DNA of 64,000 nucleotides from Flavobacterium sp. N2038 (GTDB taxonomy: Bacteria; Bacteroidota; Bacteroidia; Flavobacteriales; Flavobacteriaceae): NCBI RefSeq assembly GCF_025947185.1, contig NZ_CP110001.1, positions 682,001 through 746,000 of the forward strand, in the 5' to 3' direction. The position numbers were made by a program, and so were the translations under genes. How positions within the stretch are numbered: the first letter of the stretch is position 1; every line of letters begins with the position of its first letter. The notes beneath the pieces were generated by a model. It worked only from the letters and a program-made list of their open reading frames with translations. It was not told where the DNA came from and did no database searches. Below are positions 1-64,000 of this stretch, one piece after another.

Positions 1-576
1 TTTCGCTTCTATTTCTTCTCGGATAATCGAGATTTGTTTTTCAATTTCAAGAATCTCGCTAATTTTTGTAGCTTTTTGAAGAATCTGCAAATAGCGCTCT
101 TCAAGTTTTCGCTTATTCTTTAATCTTGAAGTGAGATCAATGTATTCTTCTGTAACATCTTCGGAAGAAATGTCTTTTCTTTCGAAAAAAGAAACTCCTT
201 TTGAAATTGCATTTATAAAGTTATCAAAATTCTGACTTGGAACTTTAACAGTAAGATTTCTGAAAACTGAATTGTAATCTTTTCCTTCAGAATCTATTAA
301 AATATTTCCTTTGTTTGCTGTTACCGCAGTTTTGATTTTATTGAATGTGTCTTCTAAGTCATTTGTTTCAAATCGAAGAGAAGCTTCCTTTATAATTTTT
401 TGTTCAATTTTAGGTGAAGGAGCTTCTAAATTTTTATCGGCACCACCTGATTCATATTTTTTTGCAGGTAACTTTACTGCACTAATTGAAATTGCCTGAT
501 CTTCATTAGGAGCTTCATGTTTGCTGCAACCAGAAAGAACAGAAAAAAATAAAAACAAAAAGAAAATATAGCGCAT
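1..576 (-). CDS. DUF4349-type lipoprotein (partial, C-terminus outside window)
   Basis: Open frame running off the left edge; the start codon is at 574-576 and 192 codons are visible. The N-terminus is a short hydrophobic signal ending in a lipobox (VLSGC, Cys 17), so the product should be a lipid-anchored envelope protein. After a short linker it contains a region like the DUF4349 family: a KEASLRFET strand, an EGKDYN...RNLTVKVP segment and a charged heptad stretch (SRLKNKRKLEERYLQ) that should form a coiled coil. DUF4349 proteins are membrane-associated with no assigned biochemical function. It lies 81 bp downstream of rnpA on the same strand and may be co-transcribed with it. The family call is by recognition only. 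Confidence 0.7.
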   Translation of the reverse strand, partial: MRYIFFLFLFFSVLSGCSKHEAPNEDQAISISAVKLPAKKYESGGADKNLEAPSPKIEQKIIKEASLRFETNDLEDTFNKIKTAVTANKGNILIDSEGKDYNSVFRNLTVKVPSQNFDNFINAISKGVSFFERKDISSEDVTEEYIDLTSRLKNKRKLEERYLQILQKATKISEILEIEKQISIIREEIEAK

Positions 577-657
577 AAAGTTTCAATTTAGAGCTAAAAC
601 TACAATTTTTTTATAATTTTTTATCTAATTTGAGAAACAAAGTTGTGTTTGAAGAAA

Positions 658-1062
658 CTAGGACTCTTTTTTAGTTTCAGAATCAGGAGTTTTGTTTACT
701 TGTAGTAAAAATTTTTCAAATAACTGAATCGTTTTGGTATTGATTTCTTCGTAAGATAACCGGTCTTTGCTTTGGTAAAAAAACATGAAGGAATAAGAAC
801 CTTCTAAGTTATCCCAAAGCAAATGTTTGTTGAGTCTGTAAGTTTCTCTAAGAACTCTTTTAAAGTAATTTCGATCTACGGCTTTTTTGAAATATTTCTT
901 AGAAACCGAAACACCAAGTTTGATTTTTTTTCCTGAATGGTCTTCCGCTTGACGATAAACCAGACGAAGTGGATATTTTGAGACCGATTTTCCCTCAGAA
1001 AACAGTAATCCAATCGTTGTTTTGCTTTTTAAGCGTTCGTTTTTTGGGTAAGTAAAGTTCAT
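658..1062 (-). CDS. rnpA: Ribonuclease P protein component
   Basis: A 134-residue basic protein with the RnpA signature RNYFKRVLRE at residues 64-73, preceded by the conserved strand LGVSVSKKYFKKAV. It assists the RNase P RNA in removing 5' leaders from pre-tRNA. Length is normal for the family. Unlike the classical rpmH-rnpA arrangement, no rpmH lies upstream; the next gene is a divergent acyltransferase. A -7 element TACCTTTG at 1094-1101 on the minus strand gives a leader of roughly 25 nt and supports the 1062 start. Confidence 0.95.
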   Translation of the reverse strand: MNFTYPKNERLKSKTTIGLLFSEGKSVSKYPLRLVYRQAEDHSGKKIKLGVSVSKKYFKKAVDRNYFKRVLRETYRLNKHLLWDNLEGSYSFMFFYQSKDRLSYEEINTKTIQLFEKFLLQVNKTPDSETKKES

Positions 1063-1093
1063 TTAATTCAGAAAAAATTTGCAAATTTTGAGA

Positions 1094-1101
1094 CAAAGGT
1101 A
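1094..1101 (-). promoter_or_regulatory. -7 promoter element of rnpA
   Basis: Minus-strand TACCTTTG matches the Bacteroidota -7 consensus TAnnTTTG and sits about 32 bp before the rnpA start codon. No TTG was found at the expected 17-19 bp upstream. Confidence 0.55.
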
Positions 1102-1161
1102 CAATTAAACCATAAAAACAGTTATTGTTTTTAATTTTTATACGACTAAAAATTAATTTAT

Positions 1162-1169
1162 TACTTTTG
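1162..1169 (+). promoter_or_regulatory. -7 promoter element of the acyltransferase gene
   Basis: TACTTTTG matches TAnnTTTG and ends 18 bp before the ATG at 1188. Because transcription would begin near 1174, the upstream in-frame start at 1125 is unlikely. No clear -33 TTG is seen. Confidence 0.6.
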
Positions 1170-1187
1170 GCAATTAATTTTTTAAGC

Positions 1188-1928
1188 ATGCAAAAGATAA
1201 TTTCGTATCCCATATCCGTTATTTATTATTTATGTTTTGGATTGTGTTTGGTGGTTTTCCATCCAATACAATGGATTTGCTTAAACGTTTTTGGTTATCA
1301 GGCACACAAAAAGAGTGTTGATTATCTGAACTTTTTTCTTTTAAGATGTACAAACCTGGTTGGAACAACTTATAAAGTTACTGGTGTAGATGATATTCCG
1401 AAAGGAGTTCCAATTATTTTTGTTGCAAATCATCAAAGTATGTACGATATCGTCACAATGATTTGGTACTTTAGACGTTTTCATTGTAAATTTGTGAGTA
1501 AGAAAGAGTTAGGAAGCGGAATTCCGAGTGTTTCTTTTAATTTGAAACATGGCGGATCTGTGCTTATTGACCGTAAAGACCCTAAACAGGCTATACCAGT
1601 AATTAAAGGGTTGTCTGAATATATCGAAAAAAATACCAGAGCTGCGGTTATTTTTCCTGAAGGAACACGTAGTAAAACTGGAAAACCTAAAGAATTTGCA
1701 CAAAGCGGTTTAAAAATCTTATGTAAATATGCGCCCTCAGCTTATGTTGTCCCGGTTAGTATAAATAATTCCTGGAAAATGGTACGCTATGGTATGTTTC
1801 CGGTTGGTTTAGGAAATCACCTGACTTTTACAGCTCATAAAGCAATGGCTGTAAAAGATTATGATTTTGCCGATTTGATGGCTTTGACAGAAAAGGCTGT
1901 GGTAGAAGGAGTAAACGAGTATAAATAG
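1188..1928 (+). CDS. plsC: 1-acyl-sn-glycerol-3-phosphate acyltransferase
   Basis: A 246-residue membrane-bound acyltransferase. It has the catalytic H(x4)D block NHQSMYD (His 82, Asp 87) and the substrate-binding block FPEGTRS (residues 156-162), both diagnostic of the PlsC/AGPAT family, which acylates lysophosphatidic acid to phosphatidic acid at the inner membrane. The first ~35 residues are hydrophobic and provide the membrane anchor. I chose the ATG at 1188 because a -7 promoter box lies at 1162-1169; an in-frame start at 1125 would lie upstream of that promoter. The gene is followed by a hairpin and then, on the same strand, an acyl-ACP desaturase, which suggests a lipid-synthesis pair. 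Related lyso-ornithine acyltransferases are an alternative. Confidence 0.88.
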   Translation: MQKIISYPISVIYYLCFGLCLVVFHPIQWICLNVFGYQAHKKSVDYLNFFLLRCTNLVGTTYKVTGVDDIPKGVPIIFVANHQSMYDIVTMIWYFRRFHCKFVSKKELGSGIPSVSFNLKHGGSVLIDRKDPKQAIPVIKGLSEYIEKNTRAAVIFPEGTRSKTGKPKEFAQSGLKILCKYAPSAYVVPVSINNSWKMVRYGMFPVGLGNHLTFTAHKAMAVKDYDFADLMALTEKAVVEGVNEYK

Positions 1929-1959
1929 ATTTAAGGTTTAGCATATCTAAAACTTAAAT
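1929..1959. repeat. Inverted repeat directly after the acyltransferase stop
   Basis: Thirteen-base arms (1929-1941 and 1947-1959, one mismatch, 5-base loop) begin at the first base after the TAG stop. There is no T-tract, so this is more likely an mRNA-stabilising or attenuating hairpin than a strong terminator. Confidence 0.5.
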
Positions 1960-1978
1960 CCCAAATCTAAAATAAGTA

Positions 1979-2971
1979 ATGTCTATAAAAAACATTAGAT
2001 TAGAAGTGATGCAGTTTTTGGAAAAAAACGTTGACAGCTTCGTCGAACAGTATTTAATTCCAGTGGAAAAAATTTGGCAGCCGTCAGACTTTTTACCAAA
2101 TTCTGAAGGAGAAAACTTCTTTGAAGAGGTAAAAGAATTGCGCGAAATTGCTAAAGAATTACCATACGATTTCTGGGTTACGCTTGTTGGTGATACGATC
2201 ACCGAAGAGGCTTTGCCTACATATGAATCATGGTTAATGGATGTAGAAGGTATAAATCAGGTCGAAAACGGTGGTAATGGCTGGTCAAAATGGATCAGAC
2301 AATGGACTGGAGAAGAAAACCGCCACGGAGACCTTTTAAATAAATACTTGTATTTGTCTGGTCGTGTGAATATGCGTGAAATTGAAATGACAACGCAACA
2401 TTTAATCAACGACGGTTTTGATATTGGAACTGGATCTGATCCGTACAAAAACTTTGTATATACAAGTTTTCAGGAATTAGCAACTTATGTATCTCACAAC
2501 AGAGTAGCTCAAATGGCTAAGAAGTTTGGTGATAATAAATTGTCTAAAATGTGTAAAATGATTGCAGGTGATGAAATGCGTCATCATCATGCTTACAGTG
2601 AGTTTGTAACCAGAATTTTTCAGGTTGATCCAAGCGAAATGATGTTGGCTTTTCAATACATGATGAAGCAAAAAATCGTTATGCCAGCTCATTTTTTAAG
2701 AGAATCTGGTCAGAAAATCAGTTCTGCATTTGAACAATTCTCTGATTCTGCACAGCGTATTGGTGTTTATACAGCAAATGACTACGTGGATATTATGCAA
2801 AAATTAATCAACAAATGGGAGATTGATAAAATCTCAAATTTGACTGATGAAGCAGAAAAGGCTCGTGATTACTTAATGAAATTGCCAGCACGTATGGCTA
2901 AAATTTCAGAAAGACTAGTTATTCCGCAAGAGTCACATATCTTTAAATGGGTTGAACCTGCAAAATTGTAG
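1979..2971 (+). CDS. Acyl-[acyl-carrier-protein] desaturase
   Basis: A 330-residue soluble ferritin-like di-iron desaturase. The two iron-binding motifs EENRHG (112-117) and DEMRHH (198-203) are present and correctly spaced, as in plant stearoyl-ACP desaturase and actinobacterial DesA. It introduces a double bond into ACP-bound acyl chains using O2 and reduced ferredoxin. It follows a PlsC-type acyltransferase 50 bp upstream, consistent with joint membrane-lipid tailoring, and ends in a convincing hairpin terminator. Length and motif layout match the family well; the regioselectivity cannot be read from the sequence. Confidence 0.93.
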   Translation: MSIKNIRLEVMQFLEKNVDSFVEQYLIPVEKIWQPSDFLPNSEGENFFEEVKELREIAKELPYDFWVTLVGDTITEEALPTYESWLMDVEGINQVENGGNGWSKWIRQWTGEENRHGDLLNKYLYLSGRVNMREIEMTTQHLINDGFDIGTGSDPYKNFVYTSFQELATYVSHNRVAQMAKKFGDNKLSKMCKMIAGDEMRHHHAYSEFVTRIFQVDPSEMMLAFQYMMKQKIVMPAHFLRESGQKISSAFEQFSDSAQRIGVYTANDYVDIMQKLINKWEIDKISNLTDEAEKARDYLMKLPARMAKISERLVIPQESHIFKWVEPAKL

Positions 2972-3045
2972 ATTTTTAGAGTTTAGATTGCAGATTTTGG
3001 ATTGAACGCATATAAGTTGATCTTGAAGTTTGCATTAAAACATAT

Positions 3046-3082
3046 TGTTGATTGTTGAGATTTAAGATCTTAACAATCAACA
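3046..3082 (+). terminator. Terminator of the desaturase gene
   Basis: Sixteen-base arms (3046-3061 and 3067-3082, one mismatch, 5-base loop) are followed by TTTTTATTT. The arms are built from the repeated word TTGATTGTTG, as in other intergenic hairpins of this window. Confidence 0.75.
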
Positions 3083-3176
3083 TTTTTATTTAAAAGAATG
3101 CTATTTACACAATAGATAATTAAAACTTTGGTTTAAATCTGGGTGTCATTTATCAATAGTAATACCACGAATAATT

Positions 3177-3830
3177 ATGAATAATCCTGCTTTAATACAT
3201 AAAACAATCGCTTTTGTAAAAGAAAAACTAAATGATGCCGAAGGCGGACACGATTGGTTTCATATTGAGAGAGTTTATAAAAATGCACTTTTAATTGCAA
3301 ATGATACCAATTGCGATTTAGTTGTAGTACAATTAGGCGCTTTGCTTCATGATATTGCCGATAGTAAATTCCATAATGGCGATGAAGCTATAGGACCAAA
3401 GACAGCTCGTGCGTTTTTAGAAGCTGAAAATGTTTCTGAGACTATCATTCGGCATGTGGTCAATATCATTGAAAATATCTCGTTTAAAGGCGGAAATTTC
3501 GAAAAGAAGTTCACTTCTGTCGAATTAGATATTGTTCAGGATGCTGATCGCTTAGATGCGATTGGAGCAATAGGGGTGGCAAGAGCGTTCAATTATGGCG
3601 GATTTAAAAACAGAACGTTGTACGATCCTGAAATTGCTCCAGTGACAAATATGACAAAAGAGGAATACAAAAAGAATAATGCCCCAACAATAAATCATTT
3701 TTACGAAAAGCTTTTACTCTTAAAAGATAAAATGAATACCGGGAAAGGAAAAGAAATCGCTGCCGAAAGACACCGTTTCATGGAAAATTTCCTCGCTCAG
3801 TTTTATGCAGAATGGGAAGGCCTGAAGTAG
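3177..3830 (+). CDS. HD-domain phosphohydrolase
   Basis: A 217-residue all-helical HD-superfamily protein. The metal-binding signature runs from His 25 (GGHDWFHIERV) through the HD pair at residues 58-59 (LLHDIAD) to the distal Asp in QDADRLDAIGAIG (about 122). This layout resembles the YedJ-type subgroup, which hydrolyses phosphate esters or nucleotides, but no specific substrate can be assigned. It is a monocistronic-looking gene with its own terminator at 3859-3885. Confidence 0.85.
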   Translation: MNNPALIHKTIAFVKEKLNDAEGGHDWFHIERVYKNALLIANDTNCDLVVVQLGALLHDIADSKFHNGDEAIGPKTARAFLEAENVSETIIRHVVNIIENISFKGGNFEKKFTSVELDIVQDADRLDAIGAIGVARAFNYGGFKNRTLYDPEIAPVTNMTKEEYKKNNAPTINHFYEKLLLLKDKMNTGKGKEIAAERHRFMENFLAQFYAEWEGLK

Positions 3831-3858
3831 GATTCATTTTGGTTTAGGTTAAAAAGTA

Positions 3859-3885
3859 AAAACGGCTCTGATTCAGAGCCGTTTT
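3859..3885 (+). terminator. Rho-independent terminator after the HD hydrolase
   Basis: A perfect 13-base inverted repeat (AAAACGGCTCTGA and its complement, one unpaired central base) starts 29 bp after the stop codon and contributes its own A- and T-tracts, so it may work in both directions. Confidence 0.85.
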
Positions 3886-3938
3886 GTATTTAAGGATATT
3901 GAAATTAGTAGTACTTGTATGAATTTATAGTCTCGATT

Positions 3939-4046
3939 TTAAAAGATACAGATTATTCCAAAAGCGAATAAAAATCCAAATGAGAACCATAATAACCTCA
4001 TAATAATGTTATTTCTAATCATTTCCCTTTTTTCAAATTTTGTCAT
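3939..4046 (-). CDS. 35-residue membrane peptide, paralogue of 5272-5388
   Basis: A short frame with ATG at 4044-4046 and TAA at 3939-3941. The product begins MTKFEKREMIRNN, then RLLWF followed by GFL and a hydrophobic tail to the end, giving one likely membrane segment with a charged N-terminal head. Without gaps, 16 of its first 28 residues are identical to the peptide at 5272-5388 on the other side of the hydrolase gene (shared: MTK, IR.N, RLLWF, GFL.A). That similarity is the main evidence that it is a real gene. A -7 box lies upstream at 4068-4075. Function unknown. Confidence 0.65.
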   Translation of the reverse strand: MTKFEKREMIRNNIIMRLLWFSFGFLFAFGIICIF

Positions 4047-4050
4047 TTTG

Positions 4051-4078
4051 AATTACTTTTAATATTTCAAAAGTAATT
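4051..4078. promoter_or_regulatory. Inverted repeat in the leader of the 35-residue peptide gene
   Basis: A perfect 10-base inverted repeat (AATTACTTTT, 8-base loop, complement) lies 4 bases upstream of the start codon and overlaps the minus-strand -7-like TACTTTTG at 4068-4075. It could be an operator or a leader hairpin. Confidence 0.4.
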
Positions 4079-4170
4079 TGTAATAAGATAATGATTTGCT
4101 TAAATCAGTTTTTAGATTATTAAAATAAGACTTTTTTCTCCTCTTATAGTCTCAGCATAAGTCTGTAATC

Positions 4171-4231
4171 TTTCATCTTTCTTCTTTTCTTTCATCTTTC
4201 TTCTTTCATCTTTCTTCTTTCATCTTTCTTC
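4171..4231. repeat. Tandem 14-bp repeat
   Basis: Four copies of TTTCATCTTTCTTC occur at 4171-4184, 4190-4203, 4204-4217 and 4218-4231. The last three are head-to-tail and the first is separated by 5 bp. The array begins 1 bp beyond the stop codon of the hydrolase gene, in its 3' untranslated region, and reads as a purine-rich GAAGAAAGATGAAA repeat on the transcribed strand. Confidence 0.9.
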
Positions 4232-4232
4232 T

Positions 4233-5162
4233 TTATCTAACTTTCTGAACGAATTTCTGAATCGTATTTTTAAACTCTTTATTTTGTTCATAATACAATA
4301 TATGTCCGCCTTCAATAATCTTAACTTCCTGATTTGGAAACTTAAATAAACGATAGTGTTCAGGGCCAATATTGTTGTCTTTTGTTCCGGTGATTATAAG
4401 GGTAGGAACTTTAATCGAAGCAGTTTCTTTGGTAAAATCATTAAAATATAGCGGACCACTTAGTGCATGCTGTGCAAATGAAGAATTTCTTTTGAGACTA
4501 TTATCGATACTGTCCAGTTTTTCGACATTTACTCTATTGTCGGATAGCATTTTATAATCCAGATCTGCTTTTTTAATTTTTTTTTTAGCTTCAAAGAAAG
4601 TACTTAGTATCGATTCTTTGTTTTTTACAGGAAAATCTTCTCCAACGGTTTTACTCATAAAAGCAATTTGATTAAGAAGAGAATCGTTAATATCAAGCGT
4701 AGCATTCAGCAGAATTAAACCTTTTACATGTTCTGGATATTTTTCGGCATATTTAGTGGCTAAAATCCCTCCGAAAGAATGTCCCATTACATATACTTTT
4801 GAAGTGTTAAGAGAAGCACGAATTTCTTCAATATCCTGAATCATTCTGTCTATACCATAATTGTTATCTGCTGCCGATGCAGATCGACCGCATCCTCTTT
4901 GGTCGTAATAGCACATAGTCAGTTTATCTTCCAGTACATTTCCTCCTAATTCCTCAAACGATTTGCTCCATGCGCCCGGGCCGCCATGAACAAAGATGCA
5001 AACATCACCTTTTCCGGAAATCTTTAAAAACAAAGGCACTCCGTCTGAAGTTACGAAAGTGTTGCTGTTTGTATTTTGTTGGCAGAAAGCATTGTGTCCC
5101 AAACACAAGAATAAAAGAAAAATAAATGAAATTTTCTGTGCCATTTTAGAAGTTGTTTTCAA
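4233..5162 (-). CDS. Secreted alpha/beta hydrolase, prolyl aminopeptidase-like
   Basis: A 309-residue protein with an N-terminal signal peptide (hydrophobic stretch to about residue 27, ending FCQQ). The oxyanion motif HGGPG (59-63) and nucleophile elbow GHSFGG (Ser 129) are typical of the proline-iminopeptidase branch (peptidase S33). Asp 262 (TGTKD) and His 287 (EGGH) complete the triad. The family includes aminopeptidases, epoxide hydrolases and esterases, so the substrate is uncertain. A second ATG six codons in would also leave a signal peptide. It stands alone between two short paralogous membrane-peptide genes on the same strand. Confidence 0.85.
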   Translation of the reverse strand: MKTTSKMAQKISFIFLLFLCLGHNAFCQQNTNSNTFVTSDGVPLFLKISGKGDVCIFVHGGPGAWSKSFEELGGNVLEDKLTMCYYDQRGCGRSASAADNNYGIDRMIQDIEEIRASLNTSKVYVMGHSFGGILATKYAEKYPEHVKGLILLNATLDINDSLLNQIAFMSKTVGEDFPVKNKESILSTFFEAKKKIKKADLDYKMLSDNRVNVEKLDSIDNSLKRNSSFAQHALSGPLYFNDFTKETASIKVPTLIITGTKDNNIGPEHYRLFKFPNQEVKIIEGGHILYYEQNKEFKNTIQKFVQKVR

Positions 5163-5271
5163 TGTTTTACAATTTTAAATTTTCTGATAAAATTATAATT
5201 AAAACAATAAACTAAAAAGTTAAAAAAGCTAGCTCGACACAGTGTGATTCATATAAAAATGATTTGAAATT

Positions 5272-5388
5272 CTATCTCTTAACTATAAAGTAATTAATAA
5301 TTAGGGCACATAAAAAACCAATCGCAAACCATAATAATCTCGTAACCCGATTGTCTCTAATAATTTCTATTCTATCTTCTTTAGTCAT
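5272..5388 (-). CDS. 38-residue membrane peptide, paralogue of 3939-4046
   Basis: ATG at 5386-5388, TAG at 5272-5274. The product has a charged N-terminal head (MTKEDRIEIIRDN), then RLLWF, a hydrophobic segment of about 18 residues and a basic end (VKR), so it should be a single-pass inner-membrane peptide. It matches the 35-residue peptide at 3939-4046 at 16 of 28 N-terminal positions. It is the upstream member of a trio with the secreted hydrolase. I know no characterised family for it. Confidence 0.65.
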   Translation of the reverse strand: MTKEDRIEIIRDNRVTRLLWFAIGFLCALIINYFIVKR

Positions 5389-5498
5389 TTTTATAAAATT
5401 AAATTTAATTAAAATTAATTTTTATGTTGTTGATAAATTGGCTGTATAGGGTTTTTAAATATTATTTAAGGACATTTTAGTTCTTTAAACAAAATAAA

Positions 5499-5533
5499 AA
5501 AGCTTCACAAAAAAGGTATTTCTGTGAAGCTTT
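5499..5533 (-). terminator. Terminator of the feoA-feoB operon
   Basis: Perfect 11-base arms (AAAGCTTCACA and its complement) lie about 70 bp after the last gene of the operon. On the minus strand the stem is followed by TTTTTTATTTTG, so it is oriented for the feo operon. Confidence 0.85.
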
Positions 5534-5601
5534 GGGTCTATTTAGTGATTTCTATTAATAATTATTGAATCTTAGAAAATCGTTAGCTTAGAATCTGAAA
5601 A

Positions 5602-5724
5602 TTAAGAACAGCCACAATTTCCGTCACCGCAGTCTTTTTTCTTTTTAGATTTCCAGAAGAATTTTTTGATCAAAAAAGCAACTGCAAATCCTAATATAGC
5701 AAAGGCAATAATTTCTTGTGTCAT
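5602..5724 (-). CDS. FeoB-associated Cys-rich membrane protein
   Basis: A 40-residue protein: one transmembrane helix (IIAFAILGFAVAFLI), a basic stretch (KKFFWKSKKKK) and a cysteine tail (DCGDGNCGCS). This matches the small FeoB-associated Cys-rich proteins that often follow feoB in Bacteroidota and Firmicutes, apparently in place of FeoC. A role in helping FeoB move or sense ferrous iron is inferred. The ATG at 5722-5724 is 5 bp beyond the feoB stop. An upstream in-frame start at 5856 would add a stretch overlapping feoB that resembles no protein, so I rejected it. Confidence 0.85.
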   Translation of the reverse strand: MTQEIIAFAILGFAVAFLIKKFFWKSKKKKDCGDGNCGCS

Positions 5725-5729
5725 AACTT

Positions 5730-7829
5730 TTATTTTAAAAATTGATAGGCCAATAATGCTGTAAAATAAGCCAGACCACTCATCAATACTAATTGCATTG
5801 CAGGCCATTTCCAGGAATTGGTCTCTTTTTTGGTGATAGCCAGTGTACTGGCACATTGCATAGCAAAAGCGTAAAACAACAGTAAAGATATTCCGGTGGC
5901 AAAATTGAATACTTTTTGCCCGTTTTCAGGATGAATTTCCTGTTGCATTTTACTTTTTATGGTAGTTTCATTGTCACTGTCACCAACGCTGTAAATGGTG
6001 GCAAGTGTTCCAACAAAGACTTCACGGGCAGCAAATGAACTGATTAAGGCAATCCCGATTTTCCAGTCGTATCCCAAAGGTGCAATTGCAGGTTCGATCG
6101 CTCTTCCCATTAAACCTATATAAGAGTTTTCTAATTTTTGAGAAGCCACTTCGTTTTCAAATTGAGCTTCATCAATTTTGGTATCGGCGAATTTTTCTTT
6201 TACAATAGTTTCTGCTTCGTTAAAATCTTTTCCAGGACCATAAGAAGCTAAAAACCATAAAATAACCGAAATAGCCAAAATGATTTTACCGGCACCAACA
6301 ACAAATGCCTTTGTTTTCTCAACCACATTGATTCCGACATTTTTTAAAAGAGGCAATTTATAACTTGGCATTTCGACTACGAAATAGGTTTTTGAGTCCA
6401 ATTTTAAAACTTTATTTAGAATATAAGCTGATAAAATTGCAGTTCCAAATCCTAAAACATAAAGAAACATCAGGGTTAAGCCCTGAAGATTTAAAATTCC
6501 AAAAATACGTGTACTTGGAATTACCAGCGAAATAATAATGGCATAAACAGGTAATCTTGCCGAACAAGTCGTGAAAGGTGTTACTAAGATCGTAATTAGG
6601 CGTTCTTTCCAGTTTTCAATATTTCGGGTTGCCATAATCGCCGGAATGGCACAGGCAGTTCCTGAAATTAAAGGCACAACACTTTTACCTGAAAGTCCAA
6701 ATTTGCGCATGATTTTATCCATTAAAAAAACAACACGGCTCATATAACCGCTTTCTTCCAGAATGGAAATAAACAAAAACAAAAAGGCAATTTGAGGAAT
6801 AAATATAATGACACCGCCAATTCCCGGGATAATTCCCTGCGAAATTAAATCGGTTAATATACCGCTTGGTAATGTTTCAGCAGCCCATGCGCTTAATGAA
6901 GCAAAAGTACCGTCAATAAAATCCATTGGAATTGTTGACCAGCTAAAAATCGATTGGAATATCAGAAATAAAATGGCAAAGAAAATAACGTAACCCCAAA
7001 CTTTATGCGTTAATACTCGATCTAGTCTGGCACGAACGTCTTTTGCCATTGAGGCATCAACTTTTAAACCTTCTTTCAGAACATCATTTATAAACTGATA
7101 ACGTTTGATAGTTTCCTTTTGCTGCAAACGTTTTAATTCTGAATGCGATTTGGTAAAAGTAGTTCTGATTTCATTTCGATCTAAATTCGAAAAGTTAACG
7201 TCTTGCGTAATTACAAGCCATAATTTGTATAAAAGCTGATTCGGAAAAGCATGTTGAAGCTTTTCAAAATACTGTTCGTCTATTACCGAAGCATTTAAGC
7301 AAGGTTCATGCGGAATCGTTTTATAAGATACAATCAGATCTTTTAATTGTTCGATTCCTAGTCCTTTACGCGAGCTTACAAGAGCAATTTTAGTTTTAAG
7401 TTTTTCTTCCAAATACGGAATATCCAAAGTAATTCCTTTACGCTCCATGCGATCAGACATATTGATGACTAAAATTGTCGGAATTTCAAGGTCTTTTATC
7501 TGAGTGTAAATCAGCAGGTTTCTTTTCAGATTTTCAACATCTGTCACAACAACTGCTACATCGGGATATAATTTGTCATTTTTGTTCAGTAAAAGTTCAA
7601 TTACCACACTTTCATCCATTGAACTGGCATTCAAACTATACGTTCCGGGTAAATCCAGGATGTTGGCTTTAATGTTGTGGGGTAATTTACAGAAACCTAT
7701 TTTTTTCTCTACTGTAATTCCGGGATAATTCCCAACTTGTTGATTTAAACCTGTAAGCTGATTAAATACAGAAGTTTTTCCGGTATTCGGATTCCCAATC
7801 AGGGCAACGTTGATATTCTGAATACTCAT
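5730..7829 (-). CDS. feoB: Ferrous iron transport protein B
   Basis: A 699-residue inner-membrane Fe(II) transporter. The N-terminal G domain carries the P-loop GNPNTGKT (12-19), the switch motif DLPG (59-62) and an NMSD in the G4 position (123-126, versus canonical NKxD). The rest is the gate-domain membrane core with the usual Cys-containing GTACAIPA and SARLPVY segments. Its start overlaps the feoA stop by one base (TAATG), so the two are translationally coupled. The short Cys-tailed protein follows 5 bp downstream. It is expected to be controlled with feoA from the promoter at 8094-8122. Confidence 0.97.
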   Translation of the reverse strand: MSIQNINVALIGNPNTGKTSVFNQLTGLNQQVGNYPGITVEKKIGFCKLPHNIKANILDLPGTYSLNASSMDESVVIELLLNKNDKLYPDVAVVVTDVENLKRNLLIYTQIKDLEIPTILVINMSDRMERKGITLDIPYLEEKLKTKIALVSSRKGLGIEQLKDLIVSYKTIPHEPCLNASVIDEQYFEKLQHAFPNQLLYKLWLVITQDVNFSNLDRNEIRTTFTKSHSELKRLQQKETIKRYQFINDVLKEGLKVDASMAKDVRARLDRVLTHKVWGYVIFFAILFLIFQSIFSWSTIPMDFIDGTFASLSAWAAETLPSGILTDLISQGIIPGIGGVIIFIPQIAFLFLFISILEESGYMSRVVFLMDKIMRKFGLSGKSVVPLISGTACAIPAIMATRNIENWKERLITILVTPFTTCSARLPVYAIIISLVIPSTRIFGILNLQGLTLMFLYVLGFGTAILSAYILNKVLKLDSKTYFVVEMPSYKLPLLKNVGINVVEKTKAFVVGAGKIILAISVILWFLASYGPGKDFNEAETIVKEKFADTKIDEAQFENEVASQKLENSYIGLMGRAIEPAIAPLGYDWKIGIALISSFAAREVFVGTLATIYSVGDSDNETTIKSKMQQEIHPENGQKVFNFATGISLLLFYAFAMQCASTLAITKKETNSWKWPAMQLVLMSGLAYFTALLAYQFLK

Positions 7830-8068
7830 TACAAATTGTTTTTGATAAGTTCAACTTCAATTTCACGAGCAGTTTCTATGCGAATAGCAACATGTGAGCC
7901 ATTAATGTCTAAATATAAAGGATCTCCAAAAGGAGCAATTTGAAGTAATTCGACCAAGCTGCCTGGCAAACAACCCATTTCTAATAACTTTAGAGGAATA
8001 AGATCGATATCAAAATCTTTGATAATGGCTTTTTCGCCTTTTTTCAGAGTGTGAATTGTATTTTGCAA
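7829..8068 (-). CDS. feoA: Ferrous iron transport protein A
   Basis: A 79-residue SH3-like FeoA domain protein, recognised by LLEMGCLPGSLVELLQIAPFGDPLYL and a terminal basic/acidic tail. FeoA is a small cytoplasmic partner of FeoB. It is the first gene of feoA-feoB-small Cys protein, with a one-base stop/start overlap to feoB and an excellent promoter 26 bp upstream. Confidence 0.95.
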   Translation of the reverse strand: MQNTIHTLKKGEKAIIKDFDIDLIPLKLLEMGCLPGSLVELLQIAPFGDPLYLDINGSHVAIRIETAREIEVELIKNNL

Positions 8069-8072
8069 GCTT

Positions 8073-8093
8073 ATTTAGATTGAATTTAGATTG
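8073..8093. repeat. Two 10-bp direct repeats in the feoA leader
   Basis: ATTTAGATTG occurs at 8073-8082 and 8084-8093, a period of 11 bp (about one helical turn). The copies lie between the -7 box and the feoA start, over the expected transcription start, where a metal-responsive regulator could bind. Confidence 0.6.
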
Positions 8094-8122
8094 CAAAAAT
8101 AGGCAATTATTCTTTATTTCAA
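8094..8122 (-). promoter_or_regulatory. Promoter of the feoAB operon
   Basis: On the minus strand TTG (8120-8122), an 18-bp spacer and TATTTTTG (8094-8101) fit the Bacteroidota -33/-7 consensus exactly, 26 bp upstream of the feoA ATG. Confidence 0.8.
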
Positions 8123-8171
8123 GGCATTTAACACTTTTGAATATGCTAAATCTTTCTAAAAATAAGGGATT

Positions 8172-8837
8172 TTACTCTTTACATAAGAAATCGATGTCTT
8201 CCAAAAGACGTTTAATTTCTTCTTTGTTTGTTCCGTCATAAAAACCACGAACACGTCTTTTTTGATCTACTAAAACAAAATTCTCTGTATGAACCATATC
8301 ATACAACTGATCCGGACGACCTAGTTTAACCGCCAGATAAGATTTTCGGGCCATCGTGTATATCTCTTTTTTATCGCCTGTAACTAAATTCCATTTACTA
8401 TCAACAACGCCATATTTTACAGCATAAGCTTTAAGAACAGAAACACTGTCAACCTCTGGAAAAACAGTATGAGAAAGCAACATTACTTTTGGATTGTTTA
8501 GGACAGCTTTTTGAACATCAACCAGGTTGGTAGACATTTTTGGGCAGATTGATCCGCAGGTTGTAAAAAAGAAATCTGCAACATAGATTTTCCCTTCGTA
8601 ATTTTTTTGAGTAATAGTATCGCCATTTTGGTTTACAAATGAAAAATCGGCAATAGTATGATATTTACTTTTATATTGAACAGTGCTGTCAACCAATTCT
8701 GGATTTACATCGGCAGGATTATAAATCGGCAATGTTTTTTGTGGCTTTAATGCAGAATAAAATAAAGATATAGTGACAACCGAAAAGACAATTAAAACAA
8801 TAAAGAATTTGCGGTATTTGTAAAGAAACGATTTCAT
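8172..8837 (-). CDS. SCO1/SenC family copper protein
   Basis: A 221-residue membrane-anchored thioredoxin-fold protein. An N-terminal transmembrane helix (about 11-30) is followed by the copper site CGSICP (Cys 94, Cys 98) and the distant His 183 in DMVHTENF, the full Cys-Cys-His ligand set. SCO proteins deliver copper to the CuA site of cytochrome oxidase or act as thiol reductants on the periplasmic side. The ATG at 8837 is preferred over one at 8855 because a -7 element (8853-8860) overlaps the latter. No oxidase genes are adjacent. Confidence 0.92.
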   Translation of the reverse strand: MKSFLYKYRKFFIVLIVFSVVTISLFYSALKPQKTLPIYNPADVNPELVDSTVQYKSKYHTIADFSFVNQNGDTITQKNYEGKIYVADFFFTTCGSICPKMSTNLVDVQKAVLNNPKVMLLSHTVFPEVDSVSVLKAYAVKYGVVDSKWNLVTGDKKEIYTMARKSYLAVKLGRPDQLYDMVHTENFVLVDQKRRVRGFYDGTNKEEIKRLLEDIDFLCKE

Positions 8838-8852
8838 AAAAATAATTTGGCG

Positions 8853-8860
8853 CAAAAATA
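8853..8860 (-). promoter_or_regulatory. -7 promoter element of the SCO gene
   Basis: Minus-strand TATTTTTG fits TAnnTTTG and lies 15 bp before the ATG at 8837. It covers the competing upstream ATG at 8855 and so decides the start. Confidence 0.6.
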
Positions 8861-8922
8861 CAAAAAGAGCATTTTAAAAGCTGCAGCTATAACACTTTTT
8901 AACAGAGATCATTTGGTTTTGT

Positions 8923-9015
8923 TGCCACGAATTGCACGAATTTACACGAATTAAAATTTAAAGTAAAGATTTTCTATAAAGTAAAAATTCGCGTAAATTC
9001 GTGCAATTCGTGGCA
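8923..9015. repeat. Long intergenic inverted repeat (30-bp arms)
   Basis: Arms at 8923-8952 and 8986-9015 are complementary over 30 bases with one mismatch and enclose a 33-base AT-rich loop. The arms are built from the word CACGAATT. It fills the gap after the DMT transporter. A related sequence (CACGAATT words, TTTAATCTG) appears at about 23403-23485. Confidence 0.9.
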
Positions 9016-9022
9016 GAATCTT

Positions 9023-9946
9023 TTAAACTTTCGGTTTTCGGATGGATTTATTAACCAGATATATTCCGGTTAAGGTGACCATACTACCTATAATGATCGC
9101 CTGTGTGAGCATTTCTCCAAAAATAAGCGAACCTAAAATCATAGCAACTATAGGATTGATGTATACATAAATACTACTGATTTCTGTTGGAAGATGCTGT
9201 AAGGTATAAATGAAAGCGATAAATGTAAATACCGAACCAATAATGACCAAATAAGCAATCGACCACCAGGAAATATTTGGTATCTGGTCTAAAGAAATGT
9301 TCATTCCTAAAGGTTCTGTAATACCATAAAGAATAAAACTTGAAATAAGCATTTGAAGTCCTAAACTAAAATACGGATTGAAACTTGCTGCCTTTTTCTT
9401 TGTGTGCAGTATTCCGAAAGCCCATGTAATGGTTGAAAGAATAGTTAACAGAATTCCGAATTGAAAATCGGGTTTGAAAAACTCTGTTAAATGATCCATG
9501 AAAATAATACAGATTCCTCCAAAACTGATTAAAATCCCGGTTAGTGCCAGTTTAGCAACTCTTTCGCCTTTAAAAAAATTGATCATAATAATCCAGACCG
9601 GAAAGATAGCGCTGATAATAGCGCCAAGACCCGAGCTGATGTATTTGACTCCCCAGGTACTTAAACCATTGCTACATACAAAATTTAAAAATGCAAGAAT
9701 GAAAATGGTACCCCATTGTTTTCCTTTTGGCCATGGTTCTTTTTTGAAAATAAAATAAGCAACATAAAGGATTCCTCCAAAAAACTGACGAATTGTGGCT
9801 AATTGAAGTGCCGGCATGTGTTTTACTCCTTCTTTTGAGGCCAGCCAGGTTGTTCCCCAGGCAAAACTTACCCAGCACAGGGCGAGAATTGGGAATCCAA
9901 TAGCTTCGATTTTTCCTGAAACGACATTCTGAATTTTTGCTTTCAT
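9023..9946 (-). CDS. EamA/DMT-family transporter
   Basis: A 307-residue inner-membrane protein made of two EamA repeats of about five transmembrane segments each. Recognisable segments are the N-terminal CWVSFAWGTTWLASKEGVKH and the second-repeat LPTEISSIYVYINPIVAMILG near the C-terminus. The drug/metabolite transporter superfamily exports amino acids, purines or other metabolites; the substrate is not readable here. Monocistronic-looking, followed by the long inverted repeat at 8923-9015. Confidence 0.88.
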   Translation of the reverse strand: MKAKIQNVVSGKIEAIGFPILALCWVSFAWGTTWLASKEGVKHMPALQLATIRQFFGGILYVAYFIFKKEPWPKGKQWGTIFILAFLNFVCSNGLSTWGVKYISSGLGAIISAIFPVWIIMINFFKGERVAKLALTGILISFGGICIIFMDHLTEFFKPDFQFGILLTILSTITWAFGILHTKKKAASFNPYFSLGLQMLISSFILYGITEPLGMNISLDQIPNISWWSIAYLVIIGSVFTFIAFIYTLQHLPTEISSIYVYINPIVAMILGSLIFGEMLTQAIIIGSMVTLTGIYLVNKSIRKPKV

Positions 9947-10115
9947 ATTGATTTATATTCAATTAGCAAATATTCCAAAAACAATTTCATTTATTGTAAG
10001 AAAAACAAAAGTTAATTCATGAAAAGATTTAATGATTTCTATTAATCGGATGTAATAAAAATACTTCTTTTTATGTATTAGAAAAATTTTAACATATAAT
10101 ATCAAAATTTAACAA

Positions 10116-10123
10116 TAAGTTTG
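10116..10123 (+). promoter_or_regulatory. -7 promoter element of the M13 peptidase gene
   Basis: TAAGTTTG fits TAnnTTTG, 26 bp upstream of the ATG at 10150. No -33 TTG at standard spacing. Confidence 0.55.
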
Positions 10124-10149
10124 TATTCGCACTAAAAACTTAAATAATA

Positions 10150-12210
10150 ATGAAAAGACAACTAAGCAAACCATTGTTTTGTGCTTTTTCGGTAATGTTT
10201 TCATTGACTGCCGTTAATGCTCAGGACGCAACTTCAAAAGAACCGGGTATAAATGTTTCTTACATGGATACTAAAATTAGTCCGACTCAGGATTTTTTTA
10301 AATATGTAAACGGAAGCTGGTTAAGCAAAACAGAAATCCCAAGTGACAGAACAACCTGGGGAAGTTTTAATGAGTTAATCAAAAAAACAGATAAAGATGC
10401 AATGGCAATTTTGAAGGAAGCTTCAAAAAATCCAAAGTACAAATCTAATACAGATCAGGGTAAAGCGATTAATTTGTTTAATACTGTATTGGATACAGTG
10501 GGTAGAAACAAAAGAGGAATTGAACCTTTGAAGCCTTATCTGAAAAAGATCGATGCAATAAAAAATGTTGCTGATCTTCAAAACTATTTGGTTGAAATGG
10601 AACCTCAGGGAGGAAATGATTTCTTCGGAATTTACATTGGAGCCGATGATAAAAACAGTTCTAAAAACTCTGTAAACCTTGGAGTTAGTCGTTTAGGATT
10701 GTCTGATAAAGATTATTATACTTCTGATGATAAAGATTCTAAAGAAAAACGTGCAAAGTATGAGCTTCACGTAGCAAGAATGATGCAGTTTATTGGTGAA
10801 TCACCAGAAAAAGCAAAACAAAGCGCTGCAGAAATTTTGGCTCTTGAGACAAGTTTGTCAACTCCAAGACTAAATCGTGTGGAAAGCAGAGACAGCCGTT
10901 TACAATATAACCCAATGACAATTGCAGATCTTCAAAAGTTGACTCCGGCAATTAAATGGGATGCTTATTTTACAGGACTTGGTTTGGTAAAACTTGATTC
11001 GGTGATTGTAACAGAACCACGTTATATGAAAGCTTTGCAAACTGTTTTTACAGAAAACAAAGTTGCACAATGGAAGGAATACTTAAAATGGACTTTACTA
11101 AACCGTTCAACATCAAGATTAACGACTGATATTGAAACAGCTAATTTTGACTTTTACAGCAAAACGCTAAGAGGCGCAATCAAACAATTGCCACGTGAAG
11201 AAAACGCCTTATCTGTTGTAAACCGAAGTATTGGTGAAGCGCTTGGTAAATTGTATGTTGAAAAGGTATTTCCTGCTGAAGCAAAAACAAAAGCAGTTGA
11301 TATGATTCATAATATTATTACGGCGTACCAAAACCGTATTAATAATTTAAGCTGGATGTCTGCAGAGACTAAGACTAAAGCAATTGAAAAATTAAATAAA
11401 ATTACAATCAAAGTAGGATATCCGGATAAATGGAAAGATTACTCTAAATTGGAAATTAAAAGTGTAGCAGAAGGTGGTTCTTATTTTCAAAATTCAATAA
11501 ATCTGGCAAAATGGAGTTTTGCTGAAGGAATTGAAAAATTAAAAAAACCAGTTGATAAAACAGAGTGGGGAATGTCACCACAAACTGTAAATGCTTATTA
11601 CAATCCGTCTTACAACGAGATTGTTTTCCCGGCAGCAATCTTACAACCTCCTTTTTACAATTATCAGGCAGATGAAGCTGTAAATTATGGTGGAATTGGA
11701 GCTGTAATCGGACATGAAATCTCACATGGTTTTGATGATTCTGGTGCACGTTACAACGCAGATGGAAACCTTGTTGACTGGTGGACTGCTGATGATCTAA
11801 AACAATTTACAGAACTTGGAACTAAACTGGCAGATCAGTACAGTGCTTTAGAACCATTACCTGGAATTCATGTAGATGGTAAATTTACTTTGGGTGAAAA
11901 CATTGGTGATCTAGGCGGAATCAATGCAGCATTTGATGGTTTGCAATTGTATCTAAAAGCACACGGAAGACCTGGATTAATTGATGGGTTTACTCCAGAA
12001 CAAAGATTCTTTATTTCCTGGGCTACCGTATGGAGAACTAAAACAAGAGATGAAGCTCTTAAAAATCAGGTAAAAACAGATCCGCATTCTCCTGGAATGT
12101 ACAGAGCTTATGTTCCAATTCAGAACGTAGATGCTTTTTATGATGCTTTTGCAATCAAGAAAGGGGATAAGATGTACATTGAACCAGAAAAACGAGTTAA
12201 AATCTGGTAA
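10150..12210 (+). CDS. M13 (neprilysin/PepO) family zinc metallopeptidase
   Basis: A 686-residue secreted peptidase with a signal peptide (residues 1-25, cleavage near VNAQD). The zinc motif HEISH is at 522-526 and the third ligand in ENIGDLGG (Glu 583, Asp 587). The NAYYNPSYNEIVFPA segment upstream of HEISH and the C-terminal KRVKIW end are family hallmarks. M13 enzymes cleave short peptides, generally in the periplasm in Gram-negatives. Length is typical. It has its own -7 box and a bidirectional terminator at 12224-12252. Confidence 0.96.
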   Translation: MKRQLSKPLFCAFSVMFSLTAVNAQDATSKEPGINVSYMDTKISPTQDFFKYVNGSWLSKTEIPSDRTTWGSFNELIKKTDKDAMAILKEASKNPKYKSNTDQGKAINLFNTVLDTVGRNKRGIEPLKPYLKKIDAIKNVADLQNYLVEMEPQGGNDFFGIYIGADDKNSSKNSVNLGVSRLGLSDKDYYTSDDKDSKEKRAKYELHVARMMQFIGESPEKAKQSAAEILALETSLSTPRLNRVESRDSRLQYNPMTIADLQKLTPAIKWDAYFTGLGLVKLDSVIVTEPRYMKALQTVFTENKVAQWKEYLKWTLLNRSTSRLTTDIETANFDFYSKTLRGAIKQLPREENALSVVNRSIGEALGKLYVEKVFPAEAKTKAVDMIHNIITAYQNRINNLSWMSAETKTKAIEKLNKITIKVGYPDKWKDYSKLEIKSVAEGGSYFQNSINLAKWSFAEGIEKLKKPVDKTEWGMSPQTVNAYYNPSYNEIVFPAAILQPPFYNYQADEAVNYGGIGAVIGHEISHGFDDSGARYNADGNLVDWWTADDLKQFTELGTKLADQYSALEPLPGIHVDGKFTLGENIGDLGGINAAFDGLQLYLKAHGRPGLIDGFTPEQRFFISWATVWRTKTRDEALKNQVKTDPHSPGMYRAYVPIQNVDAFYDAFAIKKGDKMYIEPEKRVKIW

Positions 12211-12223
12211 TCTTATGAATATA

Positions 12224-12252
12224 AAAAACGGCGCTATTTAAGCGCCGTTTTT
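12224..12252. terminator. Bidirectional terminator between convergent genes
   Basis: Perfect 12-base arms (AAAAACGGCGCT and complement, 5-base loop) between the convergent M13 peptidase and GyrI-like genes, with A- and T-tracts on both sides. Confidence 0.9.
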
Positions 12253-12261
12253 GTTTATATG

Positions 12262-12711
12262 TTATTGAAGTGCAATGTAAATATTTACCTCTGCATTTTC
12301 GGGATTTTGAGCCTTTTCACCATAAATTTCAAAATCTGCTGTAAAGGCCCGGTTTAAATCTGAATTCCAAATCTTCATCCATTCGTTAAAAACAATCCCT
12401 TCAGCAAGATTTCCTTTTGCTGCAAATCTTTCATAGTTTTCTCCTTCAACTATTTTTGCAACCATTCCATCCGGAATAAGATCTAAATGCTCTACAACGC
12501 AACCTAAGATGGTTGTGTAGGGTTTTGTGTGATCCTTTTCGTAGTCTGTATAAATACAGTAGATATCATTACTTGTCTTATTCGGAATTTGCTGGAGAAT
12601 TTTTTCTGCTATGAATTTGTCCCAAAGTGCGGGAATGTCTTTTCCGGATTGTCCATTTTCATTTGTAGTTCTAACTGAAATTCCAATTATGCTGAATTTT
12701 TGAGTATACAT
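12262..12711 (-). CDS. GyrI-like / effector-binding domain protein
   Basis: A 149-residue stand-alone domain resembling the GyrI/AraC effector-binding (SHV) fold: GISVRTTNENGQSGKDIPALWDKF near the start, ending in the typical YGEKAQNPENAEVNIYIALQ segment. No DNA-binding part is present, so it may bind a small hydrophobic ligand or act as a hydrolase-like sequestration protein. The family call rests on pattern recognition; the role is not known. Confidence 0.72.
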   Translation of the reverse strand: MYTQKFSIIGISVRTTNENGQSGKDIPALWDKFIAEKILQQIPNKTSNDIYCIYTDYEKDHTKPYTTILGCVVEHLDLIPDGMVAKIVEGENYERFAAKGNLAEGIVFNEWMKIWNSDLNRAFTADFEIYGEKAQNPENAEVNIYIALQ

Positions 12712-12807
12712 TTCTTTTAAGTTTAGAATTAATTAAATCAAAATTAGAATGAGGTAGTGACAACAGCGTGTCAAGAGTTCATGAAGATTTTAAAATTTAA
12801 TAGTATA

Positions 12808-12835
12808 AAAAATGGCGCAAATTTGCGCCATTTTT
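12808..12835 (-). terminator. Terminator of the hemB-cytochrome c operon
   Basis: A perfect 28-bp palindrome (AAAAATGGCGCAAA and its complement) 23 bp beyond the cytochrome c stop codon. The minus-strand stem ends in TTTTT. Confidence 0.85.
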
Positions 12836-12858
12836 GTTTGGAGGTATATTGTCAAATT

Positions 12859-13269
12859 TTATTTCAAATTACTGTAAATATAAGCTTCAATTGCTTTTAA
12901 TTCATCATCAGACATTGCCTGAGTTATTGGCAGATTGGTTTTCATAACCGAAAACTGGCTCGGATCAACAATTGGGTCTGCATTTCCTTTTAAGAAAGTT
13001 ACTATGTCTGCATTTTTGTCTTGATACATTTTAGCAATTTCTTTTATACTTGGACCAATAACTTTTTGATCTGGCTTATGACAAGAAGCACAATTTCCTG
13101 CTCCTTCAAATATTTCTTTTCCTAAAGCTTCAGGAGTTTTGGCTTTAGCCGATTCTCCTTCAGAATAAGATTCTATATTTGTCTCAGTTGATTTCCCAAA
13201 AGGTTCCTGACTTTCTTTTTTGCAGGAAGCAAATGCTAAAACGATAGCTAAGAATACTACTTTTTTCAT
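12859..13269 (-). CDS. Cytochrome c class I lipoprotein
   Basis: A 136-residue lipid-anchored monoheme cytochrome. The lipobox is LAFASC (Cys 16), the haem motif CASCH at residues 60-64, and Met 109 in FSVMKTNLP is the likely sixth ligand. The C-terminal LKAIEAYIYSNLK is the usual terminal helix of small cytochromes c. It starts 1 bp after the hemB stop, so it is co-transcribed with a haem-synthesis gene. It probably carries electrons in the periplasm. Confidence 0.93.
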   Translation of the reverse strand: MKKVVFLAIVLAFASCKKESQEPFGKSTETNIESYSEGESAKAKTPEALGKEIFEGAGNCASCHKPDQKVIGPSIKEIAKMYQDKNADIVTFLKGNADPIVDPSQFSVMKTNLPITQAMSDDELKAIEAYIYSNLK

Positions 13270-13270
13270 T

Positions 13271-14263
13271 CTATTTATTTAAAATTACAGCAGCTTCTTT
13301 TGCAAAATAAGTTGAGATAATACTCGCTCCCGCACGCTTAATGCAATAAAGTTGCTCTATCATGATTTTGTCGTGATCAAGCCATCCTCTTTCTGCTGCG
13401 GCCTTTACCATAGCGTACTCACCAGATACCTGATAAACTGCAACCGGTACATGAACGGCATTTTTTACCTCACGAACAATGTCTAAATAGGCCATTCCTG
13501 GTTTTACCATTACGATGTCGGCACCCTCTTCAACATCTAATAATGCTTCACGAATTCCTTCAATTCTGTTGGCATAATCCATCTGATAAGTCTTCTTATC
13601 TTTTGGGATATTTTGTGAATCTACCGGAGCAGAATCTAAAGCATCACGAAATGGTCCATAAAATGCCGAAGCATATTTGGCGCTGTAACTCATAATCCCC
13701 ACGTTATGGTGACCATTTTCTTCTAATGCTTTTCTAATCGCCAAAACCCTTCCGTCCATCATATCACTTGGAGCGACAAAATCGGCTCCGGCTTCAGCGT
13801 GGCTTAAACTCATACGAGTTAAAGCATCAACGGTTGCATCGTTAATCAATTGGCCATTTTCTATAATTCCGTCATGTCCATAAATAGAATATGGATCAAG
13901 CGCAACATCGGGCATTACAATCATTTCCGGAACAGCATCTTTAATTGCACGAATGGTTTGTTGCATCAAACCATCTTTATTCCAGGCTTCAGTTCCTTTA
14001 TTGTCTTTTAGATTGTCGCTTACCTTTACATAGATATTAACTGCTTTAATTCCTAAATCCCACGCTTCTTTTACTTCTTTAATCGTGTTGTCTAAAGAAT
14101 GACGATAAATTCCCGGCATTGACGGAATAGCTGCTTTTACGTCTTTTCCTTCTGCAACAAACATAGGAAGCATAAAATCCTGTGGACTTAAGCTGGTTTC
14201 ACGAACTAATGAACGAATAGACTCGTTGGTTCTTAAACGGCGGTTTCTTTGTAATGGGAACAT
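13271..14263 (-). CDS. hemB: Porphobilinogen synthase (ALA dehydratase)
   Basis: A 330-residue enzyme that condenses two 5-aminolevulinate molecules to porphobilinogen. The active-site lysines are Lys 196 (SAKYASAFYGPFRDA) and Lys 254 (MVKPGMAY). The metal loop DVALDPYSIYGHDG (119-132) lacks the three-cysteine zinc site, placing it in the zinc-independent, Mg-type subgroup. Operon with the cytochrome c gene 1 bp downstream; part of the haem region 12.9-25.8 kb. Confidence 0.97.
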   Translation of the reverse strand: MFPLQRNRRLRTNESIRSLVRETSLSPQDFMLPMFVAEGKDVKAAIPSMPGIYRHSLDNTIKEVKEAWDLGIKAVNIYVKVSDNLKDNKGTEAWNKDGLMQQTIRAIKDAVPEMIVMPDVALDPYSIYGHDGIIENGQLINDATVDALTRMSLSHAEAGADFVAPSDMMDGRVLAIRKALEENGHHNVGIMSYSAKYASAFYGPFRDALDSAPVDSQNIPKDKKTYQMDYANRIEGIREALLDVEEGADIVMVKPGMAYLDIVREVKNAVHVPVAVYQVSGEYAMVKAAAERGWLDHDKIMIEQLYCIKRAGASIISTYFAKEAAVILNK

Positions 14264-14357
14264 AATTTTTTGTTTAAAGTTTAAAGTTTCAGGTTGAATT
14301 CTGAAATCTTAAATTATTTTATTAATTGTAATTTATAATGTTGTTTCTGATTTGCTT

Positions 14358-15266
14358 TTATGTGATAGAAGCTTCATAAATCTTTTTGATTGTTTTGCCT
14401 ATTTTAGTGTCAAATTCTTCTTCAGTTTGATCAGCAGCAAGTCCTTCAGACAATGCTCTTGAGAAACTTGCTATCAATCCGTGGTTTTGCGCCAGTTTAT
14501 TATTGGCTTCATCCTGACCATATCCACCAGACAGTGCTACGACACGTACTACATGTGGATCAGAGATTAATTCGCTATAAAAATCATTCACCGTTGGAAT
14601 GGATAATTTAAGCATTACTTTTACCTCTTTATCCAATAAATTAAGTTGTTGCTTGATTTCTTCTTTTAGAATTTCTTCTGATTTTTCTTTATCGACACTG
14701 TAAATATCAATTTCTGGTTCTATAATTGGAATTAATCCTTTATTGAAAATTTGTTTGCCTATTTCAAACTGTTGTTTAACAACTTCTCGAATTCCTTCCT
14801 GATTCGCTTCTTTGATAACAGAACGCATTTTAGTTCCAAAGATATTTCGTTCTACTGCCCGATCTAATAATTCGTCAAGATTTGAAATAGGCTTCATCAA
14901 CTGTACGCCATTTGCAAGATCAGCAAGACCTTTGTCAACTTTTAAAAACGGAACAATGTTTTTTTCTTTCCACAGATAATCAGCTGTCCATTGTTCGTCA
15001 ATTTTACGATCCATTGTGTTTTCAAACAAAATAGCACCCAGAATATATTTACTGTCAAATGCCGGACTTTTAATGATCCTTGTTCTCATCTCATGTACCA
15101 GTGTGTACATTTCTTCGTCATTTTTGTAACGGTCTTCCTTTACACCATATTGCGCCAGTGCTTTTGGAGTACTTCCGCCACTTTGATCCAGTGCGGCGAT
15201 AAAGCCTTTTCCGGAATGCATACGGTCTAATTGTGCTGTGTTGATTTTTACATTTCCATTTTCCAT
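14358..15266 (-). CDS. Class I fructose-bisphosphate aldolase
   Basis: A 302-residue prokaryotic-type class I aldolase. It opens with [16 protein letters not shown] (22-37), has FLKVDKGL (107-114), the EPEID strand (183-187) and the likely Schiff-base lysine in VMLKLSIP (Lys 220). It interconverts fructose-1,6-bisphosphate with dihydroxyacetone phosphate and glyceraldehyde-3-phosphate. It sits inside the haem cluster between hemB and hemF without an obvious functional link. Confidence 0.93.
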
Positions 15267-15340
15267 AATGACGAAATTTTATTAATTATAAAACCCAGTT
15301 ATCGAGAGTCATGTATCCATGCTTGTTTTTTTGCTGTTTT

Positions 15341-16279
15341 CTAAAGCCCAATTTTCTTGTTTACCTTGTCATAGACCTCTTTTACCTTTTTTGGAGGATC
15401 AAATCGATATCCTACCGAAAGTTTTAAAGTAGCAATATTATCATTTAATCGAGGATCAACTTTATCATCTTGTGCAAAGCTTACGGTATTAAGAGTTGCA
15501 AAACCAAAAAAACGATCTTTGTTATAAGCCAGTTTTAAATTAAAATCTGCCTGATACAGAGCAGATGTATCGCCATTGACATCATTAATTCCTGCGCCTA
15601 ATGCAATTCCTGCACCAACTAAAACCCTGTCGCTAATGACAAAGTTATAAAAATAGGAAGGTGCTATGGTAAATACGTAAATATCGCCGGGTGATGAATC
15701 GGGAGTATTTAAGTCTATATTGGTGTAGTAAAATGAGAAAGTCGGGATAAAACTACCTGAACTCTTAGTTTGCCACTCATTTTGACTTACCAGTGTTTTA
15801 AAAGAGAATTTATCATTGAAAACATATGCTGTTGATCCGCCAATTTTTGTAGTACGCATATGTGGCAGCTGAGCCGTTATATTATCATCACTGATATAAA
15901 ACCCCTTTTGATTGATAAAAGTGAACGATTGGATCCATTTTTTATAATAAAAACGGGTATTGAAATTAAAGTGTTTCGAATTAGAGTCACCTTTATTTCC
16001 TCCAAGAAATTTGGGTGCAAAACCAACAGTAACATCAATGATTTTATAGTTTAAATTAAAACCAATCTGTTCTCTTCTGTTCGGGATAAGATTTACAAAT
16101 ATTTTCGGGTCCTGACCATCTGAAGCAATCTGAAAACTATTTGAAGTGTCCAGATAATAAACGCTGGCAGTAATTTTATCGCTATAAGATTTAAAATACG
16201 GATTCTGCAAAGTGTCATTTTGGGCAAAACACCCAAAAACACCTGCAAAAAACAATATGTAAATCAGTTTTAGATCCAT
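15341..16279 (-). CDS. DUF4421-type outer-membrane protein
   Basis: A 312-residue secreted protein with a clear signal peptide (LIYILFFAGVFGCFAQ) when started at 16279. That ATG overlaps the hemF stop by 10 bp, which argues for coupling; a longer in-frame start at 16354 would bury the signal peptide. The body is rich in alternating beta-strands with aromatic ends (FNFNTRFYYKKWIQSF) and finishes with LKLSVGYRFDPPKKVKEVYDKVN, suggesting a beta-barrel. The match to DUF4421 is by recognition. Function unknown. Confidence 0.7.
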   Translation of the reverse strand: MDLKLIYILFFAGVFGCFAQNDTLQNPYFKSYSDKITASVYYLDTSNSFQIASDGQDPKIFVNLIPNRREQIGFNLNYKIIDVTVGFAPKFLGGNKGDSNSKHFNFNTRFYYKKWIQSFTFINQKGFYISDDNITAQLPHMRTTKIGGSTAYVFNDKFSFKTLVSQNEWQTKSSGSFIPTFSFYYTNIDLNTPDSSPGDIYVFTIAPSYFYNFVISDRVLVGAGIALGAGINDVNGDTSALYQADFNLKLAYNKDRFFGFATLNTVSFAQDDKVDPRLNDNIATLKLSVGYRFDPPKKVKEVYDKVNKKIGL

Positions 16280-17172
16280 TCGCGCGGATTTTCTAATATA
16301 TTTATCAATTTTTCTTCTTCGCTTCCAGTTTCCGGATGATGATCGTAAACCCATTGCACATGCGGTGGAAGACTCATTAGAATACTTTCGATTCTTCCAT
16401 TGGTTTTTAATCCAAATAAAGTTCCTTTATCATGAACCAGATTAAACTCAACATAGCGGCCACGACGAATTTCCTGCCAGTTTCTTTGTTCCGGAGAATA
16501 AGAAAGGTCTTTTCTTCTTTCCACAATTGGGACATATGCTTCCAGGAAACTATTTCCAACTTCGGTTACAAAATCGTACCAGTTTTCCATTGACATTTGT
16601 TCATTTGCTTTACAATAATCAAAGAATAAACCACCAAGTCCTCGGGCTTCGTTTCGGTGTGCATTCCAGAAGTATGAATCACATTGCTTTTTATATTTTG
16701 GATAGAATTCTGGATTGTGTTTATCGCAAGCTGTTTTACACGTTTGATGAAAGTGCGTTCCATCTTCTTCAAACAAGTAATAAGGCGTTAAATCCTGTCC
16801 GCCACCAAACCATTGTTCGATAACATTTCCTTTTTCGTCATACATTTCAAAATATCGCCAATTGGCGTGCACAGTAGGAACCATTGGGTTTTTAGGATGT
16901 AAAACCAAACTTAATCCGCAGGCAAAGAAATCGGCTTCACCAACATTAAACATTTTCTGCATCGTTTCCGGAAGTTTTCCATGAACGGCTGAAATGTTAA
17001 CTCCGCCTTTTTCGAAAACTGCTCCGTTTTCAATAACACGTGTTCTTCCTCCACCGCCTTCAGGACGTTTCCATAAGTCTTCGCGAAATTTTGCTGTTCC
17101 ATCAACAGCTTCTAATCCAGCGCAGATTTGATCTTGTAATTGTTGTATGTATGAGAAAAATTTATCTTTCAT
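16270..17172 (-). CDS. hemF: Oxygen-dependent coproporphyrinogen III oxidase
   Basis: A 300-residue cytosolic enzyme converting coproporphyrinogen III to protoporphyrinogen IX with O2. Diagnostic blocks: WFGGGQDLTPYYLFEEDGTHFH and RRGRYVEFNLVHDKGTLFGL (partly quoted), plus SLPPHVQW near the end. The ATG at 17172 gives the usual family length; it overlaps the end of the GNAT gene by 11 bp, so the genes are tightly packed. Its presence suits an aerobic organism. Confidence 0.96.
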   Translation of the reverse strand: MKDKFFSYIQQLQDQICAGLEAVDGTAKFREDLWKRPEGGGGRTRVIENGAVFEKGGVNISAVHGKLPETMQKMFNVGEADFFACGLSLVLHPKNPMVPTVHANWRYFEMYDEKGNVIEQWFGGGQDLTPYYLFEEDGTHFHQTCKTACDKHNPEFYPKYKKQCDSYFWNAHRNEARGLGGLFFDYCKANEQMSMENWYDFVTEVGNSFLEAYVPIVERRKDLSYSPEQRNWQEIRRGRYVEFNLVHDKGTLFGLKTNGRIESILMSLPPHVQWVYDHHPETGSEEEKLINILENPREWI

Positions 17173-17713
17173 GTTGATTATATTCTGATTTGAGTAATCC
17201 AAAATAAACGACATCTTCAAATGTTCCGTCGCCACCTTTAAATTCGTCTCGTAATATTCCTTCTTGTTTAAAATTGTGTTTTAATGCAATCTGTTGACTC
17301 GCTTTGTTGATTTTTGAAGTACAGATAAAAACCTTATTCATTTTTAAAGTATTGAAACAAAAATCTAATGTTTCTGAAACCAACCTTGAAGTAATCCCTT
17401 TTCCTTGATAATCTTCATCAACAAAATAACCCAACTCACATTTTGAAATTCTGTTATCAATGCTTTTTACACATAAATAGCCAATTAAAGTATTGGATTT
17501 TATATCTCTTGCATAGAAATAATATCCTTCTTTGTGGTTTTCTTTATCTTGGTTATAAGCAATGAAGCTTTTTGTTTTTTCTAAATCTAAGCAATGAGAT
17601 AAGGTAACAGGGAAGGTTTTCTCGATATGTTTTGTATTCTTTTCAATAAGTGTGTAAAACTCTTCAGGAAGAATAGTTTCGATTCGGTCTGTTTTCCAAT
17701 CTGTAAAACTCAT
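17162..17713 (-). CDS. GNAT-family N-acetyltransferase (RimJ/RimL type)
   Basis: A 183-residue acetyltransferase with the acetyl-CoA loop region YQGKGITSR (about 127-135) and the preceding strand CELGYFVDED. The C-terminal LKHNFKQEGILRDEF is typical of the RimJ/RimL branch, which acetylates protein N-termini or small amines. Position inside the haem operon, 2 bp after an unknown gene and overlapping hemF, suggests co-expression rather than a known step in haem synthesis. Substrate unknown. Confidence 0.85.
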   Translation of the reverse strand: MSFTDWKTDRIETILPEEFYTLIEKNTKHIEKTFPVTLSHCLDLEKTKSFIAYNQDKENHKEGYYFYARDIKSNTLIGYLCVKSIDNRISKCELGYFVDEDYQGKGITSRLVSETLDFCFNTLKMNKVFICTSKINKASQQIALKHNFKQEGILRDEFKGGDGTFEDVVYFGLLKSEYNQHER

Positions 17714-17715
17714 CT

Positions 17716-18093
17716 TTATTTGTTTTTTAGCGAAGTGATTTTAGCATTTATTCCAAAAGAAAAAACTTTACTTTCTTGCTGGATATATTGGTAAATGGCA
17801 AGAGCTTTTCCTAGAAAGTCGAATTGTTTTTCAACAGAAAGTTCCAATAAAATATCAGCAAATTGTTCTTGCTGATTCCAGTCTAAATGGCATCGTTGTA
17901 AAAGCAGAATTAATTCCTCTTCTGGGATTTCAATGGTTCTTTGTAAACTTAAACCAAAATTTTTTAGTTGTTCATCAATAAGACTTGTGTCTTCAGCATT
18001 CCAAAATTTCGGCACAAAAATTAAGGCATGCAAAGTTCGTAGAGTATTTTCTATTCTAATAGATTCTTCGTCTCTAAGTCCTTTGTTTAGCAT
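17716..18093 (-). CDS. Unknown protein in the haem operon
   Basis: A 125-residue protein that I do not recognise. It appears mostly helical and acidic (NTLRTLHALIFVPKFWN, EEELILLLQRCHLDWNQQEQF), with no signal peptide, membrane helix or cysteine cluster, so it is probably cytoplasmic. It lies between hemE and the GNAT gene, 2 bp from the latter, so it is almost certainly transcribed with the haem genes. Confidence 0.75.
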   Translation of the reverse strand: MLNKGLRDEESIRIENTLRTLHALIFVPKFWNAEDTSLIDEQLKNFGLSLQRTIEIPEEELILLLQRCHLDWNQQEQFADILLELSVEKQFDFLGKALAIYQYIQQESKVFSFGINAKITSLKNK

Positions 18094-18107
18094 TTTTTGA
18101 GTTGTTG

Positions 18108-18171
18108 GTTGAATGTTTATGGTTGATAGTTATATTCAACAACGATCAACCATAAACCATAAACATTCAAC
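18108..18171. repeat. Intergenic inverted repeat between hemE and the unknown gene
   Basis: The left arm 18108-18127 is complementary to the segment 18145-18171, which carries a 7-base internal duplication (ATAAACC). The word CAACCATAAA repeats in the right arm. No T-tract in the direction of the operon. Confidence 0.7.
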
Positions 18172-18174
18172 TTA

Positions 18175-19200
18175 TTATTGTCCGTATTCCTTAACAGCGT
18201 CAATAAACGCTTTTGCGTGGTCTACAGGGATATTTGGTAAAATTCCGTGACCTAAATTTACAATATATTTGTCTTTTCCAAACTCGTCGATCATTTCGTG
18301 AACCATTTTCTTGATAGTCGGAATTGGAGAAAGTAATCTTGACGGATCAAAATTTCCTTGTAAAGTGATGTTTCCTCCAGATAAATAACGAGCATTTCTT
18401 GCCGAACAAGTCCAATCTACTCCAAGAGCCGAAGCTTTACTTTTACCCATTTCGCCAAGAGCAAACCAACATCCTTTTCCAAAAACAATAACCGGGGTAA
18501 CCTCAGCCAAAGCATCAACGATTTGGTTGATGTATTTCCATGAGAATTCCTGATAATCAACAGGAGAAAGCATTCCTCCCCAAGAATCAAAAATTTGAAC
18601 GGCATTTACTCCCGATTTTACTTTTTCTTTTAAGTATAAAATGGTTGTATCTGTAATTTTTTGTAATAATGTATGTGCTGCAACTGGGTTTGAAAAACAG
18701 AATCCTTTTGCAGTATCAAAACTTTTAGAACCTTTTCCTTCAACTGCATAACAGAAAATTGTCCAGGGAGAACCTGCGAAACCAATTAACGGAACTTCGT
18801 CGTTCAACATTTCTTTGGTCAATTTCACAGCATCGAAAACGTAACCTAATGTTTCATTTACATCTGGAACAAAAACTTGATTCACTTGTTCCATTGTACG
18901 AATCGGATTTGGAATGATTGGCCCTAAATTATCTTTCAACTCTACGTGAATTCCCATTGCGCGAGGCACTACTAAAATATCTGAGAACAAAATAGCAGCA
19001 TCAGGAGCAATTCTGCGAATTGGCTGAACGGTAATTTCAGCGGCTAATTCCGGAGTTTCGCAACGTGTAAAAAAATCATATTTATCACGCAGTTCTCTAA
19101 ATTCAGGTAAATATCTTCCCGCCTGACGCATCATCCATACTGGCGGACGCTGAACTGTTTCTCCTTTTAATGCTCTTAAAAATAAGTCGTTTTTTAACAT
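18175..19200 (-). CDS. hemE: Uroporphyrinogen decarboxylase
   Basis: A 341-residue enzyme that removes four carboxyl groups from uroporphyrinogen III. The N-terminal signature [18 protein letters not shown] (20-37) is diagnostic, followed by [20 protein letters not shown] and the C-terminal [11 protein letters not shown]. Normal length. The gap to hemD upstream is filled by a complex inverted repeat (19209-19325). Confidence 0.97.
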
Positions 19201-19208
19201 GTTTTTTT

Positions 19209-19325
19209 GCTTTAGGCTTTAAGCTTTAGGCTTTAAGCGGTGTTTGTCTATATTCTTTTGCTTAAAGCCTAAAGCTTAAAGCGTATTGCTAAATTATTTT
19301 TCGCTTATGGCTTAAAGCCTAAAGC
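19209..19325. repeat. Nested inverted repeats between hemD and hemE
   Basis: A perfect 23-base arm pair (19216-19238 and 19260-19282) is accompanied by a third segment (19309-19325) complementary to the same left arm. Two mutually exclusive hairpins are therefore possible. The arms consist of the words GCTTTAGGCTTTAAGC / GCTTAAAGCCT. The latter word recurs twice upstream of hemH (23587-23597 and 23601-23611). Confidence 0.85.
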
Positions 19326-19331
19326 ATATTG

Positions 19332-20009
19332 CTATTTGTATTCCTGAATTACATCTTCGATCACGTCTTCAATTGTGGGTTGATCTGCGATGATAATGTT
19401 TTTTGTGATTTTTGATAAAGCTTCTGCTGTTGTGTCGCCAATACAAAAGCAGATTTGTTTTTGTATCGTGTTGTCTTTTAAGTAGCTATTAACTCCAGAT
19501 GGACTAAAAAACAATAAAGCTTCCGGATTTGCTTTTATTTTTTGAGGCTGTAAAGCAGTTTCGTAAACTTGAATTTCATTGAATTTTATTCCTGCTTCTT
19601 TCAAAGCGTCTGGTAAAGTATCTCTTCTTAAGTTTCCACTGAAAAAAGTATAACTCTCATTTGCGTAAATTAAAGTAATGATTTCAGCCAAATCTGAAGC
19701 GTAACCTGTATATGCTACAACATTAAACCCATTATCGCTTAATAGCGTTTTGGTTTTAAGTCCCACACAATAAACGTTTTTCTCCCGAAGCTTCGGTAGC
19801 AGTTCTTCCGATTTGGGATCAGATAAAATACTATGAACTGCATTTTGACTTGTAAATATCAGACTTTCGTTGAGGTCTTTTAATTCAAAAGATTTTATTT
19901 CGGTTTTGATAAAATCGGCTTCGATTAGTTCAATGCCGTATTTCATTAACTCTTGTTTATGAAGAGGAGATAATATTTTAGTAGATAATATCTGAATCGG
20001 ATTTGCCAT
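19332..20009 (-). CDS. hemD: Uroporphyrinogen-III synthase
   Basis: A 225-residue two-lobed protein of the poorly conserved HemD family. It is identified by context (stop/start overlap with hemC) and by the segments LIFTSQNAVHSIL, FFSGNLRRDTLPDAL and LLFFSPSGVNSYL, which correspond to the usual family motifs. It cyclises hydroxymethylbilane with inversion of ring D. Translationally coupled to hemC through a one-base overlap. Confidence 0.92.
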   Translation of the reverse strand: MANPIQILSTKILSPLHKQELMKYGIELIEADFIKTEIKSFELKDLNESLIFTSQNAVHSILSDPKSEELLPKLREKNVYCVGLKTKTLLSDNGFNVVAYTGYASDLAEIITLIYANESYTFFSGNLRRDTLPDALKEAGIKFNEIQVYETALQPQKIKANPEALLFFSPSGVNSYLKDNTIQKQICFCIGDTTAEALSKITKNIIIADQPTIEDVIEDVIQEYK

Positions 20010-20935
20010 TATTTTTTCAGTGATTCTTTTATTTTGTGCATCAATTCCGTTCCTCCGTTATTCAAAATTTCCTGAGCCGAGTTGAAACCTAATTTTTTCC
20101 ATTCAGAAATATCAACCGTTTTGTTGACTTCCAGTTTTTGTTTTCCGTCAATAGAAAGTAAAACACCCTGAAAATGCAAAGTGTCTTCGTCTTCATTATA
20201 AGTGACCAAAGCTCCAATTGGAGCAGTACACCCGCCTTCAAGCGTTCTTAAAAACTGACGTTCGATATGGGTGCAGATTTCAGTTTCGATATCATTTAAC
20301 TGAGAAAGTGCATCCAAAGTATAATTGTCGTTTTCCATTGCAACAACCAACATCGCTCCTTGTGCCGGTGCTGGAATCATCCAATCTAAATTGATGTAAT
20401 TTTCAGGTTTTAAGTTGATACGCTCTAAACCAGCAGCAGCAAAAACAGCGCCGTCCCAATTGTTATCTTGTAACTTCTGCATGCGCGTATTCACGTTTCC
20501 GCGTAAATCAACCACAGTATGATTTGGGTATTTATTGAACCATTGTGCCTGACGACGCAGACTTCCGGTTGCAATGGTGCTTGGTTTATTGGCAAAATCA
20601 GTGTTGCCTTTGTGCACTAAAATGTCTAAAACATTGGCTCTTTCTAAAACAGCAGCCTGAACAATACCTTTAGGTAAAGCTGTTGGAACGTCTTTCATCG
20701 AGTGCACCGCAATATCAATATCGCCATTGATCATGGCAATGTCTAAGGTTTTGGTAAAAATTCCGGTAATCCCCAATTCATAAAGTGGTTTATCCAGAAT
20801 AATATCGCCCTGAGATTTTACAGCCACAATTGAGGTTTTATAACCTAAATCGTTTAGTTTCTTTTCTACAGTGTGTGCTTGCCAAAGTGCTAATTCGCTG
20901 TCACGAGTTCCAATTCTGATTGTTTTTTCAGCCAT
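20009..20935 (-). CDS. hemC: Hydroxymethylbilane synthase (porphobilinogen deaminase)
   Basis: A 308-residue enzyme polymerising four porphobilinogens. Conserved blocks: RIGTRDSELALWQA, VHSMKDVPT, GSLRRQAQ, VDLRGNVNTR and the cofactor loop EGGCTAPIGA with Cys 236, which carries the dipyrromethane primer. Follows hemA on the same strand after a hairpin-filled gap and overlaps hemD by one base. Confidence 0.98.
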   Translation of the reverse strand: MAEKTIRIGTRDSELALWQAHTVEKKLNDLGYKTSIVAVKSQGDIILDKPLYELGITGIFTKTLDIAMINGDIDIAVHSMKDVPTALPKGIVQAAVLERANVLDILVHKGNTDFANKPSTIATGSLRRQAQWFNKYPNHTVVDLRGNVNTRMQKLQDNNWDGAVFAAAGLERINLKPENYINLDWMIPAPAQGAMLVVAMENDNYTLDALSQLNDIETEICTHIERQFLRTLEGGCTAPIGALVTYNEDEDTLHFQGVLLSIDGKQKLEVNKTVDISEWKKLGFNSAQEILNNGGTELMHKIKESLKK

Positions 20936-20948
20936 GTTTTGTTTCTTG

Positions 20949-21029
20949 AACCATATAAGTTATATAAGTAAATTTAAGCAGTTTGGGTAAAACACAGTTT
21001 TTAAATGAACTTATATAACTTATATGGTT
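20949..21029. repeat. Inverted repeat between hemA and hemC
   Basis: Perfect 21-base arms (20949-20969 and 21009-21029) built from the words ATATAAGTT and TATATAAGT, loop 39 bases. It spans most of the 109-bp hemA-hemC gap. Confidence 0.85.
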
Positions 21030-21044
21030 TAAAATTTGATTTTA

Positions 21045-22295
21045 TTAAGATGCTTTTATTTTGAAGACTTTTTCGATCCACTCGATGCTTTCATCGACCA
21101 TGGTGTTGTCGTCTTTTAAATGATTTGCAAAATGTGTAGTGATTTTTTGAATGATTCGGTTACTGATGATTTCAGCCTGCTCTTCATTAAAATCGGCGAT
21201 TTTTTTGCTTTGAAAATCCAATTCCGAAACTTTGATCGCGTTTAATTTTTCTTTTAAGGCATTAATTGTCGGAGCAAATTTTCGGCCTTTCATCCAGATA
21301 ACAAATTCTTCTTTGATTTCTTCAATGATCGCTTCAGCTGCGGGAATATGTAATTTTCTGTTTTCCAATGTTTCATCTGTCAACTGAGACAAATAATCCA
21401 TGTGAATTAAAGTTACACCTTCTAATTCCTCGACATTTTCATGAACATTTTTCGGAATAGACAAATCCAGGATCAGTAAAGGCTTTTTAAGATTTAAGAT
21501 CGCTTTGTCAACTGTTGGGTTTTGTGCGCCGGTTGCTACAACCACAACATCGGCTTTTTGAAGTTCTAAATGTAATTCAGAATAGTCTTTAACAATCAAA
21601 TTTAATTTTCCTGCTAATTTTTCTGCTTTATCTTTAGTTCGGTTGATTAAAGTAATGTGTTCGTTTTTAGTATGTTTTACTAAATTCTCACATGTATTTC
21701 TTCCGATTTTTCCAGTTCCGAAAAGTAAAATGTTTTTATTACTGATGTCTTCTACATTTTTAAGAATGTATTGAACCGATGCAAAAGAAACCGAAGTAGC
21801 ACCAGAACTGATTTCTGTTTCAGTCTTAATTCTTTTACTTGCCTGAATTACCGCATTCACCAATCTTTCCAGAAAAGCATTGGCTAGACCTAAAGATTTT
21901 GAATGTGTAAAACTGGTTTTGATTTGAGATATAATTTCGAAATCACCTAAGATCTGACTGTCTAATCCTGTTCCAACACGAAACATATGATTGATAGCTT
22001 CCTGATTTTTGTAAACGAAACCAACTCTTTGAAAAGCGTCAACAGATCCGTTACTGTTATCGCAAATAAGTTTTATTAATTGAAATGGATGTTCTGCAAA
22101 ACCATAAATCTCGGTTCTGTTGCAGGTTGAAGTTACAATTAAACTTTCTATTCCATCGTTTTTAGCTTGTTCCAGCAAACGTGTTTTTGCAGTTGCGTCC
22201 AAACTAAATTGACCTCTGACCTCAGCATCAGCTTTTTTATAACTCAGACCAACTGAGTAAAAATAAAGGTGTTTCGGTACATTATTGTTTTCCAT
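21045..22295 (-). CDS. hemA: Glutamyl-tRNA reductase
   Basis: A 416-residue NADPH-dependent enzyme and first committed step of C5 haem synthesis. The catalytic Cys 58 lies in TSTCNRTEIYG; the nucleotide-binding loop is LLFGTGKIGRNTCENL; the C-terminal helical dimerisation domain follows. The ATG at 22295 is used; one three codons upstream (22304) is also possible. The gene diverges from an AraC regulator and leads the minus-strand haem operon. hemL, needed for the next step, is not in the window. Confidence 0.96.
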   Translation of the reverse strand: MENNNVPKHLYFYSVGLSYKKADAEVRGQFSLDATAKTRLLEQAKNDGIESLIVTSTCNRTEIYGFAEHPFQLIKLICDNSNGSVDAFQRVGFVYKNQEAINHMFRVGTGLDSQILGDFEIISQIKTSFTHSKSLGLANAFLERLVNAVIQASKRIKTETEISSGATSVSFASVQYILKNVEDISNKNILLFGTGKIGRNTCENLVKHTKNEHITLINRTKDKAEKLAGKLNLIVKDYSELHLELQKADVVVVATGAQNPTVDKAILNLKKPLLILDLSIPKNVHENVEELEGVTLIHMDYLSQLTDETLENRKLHIPAAEAIIEEIKEEFVIWMKGRKFAPTINALKEKLNAIKVSELDFQSKKIADFNEEQAEIISNRIIQKITTHFANHLKDDNTMVDESIEWIEKVFKIKAS

Positions 22296-22320
22296 AAAAT
22301 TCACTTCCTATAAAGTGCTA

Positions 22321-22328
22321 CAAAATTA
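22321..22328 (-). promoter_or_regulatory. -7 promoter element of hemA
   Basis: Minus-strand TAATTTTG fits TAnnTTTG, 25 bp before the hemA ATG. No -33 TTG at standard spacing, which might mean activator dependence. Confidence 0.5.
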
Positions 22329-22422
22329 TTACTATAGTGTTTATAAAAGTAACGCTAAAAGTACTTTTTATATCGCTGTATGTTTTTTTGAACCTAAATA
22401 GGTGTTTTTGAGCAAAAAGAAC

Positions 22423-22430
22423 TATTTTTG
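22423..22430 (+). promoter_or_regulatory. -7 promoter element of the AraC regulator
   Basis: TATTTTTG fits TAnnTTTG, 93 bp before the start of the regulator gene and back-to-back with the hemA promoter. Confidence 0.5.
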
Positions 22431-22523
22431 TAGCAAAATCAACTCATTTGAAAGGATTTGTTTAGAGTGATTCTAAATAAGAATTGGGTTATGTTTTGAT
22501 TTTCTTTTCAAAAAAATATCGCT

Positions 22524-23396
22524 ATGAGTTCTCAGGAAATTATAAAAATTGAAGACGACTTTACGCTTATTCGTTTTCAAAACGACAGTTTAGAACCGTT
22601 TTTTGGGCAGCACGAGGTTGGTAGTGGCTTGATACAGTTTCACTTCGGGATAAAAGGCAATGCGAAATTCCTGTTTAATCAAGGTACTTATGCTTTAGAT
22701 CTGAAGGAGGAAAAATCGTTGCTTTTGTACAATCCGCAGAAAGAATTACCATTAAATTTAGAATTGGCTCCAAATTCCTGGGTGATTTCTGTAATTGTAT
22801 CGATCAAGAAATTTCACGCGTTGTTTTCTGCAGAAGCCGATTATATTACGTTTTTAAGTCCTGATAATAAGGATAAAAAGTATTATAACGAAGGAAACAT
22901 CAGTCCGTCAATGGCAATTGTTTTGAGTCAGTTGTTTCATTATAATCTTCATCCGTCTATAAAAAACCTGTATTATAAAGGAAAAGGATACGAATTGCTG
23001 AGTTTGTACTTTAACAGAACAGAAGATCCAAACGCAGAACAATGTCCGTTTTTGATTGATGAAGATAACGTTTTGAAAATAAGAAAAGCAAAAGAAATTA
23101 TCATCGCCAATATGGCTGAACCTCCCGGATTGCAAGAATTGGCAGATGAAATTGGTTTGAATTTGAAAAAACTCAAAATGGGTTTCAAACAAATTTATGG
23201 AGATACGGTTTACGGTTTCCTTTTTGATTATAAAATGGATTTCGCCCGAAAACTGTTAGACAGCGGTTCGTATAATGTAAACGAAGTGGGACTTAAAATA
23301 GGCTACAGTACGGGAAGTCACTTTATAGCGGCATTCAAGAAAAAGTTTGCTACAACTCCAAAGAAGTATTTGATGTCGATTAATACGAATGTTTAG
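22524..23396 (+). CDS. AraC-family transcriptional regulator
   Basis: A 290-residue regulator. The C-terminal third has the two AraC helix-turn-helix units (LQELADEIGLNLKKLKMGFKQ and VNEVGLKIGYSTGSHFIAAF, partly quoted, then KKKFATTPKKYL). The N-terminal part is a cupin-like sensor without recognisable ligand residues. It is transcribed away from hemA across a 228-bp gap and stands before hemH, so it is a good candidate for a local haem-gene regulator; the ligand is unknown. Confidence 0.88.
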   Translation: MSSQEIIKIEDDFTLIRFQNDSLEPFFGQHEVGSGLIQFHFGIKGNAKFLFNQGTYALDLKEEKSLLLYNPQKELPLNLELAPNSWVISVIVSIKKFHALFSAEADYITFLSPDNKDKKYYNEGNISPSMAIVLSQLFHYNLHPSIKNLYYKGKGYELLSLYFNRTEDPNAEQCPFLIDEDNVLKIRKAKEIIIANMAEPPGLQELADEIGLNLKKLKMGFKQIYGDTVYGFLFDYKMDFARKLLDSGSYNVNEVGLKIGYSTGSHFIAAFKKKFATTPKKYLMSINTNV

Positions 23397-23402
23397 GTTG
23401 TT

Positions 23403-23485
23403 TGCCACAAATTCACGAATTTAATCTGCGCATATCTGCTTTAATCTGTATAAATCTGCGTGAAAAATTTCACGAATTGTTCGAA
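23403..23485. repeat. CACGAATT-word intergenic repeat
   Basis: The stretch TTGCCACAAATTCACGAATT, several ATCTGC words and a closing TTTCACGAATTGTTCG form a degenerate inverted repeat related in wording to the element at 8923-9015. It lies between the AraC gene and the hemH promoter. Confidence 0.55.
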
Positions 23486-23552
23486 TCAATTTTAAATATT
23501 CTACAATAATTAAAAAGTAATAATTATCATATTTCCCAAAAGAGACAAGTTC

Positions 23553-23560
23553 TACTTTTG
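23553..23560 (+). promoter_or_regulatory. -7 promoter element of hemH
   Basis: TACTTTTG fits TAnnTTTG, 68 bp upstream of the hemH ATG. Two direct copies of GCTTAAAGCCT lie between it and the gene. Confidence 0.5.
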
Positions 23561-23628
23561 ACGAAAATTTTAAAAACAAACAAAAAGCTTAAAGCCTGGA
23601 GCTTAAAGCCTAAAAGCAAAAACACATA

Positions 23629-24648
23629 ATGAAAGGCGCACTTTTAATAAACTTAGGATCACCAGACAGTCCAACACCAAAAGATGTAAAACCCTATTTA
23701 GACGAATTTTTAATGGATAAATACGTGATTGATGTTCCGTATTTATTAAGAGCGTTACTAGTTCGTGGTATTATTTTAAGAAAAAGACCAGAAGAATCTG
23801 CACACGCTTACGCAAAAATCTGGTGGGAAGAGGGTTCACCACTAATTGTTCTTTCAGAAAGAATGCACAAAAAAGTACAACCGTTGTCTAAAATCCCTGT
23901 TTCGCTTGCAATGCGTTACGGATCTATGACAATTGAAAAAGGTTTGCAGGAACTGAGCGATCAGGGCGTTACCGAAGTGCTGCTTTTCCCGCTTTATCCC
24001 CAATATGCGATGGCTTCAACTTTGACTATTTTAGTTTTGGCAGAAGAAATTCGCAAGAAGAAATTTCCTCACATGAAATTCAGCGATGTTCCGGCATTCT
24101 TCAATAAACCGGATTATATCAAAAATGTGGCCGATTCTATTCAAAAGAATCTGGAAGGATTCGATTACGATCAATTAGTGTTTTCGTATCACGGAATTCC
24201 CGAACGTCATGTTCGTAAAACAGACAAAACAAAATCACACAAGAAATTCGTAACCAACGAAATGTGCTGTGAAGTAGGATCTCCTGAAGCAGAATTCTGC
24301 TACAGAACACATTGTTACGAGACTACTCGTTTGGTTGTAGAGCAACTAGGAATTCCGAAAGACAAATATTGTGTGACTTTCCAGTCCAGATTAGCAGGCG
24401 ATAAATGGCTAGAACCTTATACAGATATCGAAATCGATAAAATGCCATCAAGAGGAATTAAGAAAATTGCCGTTGTAACTCCGGCTTTCGTTACCGATTG
24501 TTTAGAAACTTTAGAGGAAATCGCGATGCGTGCCAAAGAAGATTTCGAAGCCAATGGAGGAGAAGAATTCCTTGCAATTCCTTGTTTAAATGACGACGAC
24601 GAATGGTGTCAAACGGTAAGTAACTGGATAAACGATTGGGCTAAATAA
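23629..24648 (+). CDS. hemH: Ferrochelatase
   Basis: A 339-residue enzyme inserting Fe(II) into protoporphyrin IX. It starts with the characteristic KGALLINLGSPDSPTPKDV and has the catalytic His 188 in FSYHGIPERH. Its Cys-rich segment (NEMCC...EFCYRTHCYETT, roughly 212-230) may ligate a [2Fe-2S] cluster as in several bacterial ferrochelatases. First gene of the plus-strand haem arm, followed within 16 bp by a lipoprotein gene and then hemJ. Confidence 0.97.
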   Translation: MKGALLINLGSPDSPTPKDVKPYLDEFLMDKYVIDVPYLLRALLVRGIILRKRPEESAHAYAKIWWEEGSPLIVLSERMHKKVQPLSKIPVSLAMRYGSMTIEKGLQELSDQGVTEVLLFPLYPQYAMASTLTILVLAEEIRKKKFPHMKFSDVPAFFNKPDYIKNVADSIQKNLEGFDYDQLVFSYHGIPERHVRKTDKTKSHKKFVTNEMCCEVGSPEAEFCYRTHCYETTRLVVEQLGIPKDKYCVTFQSRLAGDKWLEPYTDIEIDKMPSRGIKKIAVVTPAFVTDCLETLEEIAMRAKEDFEANGGEEFLAIPCLNDDDEWCQTVSNWINDWAK

Positions 24649-24664
24649 TAATATGTTTTTATAA

Positions 24665-25234
24665 ATGAATAAAGTAAAAAAGATTTCGGTTTTGTTTCTG
24701 ACTCTGGTGATTTTGACTGGATGTAAAAAAAGAGACACTTTTGTGAATAACAGTTTTTTTGATAAAACATTCAACTGGGAAATAAGTATTCCTGATGATT
24801 ATGAAAAAGTTGATGTAAAGGAAAAAGGAGAAATTAAAGGAGATTCGACTTTAGTTAAAAAAGAACATTCTATCGTTGCTTTTAAGAGAGATAAGGTCAA
24901 TTATTTTTCAGCAAATTACGAAGATTATTCTGGAGATGTCCGATCTGCTGATTTGAAAATGAGATTAAAAGATTTTCTTCTTTTAAAGAATGTTGGACAA
25001 ATTTATCCAAAAGGCAAATTGGGGGATTACGCTGTAAGTACCGAAAGTGTTTCAGGTTTGGAGTTTAGAAAATCGACTATCACAATAACCGAAGATGGAA
25101 AAACAAAGGTGACATTAGTGCTTTTTTCGAGAACTTTTATAGATAAAATCTTTATCGCATCGATAGTTTATGAAGATGAAGAGTATGGTAAAGCAATGAT
25201 TGATCTTTTTAAAAAATCTACATTTAAAGAATAA
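24665..25234 (+). CDS. Uncharacterised lipoprotein between hemH and hemJ
   Basis: A 189-residue protein with a clear lipoprotein signal (LFLTLVILTGC, Cys 20). I do not recognise the mature domain, which is basic and mixed alpha/beta (FNWEISIPDDYEKVD, STITITEDGKTKVTLVLFSR). The stop codon is immediately followed by the hemJ ATG, so it is in the hemH-hemJ operon. An envelope role linked to haem supply is possible but speculative. Confidence 0.8.
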   Translation: MNKVKKISVLFLTLVILTGCKKRDTFVNNSFFDKTFNWEISIPDDYEKVDVKEKGEIKGDSTLVKKEHSIVAFKRDKVNYFSANYEDYSGDVRSADLKMRLKDFLLLKNVGQIYPKGKLGDYAVSTESVSGLEFRKSTITITEDGKTKVTLVLFSRTFIDKIFIASIVYEDEEYGKAMIDLFKKSTFKE

Positions 25235-25783
25235 ATGGAATATTATAACTATCTAAAATCGCTGCATCTTATTTTTGTGATTACCTGGTTTGCAGGCTTG
25301 TTTTATATTGTGCGTTTGTTTGTATATCAAATCGAAGCCAATGAAAAACCATCTCCGGAAAAAGAAATTCTACAGGCACAATATAAAATTATGACGTATC
25401 GTTTGTGGTATATCATAACTTGGCCATCGGCAGTTTTGGCGAGTATTTTTGCTTTCTGGATGTTATTTTTTACCGATTTAGGAAACGCATGGCTTAAAAT
25501 GCCGTGGATGCATGTAAAATTGTGTTTTGTTTTCCTTTTGTATTTATATCATGGTAAATGCCATCAGATTTTCAAACAATTGCAAAATGATGAGGTAAAA
25601 TATTCGAATAATTTTATGCGTTTATGGAATGAAGGCGCAACGATTATTTTGTTTGCCGTAGTTTTTTTAGTAGTTTTAAAAAATGCGATTAACTGGATTT
25701 ACGGCGTAATTGGGATTGTTTTATTCTCGGTTTTAATTATGCTTGGATTCCGTTTCTATAAAAGAATTAGAGAGAAGAAATAA
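25235..25783 (+). CDS. hemJ: Protoporphyrinogen IX oxidase HemJ (CopD-like)
   Basis: A 182-residue inner-membrane protein of the HemJ/UPF0093 family with about five membrane helices. The conserved His 11 (KSLHLIFVITWFAGLFY) and the WMHVKL motif (His 93, Lys 95) are present. HemJ oxidises protoporphyrinogen IX to protoporphyrin IX, the step before ferrochelatase. Placement next to hemH strengthens the call over a generic CopD protein. Confidence 0.92.
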   Translation: MEYYNYLKSLHLIFVITWFAGLFYIVRLFVYQIEANEKPSPEKEILQAQYKIMTYRLWYIITWPSAVLASIFAFWMLFFTDLGNAWLKMPWMHVKLCFVFLLYLYHGKCHQIFKQLQNDEVKYSNNFMRLWNEGATIILFAVVFLVVLKNAINWIYGVIGIVLFSVLIMLGFRFYKRIREKK

Positions 25784-25792
25784 GTTTCTTTT

Positions 25793-25854
25793 GTTTCAGG
25801 TTTCAAGTTTCAGGTTTTGTCACAGTCGATAACCTGAAACTTGAAACCTGAAAC
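25793..25854. repeat. Perfect 24-bp inverted repeat after hemJ
   Basis: Arms 25793-25816 and 25831-25854 are perfectly complementary with a 14-base loop and are made of the word GTTTCAGGTTTCAA. They fill the hemJ-histidine kinase gap. Confidence 0.9.
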
Positions 25855-25874
25855 TTGAAACAAATCAAAAAAAC

Positions 25875-27347
25875 ATGCTGAACAACTTTAAAATGTCAAT
25901 GCTTTCGCTTCGTACCAGGATTTTCCTGTCGATGATTGTATTGATTGTTGTAGCGTCTTTTTTATTGGCCTCAATTTCGATTATTCAGTTTAAAACGGAG
26001 GCCAAAGAATACCATCAGGAACGTTTAGAGCGAAAAGAAAACGCGGTAAAAGAGCACATCAATTATGTTCTTTCAACCACAACTTATCCGCTGAAAACCC
26101 AGAATCTGGATTTAATTTTCAAAGATAAAATCCACGAATTAGCGCAGATTCATAAGATTGAAATCAATATTTATAGTCTTGACGGGAAATTGTTGAAATC
26201 GTCAAAAGAATCTTTTGCAGTCGATAAAGCGCCGCCGCCAATTCCGGAATATATCTTAAAATTAGTTCGTTCTTCTATCGAAAAACGTTTTGTAGACATT
26301 AAAACCATTGATGGCGTTAAAAACAGATCTTCGTATAGTTTAATAAAAGATGAAAAATTCAAACCTCTCGGAATTTTAAATTTACCTTATTTAGAAGACG
26401 ATGGTTATTATGATAATGAGTTAAATACTTTTTTAATTCGTTTAAGTCAGGTCTATTCTTTTATGTTGATAGTGGCTTTTGCGTTGGCTTATTTTCTTTC
26501 GACATACATTACAAAATCACTAAAAACTATTTCTGAAAGACTGGAAGAAACCAATTTAGACCAGAAAAACGAGAAAATAGTTATTGAGGCAACCAGTAAA
26601 GAAGTTAATTTCCTTATTAAAGCTTATAACGGAATGGTGGATAAGCTGGAAACCAGTGCGATCAAACTTGCTCAAAGTGAACGTGAAGAAGCCTGGCGCG
26701 AAATGGCAAAGCAAGTAGCGCATGAGATCAAGAATCCGCTTACACCAATGCGATTAACGGTGCAGAGTTTTCAACGAAAGTTTGACCCGAACGATCCGGA
26801 AGTAAAGCAAAAAATGAACGATTACTCCGAAACTTTAATACAGCAAATCGATACCATGACAGCTGTAGCTTCAGCATTTTCGAATTTTGCTTCTATGCCG
26901 GCACAGCAAAATGAAACCTTAAACGTGGTTGCGGTTGTTGAACTTGCTCTAGACATTTTTAATGAAGATTATATTGTTTTTGAAAGTGACGAAGAGGAAA
27001 TTATTTCGAAAATGGACAGAACACAACTAATACGTGTGATTACTAATTTGGTTAAAAATGCGACTCAGGCAATTCCGGAAAGTCAATTTCAAAAATCTAT
27101 TCTGGTTACCGTAAAACGTAGAAATGATCACGTAGAAATAGCAGTAAAAGATAACGGAATTGGAATTCAGAAACAAGATATCGGCCGAATTTTTGAACCA
27201 AAATTTACTACCAAAACCAGCGGTATGGGGCTTGGACTAGGAATTATTAAAAACATTATCGAAAATTACAAAGGAACAATTACCTTTGAATCAACTTACG
27301 GAAAAGGAACCACATTTAGGGTTTCTTTACCTATCACCAACTCATAA
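25875..27347 (+). CDS. Membrane sensor histidine kinase
   Basis: A 490-residue kinase: transmembrane helix near 13-35, periplasmic sensor region (about 36-190), second helix near 195-212, HAMP linker, then the H-box with His 283 (QVAHEIKNPLTPMRL), N-box (RVITNLVKNATQAI) and G-boxes (DNGIGIQ, GMGLGLGIIKNII). The layout resembles NtrY-like kinases. No partner response regulator is adjacent. The enoyl-CoA hydratase gene follows 11 bp downstream, suggesting co-transcription. A later ATG (codon 7) is also possible. Confidence 0.92.
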   Translation: MLNNFKMSMLSLRTRIFLSMIVLIVVASFLLASISIIQFKTEAKEYHQERLERKENAVKEHINYVLSTTTYPLKTQNLDLIFKDKIHELAQIHKIEINIYSLDGKLLKSSKESFAVDKAPPPIPEYILKLVRSSIEKRFVDIKTIDGVKNRSSYSLIKDEKFKPLGILNLPYLEDDGYYDNELNTFLIRLSQVYSFMLIVAFALAYFLSTYITKSLKTISERLEETNLDQKNEKIVIEATSKEVNFLIKAYNGMVDKLETSAIKLAQSEREEAWREMAKQVAHEIKNPLTPMRLTVQSFQRKFDPNDPEVKQKMNDYSETLIQQIDTMTAVASAFSNFASMPAQQNETLNVVAVVELALDIFNEDYIVFESDEEEIISKMDRTQLIRVITNLVKNATQAIPESQFQKSILVTVKRRNDHVEIAVKDNGIGIQKQDIGRIFEPKFTTKTSGMGLGLGIIKNIIENYKGTITFESTYGKGTTFRVSLPITNS

Positions 27348-27358
27348 ATATTAGTGTC

Positions 27359-28141
27359 ATGAATTACGAAAATATTTTAATTTCTATTGAAGAGAAAATA
27401 GCTACTATTACGATCAACAGACCTGCAAAATTAAATGCTTTAAATAAAGAGACCATTAGTGATCTTAGTAAAGCAATCAAATTACTGGGTAAAAATGATG
27501 ACGTTCGTGTTATTATTTTAACAGGAAGCGGAGAAAAAGCATTTGTGGCTGGAGCTGATATTTCGGAGTTTGCTAATTATACCATAATTGAAGGCGCACA
27601 ATTAGCAGCAGAAGGACAGGAATCTTTGTTTGATTTTATTCAAAATCTTAAAAAACCGGTTATTGCAGCTGTCAATGGTTTTGCATTAGGCGGTGGATTA
27701 GAATTGGCAATGGCTTGTCATTTTAGAGTAGCTTCAGAAAATGCTAAAATGGGACTTCCGGAAGTAACTCTGGGATTAATTCCTGGTTATGGTGGAACAC
27801 AGCGTTTGCCTCAGTTAGTTGGTAAAGGCAAAGCAATGGAAATGATTATGACTGCAGCAATGATTTCTGCTGATGAAGCAAAACAATACGGATTGGTAAA
27901 TTATGTTGTTCCTCAAGCGGAACTTCTTGACTTTACAAACGGAATCGCTCAGAAAATTATAAAAAATGCTCCTTTTGCTATTGCAAAAGCTATAAAAGCG
28001 ATCAATGCCAATTTTGAAGATGGTAAAAACGGTTTTGATACTGAAATCAAATCATTTGGTAAATGTTTCGGCACTCAGGATTTTAAAGAAGGAACAACAG
28101 CCTTTTTAGAAAAACGAAAAGCAGAATTTACAGGAAAATAA
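27359..28141 (+). CDS. Enoyl-CoA hydratase/isomerase family protein
   Basis: A 260-residue crotonase-fold enzyme. The oxyanion-hole segment AFVAGADISEF, the AAVNGFALGGGLELAMACHF block and the catalytic-glutamate region LPEVTLGLIPGYGGTQRLP are intact, matching 3-hydroxybutyryl/enoyl-CoA hydratases. It hydrates trans-2-enoyl-CoA in fatty-acid or butyrate metabolism. Likely co-transcribed with the upstream kinase. Confidence 0.93.
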   Translation: MNYENILISIEEKIATITINRPAKLNALNKETISDLSKAIKLLGKNDDVRVIILTGSGEKAFVAGADISEFANYTIIEGAQLAAEGQESLFDFIQNLKKPVIAAVNGFALGGGLELAMACHFRVASENAKMGLPEVTLGLIPGYGGTQRLPQLVGKGKAMEMIMTAAMISADEAKQYGLVNYVVPQAELLDFTNGIAQKIIKNAPFAIAKAIKAINANFEDGKNGFDTEIKSFGKCFGTQDFKEGTTAFLEKRKAEFTGK

Positions 28142-28150
28142 TTTTTTTCT

Positions 28151-28257
28151 TAACCGCAAAGGCCGCTAAGATTTACGCAATCCCGATAGCTATCGGGAGC
28201 AAAGTTTTTAATTTTCATTGTGCCCTTTGCGAAAAAACTTTGCGACCTTTGCGGTTA
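28151..28257. repeat. Nested palindromes after the enoyl-CoA hydratase gene
   Basis: Outer 20-base arms at 28151-28170 and 28238-28257 (18 of 20 pairs, wording TAACCGCAAAGG) enclose a perfect 18-bp palindrome at 28181-28198 (TCCCGATAGCTATCGGGA). The following 28265-28320 holds further CTTAGAACC words of the same type as 39443-39608. Confidence 0.85.
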
Positions 28258-28324
28258 AAATAATAGACAAAGGTTGAAAAACCTTAGAACCTCAGCATCT
28301 TAGAACCTTAGCACCTTAAAAAAA

Positions 28325-28723
28325 ATGTACGAACCAATATTTGCCCTTTTTTGTGAACGAGTTAGAGAAAGTATCCAGGCAGGAACATTCGCAAAACTTA
28401 CTTTGGCAAAGACTATGGGGGACACAGAGATTAAAAATATCTATTTTAGATTGGTATTGAACGAAGATAATACTTATTCTATATCATTGACAACTCGCTA
28501 CAAAACCGAAGAAATTGAGAGTATTCATACTTTGGATGAAGCTCTATTGGTTTTAGGAACGTATATAAAGAATCCGTTTTTGACCGCTTTACTTTTCACG
28601 ACTGATAATGATCTTACTTTCAAAGTAAACAAAAAGAACGCAGGAAGTATTATCGAGCAGCCTCCAACGTTTAAAAATGCTTCACCAGTAATGCTGGAGA
28701 TGATAGAAAAAGGGATTGTTTAA
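28325..28723 (+). CDS. Conserved-looking protein of unknown function
   Basis: A 132-residue cytoplasmic protein that I do not recognise. It has helix-strand alternation (EPIFALFCERVRESIQAG, NIYFRLVLNEDNTYSISLTTRY), no signal peptide and no obvious catalytic motif. The gene lies 9 bp before the DinB-family gene on the same strand, so the two are probably one transcript. Confidence 0.75.
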   Translation: MYEPIFALFCERVRESIQAGTFAKLTLAKTMGDTEIKNIYFRLVLNEDNTYSISLTTRYKTEEIESIHTLDEALLVLGTYIKNPFLTALLFTTDNDLTFKVNKKNAGSIIEQPPTFKNASPVMLEMIEKGIV

Positions 28724-28732
28724 AAGTTAACT

Positions 28733-29218
28733 ATGAATGAACTTAAGGGAATATTATGGAGACAATTTGGAGCTGTTATAGATATGCTCGAAAGTTCAAT
28801 TTTAGTTTGCCCTGAAAGTTTTTGGAACCAAAAAGACTTTTGGTATTCCGCATATCATACTATTTTTTGGCTGGATTATTATTCCTCTACTGAACCCGAT
28901 GCATTTTCTCCACCTACACCATTTTCTTTATCCGAATTTGATCCAAAAGGAATTTTACCAGAAAGAATCTATCTAAAAGAAGAATTGCTTGAATACCTTG
29001 AGTATTCACGTAAAAAGGTTTATTATTTAATTGATGGATTAAACGAAGAAACTTCAAAAGAAAGATTCATTACCCAAAATAAAAATTACAATCGAATTGA
29101 GATGATTCTGTACAACATGAGGCATGTACAGCATCATGTTGGGCAGTTAAATTTATTGTTGAGACAAAATGTTGATACAGCAGGAAAATGGGTTTCACAA
29201 ACTGATAAAGAATATTGA
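28733..29218 (+). CDS. DinB-family (YfiT-like) metal-binding protein
   Basis: A 161-residue four-helix-bundle protein of the DinB superfamily. The potential metal-binding histidines lie in YHTIFWLDYY and RHVQHHVGQLNLLLRQ. The family includes thiol-dependent transferases using bacillithiol or mycothiol, which fits an organism that also encodes a bacilliredoxin, but the activity here is inferred. Confidence 0.82.
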   Translation: MNELKGILWRQFGAVIDMLESSILVCPESFWNQKDFWYSAYHTIFWLDYYSSTEPDAFSPPTPFSLSEFDPKGILPERIYLKEELLEYLEYSRKKVYYLIDGLNEETSKERFITQNKNYNRIEMILYNMRHVQHHVGQLNLLLRQNVDTAGKWVSQTDKEY

Positions 29219-29259
29219 TAATCTAAGAACCTTTTTCGTGTATCTTTTCGAAATAACCT

Positions 29260-29913
29260 CTAAACAAGCTTTACAAACAAATTTGAGGCAATTTTATTAG
29301 AAATAGATAATTCTCTTTCATTGACTTTAATTCTCACTGATAAATCGAAAGATTCTTTAGAAAGAAACTGGATTTTTGAGCCCAAAGCGATTTCCTGTTT
29401 ATCCAGATACTTCAAAAATTCAGATGAAGTATCTTTCACACCAACACAAACTCCGGTTTGACTCTCTTCTAATTCTGATAAAAGTTGTTTCTCAATTTTA
29501 ATGATACGGCCGTTTGCATCCGGAATTGGATCACCATGCGGATCTTCTGTAGGATTTCCAAGAAAATCATCCAAACGGTTAATCAATTGCTCCGATTTGA
29601 TGTGTTCTAACTGTTCTGCAATATCATGAACCTCATCCCAGCTGAAATTTAATTTTTCTACCAAAAAAACTTCCCATAAACGATGTTTTCTAACAATCAT
29701 TTTGGCGGCTAATTTTCCGTTTTCTGTTAAGGAAACACCTTGGTATTTTTTGTAATTCACTAAATCTTTTTCCGCCAGCTTTTTAAGCATATCAGTAACT
29801 GATGAAGCTTTGGTTTCCATCATTTCAGCAATTGCATTGGTACTCACTTCAGATTCTAAAGCAGCTGTTAAGTGATATATCGATTTTAAGTAGTTTTCTT
29901 CTGAAAAGGTCAT
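29260..29913 (-). CDS. mntR: DtxR/MntR-family metal-dependent regulator
   Basis: A 217-residue regulator: N-terminal winged helix (EENYLKSIYHLT, ASSVTDMLKKLAEKDLV), dimerisation and metal-binding helices (HRLWEVFLVEKL, EQLEHIKSEQLINRL, DDFLGNPTEDPHGDPIP) and a C-terminal FeoA/SH3-like domain. The ATG at 29913 matches family length. It is immediately downstream of the Nramp gene, and a DtxR-type palindrome precedes that transporter (31928-31945), which supports a manganese or iron sensor controlling its own operon. MntR versus an iron-responsive IdeR-like role cannot be decided from sequence. Confidence 0.88.
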   Translation of the reverse strand: MTFSEENYLKSIYHLTAALESEVSTNAIAEMMETKASSVTDMLKKLAEKDLVNYKKYQGVSLTENGKLAAKMIVRKHRLWEVFLVEKLNFSWDEVHDIAEQLEHIKSEQLINRLDDFLGNPTEDPHGDPIPDANGRIIKIEKQLLSELEESQTGVCVGVKDTSSEFLKYLDKQEIALGSKIQFLSKESFDLSVRIKVNERELSISNKIASNLFVKLV

Positions 29914-29939
29914 TTTTTTCTTTTTGAGGTTCAAAGAGG

Positions 29940-29997
29940 CAAAGGCTCAGAGGTTCAGAGTTTAAAATCTTTGTTCCTTTGAACCTCTGAGCCTTTG
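29940..29997. repeat. Inverted repeat between mntH and mntR
   Basis: Perfect 18-base arms (29940-29957, 29980-29997) in the gap between the transporter stop and the regulator start, made of the words GAGGTTCA and AAAGGCTCAG. Confidence 0.85.
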
Positions 29998-30000
29998 TTA

Positions 30001-31872
30001 CTATTTCTTAACAATCAACAAAGGTATCGAAATTTTATGTCTCAATTTATCTACAGTTGTACCAAAAAGGATGTCTTTTAAACCAGTATGGCCGTGGGTT
30101 CCCATAACTAAAATATCAAAATTACCGGCATTGATAATTTTCGGTATTGTTGTATTGGGTTTTCCAAAACCAAGCTCAGTTTCTATTTTAAATCCTTTTT
30201 TAGTTAACATATCCTGATATTCTAAAAGCAATTTCTCGTCTATTGTGGTTTCGTGATCGTGGGTTTCAGTGCCATACATTAAAGCACCAACCGTTTCAAC
30301 AATATGAATTAAGGTATACTGTGTTTCCATTCCGCCTAATTCAAAGGCATGGTTAAGTGCTGCCTCGTCTGCATTGGAAAAATCAACTGAAATAGCAATG
30401 TTTTTGACGGTCTGACTTGCTTTTGCAGTAAACTGAAGGTTTAAATTGTGTGGTGAATGATTGGTTATTTTCGATTTGGCTTTTGTTACAAAAGGTTTAA
30501 AAACAATATACAGCAATAACGCTAAGAATCCAAAAGCCAGTGGCACGACGGTAAGCCAAATTACGATTGGATTATTTGAAGTTTCAAGCCATGAAGTGAT
30601 TTCATCATAAACTAATTTTGCATTAAGCGACACAATGATTAGGGCAATTATCCAGGAAATGACCTGCGTGGTGGTCGTAATGTGAAAACCTTTCATTTTT
30701 GATTTGTCGCTCACAAAATGTATAAGCGGAATAATGGCAAAACCTAGTTGCAGACTTAGTATTACCTGACTTAAGATTAGTAATTTTCCGGTTACGTTTT
30801 CGCCATAAATATAAATTACGATTAAGGCAGGTACAATGGCGATTAAACGGGTTATAATACGACGTACCCAAGGCTGAATGCGTAAATGTAAATAACCTTC
30901 CATAACAATTTGTCCTGCAAGTGTTCCGGTTACGGTTGAACTTTGTCCCGCAGCGATTAAGGCAACGGCAAAAAGAATTGGCGCCCATTTGGTTCCTAAT
31001 AAAGGCTCAAGAAACTGATGTGCATCCTGAATTTCGGCTACTTCAAACATTCCGTTTTTATGAAAAGTTGCGGCGGCAAGAATCAGAATTGCTGCATTTA
31101 CGAAAAAAGCTAGATTTAAAGCGATTGTAGAATCGATGAGGTTATATTTTAATGCTTGTTTGATTCCGGCCGGACTTCTGTCAAATTTTCTGGTTTGAAC
31201 CAATGAAGAATGTAAGTAAAGGTTGTGTGGCATTACTGTTGCCCCAATAATTCCGATTGCAATATACAAAGCAGCAGAATTTGGAATAGAGGGAACAAGT
31301 CCAGCAATTATTTTAGAAACTTCGGGTTCAGCAAAGATCATTTCAAAAATGAAAGAAAAACCAATAATGGCAACCAGAGCTATAATGAAGGCCTCCATTT
31401 TACGGATTCCTTTATTGATCAGAAATAATAATAGAAAGGTGTCTAAAACCGTAATCAGAACGCCTTCAAGCAACGGAATTCCAAAAAGAAGATTGATTCC
31501 GATAGCCATTCCAAGTACTTCTGCTAAATCGCATGCAGCAATGGCAATTTCGGCCAAAAAGTATAAAATGTAATTAATATATTTTGAATAGGTTTCTCTT
31601 GAAGCCTGAGCGAGGTCGCGTTGTGTGACAATTCCCAATCGGGCACTTAAACTTTGCAGAAGTAAAGCCATCAGATTACTCATTAACAAAACCCAGACTA
31701 ATGTATAACCAAATTGGCTACCGCCGGCAATATCTGTTGCCCAGTTTCCGGGGTCCATATATCCTACACTTACTAAGTATGCCGGACCCAAAAAGGCTAA
31801 AATTTTTCTAAATCCTGTTTTTTTATGCTCTGTGGCTACCGATTGGTTTACCTCTTCTAAAGATTTGGTCAT
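30001..31872 (-). CDS. mntH: Nramp-type Mn(II)/Fe(II) transporter fused to a UspA domain
   Basis: A 623-residue fusion. Residues 1-470 are a complete Nramp transporter with the metal-site motifs DPGN (40-43) and MPHN (214-217) and about eleven membrane helices. Residues 485-623 form a universal stress protein domain starting KNIAISVDFSNADEAAL and ending with the ATP-binding motif GTHGHTGLKDILFGTTVDKL. The UspA domain would face the cytoplasm and may couple uptake to energy state. It leads an operon with the MntR-type regulator; promoter at 31892-31921. Confidence 0.95.
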   Translation of the reverse strand: MTKSLEEVNQSVATEHKKTGFRKILAFLGPAYLVSVGYMDPGNWATDIAGGSQFGYTLVWVLLMSNLMALLLQSLSARLGIVTQRDLAQASRETYSKYINYILYFLAEIAIAACDLAEVLGMAIGINLLFGIPLLEGVLITVLDTFLLLFLINKGIRKMEAFIIALVAIIGFSFIFEMIFAEPEVSKIIAGLVPSIPNSAALYIAIGIIGATVMPHNLYLHSSLVQTRKFDRSPAGIKQALKYNLIDSTIALNLAFFVNAAILILAAATFHKNGMFEVAEIQDAHQFLEPLLGTKWAPILFAVALIAAGQSSTVTGTLAGQIVMEGYLHLRIQPWVRRIITRLIAIVPALIVIYIYGENVTGKLLILSQVILSLQLGFAIIPLIHFVSDKSKMKGFHITTTTQVISWIIALIIVSLNAKLVYDEITSWLETSNNPIVIWLTVVPLAFGFLALLLYIVFKPFVTKAKSKITNHSPHNLNLQFTAKASQTVKNIAISVDFSNADEAALNHAFELGGMETQYTLIHIVETVGALMYGTETHDHETTIDEKLLLEYQDMLTKKGFKIETELGFGKPNTTIPKIINAGNFDILVMGTHGHTGLKDILFGTTVDKLRHKISIPLLIVKK

Positions 31873-31891
31873 TGCTAAAATATTGATTTTC

Positions 31892-31921
31892 CAAATATAT
31901 AGAAAAATTATATTCGCTCAA
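31892..31921 (-). promoter_or_regulatory. Promoter of the mntH-mntR operon
   Basis: Minus-strand TTG (31919-31921), 19-bp spacer and TATATTTG (31892-31899) match the Bacteroidota consensus. The -7 box ends 20 bp before the mntH ATG. Confidence 0.75.
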
Positions 31922-31927
31922 CAATAT

Positions 31928-31945
31928 TTTTAGACAAGCCTAAAA
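31928..31945. promoter_or_regulatory. DtxR/MntR-type operator palindrome
   Basis: TTTTAGACAAGCCTAAAA pairs at 7 of 9 positions and resembles the DtxR-family consensus (TTAGGTTAGCCTAA). It lies 6 bp upstream of the mntH -33 element. It is not followed by a T-tract, which argues against it being the terminator of the neighbouring Fur-family gene. Confidence 0.6.
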
Positions 31946-31946
31946 C

Positions 31947-32339
31947 TTAAATATTAGAATTTAAACAATTCGGGCATAAACCAGATAAAGTAAAATTGAT
32001 CTCTTTTACTTTGTAATTATGCGGCATAATATAACTTGGTTTTACATTCTCAAGACAGGTAATCTCATGACAGTTTTCACAACTAAAATGAGCATGATTA
32101 TGTATGTGCACACGTTGATGTGCATGATTGCATTTTGCATATTTTACCGTGCCGTCAAGGTTAGATATTTTGTGTATGATATCATCGTTTAATAAACGGT
32201 CAAGGATTCTGTAAATGGTAACGCGGTCACACAAATCGTTTATTTGTTTTTGAATTTCGGCATGAGAAAGGGCAGTCTTAGATTTCTCAAAAATCTCTAA
32301 AACGGCTGTCTTTGCTGCGGTGTTGCGTGCTATTTTCAT
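31947..32339 (-). CDS. Fur-family metal regulator (Zur-like)
   Basis: A 130-residue Fur-superfamily repressor: winged helix (SHAEIQKQINDLCDRVTIYRIL), the His-rich regulatory-metal segment around HAHQRVHIHNHAHF and two zinc-structural pairs, CENC and CPNC. It is transcribed divergently from a MerC-domain gene, and the shared 93-bp gap carries two near-perfect GCAACA/TGTTGC palindromes on the promoter, the expected layout for an autoregulated zinc or iron repressor. Zur-like is a guess from the palindrome type and the context. Confidence 0.85.
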   Translation of the reverse strand: MKIARNTAAKTAVLEIFEKSKTALSHAEIQKQINDLCDRVTIYRILDRLLNDDIIHKISNLDGTVKYAKCNHAHQRVHIHNHAHFSCENCHEITCLENVKPSYIMPHNYKVKEINFTLSGLCPNCLNSNI

Positions 32340-32361
32340 TTTTATAAATTAAAAAAATTAA

Positions 32362-32376
32362 CGCAACATTGTTGCG
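32362..32376. promoter_or_regulatory. Fur-family operator 1
   Basis: CGCAACATTGTTGCG is a perfect 7-1-7 palindrome that covers the -33 TTG (32372-32374) of the merC promoter. Confidence 0.7.
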
Positions 32377-32400
32377 ATTTTGTTTTTATGTGTATATTTG
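32372..32400 (+). promoter_or_regulatory. Promoter of the merC-reductase genes
   Basis: TTG (32372-32374), 18-bp spacer, TATATTTG (32393-32400): a full Bacteroidota promoter 32 bp upstream of the merC start, flanked and overlapped by two operator palindromes. Confidence 0.8.
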
Positions 32401-32413
32401 CAACAATATTGCA
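32399..32413. promoter_or_regulatory. Fur-family operator 2
   Basis: TGCAACAATATTGCA pairs at 6 of 7 positions, overlaps the end of the -7 box and the likely transcription start, and is centred 37 bp from operator 1. Confidence 0.65.
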
Positions 32414-32432
32414 TTAAACAAATGTACAGAAA

Positions 32433-32786
32433 ATGAAGAAAACCACGACATCTTTTTACGATATTTTAGGAGTTTCAAGTGCTACCATTTGTTTGGTTCA
32501 TTGTTTGATTTTTCCACTCTTAACAATTCTTCCTTTAGGGATAAGTCATAACCCGGTAATAGATTTACTTTTTGCTTTAATTGGGTTATTTGCAGTTATC
32601 AAAATTATAAAAAAATCGTCTCTTTTAATCTCCTCTATTTTGATTGTTTCAATGAGTTTGATTTGGATTAGTGTCCTGAGTGATCTTTTTTTTGAGATCC
32701 ATCTGGACTTAATTTATTTTGGAGGAACAGGAATGATCATTGGCCATTTGATGAATTACAAGATACACAAAAAGCAGCATCATTAA
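32433..32786 (+). CDS. MerC-domain membrane protein
   Basis: A 117-residue inner-membrane protein with four hydrophobic segments and the MerC signature around SSATICLVHCLIFPLL (Cys pair in CLVHC). MerC proteins were described as mercuric-ion transporters; in Bacteroidota they commonly sit beside Fur-family regulators with no mercury operon, suggesting a zinc or other metal role. Controlled from the operator-covered promoter at 32372-32400; the flavin reductase gene follows 11 bp downstream. Confidence 0.87.
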   Translation: MKKTTTSFYDILGVSSATICLVHCLIFPLLTILPLGISHNPVIDLLFALIGLFAVIKIIKKSSLLISSILIVSMSLIWISVLSDLFFEIHLDLIYFGGTGMIIGHLMNYKIHKKQHH

Positions 32787-32797
32787 AATAGATTATT

Positions 32798-33703
32798 ATG
32801 AATAAAAGCAATTTCGAAGTGATTATCATTGGGGGCAGCTATAGTGGATTGTCTGCTGCAATGAGTTTAGGACGCTCTTTGCGTCAGGTTTTAGTTATCG
32901 ACAGCGGTTTGCCATGTAACAGACAAACGCCTTATTCCCATAATTTTATAACACAAGATGGTGAAAAGCCTGCCACTATTTCGGCGAAAGCCAAACTTCA
33001 GGTTGATCTTTACAAAACTGTTGAATTTTATAAGGGACTTGCAGTAAAAGCTGTTAAAGTCGAAAATGGTTTTGAAGTCACTACAGCATCAGGAGATGTT
33101 TTTACTTCAAGAAAATTACTATTCGCAACCGGAGTTAAAGATTTGTTTCCAGAGATTCATGGATTTGCAGATTGCTGGGGTATTTCAGTTTTACACTGCC
33201 CATATTGTCATGGCTATGAAGTGAAAAATGAGAAAACGGCCATTATTGCAAACGGAGAAATGGGATTTGAATATGCAAAACTAATTTCAAATTGGACTAA
33301 AGATTTGAGATTATGTACCAATGGAAAGTCGGAGTTGACTTTGGAACAAATTCAAATCCTTAAAAAGCACGATGTTTCAATTTTTGAAGATAAAATTGAT
33401 TCGTTTGAACATAGTGACGGATATATTTTGAATATTGTTTTTGGAAACAATGAAAAGATTGAAGTGAAAGCCGTTTATGCAAAACCTCCTCTAGAGCAAC
33501 ATTGTCCATTACCCGAAATTTTGGGTTGTGAATTCAACGAACAAGGGTTGCTTAAAACTGATTTTATGCAAAAGACAAATATTTCGGGTGTCTATGCCAG
33601 CGGAGACTGTAGTACTCAAATGCGATCTGTGGCTTTGGCTGTTTCTTCGGGATCTTTTGTAGGAGCTGTTATTAATAAAGAACTTATTGACGAGGATTTT
33701 TGA
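32798..33703 (+). CDS. Thioredoxin-reductase-like FAD/NAD(P) oxidoreductase
   Basis: A 301-residue two-dinucleotide-fold flavoprotein: FAD motif IIGGSYSGLSAAMSLGRS at the N-terminus, redox pair CPYC (Cys 134, Cys 137), and the C-terminal FAD segment GVYASGDCSTQMRSVALAV. It resembles the single-domain TrxR-like branch that includes fungal gliotoxin-type dithiol oxidases and bacilliredoxin reductases. Probably co-transcribed with the MerC gene. The physiological disulfide partner is unknown. Confidence 0.87.
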   Translation: MNKSNFEVIIIGGSYSGLSAAMSLGRSLRQVLVIDSGLPCNRQTPYSHNFITQDGEKPATISAKAKLQVDLYKTVEFYKGLAVKAVKVENGFEVTTASGDVFTSRKLLFATGVKDLFPEIHGFADCWGISVLHCPYCHGYEVKNEKTAIIANGEMGFEYAKLISNWTKDLRLCTNGKSELTLEQIQILKKHDVSIFEDKIDSFEHSDGYILNIVFGNNEKIEVKAVYAKPPLEQHCPLPEILGCEFNEQGLLKTDFMQKTNISGVYASGDCSTQMRSVALAVSSGSFVGAVINKELIDEDF

Positions 33704-33787
33704 TGATGTAAACCTGTCGGGTTTTATTGAAGCGATATATTGCCCCTGGCTCGGGTAGGGGAAACAAGATTTGAATAGGAAAGGTTT

Positions 33788-33808
33788 AAGTCAAAAAGCG
33801 TTTGACTT
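33788..33808. repeat. Short hairpin between the oxidoreductase and TonB receptor genes
   Basis: Perfect 8-base arms AAGTCAAA/TTTGACTT with a 5-base loop, in an otherwise empty 296-bp gap. No T-tract follows, so terminator activity is uncertain. Confidence 0.4.
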
Positions 33809-33970
33809 TCATTAATACACGTAGATGTATGTGAAATCTAGCTTTTCTTTTTATTCTTTTTAAGAGGAACTAGATGATGTGTTTCTGTGCGTTTAAACAT
33901 TTTTAACGTATTGAAATTGAATTGTTTTAAAATATCTCTTTAAGAATAATTATTTATCAAATTTAATTTT

Positions 33971-33978
33971 TAGTTTTG
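33971..33978 (+). promoter_or_regulatory. -7 promoter element of the TonB receptor gene
   Basis: TAGTTTTG fits TAnnTTTG, 21 bp before the ATG at 34000. It overlaps an in-frame TTG codon at 33976 that would otherwise look like a start. Confidence 0.6.
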
Positions 33979-33999
33979 TCTAAAAATTATTTTAACAAA

Positions 34000-36252
34000 A
34001 TGAAACATTTATTTTTGATTATATTAATACTTGCCGCAAAACATACTTATTCGCAAAATATATCTGGTAAAGTATCTACTGATATTCCTGCGGTACAGGA
34101 AATTAATGTTGTGCTGTTAAATACAAACTTTAAAACACATAGTGATAGTATCGGATATTATAAACTTGAAAATATTCCGAGTGGTTCTTATAAAATTGAA
34201 GTCACTTCGACTGGATTTAAAACAATAATTAAAAGAGTTTCAATTTTAGAAAAGCAAAATTTAAATCTCGATTTTGAATTGAATGAAGATCAGAATGAAT
34301 TGAATGAAGTGGTAGTTTCAGGAACTCTAAAACCTGTTAAAAGATTAGAGAGTGCAGTTCCTGTTGAGGTTTATTCTCCGGCTTTTTTCAAAAAAAATCC
34401 AACTCCAAGTATTTATGATGCGCTTCAGAATATAAATGGAGTTAGGCCACAGCTTAATTGTGGTGTTTGTAATACGGGAGATATTCATATAAACGGATTA
34501 GAAGGCCCGTATACTTTAGTTTTAATCGACGGAATGCCCATTGTAAGCAGCTTGTCAACAGTTTATGGATTATCTGGAATTCCGAATTCTTTGGTCGAGC
34601 GAATTGAGATTGTAAAAGGCCCGGCTTCTTCTCTTTACGGAAGTGAAGCAGTTGGAGGTTTGATTAATATTATTACCAAGAACCCAACAAATGCGCCCGT
34701 ATTTTCTGCGGATGTTTTTACAACAACTTATTTAGAAACCAATGTTGACTTAGGTATGAAATTTAGCCCAACAAAAAAATCAACAACACTCTTAGGTATT
34801 AATTATTTCAATTACAATCAGGTAGTCGACAAGGATCATGATAATTTTACAGATGTAACACTTTCTGATCGAATTTCAATATTCAATAAATGGAATTTTC
34901 AAAGAAATAATAATCGTCTTTTTACGGTGGCAGCACGAGGAATGTACGAGGATCGTTGGGGAGGAGATGTTCGTTGGGAAAAAAAATATCGTGGTGGCGA
35001 TGAAATCTATGGAGAAAGTATTTACACCAAAAGAGCCGAATTAATAGGGAGTTATCAATTGCCTTTTGAAGAAAAACTGATGCTTTCGTTTTCAGGAAAT
35101 GTTCATTATCAGGACAGCCGTTATGGAACAACATCATATATTGCCAATCAGAAAATTGGTTTTTTGCAATTGACCTGGGATAGAAAATTGGGAAGAAATG
35201 ATTTATTGGCAGGAATCGCGAGTCGATATTCCTATTATGATGATAATACAACTGCCACAAAAGAGCCTGAAAATACATGGCTTCCCGGAATTTTTGTTCA
35301 GGACGAAATTACATTTTCTCCAAAAAGTCAGGTTTTGTTAGGAATGCGCTATGATTATAATTCGATTCATGGATCCATTTTCACTCCAAGATTTGCCTAT
35401 CGATTTAAAGCTAATGAAAACACTATTTTTCGATTAAATGCCGGAACCGGATTTAGAGTTGTGAATTTATTTACCGAAGATCACGCCGCTTTAACAGGTT
35501 CAAGAGATGTTGTAATTGCCAATGATTTGAAACCGGAACAATCCGTAAATGTAAATTTAAACTATATTCAGAAAATTAATTTTGGTAATGGAACCTTTAT
35601 GGGTATCGAAACAACCGCTTTTTATACACGATTTAGCAATAAAATCATTTCAGACTATAAAAGTGACCCAAATAAGATTATTTATGATAATATCGACGGA
35701 TATGCATTGAGTCAGGGAATAAGTACCAATATAGATCTTAATTTTCCATCAGGACTTAAATTTATTGTTGGAGCAACAGTTTTAGATAATAAAAATGTTC
35801 AGAATGGAATCTCTGAAAGACCTTTCTTAACAGAAAATTTTACCGCAACCTGGAGTGTTTCATATAAAATTCAACCCTGGAATTTATCAGTAGATTATAC
35901 AGGAAATGTGTATAGCCCAATGAATTTGCCTTTGCTGAGCGAAACAGATCCAAGAAGTCCGAAATCGCCTTGGTATAGTATTCAAAATATTCAGTTTACC
36001 TATACAGGCTGGAAAAATTTTGAAGTGTACGGTGGTATCAAAAATTTGCTGAACTTTACACCAATGCAAAAGAATCCGTTTTTGATTTCAAGAACAAATG
36101 ATCCGTTTGATAAAAATGTGCAGTACGATTCCTCTGGAAAAGTATTGGTGACACCTGATAATCCATATGGTTTGACTTTTGACACGACTTATGTTTATGG
36201 ACAAAACCAGACCATTCGAGGCTTTTTTGGATTGCGATATACTTTGAGGTGA
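34000..36252 (+). CDS. TonB-dependent outer-membrane receptor
   Basis: A 750-residue receptor started at the ATG that gives a signal peptide (LFLIILILAAKHTYSQ). Order: carboxypeptidase-like regulatory domain (about 20-105, ISGKVS...GYYKLENIPSGSYKIEV), plug domain (about 125-240, with LVLIDGMPIVSS and IEIVKGPASSLYGSEAVGGLINI) and a C-terminal 22-strand barrel ending FFGLRYTLR. The plug contains an unusual Cys pair, NCGVCNTGDIHI. The ligand is unknown; the neighbouring Fur-family regulator, MerC and thiol-redox genes point to a metal or metallophore. Confidence 0.93.
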   Translation: MKHLFLIILILAAKHTYSQNISGKVSTDIPAVQEINVVLLNTNFKTHSDSIGYYKLENIPSGSYKIEVTSTGFKTIIKRVSILEKQNLNLDFELNEDQNELNEVVVSGTLKPVKRLESAVPVEVYSPAFFKKNPTPSIYDALQNINGVRPQLNCGVCNTGDIHINGLEGPYTLVLIDGMPIVSSLSTVYGLSGIPNSLVERIEIVKGPASSLYGSEAVGGLINIITKNPTNAPVFSADVFTTTYLETNVDLGMKFSPTKKSTTLLGINYFNYNQVVDKDHDNFTDVTLSDRISIFNKWNFQRNNNRLFTVAARGMYEDRWGGDVRWEKKYRGGDEIYGESIYTKRAELIGSYQLPFEEKLMLSFSGNVHYQDSRYGTTSYIANQKIGFLQLTWDRKLGRNDLLAGIASRYSYYDDNTTATKEPENTWLPGIFVQDEITFSPKSQVLLGMRYDYNSIHGSIFTPRFAYRFKANENTIFRLNAGTGFRVVNLFTEDHAALTGSRDVVIANDLKPEQSVNVNLNYIQKINFGNGTFMGIETTAFYTRFSNKIISDYKSDPNKIIYDNIDGYALSQGISTNIDLNFPSGLKFIVGATVLDNKNVQNGISERPFLTENFTATWSVSYKIQPWNLSVDYTGNVYSPMNLPLLSETDPRSPKSPWYSIQNIQFTYTGWKNFEVYGGIKNLLNFTPMQKNPFLISRTNDPFDKNVQYDSSGKVLVTPDNPYGLTFDTTYVYGQNQTIRGFFGLRYTLR

Positions 36253-36261
36253 TTTTTTCTG

Positions 36262-36332
36262 ATTGTCACCCTGAGCGAAGTCGAAGGGCTTGCCAGTTAG
36301 AGCGGGGCTTCGACTTCGCTCAGCCTGACAAT
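36262..36332. repeat. Inverted repeat of the GAGCGAAGTCGAAG type
   Basis: Twenty-five-base arms (36262-36286, 36308-36332) with two mismatches, begun 10 bp after the TonB receptor stop. The wording is GC-richer than the surroundings and looks like an interspersed repeat. Confidence 0.85.
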
Positions 36333-36398
36333 TGCTAATCAATCATATTAAAAAAAATCCTTTTAATCTGTGTGATCAGTGGCAAAAAAAACAAAACA

Positions 36399-36863
36399 AT
36401 GAAAAAGCTATTTCTTTTAATTTGCTTGTTAGGAATAACTTCAATAGGATTTTGCCAGTTAAAAAGCAGAACCTTTGAGGAAATAGATAGCTTGCAGCAG
36501 ATTCAAAAACGAAAAATTATTGTTTTCATTCATACCGATTGGTGTCAGTTTTGTCAACACATGAAAGCAACAACTTTCAAAAATCAGGAAATTATCAATG
36601 AGCTAAATTCAAATTTCTATTTTATTGATTTTAATGCTGAAGATAAAAGAGAAATAACGTTTAATAACCGAACGTTTAAGTATCAACCTTCTGGAAATGA
36701 TGTAGGAGTGCATGAACTGGCACTGCAACTCGGAACAAATAATAAGCAGCTCGTATATCCGGCTTTATGTGTTTTGAATGAAAAAAATGAAATTATTTTC
36801 CAGTATAACAACTACTTAAGCATATATGATTTTATGATTCTTTTGGGAAAACTGGAGAAATAA
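36399..36863 (+). CDS. Periplasmic thioredoxin-like protein
   Basis: A 154-residue exported thioredoxin-fold protein. Signal peptide LFLLICLLGITSIGFCQ, then FIHTDWCQFCQHM with the active-site pair Cys 49 and Cys 52. The domain resembles the DUF255/thioredoxin-7 group. The ATG at 36399 places the signal at the N-terminus; an in-frame start at 36372 would not. It lies between a TonB receptor and a lycopene cyclase gene, 12 bp before the latter. Confidence 0.87.
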   Translation: MKKLFLLICLLGITSIGFCQLKSRTFEEIDSLQQIQKRKIIVFIHTDWCQFCQHMKATTFKNQEIINELNSNFYFIDFNAEDKREITFNNRTFKYQPSGNDVGVHELALQLGTNNKQLVYPALCVLNEKNEIIFQYNNYLSIYDFMILLGKLEK

Positions 36864-36881
36864 ATTTTCTTATTTTTGAGA

Positions 36882-38057
36882 ATGAATTCTTCGCAAATCA
36901 AACATTTCGATTACATTTTTACAGGAACTGGTCTGGCTTCTTTAATGACAGTTTATAAAATGGTTTTATCTGAAAAATTCTTAGAGAAGTCTATTCTACT
37001 ACTTGATCAGGATTTAAAAAAAACAAACGACAGAACCTGGTGTTTTTGGGATAAAAGCGAAAATAGCTGGGATTCTGTTATTTCAAAAAAATGGGATTTG
37101 GCATTGTTTGCCAATAACGATTTTAATCGTCATTTAACGTTGAAGCCTTACCAATACAATCAAATTAAAGGCATTGATTTTTACAATTTTGTTTTTGAAG
37201 AAATTTCAAAACACTCAAATATTGTTTTTCTAAATGAAAAAGTAACGGATATCAACGAACTGGAAACTCACGTTTTTGTTGGTACAGAAGAAAATCGATA
37301 TACCTGCAATTATTTGTTCAATAGTATTTATACTAAAGCTTTTGCCGAAGGACAGACAAGGTTCCCTGTTTTGAAACAGCATTTTATGGGCTGGTTTGTA
37401 AAAACCGAAACTGAAGTTTTTAATCCGGAAGAAGCTACTTTTATGGATTTTTCGGTAGAACAAAAAGGAAATACAAGATTTATGTATGTTCTGCCAGTTT
37501 CAAAAACCGAAGCTTTAGTTGAATATACTTTGTTCTCAGAAAAACTGCTTCCAAAAGAAGAATACGAAAATGAGATTCAGCTTTATCTGAAGAAACGCGG
37601 AATACAAAAATTTGAAATTCTGGAAAAGGAGCAGGGGAGTATTCCAATGACTTGTTACCCTTTTTGGAAAAAAAATACCAAACGTGTACTCAATATTGGT
37701 ACTGCCGGTGGATGGACAAAAGCCAGCACAGGTTATACGTTTAAAAATTCAGATAAAAAGTCAAGCAAATTAGTGAAGTTTCTGCTGGAAAATAAAACGT
37801 CTGCAGATTTGTTAACTATGAAAAGTTTTCATAAAAAAAACAGGTTCTGGTTTTATGATTTATTGCTTTTAAATATTCTGTATCGTCACAATGAATTAGG
37901 AAGTGCTATCTTTTCTTCTTTATTCAGAAAAGGAAATCCAACTTTAATTTTTAAGTTTCTGGATGAAGAAACTACTTTGATTGAAGATTTTCAAGTGATT
38001 TTAAAATGCCCAAAACTTCCATTTATAAAATCATTGTTTCAGGTTATATTTAAATAA
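36882..38057 (+). CDS. crtY: Lycopene cyclase family protein
   Basis: A 391-residue FAD-dependent cyclase of the CrtY family. The N-terminal FTGTGLASLM dinucleotide motif, NDRTWCFWDK, FMDFSVEQ, and the IPMTCYPFWKKNT...GTAGGWTKASTGYTF segment match lycopene beta-cyclases, which form the ionone rings of beta-carotene and zeaxanthin. No other carotenoid gene is nearby; it follows a thioredoxin gene by about 18 bp. A TTG two codons upstream overlaps a TATTTTTG box and was not chosen. Confidence 0.9.
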   Translation: MNSSQIKHFDYIFTGTGLASLMTVYKMVLSEKFLEKSILLLDQDLKKTNDRTWCFWDKSENSWDSVISKKWDLALFANNDFNRHLTLKPYQYNQIKGIDFYNFVFEEISKHSNIVFLNEKVTDINELETHVFVGTEENRYTCNYLFNSIYTKAFAEGQTRFPVLKQHFMGWFVKTETEVFNPEEATFMDFSVEQKGNTRFMYVLPVSKTEALVEYTLFSEKLLPKEEYENEIQLYLKKRGIQKFEILEKEQGSIPMTCYPFWKKNTKRVLNIGTAGGWTKASTGYTFKNSDKKSSKLVKFLLENKTSADLLTMKSFHKKNRFWFYDLLLLNILYRHNELGSAIFSSLFRKGNPTLIFKFLDEETTLIEDFQVILKCPKLPFIKSLFQVIFK

Positions 38058-38373
38058 AAAGCCTCACGCAGATTTACTTCGTTGATATTTCATTTTGAAA
38101 TCTGCTCATCCGAGCGATAGCTAAGAGTCGAAGCAATCTTCTAAATCTCTCTGAAAACCCTTCATTCAGTAATTATCTTATCAGTGATCTATAGCAAAAT
38201 TTTACATTTTGACAGTAGCTACTCTTTTATCGTAAAAAAGAGAGGATACTTTGAAAACCGGGATTTATTCAAATAAAAATGTCTTATTTTTTTGTTTTAT
38301 GAACTTTTAGAGGGGATTAGAAAGTCTTTTTACCTCTAGATTTGTCCATTGAAAACAATGTAGATATAATATG
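38058..38373. other. Gene-free gap before the ArsR regulator
   Basis: No frame of credible length on either strand. There is a fragment of repeat-like sequence (CTCACGCAGATTTACTTCG, 38064-38082), a CGAGCGATAGC word and a weak hairpin CTCTTTT/AAAAGAG near 38222-38243. No convincing terminator for the cyclase gene was found. Confidence 0.5.
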
Positions 38374-38389
38374 ATCGTTCATTTACGAT
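38374..38389. promoter_or_regulatory. Candidate ArsR-family operator
   Basis: ATCGT-TCATTT-ACGAT, a perfect 5-base inverted repeat with a 6-base spacer, 20 bp upstream of the ArsR-family gene. Position suggests autoregulation. Confidence 0.4.
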
Positions 38390-38409
38390 ATTGAAGAAAT
38401 TGGCAAATT

Positions 38410-38838
38410 ATGGGAGTTACAAAACACTTAAATTTTGATGTAGAAACCAAGGCGATAGGGAAAATTTGTAAAGCAATGGGACATCCTACACGTATTCAGA
38501 TTATGACACTTCTTTGGAAAAGAAACAATAGGACTTGTGGTGAAATTGTTGAATTAATTCCTCTGGCACAATCAACAATATCAAAACATTTATTAGAATT
38601 AAAAAAAGCAAAGCTGGTAAACATAGAAAACGTTGGAAAAAAAACGATTTATTCTATTGAAGTTGATAGTATTAAAATGCTTAAAAAATATTTGAGAAGT
38701 TATCTCACCACTATCGAAATTCCAGAGCAAAATAAGTCAACCGTTTCAGCAACCAAACACAAGTTAATAGGCAGGAAAAGCCATTTGAAAGAATACAATT
38801 ATCAATTTCCTGATAGAAGAATAAAACAAGTCCTTTAG
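38410..38838 (+). CDS. ArsR/SmtB-family winged-helix regulator
   Basis: A 142-residue regulator with the ArsR-type helix-turn-helix (MGHPTRIQIMTLL, CGEIVELIPLAQSTISKHL, KKAKLVNIENVGKKTIYSI). Cysteines lie at KICKAMG and RTCGEIV but no canonical metal-binding ELCVCDL motif is present, so it may sense something other than thiophilic metals. It has a basic C-terminal tail. It stands alone between a carotenoid gene and a bacilliredoxin gene. Confidence 0.87.
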   Translation: MGVTKHLNFDVETKAIGKICKAMGHPTRIQIMTLLWKRNNRTCGEIVELIPLAQSTISKHLLELKKAKLVNIENVGKKTIYSIEVDSIKMLKKYLRSYLTTIEIPEQNKSTVSATKHKLIGRKSHLKEYNYQFPDRRIKQVL

Positions 38839-38982
38839 ATATTTAGGATTTCTTTCTATTGAAATGAGTATTAAAAGAACGAAATTTCATGTTATTTTGA
38901 ACTGTTCTGTTCAGTGTGAAATTTAATATCGAACTATAACAAAACTTTATACTTCAAATTAAGTAGTTGCAGTGAAACTTTG

Positions 38983-38990
38983 TAACTTTG
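38983..38990 (+). promoter_or_regulatory. -7 promoter element of the bacilliredoxin gene
   Basis: TAACTTTG fits TAnnTTTG, 32 bp before the ATG at 39023. A TTG lies 13 bp upstream, which is too close for the standard -33. Confidence 0.55.
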
Positions 38991-39022
38991 CAGTTCAAAA
39001 GTAAAATTTAAAAAATAAAAAT

Positions 39023-39433
39023 ATGTATCCACAAGAAATGGTAAAACCTATGGAAGCTGAATTAACTTCTGCTGGTTTTCAAGATTTACATAGTGCCGAA
39101 GCTGTAGATAATGCTATTAAAGCTGAAGGTACAACTTTAGTTGTTGTAAACTCTGTTTGCGGTTGTGCTGCCAGAAATGCACGTCCGGGAGCAAAAATGA
39201 GTTTAGAAGGAGCTAAAAAACCAGATCACCTTATTACAGTTTTTGCAGGTGTTGATAAAGAAGCTGTTGATGCTGCAAGACAACATATGTTTCCTTTTCC
39301 TCCATCATCGCCATCTATGGCTTTGTTCAAAAACGGAGAATTAGTTCACATGTTAGAGCGTCACCATATCGAAGGACGTCCTGCTGAAATGATCGCTGAG
39401 AATTTACAGGATGCATTTAACGAGTTTTGTTAA
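39023..39433 (+). CDS. BrxA/BrxB-family bacilliredoxin
   Basis: A 136-residue protein of the YphP/YqiW family. The redox motif is CGC (Cys 46 and Cys 48 in [14 protein letters not shown]), with the trailing [30 protein letters not shown] block. These proteins remove bacillithiol from S-bacillithiolated proteins. Length and motif match well. It has its own promoter and a double-hairpin terminator region. Confidence 0.95.
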
Positions 39434-39442
39434 TTTAAGGGA

Positions 39443-39608
39443 CTAAGGTTCTGAGTTGCTGAGGTTCTAAGGTTTTAGACTCAAAGTGACAAAGGTACAG
39501 AGGTACAAAGATTTAAAACAAAAGCACTATAGAAATATAGTGCTTTTGTTATTTTTATACGTTTTGGTTCAAAACCTTAGAACCTTAGTCGCTCAGTATC
39601 TCAGAACC
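39443..39608. repeat. Nested inverted repeats with bidirectional terminator
   Basis: Outer arms made of AAGGTTCTGAG and TTCTAAGGTTTT on the left (39446-39477) find complements at 39570-39608. Inside sits a perfect 14-base hairpin (39518-39531/39536-39549, GAAA loop) flanked by A- and T-rich tracts. It separates the convergent bacilliredoxin and RND genes and probably terminates both. Confidence 0.85.
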
Positions 39609-39609
39609 T

Positions 39610-40977
39610 TTAAAGATTCCATCCCCCACCAAGTGCTCTGTATAATTCAACCATAGAACTTAATTGTCTTTCTGTTAACTGCGCCAGACTTAATTGTGCG
39701 TTAAACAAATTGGTTTCTACATCCAGAACCTCTAAGTAAGAAACATAACCACTGTCATATCTTTCTCGTGACAGTTTAAAGTTTATTAAAGCAGCGTCAA
39801 CCTGTCTGTTGCGGGCTTTCCATTCTTCTTTATAAGTTCTGACGTTTTGTATGGATTGTTCTACCTCAGACACAGCTTCAATATAAGTTTTTTGATAAAT
39901 GAATTTGAATTGTTCTGCCTGTTGTCTGTTTATTTCGACTCTTCTTTTGTTTTTTCCGAAGGCAAATATTGGACCTGCAATTCCTGCTGATGCATTTTGC
40001 AAATAGGAACTTCCCAAAAATAGATTGCTCAAATCGGCACTGGCAAATCCGGCAATTGCGGCTAAATTTAGAGAAGGAAATCGCATTGCTTGAGCTACGC
40101 CGATTCTGTCATTTGCTGCTTTATATTGTAATTCGGCTGCTTTTACATCAGGTCTGTTTTCTAACAAGGCTGATGGAAGCGAGAGCGGAATTTCACTAAC
40201 AATTCGCAGTTCTGTGTTGCTTTTTCCCCGTGGTATTTCCGTAGGAAGCTGACCGGTAAGTAATGCAATTGTGTTTTCCTGATAGGTTATTTGCCTTTGA
40301 ATGTTTGGAATTGCAGCTTCGGCAATTGCAACTTGCTGTTCAATTTGTACTTTATCAACTTCGGAGATATAGCCGCTTTTAAATCTTTCGTTTATAATGT
40401 CATAATATTTCTCTCTGGTAGAAAGGGTTGACTTTGTAATTTCCAGCTGTTCATCTAGATTTCGCATTTGAAAATAGGCAGTTGCAATATTAGCTACAAT
40501 ATCTGAAAGCACTACTTTACGAGCTTCTTCAGTAGCTAAGAGTTCGCTTTTAACCGCATTGTTTTCATGACGGTATTTCCCCCAAAAATCAAGCTCCCAG
40601 GACATACTGGCTCCCGCATTTGAAGGCATAAAGTTTTTATCGTTGCTGTTTATCGTTGCTCCATATTGAAAGGAAGGAAATAGATCTGCTTTGGTATAAC
40701 CTAATTGAGCACGAAGCTGATCGATTCGGGAAACAGCAATTTTAAGATCATAATTGTTTTCCAGTCCTTTTTTAATCAGGTCTTTTAAAACGTCATCATT
40801 AAACAAATCAAACCATTTTAAGTTGGTGACCGAAGCCAGACTGTCCAGGTTTGTTTCATTTTTATAAGATTCGGATTTTTGTTGTTCCGGTTTAGCATAT
40901 TTAGGCCCCACCATACAACCAATTGGCAATAGTGCGAGTATAAATAAAACCACGATTATTTTATGTCTCTTACTCAT
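39610..40977 (-). CDS. RND efflux outer-membrane channel lipoprotein (OprM/NodT family)
   Basis: A 455-residue TolC-like channel. Lipobox LLPIGC near residue 21, then two homologous outer-membrane efflux repeats; recognisable segments are WWxLF-like LKWFDLFNDDVL, SWELDFWGKYRHEN and the C-terminal RYDSGYVSYLEVLDVETNLF. It forms the outer-membrane part of a tripartite pump and overlaps the permease gene by 8 bp. Lipid anchor plus operon position make the assignment solid. Confidence 0.95.
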   Translation of the reverse strand: MSKRHKIIVVLFILALLPIGCMVGPKYAKPEQQKSESYKNETNLDSLASVTNLKWFDLFNDDVLKDLIKKGLENNYDLKIAVSRIDQLRAQLGYTKADLFPSFQYGATINSNDKNFMPSNAGASMSWELDFWGKYRHENNAVKSELLATEEARKVVLSDIVANIATAYFQMRNLDEQLEITKSTLSTREKYYDIINERFKSGYISEVDKVQIEQQVAIAEAAIPNIQRQITYQENTIALLTGQLPTEIPRGKSNTELRIVSEIPLSLPSALLENRPDVKAAELQYKAANDRIGVAQAMRFPSLNLAAIAGFASADLSNLFLGSSYLQNASAGIAGPIFAFGKNKRRVEINRQQAEQFKFIYQKTYIEAVSEVEQSIQNVRTYKEEWKARNRQVDAALINFKLSRERYDSGYVSYLEVLDVETNLFNAQLSLAQLTERQLSSMVELYRALGGGWNL

Positions 40978-43900
40978 GGTCTGTAGTATTTGGTTCTACA
41001 TTATGTCCTTCGGTCTGGATGGTATCATCTTTCTTTTTTCCGATGTTTTCGATCATTACAAATAGACCAGGTACAATTAATACACCTAAAACTGTGGCAA
41101 TCAACATACCGCTGAATACCGCCATTCCCATTACAATACGGGCTTGTGAACCCGCACCAGTTGCTGTCAATAAAGGAACTACCCCAAGAATGAATGCAAA
41201 TGCGGTCATCAGAATTGGACGAAAACGAAGTTTTGCTGCAACCATTGCCGATTCGTAAAGCGGTTTTCCTTTTTCGTATTCTTCTTTGGCAAATTCTACG
41301 ATAAGAATAGCATTTTTGGCTACAAGTCCAATTAGTAAAACGAGTCCAATTTGCGCAAATACATTGTTGACATAGGCGTCACTTCCAAATCTTGCTAAAA
41401 GAAGCCCTAAAAAGGCACCAAATACAGCAAACGGAGCGCCTAGTAATACACTAAAAGGTAATTTCCAACTTTCATATTGTGCGGCAAGAATCAGGAATAC
41501 AAATACCAATGCCATTATGAAAACAGAACCTCCACCCGGTGAATGCTTTTCCTGATAAGACAAGTTGATGTAGTCGAAACTCATATCTGCAGGCAAAGTC
41601 TGTTTGGCGACTTCTTCAAGTGCAGTCAAGGCTTGCGCACTACTGTAGCCATCATTTGGACTTCCTCCAATTTCTGCCGATCGGAACAAATTTAAACGAT
41701 TTGTAAAATCAGGACCTGTAACTTTTGTTGCCGTAACAAGTGTTGATATAGGTAACATATTGCCAGCATTGTTTTTTACATAAATCAGATTTAAATCTTC
41801 TGGACTTACACGATCGGCCGCTTCACCTTGAAGATAAACTTTGTATTGACGGCCAAAACGGTTGAAGTCATTTACATAACTTCCTCCTAAAAATGCGCCC
41901 AATGCTTCTGTAACTTTAGAAACGGGAATGCCTAATTTCATGGCTTTGTCATTGTCAATATCTAATTTAATCTGTGGTGTACCGGCATTAAAAGTGGTAT
42001 AAATTCGTTTTATTTCTGGGCGCTGCTGTGCTGCGGCTATAAAAGCTTGTGTTTGTTCTGCCAGATACTGAGGAGTGTTTCCGCCTCTGTCCTGTAACAT
42101 CAGACTAAAACCTGCAGAAGCACCTAAACCCTGAATTGCCGGAGGACCAAATGAAAAGCAAGTGGCAGTCGTAATTTGGGTGGCAAGTTTCATGTTAAAT
42201 CTGTCCACAAATTGTTTGGCTGTTTCTGCCCGGTCTTCCCACGGTTTTAATGAGATGAAAATGAAAGCATTGTTAGGCTGATAAGAGTTAGTAAGCATAC
42301 TAAATCCATTTATCGTAGTGTAAGACAAGATTGATTTTTCTTCTTTTAAGAAACTGTCTACCTTTTTTGATATTTCGTCTGTACGTTGTAATGATGATGC
42401 AGGAGGTAATGCAATGTTTACCAAAACATAACCCTGATCTTCTTCAGGAATAAATCCTAACGGAATTTTTTTGCCTAAGAATACAATGGCAACCAATATG
42501 ACCGCTAGTAAAAGAATAATGCGTATTGCTTTTTTAGCAAAAAAGGTTGCTCCGCTAATATATTTTCCTGTAACTTTTTCGAAGATTCTGTTAAATCCGG
42601 CAAAAAACTTTGCCAGCCATCCTGTCTGTTCTTCAATAGGTTTGGTTGGCTTTAGCAGCATAGCACAAAGGGCGGGACTTAAAGACAGTGCACTAAATGC
42701 CGAGAACGCGACCGAGACGGCAATTGTTATGGCAAATTGCTGGTAAAAACGTCCGGTTATCCCCGGTGTCATTGCAACCGGAATAAATACGGCACATAAA
42801 ATTAAAGCAATTGCAATAACAGGACCAGATACTTCACGCATAGCCTGAACCGTGGCTTCCTTCGGAGTTTTTCCGTGTTCGATATGATGAATAACCGCTT
42901 CAACAACTACAATCGCATCATCGACCACAATACCAATTGCAAGAACCAATCCCAGCAATGATAGTGTATTGATTGAAAATCCTAATAATGGGAAAACGGC
43001 AATGGTTCCGATAAGAGAAACAGGAACGGTAATTAAAGGAATTAAAGTAGCACGCCAGTTTTGCAGAAAAATGAATACCACCAAAATAACTAATATAATG
43101 GCTTCAAAAAGGGTGTGCACAATGTCGTCAACTCCCGCAGTAATTGCCAGAGTGGTATCTAAAGATTCTTGATATTCAATATCTTTTGGAAACTTCTCAG
43201 CTAAAATTTTCATAGTGCTTTTTGCTGTTTCAGCTACCTCAAGAGCATTACTACCCGGCATTTGGTATACAGCCACAACGGCACTTGGGGAACTGTTTCT
43301 TCTGGCGGTAGAGCTGTAATTTTCTGTTCCTAATTCAATTCGGGCAATATCACCCATTAATACTTGGGCTCCGTCTTCCTTGCTTCGAACGACGATGTTT
43401 CCAAATTCTTTTTCAGTAACTAATCGGTCCTGAAGTGTTACGCCATATGTAAATTCGGTGTTGGCAGGTGCCGGTTCAGCACCAAATTTTCCTCCCGGAC
43501 TAATCATATTTTGAGCATTCAGTGCATTTTTTACATCATCAACCGTAATACCAAGTTTGCTCATCATGTCGGCCTTGAGCCAAATCCTCATCGAATAATC
43601 ACTTCCTCCAAAAAGAGTGACTTCTCCAACTCCTTTTATACGGGCCAATTGATCTACGATATTAATGCTGGCATAATTGTTTAAAAACTTAGCATCATAT
43701 TGCGGATTGGTTGATGTTACAGTGAACAGCATCATTGGAAAAGACAAAGATTTCTTTACCACAACTCCCTGTTGTTTTACACTTGAAGGCATAAAAGGAG
43801 CAGATTGGTTTTGTCTGTTTTGTGTAAGCATATTGGCATTATCCAAATTGGTTCCCACATCAAAAGTTACCTCAATTGTACAGGCACCATCAGAAGTATT

Positions 43901-44143
43901 GATTGACTTCATGTATAACATGTTTTCAACACCATTTACTTTTTGTTCAATTGGTGTTGCAACTGCCTGTTCAACATTCAGTGCATTTGCTCCTGTAAAA
44001 GAAGTAGTAATTTTTACAACAGGAGGATTAATATCCGGATATTGCGAAATAGGCGTTTTTTGTAAAGCCAGTAATCCAAGTATCACAATAATAATACTGA
44101 TTACAATAGCGACGATAGGTCTTCGAACGAAAAATTCTCCCAT
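40970..44143 (-). CDS. RND multidrug efflux permease (HAE1, AcrB/MexB-like)
   Basis: A 1057-residue inner-membrane pump. It starts with the family-typical MGEFFVRRPIVAIVIS, contains QTPISQYPDI-like KTPISQYPDINPP, the proton-relay aspartates in LAIGIVVDDAIVVVEAV (about residue 405), and the second-half segment LVLLIGLVAKNAILIVEFAKE. Twelve membrane helices and two large periplasmic loops are expected. Middle gene of an adaptor-permease-channel operon. Substrates cannot be predicted; no local repressor gene is present. Confidence 0.97.
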   Translation of the reverse strand: MGEFFVRRPIVAIVISIIIVILGLLALQKTPISQYPDINPPVVKITTSFTGANALNVEQAVATPIEQKVNGVENMLYMKSINTSDGACTIEVTFDVGTNLDNANMLTQNRQNQSAPFMPSSVKQQGVVVKKSLSFPMMLFTVTSTNPQYDAKFLNNYASINIVDQLARIKGVGEVTLFGGSDYSMRIWLKADMMSKLGITVDDVKNALNAQNMISPGGKFGAEPAPANTEFTYGVTLQDRLVTEKEFGNIVVRSKEDGAQVLMGDIARIELGTENYSSTARRNSSPSAVVAVYQMPGSNALEVAETAKSTMKILAEKFPKDIEYQESLDTTLAITAGVDDIVHTLFEAIILVILVVFIFLQNWRATLIPLITVPVSLIGTIAVFPLLGFSINTLSLLGLVLAIGIVVDDAIVVVEAVIHHIEHGKTPKEATVQAMREVSGPVIAIALILCAVFIPVAMTPGITGRFYQQFAITIAVSVAFSAFSALSLSPALCAMLLKPTKPIEEQTGWLAKFFAGFNRIFEKVTGKYISGATFFAKKAIRIILLLAVILVAIVFLGKKIPLGFIPEEDQGYVLVNIALPPASSLQRTDEISKKVDSFLKEEKSILSYTTINGFSMLTNSYQPNNAFIFISLKPWEDRAETAKQFVDRFNMKLATQITTATCFSFGPPAIQGLGASAGFSLMLQDRGGNTPQYLAEQTQAFIAAAQQRPEIKRIYTTFNAGTPQIKLDIDNDKAMKLGIPVSKVTEALGAFLGGSYVNDFNRFGRQYKVYLQGEAADRVSPEDLNLIYVKNNAGNMLPISTLVTATKVTGPDFTNRLNLFRSAEIGGSPNDGYSSAQALTALEEVAKQTLPADMSFDYINLSYQEKHSPGGGSVFIMALVFVFLILAAQYESWKLPFSVLLGAPFAVFGAFLGLLLARFGSDAYVNNVFAQIGLVLLIGLVAKNAILIVEFAKEEYEKGKPLYESAMVAAKLRFRPILMTAFAFILGVVPLLTATGAGSQARIVMGMAVFSGMLIATVLGVLIVPGLFVMIENIGKKKDDTIQTEGHNVEPNTTDHE

Positions 44144-44160
44144 AATACAATGTATCTAGA

Positions 44161-45306
44161 TTATTTAGTAGCTGCAGATTCAGTTTCACCTAATTGCCAT
44201 TGTGTGACTTTTGGTGTAATAACGCTTCCATTTTTCAATAATGAAGTACCTCCCATGGCGATCTTGTCGCCAGGTTTTAAACCTTCTTCAATAATATATC
44301 CATTCTTAACTGCCGGACCAGGTTTTACAATTTGCATTTGTACTTTATTGTCATTTCCTAAAACATAAACCTGATAAATGCCCTGCACCTCTATAACAGC
44401 ACGCTGCGGAATAACAATTGCATCTTTGCGAATGTCGGTAAGCAACGCAATTTTTGCATATTGACCCGGACGAAGTAATTTGTCAGGATTAGGAAATGCA
44501 GCTTCAAATGTGATGGCACCAGTTGCAGGATCTATTTGTCTGTCGGTAAAACTTACTTTTCCTGTTTGAGGGTAAATCGAACCATCAGATAATTTTAAAG
44601 AAACGGTTGCTCCGGAACCTTTTAAAGCCGAATTTGGTTTATTGAATTCTCTGTAAAGACGCAAAAATTCCTGTTCACTCATGGTAAATCGAACTCTTAC
44701 ATCTCCTAAATCAGAAATTGTATTTAGAATAGATATGGCACCTGGGCGCACATAATCACCAACTCTTACTTTTGAAATCCCAATTAATCCGGAAATTGGT
44801 GCAACGATTCGACAGTAACCTAATTCAATTCTGGCATTTTGTACCGATGCATCTGATGCTTTAATCTGAGCGACGGAAGCATTGTAAGCTGATTTAGCAG
44901 AAATTAATTCTCTTTGGCTGACCGCATTCATTTTTGCCAATGGCGTAATCATATCCAGATCTGATTTGGTTTTTGATAATCGTGCCTGTGATTCTGCAGC
45001 AGAACCTTCTGCTTCATTAAGTCTTGCTTTATAAGGCAAAGGATCTATAGTGTATAATAATTGTCCTTTGGTAACGAAGCTCCCTTCTTTAAAGTTCAGG
45101 CTCTCGATAATACCATCAACTCGAGGGTTTATTTGTATATCAGATTGGCCAAAAGTTTGTCCGGTGTATTCAGATTCTATTTTAACATCTTGCTGTAATA
45201 CAGTTGTAACTGAAATTTCAAGGGGCTTGGGTTGTGGCGGGGCTTCTTTTTTGCAGGATAACAATAAAAAAAGTAAGAAAATTGCCGGAGAGTAAATTTT
45301 GTTCAT
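44161..45306 (-). CDS. RND efflux periplasmic adaptor lipoprotein
   Basis: A 381-residue membrane-fusion protein with a lipoprotein signal (FLLFLLLSC, Cys 18). The barrel-sandwich pieces GQTFGQSDIQINPRVDGIIESLNFKEGSFV and CRIVAPISGLIGISKVRVGDYV (partly quoted in order) surround a coiled-coil hairpin. It links the permease to the channel in the periplasm. First gene of the operon, 17 bp upstream of the permease. Confidence 0.96.
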   Translation of the reverse strand: MNKIYSPAIFLLFLLLSCKKEAPPQPKPLEISVTTVLQQDVKIESEYTGQTFGQSDIQINPRVDGIIESLNFKEGSFVTKGQLLYTIDPLPYKARLNEAEGSAAESQARLSKTKSDLDMITPLAKMNAVSQRELISAKSAYNASVAQIKASDASVQNARIELGYCRIVAPISGLIGISKVRVGDYVRPGAISILNTISDLGDVRVRFTMSEQEFLRLYREFNKPNSALKGSGATVSLKLSDGSIYPQTGKVSFTDRQIDPATGAITFEAAFPNPDKLLRPGQYAKIALLTDIRKDAIVIPQRAVIEVQGIYQVYVLGNDNKVQMQIVKPGPAVKNGYIIEEGLKPGDKIAMGGTSLLKNGSVITPKVTQWQLGETESAATK

Positions 45307-45556
45307 TTTTAATTTTTTATTAAATTCTATTAAAACTCAACTAACTAAAAACCAAATAAATCCTTAAGCTAAGTTAACATTTTTTTAATTAAGATTTGAA
45401 ATATTATTTTCATTTTGATTTTTTCTTAAATTTATATTTAATTGATATTCAATAAGTAGAAAATCGACGAAATGTTAAGAAACAATGGTGAAATGCATTA
45501 TTTGTAGGAATGAATATTTTGAATAGAGATCATACTAATTTTAAACAAGTGTAATT

Positions 45557-46519
45557 ATGTCGAAAAAGGATAAAAAAAAGGGACATGATTTGGATGAAGG
45601 CCCCGGTAATTTAAAATCACTTAATAAAAAAGAACTCCTGCAAAGGGCTAAGAAATTTTCTGAGCAATATTGTATTGGTGATAATAAAGAATTCAGGCTT
45701 AAAGGCAGGTCAACTTTAGATTCATTAGATGAAAAAAAAACAGATGTAAAAAAAACACTGAAAATGGGTGTAAAGGCATTGGCTGCAATGCAAGATATAC
45801 TCTATGCACAGGATAAATGGTCAGTTCTTCTTATTTTTCAGGCTATGGATGCTGCAGGAAAAGATGGTGCTATTAAGCATGTTATGTCTGGTATAAATCC
45901 GCAGGGTTGCCAGGTTTCTTCTTTTAAAGGGCCAAGTTCAGAAGAGCTGGATCATGATTATTTATGGCGTTGTCAGAAACACTTGCCGGAACGAGGACGC
46001 ATAGGAATTTTCAATCGTTCGTATTATGAAGAAGTACTGGTAGTTCGTGTACATGAACAAATATTGAAAGGTCAAAAAATCCCTGAAAAGTTAGTGACCA
46101 AAGATATCTGGGAAAACCGTTTTGAAGATATTCGTAATTTTGAAAAATACCTGAACAGAAATGGAACCATTGTAATTAAGTTTTTTTTGAATCTTTCTAA
46201 AGAAGAACAAAAGAAAAGATTTATAGAACGTGTTGATAATCCTGATAAAAATTGGAAATTTAGTGCTGCCGACGCTAAAGAAAGAGGATATTGGGATGAT
46301 TATATGTTTGCTTATGAAGAGTTAATTAAAAACACATCAACCAAAAAATCTCCATGGTACGTTATTCCTGCTGATGATAAGTATCATGCCCGAATTGCAA
46401 TTGCTTCGGCAGTTATTCATGCTTTAGATGGGATGGATTTAGAATATCCAAAGGTTAGTGAAGAAAAAATTGCTGAATTAAACGCAGTAAAACAAGCGCT
46501 TTTAGATGAGGATAATTAA
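45557..46519 (+). CDS. Polyphosphate kinase 2 family protein
   Basis: A 320-residue PPK2. The Walker A-like loop AMDAAGKDG (96-104), lid residues after NPQGCQVSSFKGPS, and the Walker B-region GRIGIFNRSYYEEVLVVRVH are intact. PPK2 enzymes phosphorylate nucleoside mono- or diphosphates from polyphosphate. The basic lysine-rich N-terminus (KKDKKKGHD) is not part of the core. It precedes a SulP transporter by 74 bp; joint transcription is possible but two promoter-like boxes lie between. Confidence 0.93.
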   Translation: MSKKDKKKGHDLDEGPGNLKSLNKKELLQRAKKFSEQYCIGDNKEFRLKGRSTLDSLDEKKTDVKKTLKMGVKALAAMQDILYAQDKWSVLLIFQAMDAAGKDGAIKHVMSGINPQGCQVSSFKGPSSEELDHDYLWRCQKHLPERGRIGIFNRSYYEEVLVVRVHEQILKGQKIPEKLVTKDIWENRFEDIRNFEKYLNRNGTIVIKFFLNLSKEEQKKRFIERVDNPDKNWKFSAADAKERGYWDDYMFAYEELIKNTSTKKSPWYVIPADDKYHARIAIASAVIHALDGMDLEYPKVSEEKIAELNAVKQALLDEDN

Positions 46520-46539
46520 TTTTGACCAGATTAATTTTG
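46517..46539 (+). promoter_or_regulatory. Two -7-like boxes before the SulP gene
   Basis: TAATTTTG occurs at 46517-46524 and again at 46532-46539 (period 15 bp), 55-70 bp before the SulP ATG. Neither has a standard -33 TTG. Confidence 0.4.
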
Positions 46540-46593
46540 TAAAAAATGTTTGAACTAAAGTTAATTAACAATAGGCGTAACCAGTTTTAAATT

Positions 46594-48270
46594 ATGGCTT
46601 CTAAACTTTTACCTGTTACCGACTGGATTAAAGAATATAATATTAAAACCTTTAAGAGCGATTCTTTAGCCGGATTAACTTTAGCCGCTTACGGAATTCC
46701 AGTCTCTTTGGCTTATGCAACTCTTGCAGGATTGCCTCCTCAATATGGAATTTATGGCTATCTTATTGGAGGGATATTTTACGCTTTACTGGGAACCTGT
46801 AAGCAATTGGCAATTGGTCCAACATCGGCAATTTCATTATTAGTTGGAACCACCATTGCCGGTATGGCTCATGGTGATCTACAGCGTTGGTCTGAAATTG
46901 CCTCTCTTACCGCACTGGTATTTGCTGTAATGGCAATAATAGCTTATTTGTTGAGGTTGAGTGGGATTATTAATTTTATTAGCGAAACTGTTTTGGTAGG
47001 ATTCAAAGCTGGAGCCGCAATAACCATAGGCTTAACCCAATTGCCTAAATTATTTGGTGTAGAAGGAGGAGGTAATAATTTTCTTGAACGCATTTTTACT
47101 CTTTTTCAACAAATCCCAGAAATGAATTCTATTGTTTTTATTTTTGGTATTAGTGCCATAATACTTTTAATTGTTGGTGAAAAAATAGCTCCCGGCAGAC
47201 CAATAGCCATTTTTATAGTTGTTTTGTCCATAATACTCATTTCGATAACATCTTTAGAGCATTATGGTTTTAAAACTGTTGGAGTTATTCCAACGGGACT
47301 TCCGGAACTTTATCTTCCATCCATTCGCATTCGTGATGTAGATGGAGTATTACCTTTGGCTATGGCTTGTTTTTTATTGTCTTATATTGAAAGTATTTCT
47401 GCAGGAAGAACATTAGCCCAAAAAAATGGATATGTTATAGATCCTCGTCAGGAGCTTCTGGCTTTAGGAATTGCCAATGCAGCTGTAGCACTTGGACAAG
47501 GTTATCCTGTTGCAGGCGGGCTCTCGCAATCTGCAGTGAATGACACCGCAGGTGCTAAGACTCCGTTGTCTCTTTTATTTTGTTCAATGACTATTGTTGT
47601 TTGTTTATTGTTTTTGACAGGATACATTCAAAATTTACCCACAGTAATTTTAGCAGCTATTGTTTTGGTTTCTGTACGAGGTCTTTTTAATATACAGGAA
47701 ATGAAATATCTGTATAGGGTAAATAAACAAGAATTTATCGTTGCCATGATTGCACTTGTTGGTGTACTTATTTGGGGAATTTTAACTGGTGTTTTGGTTG
47801 CCGCGATGGTAACTTTGTTATTGCTTTTAAAAGCTGCTTCAAAACCCAATGTTGCTTTTTTAGGCAGAATTCATGGTACCAGAATTTATACGGATATGGC
47901 AAGACATCCGGATAATGAAAAAATTGAAAACGTATTAATTGTGAGAATTGAATCTTCTATATATTATTTTAATGTTGAATTTATTAAAGAAAAGATTTTA
48001 GAAAGAATCTACCAGGAACAAGGTTCCTTAAAAACGGTAATATTAGATCTTAGTTCTTCTCCAAGAATCGATATTGCCGGTGCCAGGTTTCTGAAACAAT
48101 TATTTGTCGATTTACAGACTAGAAATATTAATCTAAACATTGCTGAAGCTCTTGCCGAAGTTCGGGATTGCCTTCGCGCAGAAAATCTGGAAACTCTTTT
48201 TGGGCATATCAGCCGTTCTGTTTCTGTTGATGATTTAGTGGTTCGTGCTACGCAAAACAATAAGCAGTAA
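46594..48270 (+). CDS. SulP-family anion transporter with STAS domain
   Basis: A 558-residue inner-membrane transporter. The N-terminal core has LAGLTLAAYGIPVSLAYATLAGLPPQYGIYG and ALLGTCKQLAIGPTSAISLLVG (partly quoted), typical of SulP; the C-terminal STAS domain (about 440-550) contains LIVRIESSIYYFNVEFIKEK and DLSSSPRIDIAGARFL. SulP proteins move sulfate, bicarbonate or other anions. No sulfur-assimilation or carbonic anhydrase gene is adjacent, so the substrate is open. Confidence 0.92.
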   Translation: MASKLLPVTDWIKEYNIKTFKSDSLAGLTLAAYGIPVSLAYATLAGLPPQYGIYGYLIGGIFYALLGTCKQLAIGPTSAISLLVGTTIAGMAHGDLQRWSEIASLTALVFAVMAIIAYLLRLSGIINFISETVLVGFKAGAAITIGLTQLPKLFGVEGGGNNFLERIFTLFQQIPEMNSIVFIFGISAIILLIVGEKIAPGRPIAIFIVVLSIILISITSLEHYGFKTVGVIPTGLPELYLPSIRIRDVDGVLPLAMACFLLSYIESISAGRTLAQKNGYVIDPRQELLALGIANAAVALGQGYPVAGGLSQSAVNDTAGAKTPLSLLFCSMTIVVCLLFLTGYIQNLPTVILAAIVLVSVRGLFNIQEMKYLYRVNKQEFIVAMIALVGVLIWGILTGVLVAAMVTLLLLLKAASKPNVAFLGRIHGTRIYTDMARHPDNEKIENVLIVRIESSIYYFNVEFIKEKILERIYQEQGSLKTVILDLSSSPRIDIAGARFLKQLFVDLQTRNINLNIAEALAEVRDCLRAENLETLFGHISRSVSVDDLVVRATQNNKQ

Positions 48271-48396
48271 AAAGATAATTATTTTTGGTAATGAAATTTG
48301 AGTTGTTAAGGTTATATAATCTTCATCGGGTTTTTAAAAATTGTTAAAAAAATCAGATAATTAGGTCAATACAATTTTTAATCTCAAAATAAACCC

Positions 48397-48404
48397 TAAA
48401 TTTG
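48397..48404 (+). promoter_or_regulatory. -7 promoter element of trhO
   Basis: TAAATTTG fits TAnnTTTG, 59 bp upstream of the trhO ATG. No standard -33 seen. Confidence 0.5.
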
Positions 48405-48463
48405 CCGCAGATTTTAAAGAAAATCTAAAAAACATACATTCTTAACTTAAAACTGTTTATAGC

Positions 48464-49822
48464 ATGCAACTGTATAACACTTTGAGCGCAGAAGAAAGAG
48501 CCATCATGATCGATGATGCAGGTCAACAACGTCTTACGTTGTCTTTCTATGCGTACGCCAAAATTCAAGATCCCAAAAAATTTCGCGATGATTTATTTGT
48601 AGCCTGGAATGCACTTGATGCATTAGGTCGAATTTATGTTGCCAACGAAGGAATAAATGCTCAGATGAGTGTTCCTGCCGAAAATTTTGAAGCTTTCAGA
48701 GAAACACTGGAAGTTTATGATTTCATGAAAGGCCTACGATTGAATGTTGCTGTAGAACATGATGATCACTCATTTTTAAAATTAACGATCAAAGTACGAC
48801 ACAAAATAGTTGCCGATGGTTTAAACGACGATACTTTTGATGTTACCAATATAGGCGTTCACCTTAAAGCCAAAGAATTCAATGATATCCTTGATGATCC
48901 AAATACGATCGTAGTAGATTTTAGAAATCATTACGAAAGTGAAGTTGGGCATTTTAAAAATGCTATTACTCCAGATGTTGAAACATTTAGAGAAAGTTTA
49001 CCAATTATCAACGAACAGCTTCAAAATCATAAAGACGATAAAAATCTAGTAATGTATTGTACCGGAGGAATTCGTTGTGAAAAAGCGAGTGCTTACTTCA
49101 AACATCAGGGCTTTAAGAATGTTTATCAATTAGAGGGTGGAATCATCAACTATGCAAAACAACTTAAAGAAGAAGGTTTAGAAAGTAAATTCATTGGGAA
49201 AAACTTTGTGTTTGATAATCGCTTAGGCGAAAGAATTACAGACGATATTATTTCTCAATGTCACCAATGCGGAAAACCTTGTGATAACCACACAAATTGT
49301 GAAAACGACGGTTGTCATTTGTTGTTTATTCAATGTGATGATTGTAAAGTGGCAATGGAAAACTGTTGTTCTACAGAATGTCTGGAGGTTATACACATGC
49401 CTTTGGTTGATCAGGTTCGTTTAAGAACTGGGAAACAGGTTGGAAACAAGGTGTTTAGAAAAGGGAAATCTGAAAATTTAAAATTCAAACATTCAGGCGA
49501 ATTGCTAGAGACTGCTTTGGCTACAGCACAAAAAACAGCTGACATTCGTCAGAAAATAAAGGTAAAGAAAGTACTTCTTGGAAAAGCAGAACATTATTAT
49601 GTAAAAGCACAAGTGGGGCAATTTACTATAGAAAATCACGAATTAAACAGTGGTGATAAAATTCTTATTTCTGGCCCGACAACGGGAGATCAGGAATTGG
49701 TTTTAGATAGAATCATTGTTGACGGCGCAGAAACTCAATCTGCTAAAATTGGTGATAAGGTTACTTTTGAGGTTCCTTTTCGTATTCGTTTGTCAGATAA
49801 ATTGTATAAAATTGTAAATTAG
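48464..49822 (+). CDS. trhO: tRNA uridine(34) hydroxylase with a C-terminal TrhP-like domain
   Basis: A 452-residue protein, about 100 residues longer than E. coli TrhO. Residues 1-115 are the N-terminal ferredoxin-like domain (GRIYVANEGINAQMS), 130-240 the rhodanese domain with catalytic Cys 199 in CTGGIRCEK, and 266-306 a Cys-rich zinc-like segment. It uses O2 to make 5-hydroxyuridine at tRNA position 34. The last 84 residues (369-452) match the C-terminal domain of TrhP, encoded 0.8 kb downstream, at 45 of 84 positions without gaps (shared GDKIL, TG.QE, PFRIR.SDKLYKIV). This extension is absent from the E. coli and Bacillus proteins as I know them. Confidence 0.93.
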   Translation: MQLYNTLSAEERAIMIDDAGQQRLTLSFYAYAKIQDPKKFRDDLFVAWNALDALGRIYVANEGINAQMSVPAENFEAFRETLEVYDFMKGLRLNVAVEHDDHSFLKLTIKVRHKIVADGLNDDTFDVTNIGVHLKAKEFNDILDDPNTIVVDFRNHYESEVGHFKNAITPDVETFRESLPIINEQLQNHKDDKNLVMYCTGGIRCEKASAYFKHQGFKNVYQLEGGIINYAKQLKEEGLESKFIGKNFVFDNRLGERITDDIISQCHQCGKPCDNHTNCENDGCHLLFIQCDDCKVAMENCCSTECLEVIHMPLVDQVRLRTGKQVGNKVFRKGKSENLKFKHSGELLETALATAQKTADIRQKIKVKKVLLGKAEHYYVKAQVGQFTIENHELNSGDKILISGPTTGDQELVLDRIIVDGAETQSAKIGDKVTFEVPFRIRLSDKLYKIVN

Positions 49823-49845
49823 CAAAATTTTTATCTAATTTATTT

Positions 49846-50280
49846 ATGTCACAATCGTTTACCAAATTATGAATTCATGTAATTTGGGCTACCAAAAATC
49901 GTCAGGATCTAATTGATTTTTCAATAGAGAAAATCCTTTACGATTACATTTGGCAAGAGTTAACAGAACTTGGGTGTCCAGTTAGAATCATTAATGGAAT
50001 GCCAGATCATGTGCATGTTTTATTTTTACAAAATCCGCAAAAAACGATTACAGATATTGTAAAGCAAATAAAAGGAAGTTCTTCTCATTTTATGAATAGG
50101 GGAGAATTTATTCTTGAAAAATTTGCCTGGCAAACTGGTTTTGGTGCTTTCTCTGTTAGCGAATCTCAGTTAGATACTGTTTTCAATTACATTAAAAATC
50201 AAAAGCAACATCATCTTAAGAAAAATGGACAAGATGAATTTGATGATTTTGTGAAATTACACGGGTTGGGAGATAAATGA
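49846..50280 (+). pseudogene. IS200-like / REP-associated tyrosine transposase with an in-frame TGA
   Basis: The frame from ATG 49846 to TGA 50280 would encode a 144-residue Y1 (HUH) transposase, but codon 9 (49870-49872) is TGA where relatives have Trp: it reads MSQSFTKL-stop-IHVIWATKNRQ. Downstream, the HUH motif DHVHVLF (His 55, His 57), catalytic Tyr 115 in VFNYIKNQKQHH and Gln 119 remain. No alternative start exists before ATG 49999, which would lose the first core strands. It is therefore a single-mutation relic. It lies between trhO and trhP and is followed 17 bp later by paired palindromes. Confidence 0.85.
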
Positions 50281-50297
50281 TTGCTTTAGATATGTTC

Positions 50298-50515
50298 CCC
50301 GTGGTTGAAACCACGGGCTATATTTGAAAAGCATACGCAAAGAAAACATAGCCTGCGGTTTCAACCGCAGGGCGCAAAGAATATCCACAACTATAATATA
50401 TGTATGAGAGTAATTTGTAAAAATGCCAATCAATACGTTTCCCGTGGTTAAAACCACGGGCTTTATTTGACAAAACATACGCAAAAAAAATATAGCCTGC
50501 GGTTTCAGCCGCAGG
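50298..50515. repeat. Four REP-like palindromes in two tandem ~144-bp units
   Basis: Perfect or near-perfect 20-bp palindromes alternate: CCCGTGGTTGAAACCACGGG (50298-50317), CCTGCGGTTTCAACCGCAGG (50352-50371), CCCGTGGTTAAAACCACGGG (50441-50460), CCTGCGGTTTCAGCCGCAGG (50496-50515). The intervening TTTGA...CATACGCAAA...ATAGCCTGC text is shared, and the sequence after each unit is also related, so this is a diverged tandem duplication (period 143-144 bp). It fills the 364-bp gap to trhP. Confidence 0.93.
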
Positions 50516-50614
50516 AACACAACGGATATCGACAACGATTATTAATACTTCTACGAATAATTTTTAAAATATAGACTATGATAAAAATCATAGGAATCTA
50601 ATCTATACCCACAT

Positions 50615-50622
50615 TATTTTTG
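50615..50622 (+). promoter_or_regulatory. -7 promoter element of trhP
   Basis: TATTTTTG fits TAnnTTTG, 22 bp before the trhP ATG at 50645. It lies downstream of the palindromic repeats, so trhP can be expressed independently of trhO. Confidence 0.55.
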
Positions 50623-50644
50623 TCATTTGAATAATAAATCAAAA

Positions 50645-51886
50645 ATGACATTTAACAATACAATTGAACTCATGGCTCCTGCTGGAGATTTTGAGTCACT
50701 TCAGGCTGCTTTAGATAATGGCTGTGATTCTGTTTATTTTGGAGTCGAACAGTTGAATATGCGCGCACGTTCAACGGTTAATTTTACTATAGAAGATTTA
50801 AAAGAAATTGCTAATCGATGCGAGGTAAAAAATGTTAGAAGCTATCTGACTTTAAACACGATTATTTATGATCATGATTTATCTGTCGTAAAAACATTAT
50901 TGACAAAAGCCAAAGAGGCTAATATTACCGCAGTAATTGCATCGGATCAAGCGGTAATTGCTATGGCAAGATCGATTGGAATGGAAGTTCATATTTCAAC
51001 TCAGCTTAATGTAACCAATATTGAAACTATAAAATTTTATAGTTTATTTGCCGATACCATGGTTTTAAGCCGTGAATTAAGTTTACGTCAGGTAAAGAAT
51101 ATTACGGCTCAAATTGAGAAAGAGCAGATAAAAGGCCCAAACGGTAATTTAGTTGAAATCGAAATTTTTGGCCATGGAGCTTTGTGTATGGCAGTTTCAG
51201 GAAAATGTTATTTGAGTTTGCATTCACATAATTCATCTGCAAATCGCGGCGCCTGTAAACAAAACTGCCGTAAAAAATATACTGTTATCGATCAGGAAAC
51301 CGGTTTTGAAATCGAACTTGATAACGAATACATGATGTCACCGAAAGATTTATGTACGCTTGATTTCTTAGATCAGGTAATTGATTCCGGAATTCAGGTT
51401 TTAAAAATCGAAGGGCGCGGCCGCGCACCCGAATATGTGGCAACGGTTATCAAAACCTACCGTGAAGCCATTGACGCATATTATGATGGAACATTCACAA
51501 AAGAGAAAACCGCAGTTTGGATGGAAGCTTTAAATACGGTTTACAATCGTGGTTTCTGGTCGGGTTATTACTTAGGTCAGGAATTGGGAGAATGGAGTGA
51601 TATTCCGGGTTCTGCGGCAACTCAGAAAAAAGTTTATGTTGGAAAAGGGACACATTATTTCCCAAAAGCCAATGTTGGCCAATTTAAAATAGAAGCTTAC
51701 GATATTAAAATCGGAGATAAAATTCTGGTAACAGGACCAAGCACAGGAGCTCAGGAAATGATTATCGACGAAATGTTTGTAAATGATCTTACGGCAGAAA
51801 AAGCAACAAAAGGCGATGATTGTACTTTTAAACTTCCATTCAGAATCAGAATGTCGGACAAATTATATAAAATTGTTGAGGCGTAA
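50645..51886 (+). CDS. trhP: tRNA 5-hydroxyuridine synthesis protein TrhP (peptidase U32 family)
   Basis: A 413-residue U32-family protein. The N-terminus IELMAPAGDFESLQAALDNG and the four-cysteine set in FGHGALCMAVSGKC...NRGACKQNC (Cys 181, 188, 204, 208) are diagnostic and should bind an iron-sulfur cluster. TrhP makes 5-hydroxyuridine at tRNA position 34 by the O2-independent, prephenate-dependent route. Residues 329-413 are the U32 C-terminal domain, which is also fused to TrhO upstream. The stop overlaps the ferredoxin start by one base. ATG 50645 is chosen over a TTG at 50627. Confidence 0.93.
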   Translation: MTFNNTIELMAPAGDFESLQAALDNGCDSVYFGVEQLNMRARSTVNFTIEDLKEIANRCEVKNVRSYLTLNTIIYDHDLSVVKTLLTKAKEANITAVIASDQAVIAMARSIGMEVHISTQLNVTNIETIKFYSLFADTMVLSRELSLRQVKNITAQIEKEQIKGPNGNLVEIEIFGHGALCMAVSGKCYLSLHSHNSSANRGACKQNCRKKYTVIDQETGFEIELDNEYMMSPKDLCTLDFLDQVIDSGIQVLKIEGRGRAPEYVATVIKTYREAIDAYYDGTFTKEKTAVWMEALNTVYNRGFWSGYYLGQELGEWSDIPGSAATQKKVYVGKGTHYFPKANVGQFKIEAYDIKIGDKILVTGPSTGAQEMIIDEMFVNDLTAEKATKGDDCTFKLPFRIRMSDKLYKIVEA

Positions 51887-52116
51887 TGGTTATTGTTACT
51901 TTACAAAGAGATAAATGCATTGGCTGTAATTACTGCGTTGAAATGGATCCGGTTCATTTTCAAATGTCAAAAAAAGATGGAAAATCGGTATTGCTTCATT
52001 CGCAGAATGCAAAAGGGTTTTTTACTTTGAAATCGCCGAATCATGCTATTGTAGAAAGTTGCGAATTGGCAGCTAAAGCATGTCCGGTAAAGATTATTAC
52101 GGTTAAGGAAACATAG
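51886..52116 (+). CDS. 4Fe-4S ferredoxin coupled to trhP
   Basis: A 76-residue single-cluster ferredoxin: CIGCNYC (Cys 11, 14, 17) near the N-terminus and the closing CELAAKACP (Cys 59 and 66) near the C-terminus. It overlaps the trhP stop by one base (TAATG), so it is probably the electron donor for the TrhP iron-sulfur enzyme; this link is inferred from coupling. Confidence 0.9.
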   Translation: MVIVTLQRDKCIGCNYCVEMDPVHFQMSKKDGKSVLLHSQNAKGFFTLKSPNHAIVESCELAAKACPVKIITVKET

Positions 52117-52138
52117 AAAATTCAGCTTAAAAAAATCT

Positions 52139-52179
52139 AAAAAAAACCTATTTTGTGTAAAACATTGTAGGTTTTTTTT
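52139..52179 (+). terminator. Terminator after trhP-ferredoxin
   Basis: Twelve-base arms (AAAAAAAACCTA at 52139-52150 and complement at 52168-52179) ending in eight T residues, 23 bp after the stop. Confidence 0.85.
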
Positions 52180-52196
52180 ATTTAACAGCCCTTTAG

Positions 52197-52212
52197 TTTT
52201 TATCGATAAAAA
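52197..52212. promoter_or_regulatory. Palindrome upstream of the RicT-like gene
   Basis: TTTTTATCGATAAAAA, a perfect 16-bp palindrome 18 bp upstream of a -7-like TATCTTTA (52231-52238). Candidate operator; a short GTTGC/GCAAC hairpin follows in the leader at 52263-52278. Confidence 0.35.
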
Positions 52213-52293
52213 GCCAAATAAAAAAAATACTATCTTTACCGATCAAACGTTTATGAACTTAAGTTGCTTTTATGCAACACTACATATATAATT

Positions 52294-53628
52294 ATGGCAT
52301 GTACAAGTTGTTCAACCTCAGATGGTGGCGCACCAAAAGGTTGTAAAAATAATGGGACTTGCGGCACCGATAGCTGCAATAAATTGACGGTTTTTGACTG
52401 GCTTTCTAATATGAGCCCGTCTAACGGAGAGACGATTTTTGATTGTGTTGAAGTACGTTTTAAGAACGGACGTAAGGAATTTTTTAGAAATTCAGAAAAA
52501 TTAACTTTAAGTATTGGTGATATAGTAGCAACTGTTGCTTCGCCAGGACATGATATTGGAATTGTTACTTTGACAGGAGAATTGGTTAAAATTCAAATGA
52601 AGAAAAAAGGAGTTAATCCTGAAAGTAACGAAGTACCAAAGATTTACAGAAAAGCATCTCAAAAAGATATTGATATTTGGTCTGTGGCACGTGATCGTGA
52701 AGAACCAATGAAAGTTCGTGCACGTGAATTGGCAATTCAGCATAAATTAGAAATGAAAATTTCTGATATTGAATTTCAGGGAGACGGATCAAAAGCTACG
52801 TTTTACTATACTGCAAATGACAGAGTCGATTTTAGACTTTTGATTAAAGATTTTGCTAAAGAATTCAGTACCAGAGTAGAGATGAAACAAGTTGGTTTTC
52901 GTCAGGAAGCAGCTCGTTTAGGCGGAATTGGTTCTTGCGGACGTGAGCTTTGCTGTTCTACCTGGTTAACAGATTTTAGAAGTGTAAATACATCAGCAGC
53001 CCGTTATCAGCAATTATCATTGAATCCGCAAAAACTAGCCGGACAATGTGGTAAACTAAAATGTTGTCTGAACTATGAGTTAGACACTTACATGGATGCA
53101 TTGAAAGATTTTCCGGATTACGACACTAAGTTAGTGACCGAAAAAGGCGATGCAGTTTGCCAGAAACAAGATATTTTTAAAGGATTAATGTGGTTTGCTT
53201 ACACCAATAATTTTGCAAACTGGCATGTTTTGAAAATTGATCAGGTAAAAGAAATTATTGCTGAAAATAAGCAAAAAAATAAGGTTTCTTCTTTAGAAGA
53301 TTTTGCGATTGAAGTTACTTCTGAACCAGAAAAAGACTTTAATAATGCAATGGGTCAGGAGAGTTTAACTCGTTTTGATCAGCCAAAAAGAAAGAAAAAA
53401 CCAAATCGTAAACGCAAACCAAATGCTGAAAATGCTGCAGTTGCTTCTGCACCACAAAAACCACAGCAAGGAAACAACAACAATAACAAACCTGCAGGCG
53501 GGAATCCAAATAAATCAAACAAACCGCATAACAAAAATCATTCGAATAAATCAAATAAACCGAATGAGAATAAACCTGCAGAGCCTAGAAAACCAATAAT
53601 TATTACTAAAAATGAGAATAAGAAATAA
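52294..53628 (+). CDS. PSP1-domain protein (RicT/YaaT-like)
   Basis: A 444-residue protein. The N-terminus is Cys-rich (CTSCSTSDGGAPKGCKNNG, then CGTDSCNKL), the centre is a PSP1 domain with the RicT block LGGIGSCGRELCCSTWL and GQCGKLKCCLNYE, and the last ~75 residues are a Lys/Asn/Pro-rich low-complexity tail. In Bacillus RicT is an iron-sulfur subunit of the Y-complex affecting RNA maturation. The ATG at 52294 gives the start MACTSC. It overlaps gldH by 17 bp, so the pair is translationally linked. Confidence 0.88.
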   Translation: MACTSCSTSDGGAPKGCKNNGTCGTDSCNKLTVFDWLSNMSPSNGETIFDCVEVRFKNGRKEFFRNSEKLTLSIGDIVATVASPGHDIGIVTLTGELVKIQMKKKGVNPESNEVPKIYRKASQKDIDIWSVARDREEPMKVRARELAIQHKLEMKISDIEFQGDGSKATFYYTANDRVDFRLLIKDFAKEFSTRVEMKQVGFRQEAARLGGIGSCGRELCCSTWLTDFRSVNTSAARYQQLSLNPQKLAGQCGKLKCCLNYELDTYMDALKDFPDYDTKLVTEKGDAVCQKQDIFKGLMWFAYTNNFANWHVLKIDQVKEIIAENKQKNKVSSLEDFAIEVTSEPEKDFNNAMGQESLTRFDQPKRKKKPNRKRKPNAENAAVASAPQKPQQGNNNNNKPAGGNPNKSNKPHNKNHSNKSNKPNENKPAEPRKPIIITKNENKK

Positions 53629-54091
53629 CGTAATTCTTCTTCTGGCAGCAATACTTCTTTTTTCATGTGATAAAAAACGAGTATTTGATGAGTATAAATC
53701 AGTAGGAAGTGCGTGGAATAAAGATAGTGTAGTAACCTTCGATCTGCCGGTTTTAGATTCTACAAAAAAGTACAATTTATTTGTAAATTTGAGAGATAAC
53801 AACAATTATCCTTTCAATAATTTGTTTTTGATTGTTGCTATTGAAACACCAAGCGGATTTACAAAAGTGGATACTTTAGAATATCAAATGGCAAACCCTG
53901 ACGGAACTTTGTTAGGAAATGGTTTTTCAGACATTAAAGAAAGCAAGCTTTATTATAAAGAAGATGTGAAATTTAGAGGAAAGTATAAAGTTCACATCAA
54001 ACAAGCTGTGAGGGAATCAGGTAAAATCCCTGGTGTTCAGGCTTTAGAAGGTATTACAGACGTTGGTTTTAGAATAGAACAAAAAGATTAG
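53612..54091 (+). CDS. gldH: Gliding motility lipoprotein GldH
   Basis: A 159-residue lipoprotein with lipobox LLFSCDKK (Cys 19), then RVFDEYKSVGSAWNKDSVVTF, NLFVNLRDNNNYPFNN and YKVHIKQAVRESGKIPGVQALEGI in order (partly quoted). These match GldH, required for gliding and for stability of the type IX secretion apparatus in F. johnsoniae. It begins inside the RicT-like gene and is followed 9 bp later by the PBP1A gene. Confidence 0.93.
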   Translation: MRIRNNVILLLAAILLFSCDKKRVFDEYKSVGSAWNKDSVVTFDLPVLDSTKKYNLFVNLRDNNNYPFNNLFLIVAIETPSGFTKVDTLEYQMANPDGTLLGNGFSDIKESKLYYKEDVKFRGKYKVHIKQAVRESGKIPGVQALEGITDVGFRIEQKD

Positions 54092-54100
54092 AAAATAGTT

Positions 54101-56407
54101 ATGGCTGCTAAGAAAAACAATCAATCAAATAGCGTTAAAGATATTAATTACTATAAAAAGAAATTTTGGCGAATTTTTGCCTATACCTTGTTAGGTATTT
54201 TAGCTTTCTTTTTATTTGCCTCTTGGGGATTATTCGGTTCAATGCCGTCTTTTGAAGACCTTGAAAATCCAGACTCTAATCTGGCTACCGAAATTATCTC
54301 TTCTGATGGAGTGGTTATTGGTAAATATTTCAAAACCAACAGATCTCAGCTTAAATATTCAGATTTGCCAAAAAGCTTAGTTGAGGCTTTGGTAGCGACT
54401 GAAGATGCACGTTTTTACGAACATTCAGGAATTGATGGCAGAGGAACTTTAAGAGCTGTTTTTAGTTTAGGAACCAATGGTGGAGCGAGTACATTAACAC
54501 AACAGCTTGCAAAACAATTATTTCATGGTGAAGGTTCTAAGTTTTTGCCCTTTAGAATTGTACAAAAAATAAAAGAATGGATTATCGCCATTCGTTTAGA
54601 GCGGCAATACACCAAAAATGAAATTTTGGCCATGTATTGCAATGTCTACGATTTCGGAAATTATTCTGTTGGAGTTAGTTCTGCCGCGCAAACTTACTTC
54701 TCCAAAGACCCAAAAGATCTAACAATGGATGAGTCGGCTATTTTAGTCGGAATGTTCAAAAACTCAGGATTATACAATCCGGTTAGAAATCCGGAAGGAG
54801 TAAAAAACCGTCGTAATGTGGTTTTGTCTCAAATGGAAAAAGCAAAAATGATTTCTGAATCTGAAAAAGTAAGACTTCAGGCTTTGCCAATAGCATTAAA
54901 ATTCAAGTTAGAAAGTCACCGTGAAGGAACAGCAACTTACTTTAGAGAATATCTTCGTGATTATATGAAAAAGTGGGTAGCGGAAAATAAAAAACCAGAC
55001 GGAAGTGATTATGATATTTACAAAGATGGTCTGAAAATTTATACTACTATCGATTCAAGAATGCAGGAATATGCAGAAGAAGCGGTTTCAGAACACATGA
55101 AAAATCTGCAACAGCAATTTTTTATTGAAATGAAAACCAATAAAAATGCGCCTTTCGTAAATATTACTCAGGCAGAAACTGATAGAATCATGATGCAGGC
55201 CATGAAGAATTCTGTTCGTTGGGCTCAGATGAAAGATATGGATAAGAGCGAAGATGATATAATTGCTTCATTCAAAGTAAAAACAAAAATGCGAATATTC
55301 ACCTGGAAAGGAGAGCGTGATACAACGATGACGCCACTTGATTCTATTCGTTATTACAAACACTTTTTGCAGTCAGGTTTAATGGCAATGGAACCTCAAA
55401 CCGGAAATATCAAAGCATGGGTTGGTGGTATCAACTATAAATATTTTCAATATGATCACGTAGGTCAGGGAGCAAGACAAGTTGGTTCTACATTTAAACC
55501 GTTTGTTTATGCAACTGCGATTGAACAATTGAATATGTCTCCTTGCGATTCTATTCTGGATGGACCTTTTATGATTCACAAAGGACGTCACCACGTTACA
55601 GAAGACTGGGAGCCAAGAAACTCTGACAACAGATACCGTGGAATGGTTACTTTAAAACAAGGTTTGGCGAATTCTATCAATACCGTTTCTGCTAAATTAA
55701 TTGACAGGACTGGTCCTGAAGCTGTTGTAGAATTGACTAAAAAATTAGGAGTTAAAACAGAAATCCCGGTACAACCCTCTATTGCATTAGGTGCTGTTGA
55801 TATTACTGTAGAAGATATGGTTGCGGCCTATAGTACATTTGCAAATCAGGGAGTTTATGTAAAACCTCAGTTTTTAAGCCGTATAGAGAATAAAAGTGGA
55901 GAGGTTATTTACGAGCCGATTCCGGAATCTCATGACGTTTTAAATAAAGATATTGCTTTTGCAGTAATTAAATTGCTGGAGGGTGTAACAGAAACCGGAT
56001 CTGGAGCACGTTTGCGTACACAAGGCGGAGGAAGCGGAGATAATCGCTGGACAGGATATCCATATATGTTCAAAAACCCGATTGCGGGTAAAACGGGTAC
56101 AACACAAAATCAATCAGATGGTTGGTTTATGGGGATGGTTCCAAATTTAGTAACAGGAGTTTGGGTAGGTTGCGAAGATCGTTCTGCACGTTTCAAAAGT
56201 TTAACTTATGGACAAGGAGCTACAGCAGCTTTACCAGTTTGGGCTTACTTCATGAAAAAATGTTATGCCGATGAAACACTTCAGGTTTCTAAATCAGAGT
56301 TTGAGCGTCCGGCCAATCTTTCTATAAAAGTAGATTGTTATCAAAGACCGGCGGTTGTAAAAGATACAACACAAACAGAACAAAATACAGATGAGTTTGA
56401 ACTATAA
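54101..56407 (+). CDS. Penicillin-binding protein 1A
   Basis: A 768-residue bifunctional peptidoglycan synthase. A cytoplasmic tail and membrane helix (about 27-48) precede the glycosyltransferase domain (EDARFYEHSGIDGRG, GGASTLTQQLAKQLF), then the transpeptidase with SxxK (STFK in VGSTFKPFVYA), SxN (ANSINTVSAK) and KTG (AGKTGTTQNQSDGWF). It polymerises and cross-links peptidoglycan. Same strand and 9 bp after gldH. Confidence 0.96.
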   Translation: MAAKKNNQSNSVKDINYYKKKFWRIFAYTLLGILAFFLFASWGLFGSMPSFEDLENPDSNLATEIISSDGVVIGKYFKTNRSQLKYSDLPKSLVEALVATEDARFYEHSGIDGRGTLRAVFSLGTNGGASTLTQQLAKQLFHGEGSKFLPFRIVQKIKEWIIAIRLERQYTKNEILAMYCNVYDFGNYSVGVSSAAQTYFSKDPKDLTMDESAILVGMFKNSGLYNPVRNPEGVKNRRNVVLSQMEKAKMISESEKVRLQALPIALKFKLESHREGTATYFREYLRDYMKKWVAENKKPDGSDYDIYKDGLKIYTTIDSRMQEYAEEAVSEHMKNLQQQFFIEMKTNKNAPFVNITQAETDRIMMQAMKNSVRWAQMKDMDKSEDDIIASFKVKTKMRIFTWKGERDTTMTPLDSIRYYKHFLQSGLMAMEPQTGNIKAWVGGINYKYFQYDHVGQGARQVGSTFKPFVYATAIEQLNMSPCDSILDGPFMIHKGRHHVTEDWEPRNSDNRYRGMVTLKQGLANSINTVSAKLIDRTGPEAVVELTKKLGVKTEIPVQPSIALGAVDITVEDMVAAYSTFANQGVYVKPQFLSRIENKSGEVIYEPIPESHDVLNKDIAFAVIKLLEGVTETGSGARLRTQGGGSGDNRWTGYPYMFKNPIAGKTGTTQNQSDGWFMGMVPNLVTGVWVGCEDRSARFKSLTYGQGATAALPVWAYFMKKCYADETLQVSKSEFERPANLSIKVDCYQRPAVVKDTTQTEQNTDEFEL

Positions 56408-56430
56408 GTTTTAGCTTTTTTAAAAATAGA

Positions 56431-56484
56431 AAATATCCTTTTGTGCCATCTTAAATTAAGATGATTACAAAAGGATATTTTTTT
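56431..56484 (+). terminator. Two-step hairpin terminator after PBP1A
   Basis: Outer 14-base arms (56431-56444, 56467-56480) enclose an inner palindrome CATCTTAAATTAAGATG (56447-56463) and are followed by T residues. Confidence 0.85.
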
Positions 56485-56578
56485 GAATACAGCGTTTTTT
56501 ATTTTTTACGAAATCGTTATAAATTAATCTAAAAATCTTATTTTTATCAAAAATATATAGTAATAAAGACCCTTTGTT

Positions 56579-57280
56579 ATGATAACAAAAAAAGTTAATA
56601 ATGTTCAGGAAGCAATAAAAGGAATAGAAAGCGGAATGACCATCATGTTTGGTGGTTTTGGATTATGCGGAATTCCAGAAAATACTATTGCTGCCTTAGT
56701 AAATACATCAACTTCAGATTTAACTTGTATTTCGAATAATGCGGGAGTTGATGATTTTGGTTTAGGATTGCTTTTGCAAAAGAAACAGATCAAAAAGATG
56801 ATTTCTTCGTATGTAGGTGAAAATGCCGAATTCGAACGTCAAATGCTTTCTGGAGAATTAGAAGTTGAATTGACGCCGCAAGGGACGCTGGCAGAACGTT
56901 GTCGCGCAGCTCAGGCTGGGATCCCGGCATTTTTTACACCAGCAGGTTACGGAACTGAAGTTGCAGAAGGAAAAGAAGTTCGCGAATTCAAAGGTAAAAT
57001 GCACATTATGGAAAAAGCTTTTGAAGCTGATTTTGCAATTGTAAAAGCCTGGAAAGGAGATGAAGCCGGAAATCTTATTTTTAAAGGAACTGCCAGAAAC
57101 TTTAACGCCTGTATGGCTGGAGCGGGAAAAATCACCATTGCCGAAGTTGAAGAATTGGTACCTGTTGGGACATTAGATCCAAATCAGATTCATATTCCGG
57201 GAATTATGGTACAACGTATTTTTCAGGGAGAAAAATTTGAAAAGAGAATCGAGCAACGTACAGTAAGACAGAGAGTTTAA
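56579..57280 (+). CDS. scoA: 3-oxoacid CoA-transferase subunit A
   Basis: A 233-residue CoA-transferase family I alpha subunit: [42 protein letters not shown] and [16 protein letters not shown]. With subunit B it transfers CoA from succinyl-CoA to acetoacetate or related acids. The catalytic Glu belongs to subunit B. It is followed by an inverted-repeat-containing gap of 111 bp and then subunit B. Confidence 0.95.
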
Positions 57281-57302
57281 TTAGATAATGAGATAATTTG
57301 TC

Positions 57303-57344
57303 CATTAGATAATGCTTTACAAAATCTAAAATAATTATCTAATG
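57303..57344. repeat. Inverted repeat between scoA and scoB
   Basis: Perfect 11-base arms CATTAGATAAT (57303-57313) and complement (57334-57344), with further copies of the words TTAGATAAT and ACATT on either side (57281-57388). Confidence 0.7.
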
Positions 57345-57391
57345 ATCAAATTGACTAATTGGCACATTAAAAAAATTGACACATTGAAGAT

Positions 57392-58048
57392 ATGTTAACA
57401 AAAGAAGATATTGCAAAACGAATTGCGAAAGAAGTAAAAGACAGATATTTTGTAAACTTAGGAATTGGTATTCCGACATTGGTTGCAAATTATGTGCGTG
57501 AAGATATTGCTGTAGAGTTTCAAAGTGAAAACGGTGTTTTGGGTATGGGACCATTTCCTTTTGCCGGAGAAGAAGATGCAGATATTATCAACGCAGGAAA
57601 ACAAACCATTACAACACTTCCGGGAGCCAGTTTCTTTGATTCGGCTTTTAGTTTCGGAATGATTCGCAGCCAAAAAGTTGATTTAACTATTTTGGGAGCT
57701 ATGGAAGTTTCAGAAAACGGAGATATTGCCAACTGGAAGATTCCGGGAAAAATGGTGAAAGGAATGGGAGGTGCAATGGATTTGGTAGCTTCTGCTGAAA
57801 ATATTATCGTGGCGATGATGCATGTTAATAAAGCCGGGGAGTCTAAGATTCTAAAAAAATGTACTTTACCATTAACAGGCGTTGGCTGCGTTAAAAAGGT
57901 TGTTACAGAACTTGCAGTACTCGAAGTGACTGAAAATGGTTTTAAGCTCTTAGAACGAGCGCCAGGTGTTTCTGTAGAACATATCATTGCATCGACCGAA
58001 GCAGATTTAATTATTGAAGGAGAAATTCCGGAAATGGATATCAGTTAA
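57392..58048 (+). CDS. scoB: 3-oxoacid CoA-transferase subunit B
   Basis: A 218-residue beta subunit of family I CoA-transferases. LGIGIPTLVANYV and the catalytic-glutamate motif EFQSENGVLGMGPFP are present, followed by GGAMDLVASAENIIVAM and CTLPLTGVGCVKKVVTELAV. Partner of the upstream subunit A; its terminator is at 58076-58108. Confidence 0.95.
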   Translation: MLTKEDIAKRIAKEVKDRYFVNLGIGIPTLVANYVREDIAVEFQSENGVLGMGPFPFAGEEDADIINAGKQTITTLPGASFFDSAFSFGMIRSQKVDLTILGAMEVSENGDIANWKIPGKMVKGMGGAMDLVASAENIIVAMMHVNKAGESKILKKCTLPLTGVGCVKKVVTELAVLEVTENGFKLLERAPGVSVEHIIASTEADLIIEGEIPEMDIS

Positions 58049-58075
58049 TCACATATTTTAGTATAAAATCTATTG

Positions 58076-58108
58076 AGGCCAGCTTTTAAAAGAGCTGGCC
58101 TTTTTTTG
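58076..58108 (+). terminator. Terminator after scoB
   Basis: Nine-base GC-rich arms AGGCCAGCT/AGCTGGCCT (58076-58084, 58093-58101) followed by seven T residues, 28 bp after the stop. Confidence 0.88.
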
Positions 58109-58415
58109 TAGGAATAAATTAGTGATCACATATAGTAACTGGTTGCTAGGGAAAATGAATTTTGAGGGCTTGTTTTTGTTGTAATGTCTTATATTTCAGT
58201 AATATAATTAGTTTTGGGTTTGTTTTTGTGAGAAATTTATATTGTTTGTTAAATAAAAATGATATTAATATAAAAAATGTTGTATTTCATCGATTAACGG
58301 CATATTTCATCGATTATCTAACATAAATGAAATACTTTTATCTCGAAATAGAGTATTTACTTACATTAAATATTTTATTTGTAATCATTTAACCAAACTT
58401 AAATACCACATTATT
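58109..58415. other. Regulatory gap upstream of the M4 peptidase gene
   Basis: No coding frame. The distinctive content is two 14-bp direct repeats TATTTCATCGATTA at 58283-58296 and 58303-58316 (period exactly 20 bp) and an inverted half-site ATGAAAT at 58327-58333, about 100 bp before the start codon. No consensus -7 box was found between them and the gene. Confidence 0.6.
58283..58316 (+). promoter_or_regulatory. Direct-repeat operator candidate
   Basis: TATTTCATCGATTA repeated identically with a 20-bp period, i.e. two copies on the same helix face, upstream of a secreted peptidase gene. This geometry resembles sites of LytTR-type or response regulators. Confidence 0.55.
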
Positions 58416-61199
58416 ATGGAAAAAAAATTACCAAAAATTATGACAACGTCAGTTGTTATTCTTACATTTTCTGTAGCTGGATTTACCCAAAACACTGATA
58501 AAAGGGTAAGTCAGAAAAATGTATCAGAAAACGGACAACCAAGTTTAATCACCTTTAGCGACAAGTCTACCTACAAAGAATCCGACTTTAACACTGTTTT
58601 TAAAGAACAATTAGGTTTAAAGGACAATCAGAATTTTGCAAAAGTAAAGACAGAGTCTGATAAAGAAGGGTTTGTACATGAAAAATTTCAGTTATACGAA
58701 CAAGGAATCAAAGTAGAGTTTGCAAACTATACTTTACATTCAAAAGGAGGAAAATTAGTTTCGATGAATGGCGAATTTTATGCTCTTGAAAATGTAAAAA
58801 CAACGCCTAAATTATCCAGTCAGGCTGCTTTTGCTAAAGCAATTGCCTATACAGGTGCAAAGCAATATCTATGGGAAACACCAGACGATGCAGCTGTGAT
58901 GGGATATGAAAAACCAAAAGGCGAATTGGTTTTATTACCGGCAATGGAAGAACAAGGCGAGAACAGAAAGTCTGATAAAGTAAGATTAGCTTATAAATTT
59001 GATATTTATGCTACTTATCCGTTGAGCAGAGGAGATCTTTATATCGATGCCCAGACCGGAGAAGCTTTGTTTTACAATGCAACGATCAAACATCTTGGCG
59101 AAAACAGTCATGGGAGATTAATTTCGACGGCTGGCAAAGATCAAAAAAGCAGTTTAGTTTCTAAAAAAAGTATGGTTGCCGCAAATGCAGCGACTCGTTA
59201 TAGCGGAACACAGACTATTCAGACTAGTTTAAGCGGTTCTTCTTATATTTTATCTGATGTAACTCGTGGAAACGGAATTCAAACTTACAACTCTGCAAGA
59301 ACTGCGACATATCCTACAACTAATTTTACAGATGCCGACAATAACTGGACAGCAGCCGAGTATAATAACACCAATAAAGATAATGGTGCATTAGACGCAC
59401 ATTGGGGTGCCGAGATGACTTATGATTATTGGTCAACAGTACATGGAAGAAATAGCTTTGATAATGCGGGTGCAAAAATTAAAAGTTATGTTCATTACAA
59501 TTTAGTAGCAGCGGGATATCCAAATAATAATAATGCATTTTGGAACGGAAGTGTTATGACTTACGGTGACGGAACCGGAACTGGAGGATTTGATATTTTA
59601 ACAGCAATGGATGTTGCGGGTCATGAAATTGGTCATGCTGTGTGTACGTATACTGCAAATCTGGCGTATCAGAAAGAATCGGGGGCAATGAACGAAGCAT
59701 TCTCTGATATTTGGGGAGCTTGTATAGAATATCGTGCTGCACCAACAAAATCAACCTGGTTAGTTGGAGAAGATATTGAAAGAAGAAGTGGTCATCTTGC
59801 CCTGCGCTCAATGAGTGATCCAAATTCAGAAGGACAGCCAGATACTTACGGGGGAACATATTGGGTAAATGTAAACTGTACGCCAACAAATAATAACGAT
59901 CAATGTGGGGTTCATACCAATTCTGGTGTTTTGAATCATTGGTTTTATATTTTATCTGTTGGTAAATCAGGAACAAACGATATTGGAAGTGTGTATAACG
60001 TAACAGGTATTACTATTGACAAAGCTGCAAAAATTGCTTACCGTTTAGAGAGCGTATATTTAACAGCAAATTCAACATATGCAAATGCAAGAACTTCAGG
60101 AATACAATCTGCAATAGATTTATACGGTGCAGGTTCTGCTGAGGTTATTGCAACAACGAATGCGTTTTATGCAGTTGGTGTTGGTGCTGCTTATGCAGGA
60201 TCGGGGGATACTGTGGCACCAACAGCTCCAACAAGCTTAGCTGCTTCTGGAACTACCGGAACAACTACTAATTTATCGTGGACTGCTTCTACAGATAATG
60301 TGGCAGTTACAGGATATGACATTTACGAAGGAACAACGCTAAAAGGATCTTCAACATCAACTACATATACGGTAACCGGTTTAACGGCTTTAACGGCTTA
60401 TACTTTTACGGTTAAAGCTAAAGATGCTGCAGGAAATGTTTCAGCTGCCAGTAATGCTGTAAATGTTACTACAACTGCCGCGACTATATCTTATTGTACA
60501 TCTCAGGGAAATAGTACCGCAGATGAAAGAATTGGTAAAGTTGTGTTTGGAACAATCAATAATACATCAACAGGTACAACGGGTTATGAAAACTATACTG
60601 CACTTTCTACAAATGCAACAAGAGGAACAGCTTACACGATTACTATTACTCCAAGCTGGACTTCGACTGTTTACACTGAAGGATATGCTGTTTTTATTGA
60701 TTACAATCAAGATGGTGATTTTGCAGATTCTGGTGAGACTGTTTGGACAAAAGCAACTTCAAAAACAACTCCGGTGACTGGAACAATAACTATTCCGGCA
60801 ACGGCAGCTCTTGGAACAACCAGAGTTAGAGTTTCTATGAAATACAACGGAATCCCAACATCTTGTGAGGCTTTTTCTTATGGACAAGTAGAAGATTATT
60901 CTATAAACATCACTGCTTCAGGAGCAATTGCTAGTGAGGATATCAATACAAGTTTATTTGAAACCACAGAAACATCAAGTTTTGCATTATATCCAAACCC
61001 TGTAGAAGATGAACTGAATGTTTCAATTTTGAATAATACAGGATATACATTCCGAATCACAAACACATTGGGTCAGCAAATTAGCACAGGACAACTTTCC
61101 GGAAACCCTATTAATGTTAGTGCATTAAATACTGGAGTTTATATTATTGAATTAAATAACGGCAGTAAAAGAGTCGTTAAGAAATTTGTTAAGAAATAA
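58416..61199 (+). CDS. Secreted M4 (thermolysin-like) metallopeptidase with T9SS sorting domain
   Basis: A 927-residue exported protease. Order: signal peptide (1-25), FTP/PepSY-type propeptide (about 35-215), M4 catalytic domain with zinc motif HEIGH (403-407), third ligand Glu 427 in [10 protein letters not shown] and the [14 protein letters not shown] catalytic-His segment, a fibronectin type III domain (about 598-688), a GEVED domain (about 695-836, [10 protein letters not shown]), and a C-terminal type A sorting domain ([32 protein letters not shown]). It is expected to be secreted through the type IX system and to degrade extracellular protein. Confidence 0.95.
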
Positions 61200-61258
61200 A
61201 AGGTTGAGATTGTTAGAAAGGCTTTGAAGATTTTAATTCAGATCTTATAAAAGCAAAG

Positions 61259-61285
61259 AAAAACCGCCTGTATGGGCGGTTTTTT
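61259..61285 (+). terminator. Terminator after the M4 peptidase gene
   Basis: Perfect 10-base arms AAAAACCGCC/GGCGGTTTTT with a 6-base loop and trailing T residues; it may also stop the convergent beta-barrel gene. Confidence 0.9.
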
Positions 61286-61348
61286 ATTGATATAAATTTT
61301 CAACTAATGTTTTAAAACGTTCTTTTGGTGAAACCAAACGATTAAAAT

Positions 61349-61879
61349 TTATTGCAAATTAAAAGAAGCTCCTAAACTGAAAGTTGCCTGATTGTTTAAA
61401 TGATAAAACGGATCATTGTTACTTCCGTATTTTGCAATTGGAAATCCAACTTCAGTAAATACACCAAATCCGTCTGTAAAGAAATAACGACCTCCAACAT
61501 GGCCTCCAAAATTATGTAAACCTAAACTTAGTCCTGGATAAATGTCTAATTGCTCTACTCCAATTACGCTTGATAAATTAGCATTAATTCTGGCTTTTGC
61601 ATCAAAACGATCAGAGAAGTCAGGAGTTTTGTCATTGTAAACAGATGAACTTCCGTGGTAAAAACCACTAAAATTATCTACTCCTAATAAATAATTTGCA
61701 ACAAAACCAAATGAGAAATTTTCTCCTAAACCAAAATCTACAGATCCCTGAATTCCAGAACCACCATCTTGTAAATTAGCACCAACATTAACTCGTATGT
61801 CTCCTTTTCCTGTAAATGCTTTTTGAGCATTAATAAATCCAAATGATACTAAAAACAAAAGTGTAATAACCTTTTTCAT
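61349..61879 (-). CDS. Outer-membrane beta-barrel protein of unknown function
   Basis: A 176-residue secreted protein with signal peptide LLFLVSFGFINAQ. The mature part alternates short strands and Gly-rich turns (GDIRVNVGANLQDGGSGIQGS, SFGFVANYLLGVDNF, FGVFTEVGFPIAKYG; partly quoted) and ends in ATFSLGASFNLQ with a terminal aromatic-X pattern, consistent with a small eight-stranded barrel. It resembles the DUF6646 group, but I am not certain of this name. Confidence 0.78.
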   Translation of the reverse strand: MKKVITLLFLVSFGFINAQKAFTGKGDIRVNVGANLQDGGSGIQGSVDFGLGENFSFGFVANYLLGVDNFSGFYHGSSSVYNDKTPDFSDRFDAKARINANLSSVIGVEQLDIYPGLSLGLHNFGGHVGGRYFFTDGFGVFTEVGFPIAKYGSNNDPFYHLNNQATFSLGASFNLQ

Positions 61880-61927
61880 AAACTTAAATATTAATTATTT
61901 TAAAATGCAAAATTAAATTTTTATGGA

Positions 61928-62662
61928 TTAATTCCTACCTTTTTCGTCAGGATATAATTCATTTAACGGATCACTTTGCCAGAATTCTTTGGTGTCAATG
62001 TTCATGATCGTCAAAGGTCCTTTGAAAGCAGCACCTGTGTCAACATTCCAGACACAAGCTTTTTGAACCGGAACTGTTTGCCCAATTCGGGTAACAGGCG
62101 TATGACCTATGTAGACTTCTTTGTAAACCGTAAAACGTTTAGGATAGTATAAATCACCAGGTTTTAAGTTTGGGTCTAAAGAAAGCGCTGTTTCCCAGAG
62201 TGTTCTGTCCCAGTAAAATAATTTTGGAAAGTATTCCCAGACCACACCATTCAAATTAGTGAATCCGGCATGAACAAATAAACGGTTTTCGTCATCAAGA
62301 TAATAATCTTTCAGCTGATGTAAAAAAGCAATATGTGTTTTCTTTTTCTCTTCAGATATCTTCGAATACCCCTCTACGGTGGCTTTTCCGCCATGTTTGT
62401 ACCACATTTCCTCATCAAGGTCATCATGTCTGTTTTCAAGCCATTCTAAGGCCAGCTGGTCGTGATTTCCTCTAACACAAATACAGTTCTGTTTGCTTTT
62501 TAAATCAATTAAATAGTCGATTACCTGCGCTGAGTGACTCCAGCCATCAACATAATCGCCTAGAAATATAAGAGTATCTTCTGTAGTGACCCCGGCTTTT
62601 TTCATCACTTGTTCCAGTGCAAGTAATCCGCCGTGAATGTCACCTATAACAAATGTTCGCAT
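61928..62662 (-). CDS. Metallophosphoesterase (PPP/ApaH-like)
   Basis: A 244-residue calcineurin-like phosphatase with all metal motifs: GDIHG (7-11), GDYVDGW, RGNHDQ and the distal GHTPVT. The layout matches bacterial serine/threonine phosphoprotein phosphatases and diadenosine tetraphosphatases; substrate undetermined. Stands alone, convergent to nothing and divergent from DNA polymerase IV. Confidence 0.92.
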   Translation of the reverse strand: MRTFVIGDIHGGLLALEQVMKKAGVTTEDTLIFLGDYVDGWSHSAQVIDYLIDLKSKQNCICVRGNHDQLALEWLENRHDDLDEEMWYKHGGKATVEGYSKISEEKKKTHIAFLHQLKDYYLDDENRLFVHAGFTNLNGVVWEYFPKLFYWDRTLWETALSLDPNLKPGDLYYPKRFTVYKEVYIGHTPVTRIGQTVPVQKACVWNVDTGAAFKGPLTIMNIDTKEFWQSDPLNELYPDEKGRN

Positions 62663-62789
62663 TATTTAATTTTTCGTGTAGAAAAACAAAAATAGAAAGA
62701 ATAATTGGTTTGAACTCATCGTTTTTACATTCTTTAAAAATTGATATTATTTATAACTATTTGAGATACTTTTTTATGGCTTTACTTTC

Positions 62790-62797
62790 TAAATTTG
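62790..62797 (+). promoter_or_regulatory. -7 promoter element of dinB
   Basis: TAAATTTG fits TAnnTTTG but ends only 4 bp before the dinB ATG at 62802, so the transcript would be leaderless or nearly so. Confidence 0.5.
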
Positions 62798-62801
62798 CAT
62801 A

Positions 62802-63884
62802 ATGTCAGATGTGCCAACATATCGCAAAATTATCCATATTGACATGGATGCTTTTTATGCTTCAGTTGAGCAGATGGACAACCCAATGTTGCGGGGTAAA
62901 CCTGTCGCAGTTGGAGGGTCAGAGAACAGAGGAGTAGTTTCGGCAGCGAGTTACGAAGCCAGAAAATTTGGAGTTCGTAGTGCAATAAGTGGTGTTTTGG
63001 CCAAAAAATATTGCCCCGAGATTATTTTCGTAAGACCAAGATTTGATCGTTATAAAGAGATCTCCTCAAAAATTCATAAAATCTTTCATGAGTATACAGA
63101 TTTGGTTGAACCGCTTTCTTTAGATGAGGCTTATCTGGATGTAACCCAAAACAAAAAAGGAAATCCGAGCGCCAGTTTACTGGCTCAGGAAATTAGGCAA
63201 AGAATTCTAAACGAAGTTGGTCTTACAGCTTCCGCCGGAATTTCGGTCAATAAATTTGTGGCCAAAATTGCTAGTGACGTCAATAAACCGAATGGACAAA
63301 AGACGGTTAACCCAGATGAAATTTTAGAGTTTCTGGAAGAACTGCCTATTCGGAAATTTTACGGTGTTGGAAAAGTGACCACTGAAAAAATGTATCAATT
63401 AGGGATTTTTACAGGAACAGATTTAAAAAGTAAATCTGTGGAGTTTCTCGAAAAGCATTTTGGGAAATCTGGAGCTTTTTATTACAATGTCGTTCGTGGT
63501 ATTCATAACAGCGAAGTAAAACCACATCGCATAACAAAATCAGTTGCTGCAGAACATACTTTTGATGTGAATTTATCCTCAGAAATCTTTATGTTGGAGC
63601 AATTGGACAGAATCGCCACATCTTTAGAAAAAAGATTAAAAAAACATGAAATATCAGGGAAGACTGTTACTTTGAAAATAAAATACAGTGATTTTACACA
63701 ACAGACCAGAAGTAAAACATTGCCCTATTTTATATCAGATAAAAGTTTGATAATGGAAATAGTCGAAGAGTTATTATATCAGGAAAAAATGAAAGATTCT
63801 GTTCGGTTACTTGGCATTTCGCTGAACAACTTGAATATTGAGGAGAGAAAAGCTGTAGTCGTGCAGCTTAAATTTGCATTTTGA
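62802..63884 (+). CDS. dinB: DNA polymerase IV (Y family)
   Basis: A 360-residue error-prone polymerase. Motifs: IIHIDMDAFYASVEQMDNP (metal Asp), YEARKFGVRSAISG, the catalytic SLDEAYLDVT, and the helix-hairpin-helix region FYGVGKVTTEKMYQLGI, followed by the little-finger domain. It performs translesion synthesis. The start is uncertain: a -7 box lies 4 bp upstream, so either a leaderless ATG at 62802 or the GTG at codon 4 may be used. No C-terminal clamp-binding extension is obvious. Confidence 0.95.
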   Translation: MSDVPTYRKIIHIDMDAFYASVEQMDNPMLRGKPVAVGGSENRGVVSAASYEARKFGVRSAISGVLAKKYCPEIIFVRPRFDRYKEISSKIHKIFHEYTDLVEPLSLDEAYLDVTQNKKGNPSASLLAQEIRQRILNEVGLTASAGISVNKFVAKIASDVNKPNGQKTVNPDEILEFLEELPIRKFYGVGKVTTEKMYQLGIFTGTDLKSKSVEFLEKHFGKSGAFYYNVVRGIHNSEVKPHRITKSVAAEHTFDVNLSSEIFMLEQLDRIATSLEKRLKKHEISGKTVTLKIKYSDFTQQTRSKTLPYFISDKSLIMEIVEELLYQEKMKDSVRLLGISLNNLNIEERKAVVVQLKFAF

Positions 63885-63941
63885 TACATTAAAGTTTGCT
63901 TAAATTTAATATTAGTATTTTTTTGTGAAGAATTTTCTTTC

Positions 63942-63949
63942 TATCTTTG
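63942..63949 (+). promoter_or_regulatory. -7 promoter element of the last partial gene
   Basis: TATCTTTG fits TAnnTTTG; a TTG lies 16 bp upstream (63923-63925), one base short of the usual spacing. ATG follows 26 bp downstream. Confidence 0.55.
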
Positions 63950-63975
63950 AGATAGTACCATTTAAGTTTATTCAG

Positions 63976-64000
63976 ATGAAAAACAATAATTATGATGAAG
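63976..64000 (+). CDS. Start of a gene truncated by the window end
   Basis: An ATG at 63976 opens a frame (MKNNNYDE) that reaches the window edge, preceded by a good -7 element at the right distance. Too short to identify; the asparagine-rich, uncharged start gives no family hint. Confidence 0.4.

Follow-up and report, generated by a model that had tools for sequence, protein, structure and literature searches.

We analysed a window of 64,000 nt from Flavobacterium sp. N2038 (NZ_CP110001.1, 682,001–746,000), and all coordinates below are positions in this window. It contains a trhO gene whose product carries an additional C-terminal domain (the tail), a gene for a U32-family protein and a ferredoxin gene, laid out with their intervening elements as follows.

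48464..49822, + strand: trhO, 452 aa; TrhO body, linker and putatively copied C-terminal barrel (NF001133; PF17773, PF00581 and PF12368 above cut-offs)
48536..48808, + strand: UPF0176 acylphosphatase-like domain of TrhO, residues 25–115 (PF17773, E 1.5e-22)
48869..49156, + strand: rhodanese catalytic domain of TrhO, residues 136–231 (PF00581, E 9.9e-13)
49058..49075, + strand: CTGGIR active-site loop of TrhO, residues 199–204 (read from the sequence)
49196..49381, + strand: Rhodanese_C domain of TrhO, residues 245–306 (PF12368, E 5.5e-21)
49490..49564, + strand: basic linker from TrhO body to tail (approximate boundary)
49565..49822, + strand: putatively copied tail domain of TrhO, residues 368–452, predicted beta-barrel
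49846..50280, + strand: IS200-type transposase remnant lying downstream of trhO and upstream of the U32 gene; codon 9 is an in-frame stop
50290..50515, + strand: REP-like unit, two copies 143–144 bp apart, each made of two palindromes
50645..51886, + strand: U32-family protein, 413 aa, candidate TrhP and probable donor family of the tail (PF01136, E 7.9e-70)
51626..51886, + strand: tail domain native to the U32 protein, residues 328–413
51886..52116, + strand: single-cluster ferredoxin, 76 aa (PF13370, E 3.9e-12)

The TrhO protein scored 265.6 bits against the NCBIfam TrhO equivalog model (NF001133; cut-off 170), and we regard it as a predicted tRNA-U34 hydroxylase with an ordinary rhodanese-type body. 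It shares with E. coli TrhO (YceA) the UPF0176_N, rhodanese and Rhodanese_C domains and the CTGGIR loop; this loop, whose residues are reported as essential in the E. coli enzyme (PMC6599085), was invariant across nine tailed TrhO proteins (alignment A7). E. coli TrhO, however, has 350 aa and no tail, as the preliminary description had stated and as comparison with a U32-tail profile bore out, whereas the window protein adds the linker and an 84-residue barrel. The TrhO of untailed relatives stops about where this linker starts. Counted from the FxKGxS motif, the linkers of 112 tailed TrhO proteins are 26–45 residues long, with a mean net charge of +3.3.

The U32 ORF comprises 419 aa in full, or 413 aa from the ATG at 50645. 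As in E. coli TrhP (YegQ), a U32 catalytic domain is followed by a C-terminal domain, and E173, C181 and C188 of the window protein are in register with E162, C170 and C177 of E. coli TrhP, which are reported to be essential (PMC6599085) in an enzyme that holds a [4Fe-4S] cluster (PMC11138216). The two proteins are nevertheless only 26.5% identical over residues 8–336, and the window protein reached 194.6 bits against the NCBIfam TrhP equivalog model (NF011996), far below its cut-off of 534. The name TrhP, which the preliminary description had given to this protein, thus agrees with the family and with the conserved Glu and Cys residues but not with the curated model, and we use it as a candidate assignment. 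The only other U32 protein in the genome has the DUF3656 architecture, which we take to be RlhA-like; this observation and the tandem with trhO bear only indirectly on the prephenate-dependent ho5U34 formation predicted for a TrhP.

The ferredoxin start codon overlaps the U32 stop codon, on the last base of which the ferredoxin ORF begins, and in 50 of 57 U32 loci the U32 gene is followed within about 300 bp by a ferredoxin ORF, consistent with the coupling of these two genes proposed earlier. That trhO and the U32 gene are neighbours, also proposed, holds in part: they are nearly back to back in many relatives, but 822 bp apart in the window, where the broken transposase and the two repeat units intervene. 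The transposase remnant matched PF01797 over its open part (49999–50280; E 1.9e-16); its scores against the IS200 and REP-associated models of NCBIfam stayed below cut-off.

Homology of the two tails

BLASTP comparison of TrhO with the U32 protein returned a single gap-free block (46 of 84 residues identical, 75% positive, E 1e-28), which joins TrhO residues 368–451 to residues 334–417 of the 419-aa U32 ORF (328–411 from the ATG at 50645); the next segment had an E value of only 0.89. The gap-free match described earlier, between residues 369–452 and 329–412, is this block displaced by one residue, which explains its slightly lower count of 45 of 84 identities. The catalytic domains are unrelated, as had been stated, the rhodanese-type and U32 domains being different Pfam families. 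A search of the whole 4.67-Mb genome with the tail matched only trhO and the U32 gene at E ≤ 1. At the level of sequence, these comparisons demonstrate homology between the TrhO and U32 tails and show one domain on two unrelated catalytic scaffolds.

PF16325 (Peptidase_U32_C), the Pfam model for the U32 C-terminal domain, matched neither TrhO nor the U32 protein in the window, and nothing in the whole genome even at E ≤ 10. Among 16 U32 relatives, 9 gave a match below threshold (best E 0.0052); the model also touched the tails of distant relatives weakly and exceeded its cut-off in 2 of the 99 Bacteroidota genomes sampled. Since even the U32 protein escapes the model, this branch lies outside its coverage; we therefore set it aside and built a tail HMM from U32 sequences only. 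Failure of the U32 C-terminal HMM on TrhO had been named as evidence against a shared domain; taken literally, PF16325 does miss the TrhO tail, but the U32-only profile matches TrhO strongly. A Pfam G5 hit to TrhO residues 387–434 (13.4 bits against a cut-off of 23; E 0.096) was judged to be due to chance.

The U32-tail HMM matched the E. coli TrhP tail with E 2.9, and comparison of profiles from the Bacteroidota tails and three E. coli-type tails was weak (probability 12 and 9), the C-terminal domains of E. coli TrhP and of the window protein being barely alike (hhalign probability 12). Sequence alone thus leaves the tail untied to that of E. coli TrhP; the fold ties them. Neither the TrhO tail nor the U32 protein had a PDB sequence match at E ≤ 1.

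Predicted fold of the tail

Compared as predicted models, both tails matched the same solved U32 C-terminal domain, whose fold is that of the tail at 20% identity in Geobacillus thermoleovorans (PDB 4he5, 4he6); the domain sits there on a U32 domain, whereas in the window it is also found on a rhodanese-type enzyme. The U32 tail model, built without any TrhO sequence, matched 4he6 with an rmsd of 1.4 over 81 columns, and its predicted strands were in register with the TrhO tail. The alignment underlying the TrhO tail model also included U32 tails (alignment A8, 74 of 101 listed tail references). This model further matched the barrels of IF2, EF-Tu and eEF1A; the tail resembles domain II of these factors and of SelB, at 8–24% identity among the matches listed, but comes without a GTPase domain. 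PF03144 (EF-Tu domain 2) had no match in the window proteins, and its best relative (L055) reached 28.3 bits against a cut-off of 30.3 (E 2.4e-6). The models show a predicted U32 C-terminal fold of the translation-factor domain-II-like type.

Origin of the TrhO tail

The bodies of tailed TrhO proteins form one clade (100/100), and their tree needs one gain. In a 70-row tail tree, the TrhO tails lie among U32 tails, those of Flavobacterium being nearest (44-row group, 90/91); loci L001–L006 were left out of this tree and of the TrhO-body tree. Alignments A2 and A3 cover 22 of 38 listed U32 tails and 15 of 32 listed TrhO tails. A quick 169-row tree, made without bootstraps, kept 112 TrhO tails together on the same side of one branch (SH-aLRT 96), adjoining 16 Flavobacterium U32 tails (support 79). 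The nesting of the tails among U32 tails and the single body clade agree with the earlier proposal of copying between neighbouring genes, and the tail was most likely derived from a Flavobacterium-type U32 gene, once.

In four loci (L019, L020, L021 and L023), only 3–10 bp separate an untailed trhO from the U32 gene downstream of it, from which we infer that the tandem is older than the tail. With the two genes already in tandem, a local duplication with deletion could have joined trhO to a 3′-terminal stretch of the U32 gene. Recent gene conversion between the tails found no general support, because the two tails of a locus showed the highest DNA similarity to each other at only 4 of the 32 loci; for the Weeksellaceae loci, in which one extra residue is inserted in the U32 tail, the figures were out of register and were not used. 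Locus L128, with a silent-site identity of 0.73, may be an exception.

Retention of the tail

Tailed TrhO occurs in Flavobacterium and some Weeksellaceae; the TrhO listed for Flavobacterium johnsoniae has 462 aa. Among the matches listed, for which the tail state was read down to E about 4e-52, TrhO was tailed in 26 of 26 same-genus genomes, 11 of which had no U32 match at E ≤ 1e-60; the same was true of 18 of the 35 listed genomes with tailed TrhO. This retention of the tail without a U32 gene disfavors a docking partner encoded at the locus, one form of the partner docking that the preliminary description had entertained.

Median dN/dS was 0.088 for the tail and 0.030 for the body over 187 non-independent TrhO pairs, namely those among all pairs of 112 TrhO with equal lengths and silent distances in the set range; the tail value was 0.072 where neither locus of a pair has an adjacent U32 gene. 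By this measure, selection maintains the tail, even where the U32 gene is absent. The tailed gene also seems to have taken the place of trhO in Weeksellaceae, in a comparison that left out five distant U32 rows (L055–L059).

Discussion

Taken as a whole, the TrhO tail is probably a selected copy of the U32 barrel that holds tRNA for U34 hydroxylation. The barrel would bind the substrate tRNA, probably at a site other than the anticodon by analogy with domain II of EF-Tu, which binds the acceptor end of tRNA, while the rhodanese loop, on its flexible linker, would hydroxylate U34 with O2. The barrel of the U32 enzyme would play this role in an Fe–S, prephenate-dependent reaction, for which the neighbouring ferredoxin may be the electron carrier. 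The fold match to the IF2, EF-Tu and eEF1A barrels, the near-cut-off PF03144 score in a relative and the basic linker point toward tRNA, and suggest that a small barrel gives both predicted enzymes their hold on a common target. The TrhO tails carry a modest net charge (mean +2.0, range −1 to +7). More tentatively, with the odds slightly against so complete a history, the O2-using enzyme may have taken a substrate-docking tRNA barrel from its O2-independent neighbour, in a fusion that spread to another family and outlived its donor.

Domain-II barrels also bind proteins, the ribosome and rRNA, and the fold therefore leaves the ligand unfixed. The barrel might instead be a protein-docking module that tethers TrhO and the U32 enzyme to a common partner, such as the ribosome, a translation factor or the next ho5U enzyme, a reading that we consider unlikely but worth serious attention. 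One O-methyltransferase in the genome falls in the PF01596 family, as does B. subtilis TrmR, and no CmoB scored above cut-off, so that a common downstream partner is conceivable. No specific partner was found, however; the O-methyltransferase passed no NCBIfam cut-off, and the U32 protein or ferredoxin is disfavored as the partner by the 18 genomes noted above.

As to the origin of the tail, two independent copying events would account for the separation, in the 70-row tree, of group A tails from those of group B, which are more U32-like (L012, L032, L033, L035, L036 and others; 100/99 and 100/100), for the position of group B beside the Flavobacterium U32 tails (support 85/4) and for the 20 of 112 tailed TrhO proteins that are closer in BLAST bits to the U32 tail than to the window TrhO tail. 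We nevertheless think this improbable, as the TrhO bodies of both groups belong to the one clade and all TrhO tails share one side of a branch in the 169-row tree. The AU test of one origin gave p 0.455, so that a single origin is neither rejected nor required. On whether the domain was copied once, a matter that had been referred to a tail tree, the evidence thus favors a single origin, with the two groups of the 70-row tree at odds with it.

It is more doubtful still that the tail is a neutral hitchhiker, at most stabilising. E. coli TrhO forms ho5U34 in vitro without a tail (PMC6599085), which therefore cannot be essential to the chemistry, and the tail, judged by dN/dS, is under roughly a third of the constraint seen in the body; its value nonetheless denotes strong purifying selection, none of the 26 same-genus genomes among the matches listed has lost the tail, and the apparent replacement in Weeksellaceae argues likewise against neutrality. 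An ancestral tail lost in other lineages, although every sampled Flavobacterium TrhO is tailed, is highly improbable and was rejected, as 18 TrhO of other genera in the family, short TrhO of other families among the matches listed and E. coli TrhO are untailed, the body tree needs one gain and the TrhO tails are nested among U32 tails, the reverse of what it predicts.

The yceA–trmR fusions reported in Phytophthora and Phaeodactylum (PMC6599085) also join TrhO to a second part of the same pathway, but there it is the whole next enzyme, whereas here it is an accessory domain alone, apparently copied from the alternative enzyme. A literature search, with most subscription journals outside its coverage, found no work on TrhO of the tailed architecture. 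The Pfam U32 C-terminal model misses most of the sampled Bacteroidota branch, and the tails of these TrhO and U32 proteins are therefore unannotated. To our knowledge, tRNA recognition by U32 hydroxylases and TrhO is little understood, and a natural domain transplant between the two would provide a direct test case. On the more tentative history given above, separately evolved enzymes of one tRNA modification would have come to resemble each other through a single shared barrel that grips tRNA.

Results

The C-terminal barrel domain ("tail") of TrhO, the O2-dependent tRNA-U34 hydroxylase, aligned without gaps (residues 368–451) with residues 328–411 of the neighbouring U32 protein, a candidate for the prephenate-dependent enzyme TrhP, at 46 of 84 identities (E = 1e-28); the preliminary description had reported the same block, offset by one residue, at 45 of 84. 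In the host genome (4.67 Mb, one contig), these two proteins gave the only tail matches at E ≤ 1. Named Flavobacterium proteins are up to 93% identical to this TrhO. The locus contains:

48464–49822: trhO; three Pfam domains of TrhO, NCBIfam TrhO model above cut-off
49846–50280: broken IS200-type transposase in the trhO–U32 interval; codon 9 is an in-frame stop
50290–50515: two copies of a two-palindrome unit (CCCGTGGTTNAAACCACGGG + CCTGCGGTTTCANCCGCAGG), spacing 143–144 bp, adjoining the transposase remnant
50645–51886: U32 protein gene, downstream of trhO
Start overlapping the final base of the U32 stop codon: ferredoxin gene

The trhO-U32 tandem is almost back to back in many relatives, whereas the transposase remnant separates the genes here.

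A profile search bore out the U32 tail domain in TrhO. Built from 22 U32 tails only, the profile recovered all 112 tailed TrhO (worst E 7.3e-25) and, its training rows included, all 57 U32 proteins, but none of 10 untailed TrhO. These counts come from locus sets that overlap in part, with some genomes apparently present twice. E. coli TrhO gave no match, as the preliminary description had held; for E. coli TrhP the E-value was 2.9, and among 859 background ORFs the lowest was 0.41. Among the matches listed from 392 genomes of the phylum, 35 TrhO spanned to the query end (26 from the same genus, our genome included, one from another genus of the family and eight from family f5), and 18 from other genera of the same family ended at residues 343–354. 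In named records, from 80 loci picked by similarity to the tailed query rather than as a survey, tailed TrhO occurred in Flavobacterium and in the Weeksellaceae genera Chryseobacterium, Kaistella, Epilithonimonas and Elizabethkingia. Metagenome bins named Rhizobium (L130), Chitinophaga pinensis (L141) and Sphingobacterium thalpophilum (L160) also carry it; these names may reflect either wrong labels or transfers. The U32 family is far broader: at E ≤ 1e-60 it occurs in 169 of 392 genomes, with all its listed matches extending into the tail.

In a 42-row tree of TrhO bodies (tails removed), tailed proteins formed one clade (100/100), for which one gain is enough. A 70-row tail-only tree placed TrhO tails among Flavobacterium U32 tails (44-row group, 90/91) but in two groups, a single origin being neither rejected nor needed (AU p 0.455). 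In a quick 169-row tree, a branch with SH-aLRT 96 had all 112 TrhO tails on the same side, with 16 Flavobacterium U32 tails adjoining them (support 79). The U32 gene is thus the clear donor, and the origin was most likely single. In 20 loci (L012, L032, L033, L035, L036, L101, L102, L105, L106, L108, L110, L125, L128, L134, L136, L141, L156, L161, L170 and L172), the TrhO tail matches the U32 tail better than it matches the window's TrhO tail; this subgroup could either have diverged early and evolved more slowly, or stem from copying that happened a second time.

Four loci from other genera have an untailed trhO 3–10 bp upstream of their U32 gene (a fifth has the reversed order); thus, the tandem predates the tail. 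Together with the placement of the tails, this agrees with the earlier proposal of copying between neighbouring genes. In every genome that combines tailed trhO with the U32 gene (17 of 17), coordinates place them on the same strand, trhO first, less than 2 kb apart. Local duplication plus deletion within the tandem would be the simplest route to a tailed trhO.

The f5 TrhO, which names point to as Weeksellaceae, are nested within Flavobacterium TrhO in the body tree (24-row group, 95/94), and Weeksellaceae U32 bodies cluster separately, together with a single viral-collection row (99*), and lie outside 23 Flavobacterium-type U32 rows (99*). Therefore, trhO alone probably moved, the tailed gene entering Weeksellaceae and displacing the trhO beside a resident U32 gene. 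At individual Weeksellaceae loci (L124, L132, L137, L157, L162, L165 and, by inference, L017 and L018), U32 bodies stand apart from those of Flavobacterium; the TrhO of L017 and L018 are nested within Flavobacterium, as if only trhO had been swapped.

Median dN/dS was 0.088 for the tail and 0.030 for the body over 187 pairs of tailed TrhO, and 0.072 and 0.028 over the 83 pairs in which no U32 gene is adjacent. The 35 tailed-TrhO genomes divided into 17 with and 18 without a U32 match (E ≤ 1e-60). Because dN/dS is low without an adjacent U32 gene and about half of these genomes lack the match, selection retains the tail for TrhO's own sake, independently of the donor enzyme or ferredoxin.

Discussion

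The U32 protein falls under the NCBIfam TrhP cut-off, keeps the essential TrhP residues and adjoins trhO. The genome's only other U32 protein (L091 1279–3153, 624 aa) has a DUF3656 architecture, which we take to be RlhA-like; its stretch between the U32 domain and DUF3656 looks barrel-like by eye. PMC6599085 places yegQ-type TrhP chiefly in gamma- and beta-proteobacteria and suggests RNA hydroxylation by other U32 subfamilies also. Since the genome has no CmoB above cut-off and one strong PF01596 O-methyltransferase match, mo5U would be a likelier end product than cmo5U. The ferredoxin had been described as coupled to the U32 gene, and indeed one lies close downstream in 50 of 57 loci; this fits the [4Fe-4S] clusters reported for E. 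coli TrhP (PMC11138216) and for UbiU and UbiV, members of the same family that hydroxylate without O2 (PMC10470549). Family f29 has the U32 protein in many genomes and is absent among the 244 genomes matching TrhO or the tail (E ≤ 1e-10), as expected if the enzymes are alternative routes divided by oxygen.

The tail cannot be the catalyst, because E. coli TrhO forms ho5U34 in vitro without it (PMC6599085). The barrel is of the same type as translation-factor domain II, the linker ahead of it (26–45 residues) is basic, and tRNA is the one thing that both enzymes should have in common; the barrel most likely grips this tRNA. The main rival is that it docks a protein common to both. Distant Bacteroidota U32 tails match Pfam EF-Tu domain 2 (L055 335–386, E 2.4e-6; L070 333–385, E 2.2e-4) better than Peptidase_U32_C, both under cut-offs.

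The finding is real and more than a curiosity: a domain was copied from one enzyme to another, and both are presumed to act in the same modification. It gives a known enzyme, TrhO, a new domain architecture, with a plausible function for the tail.
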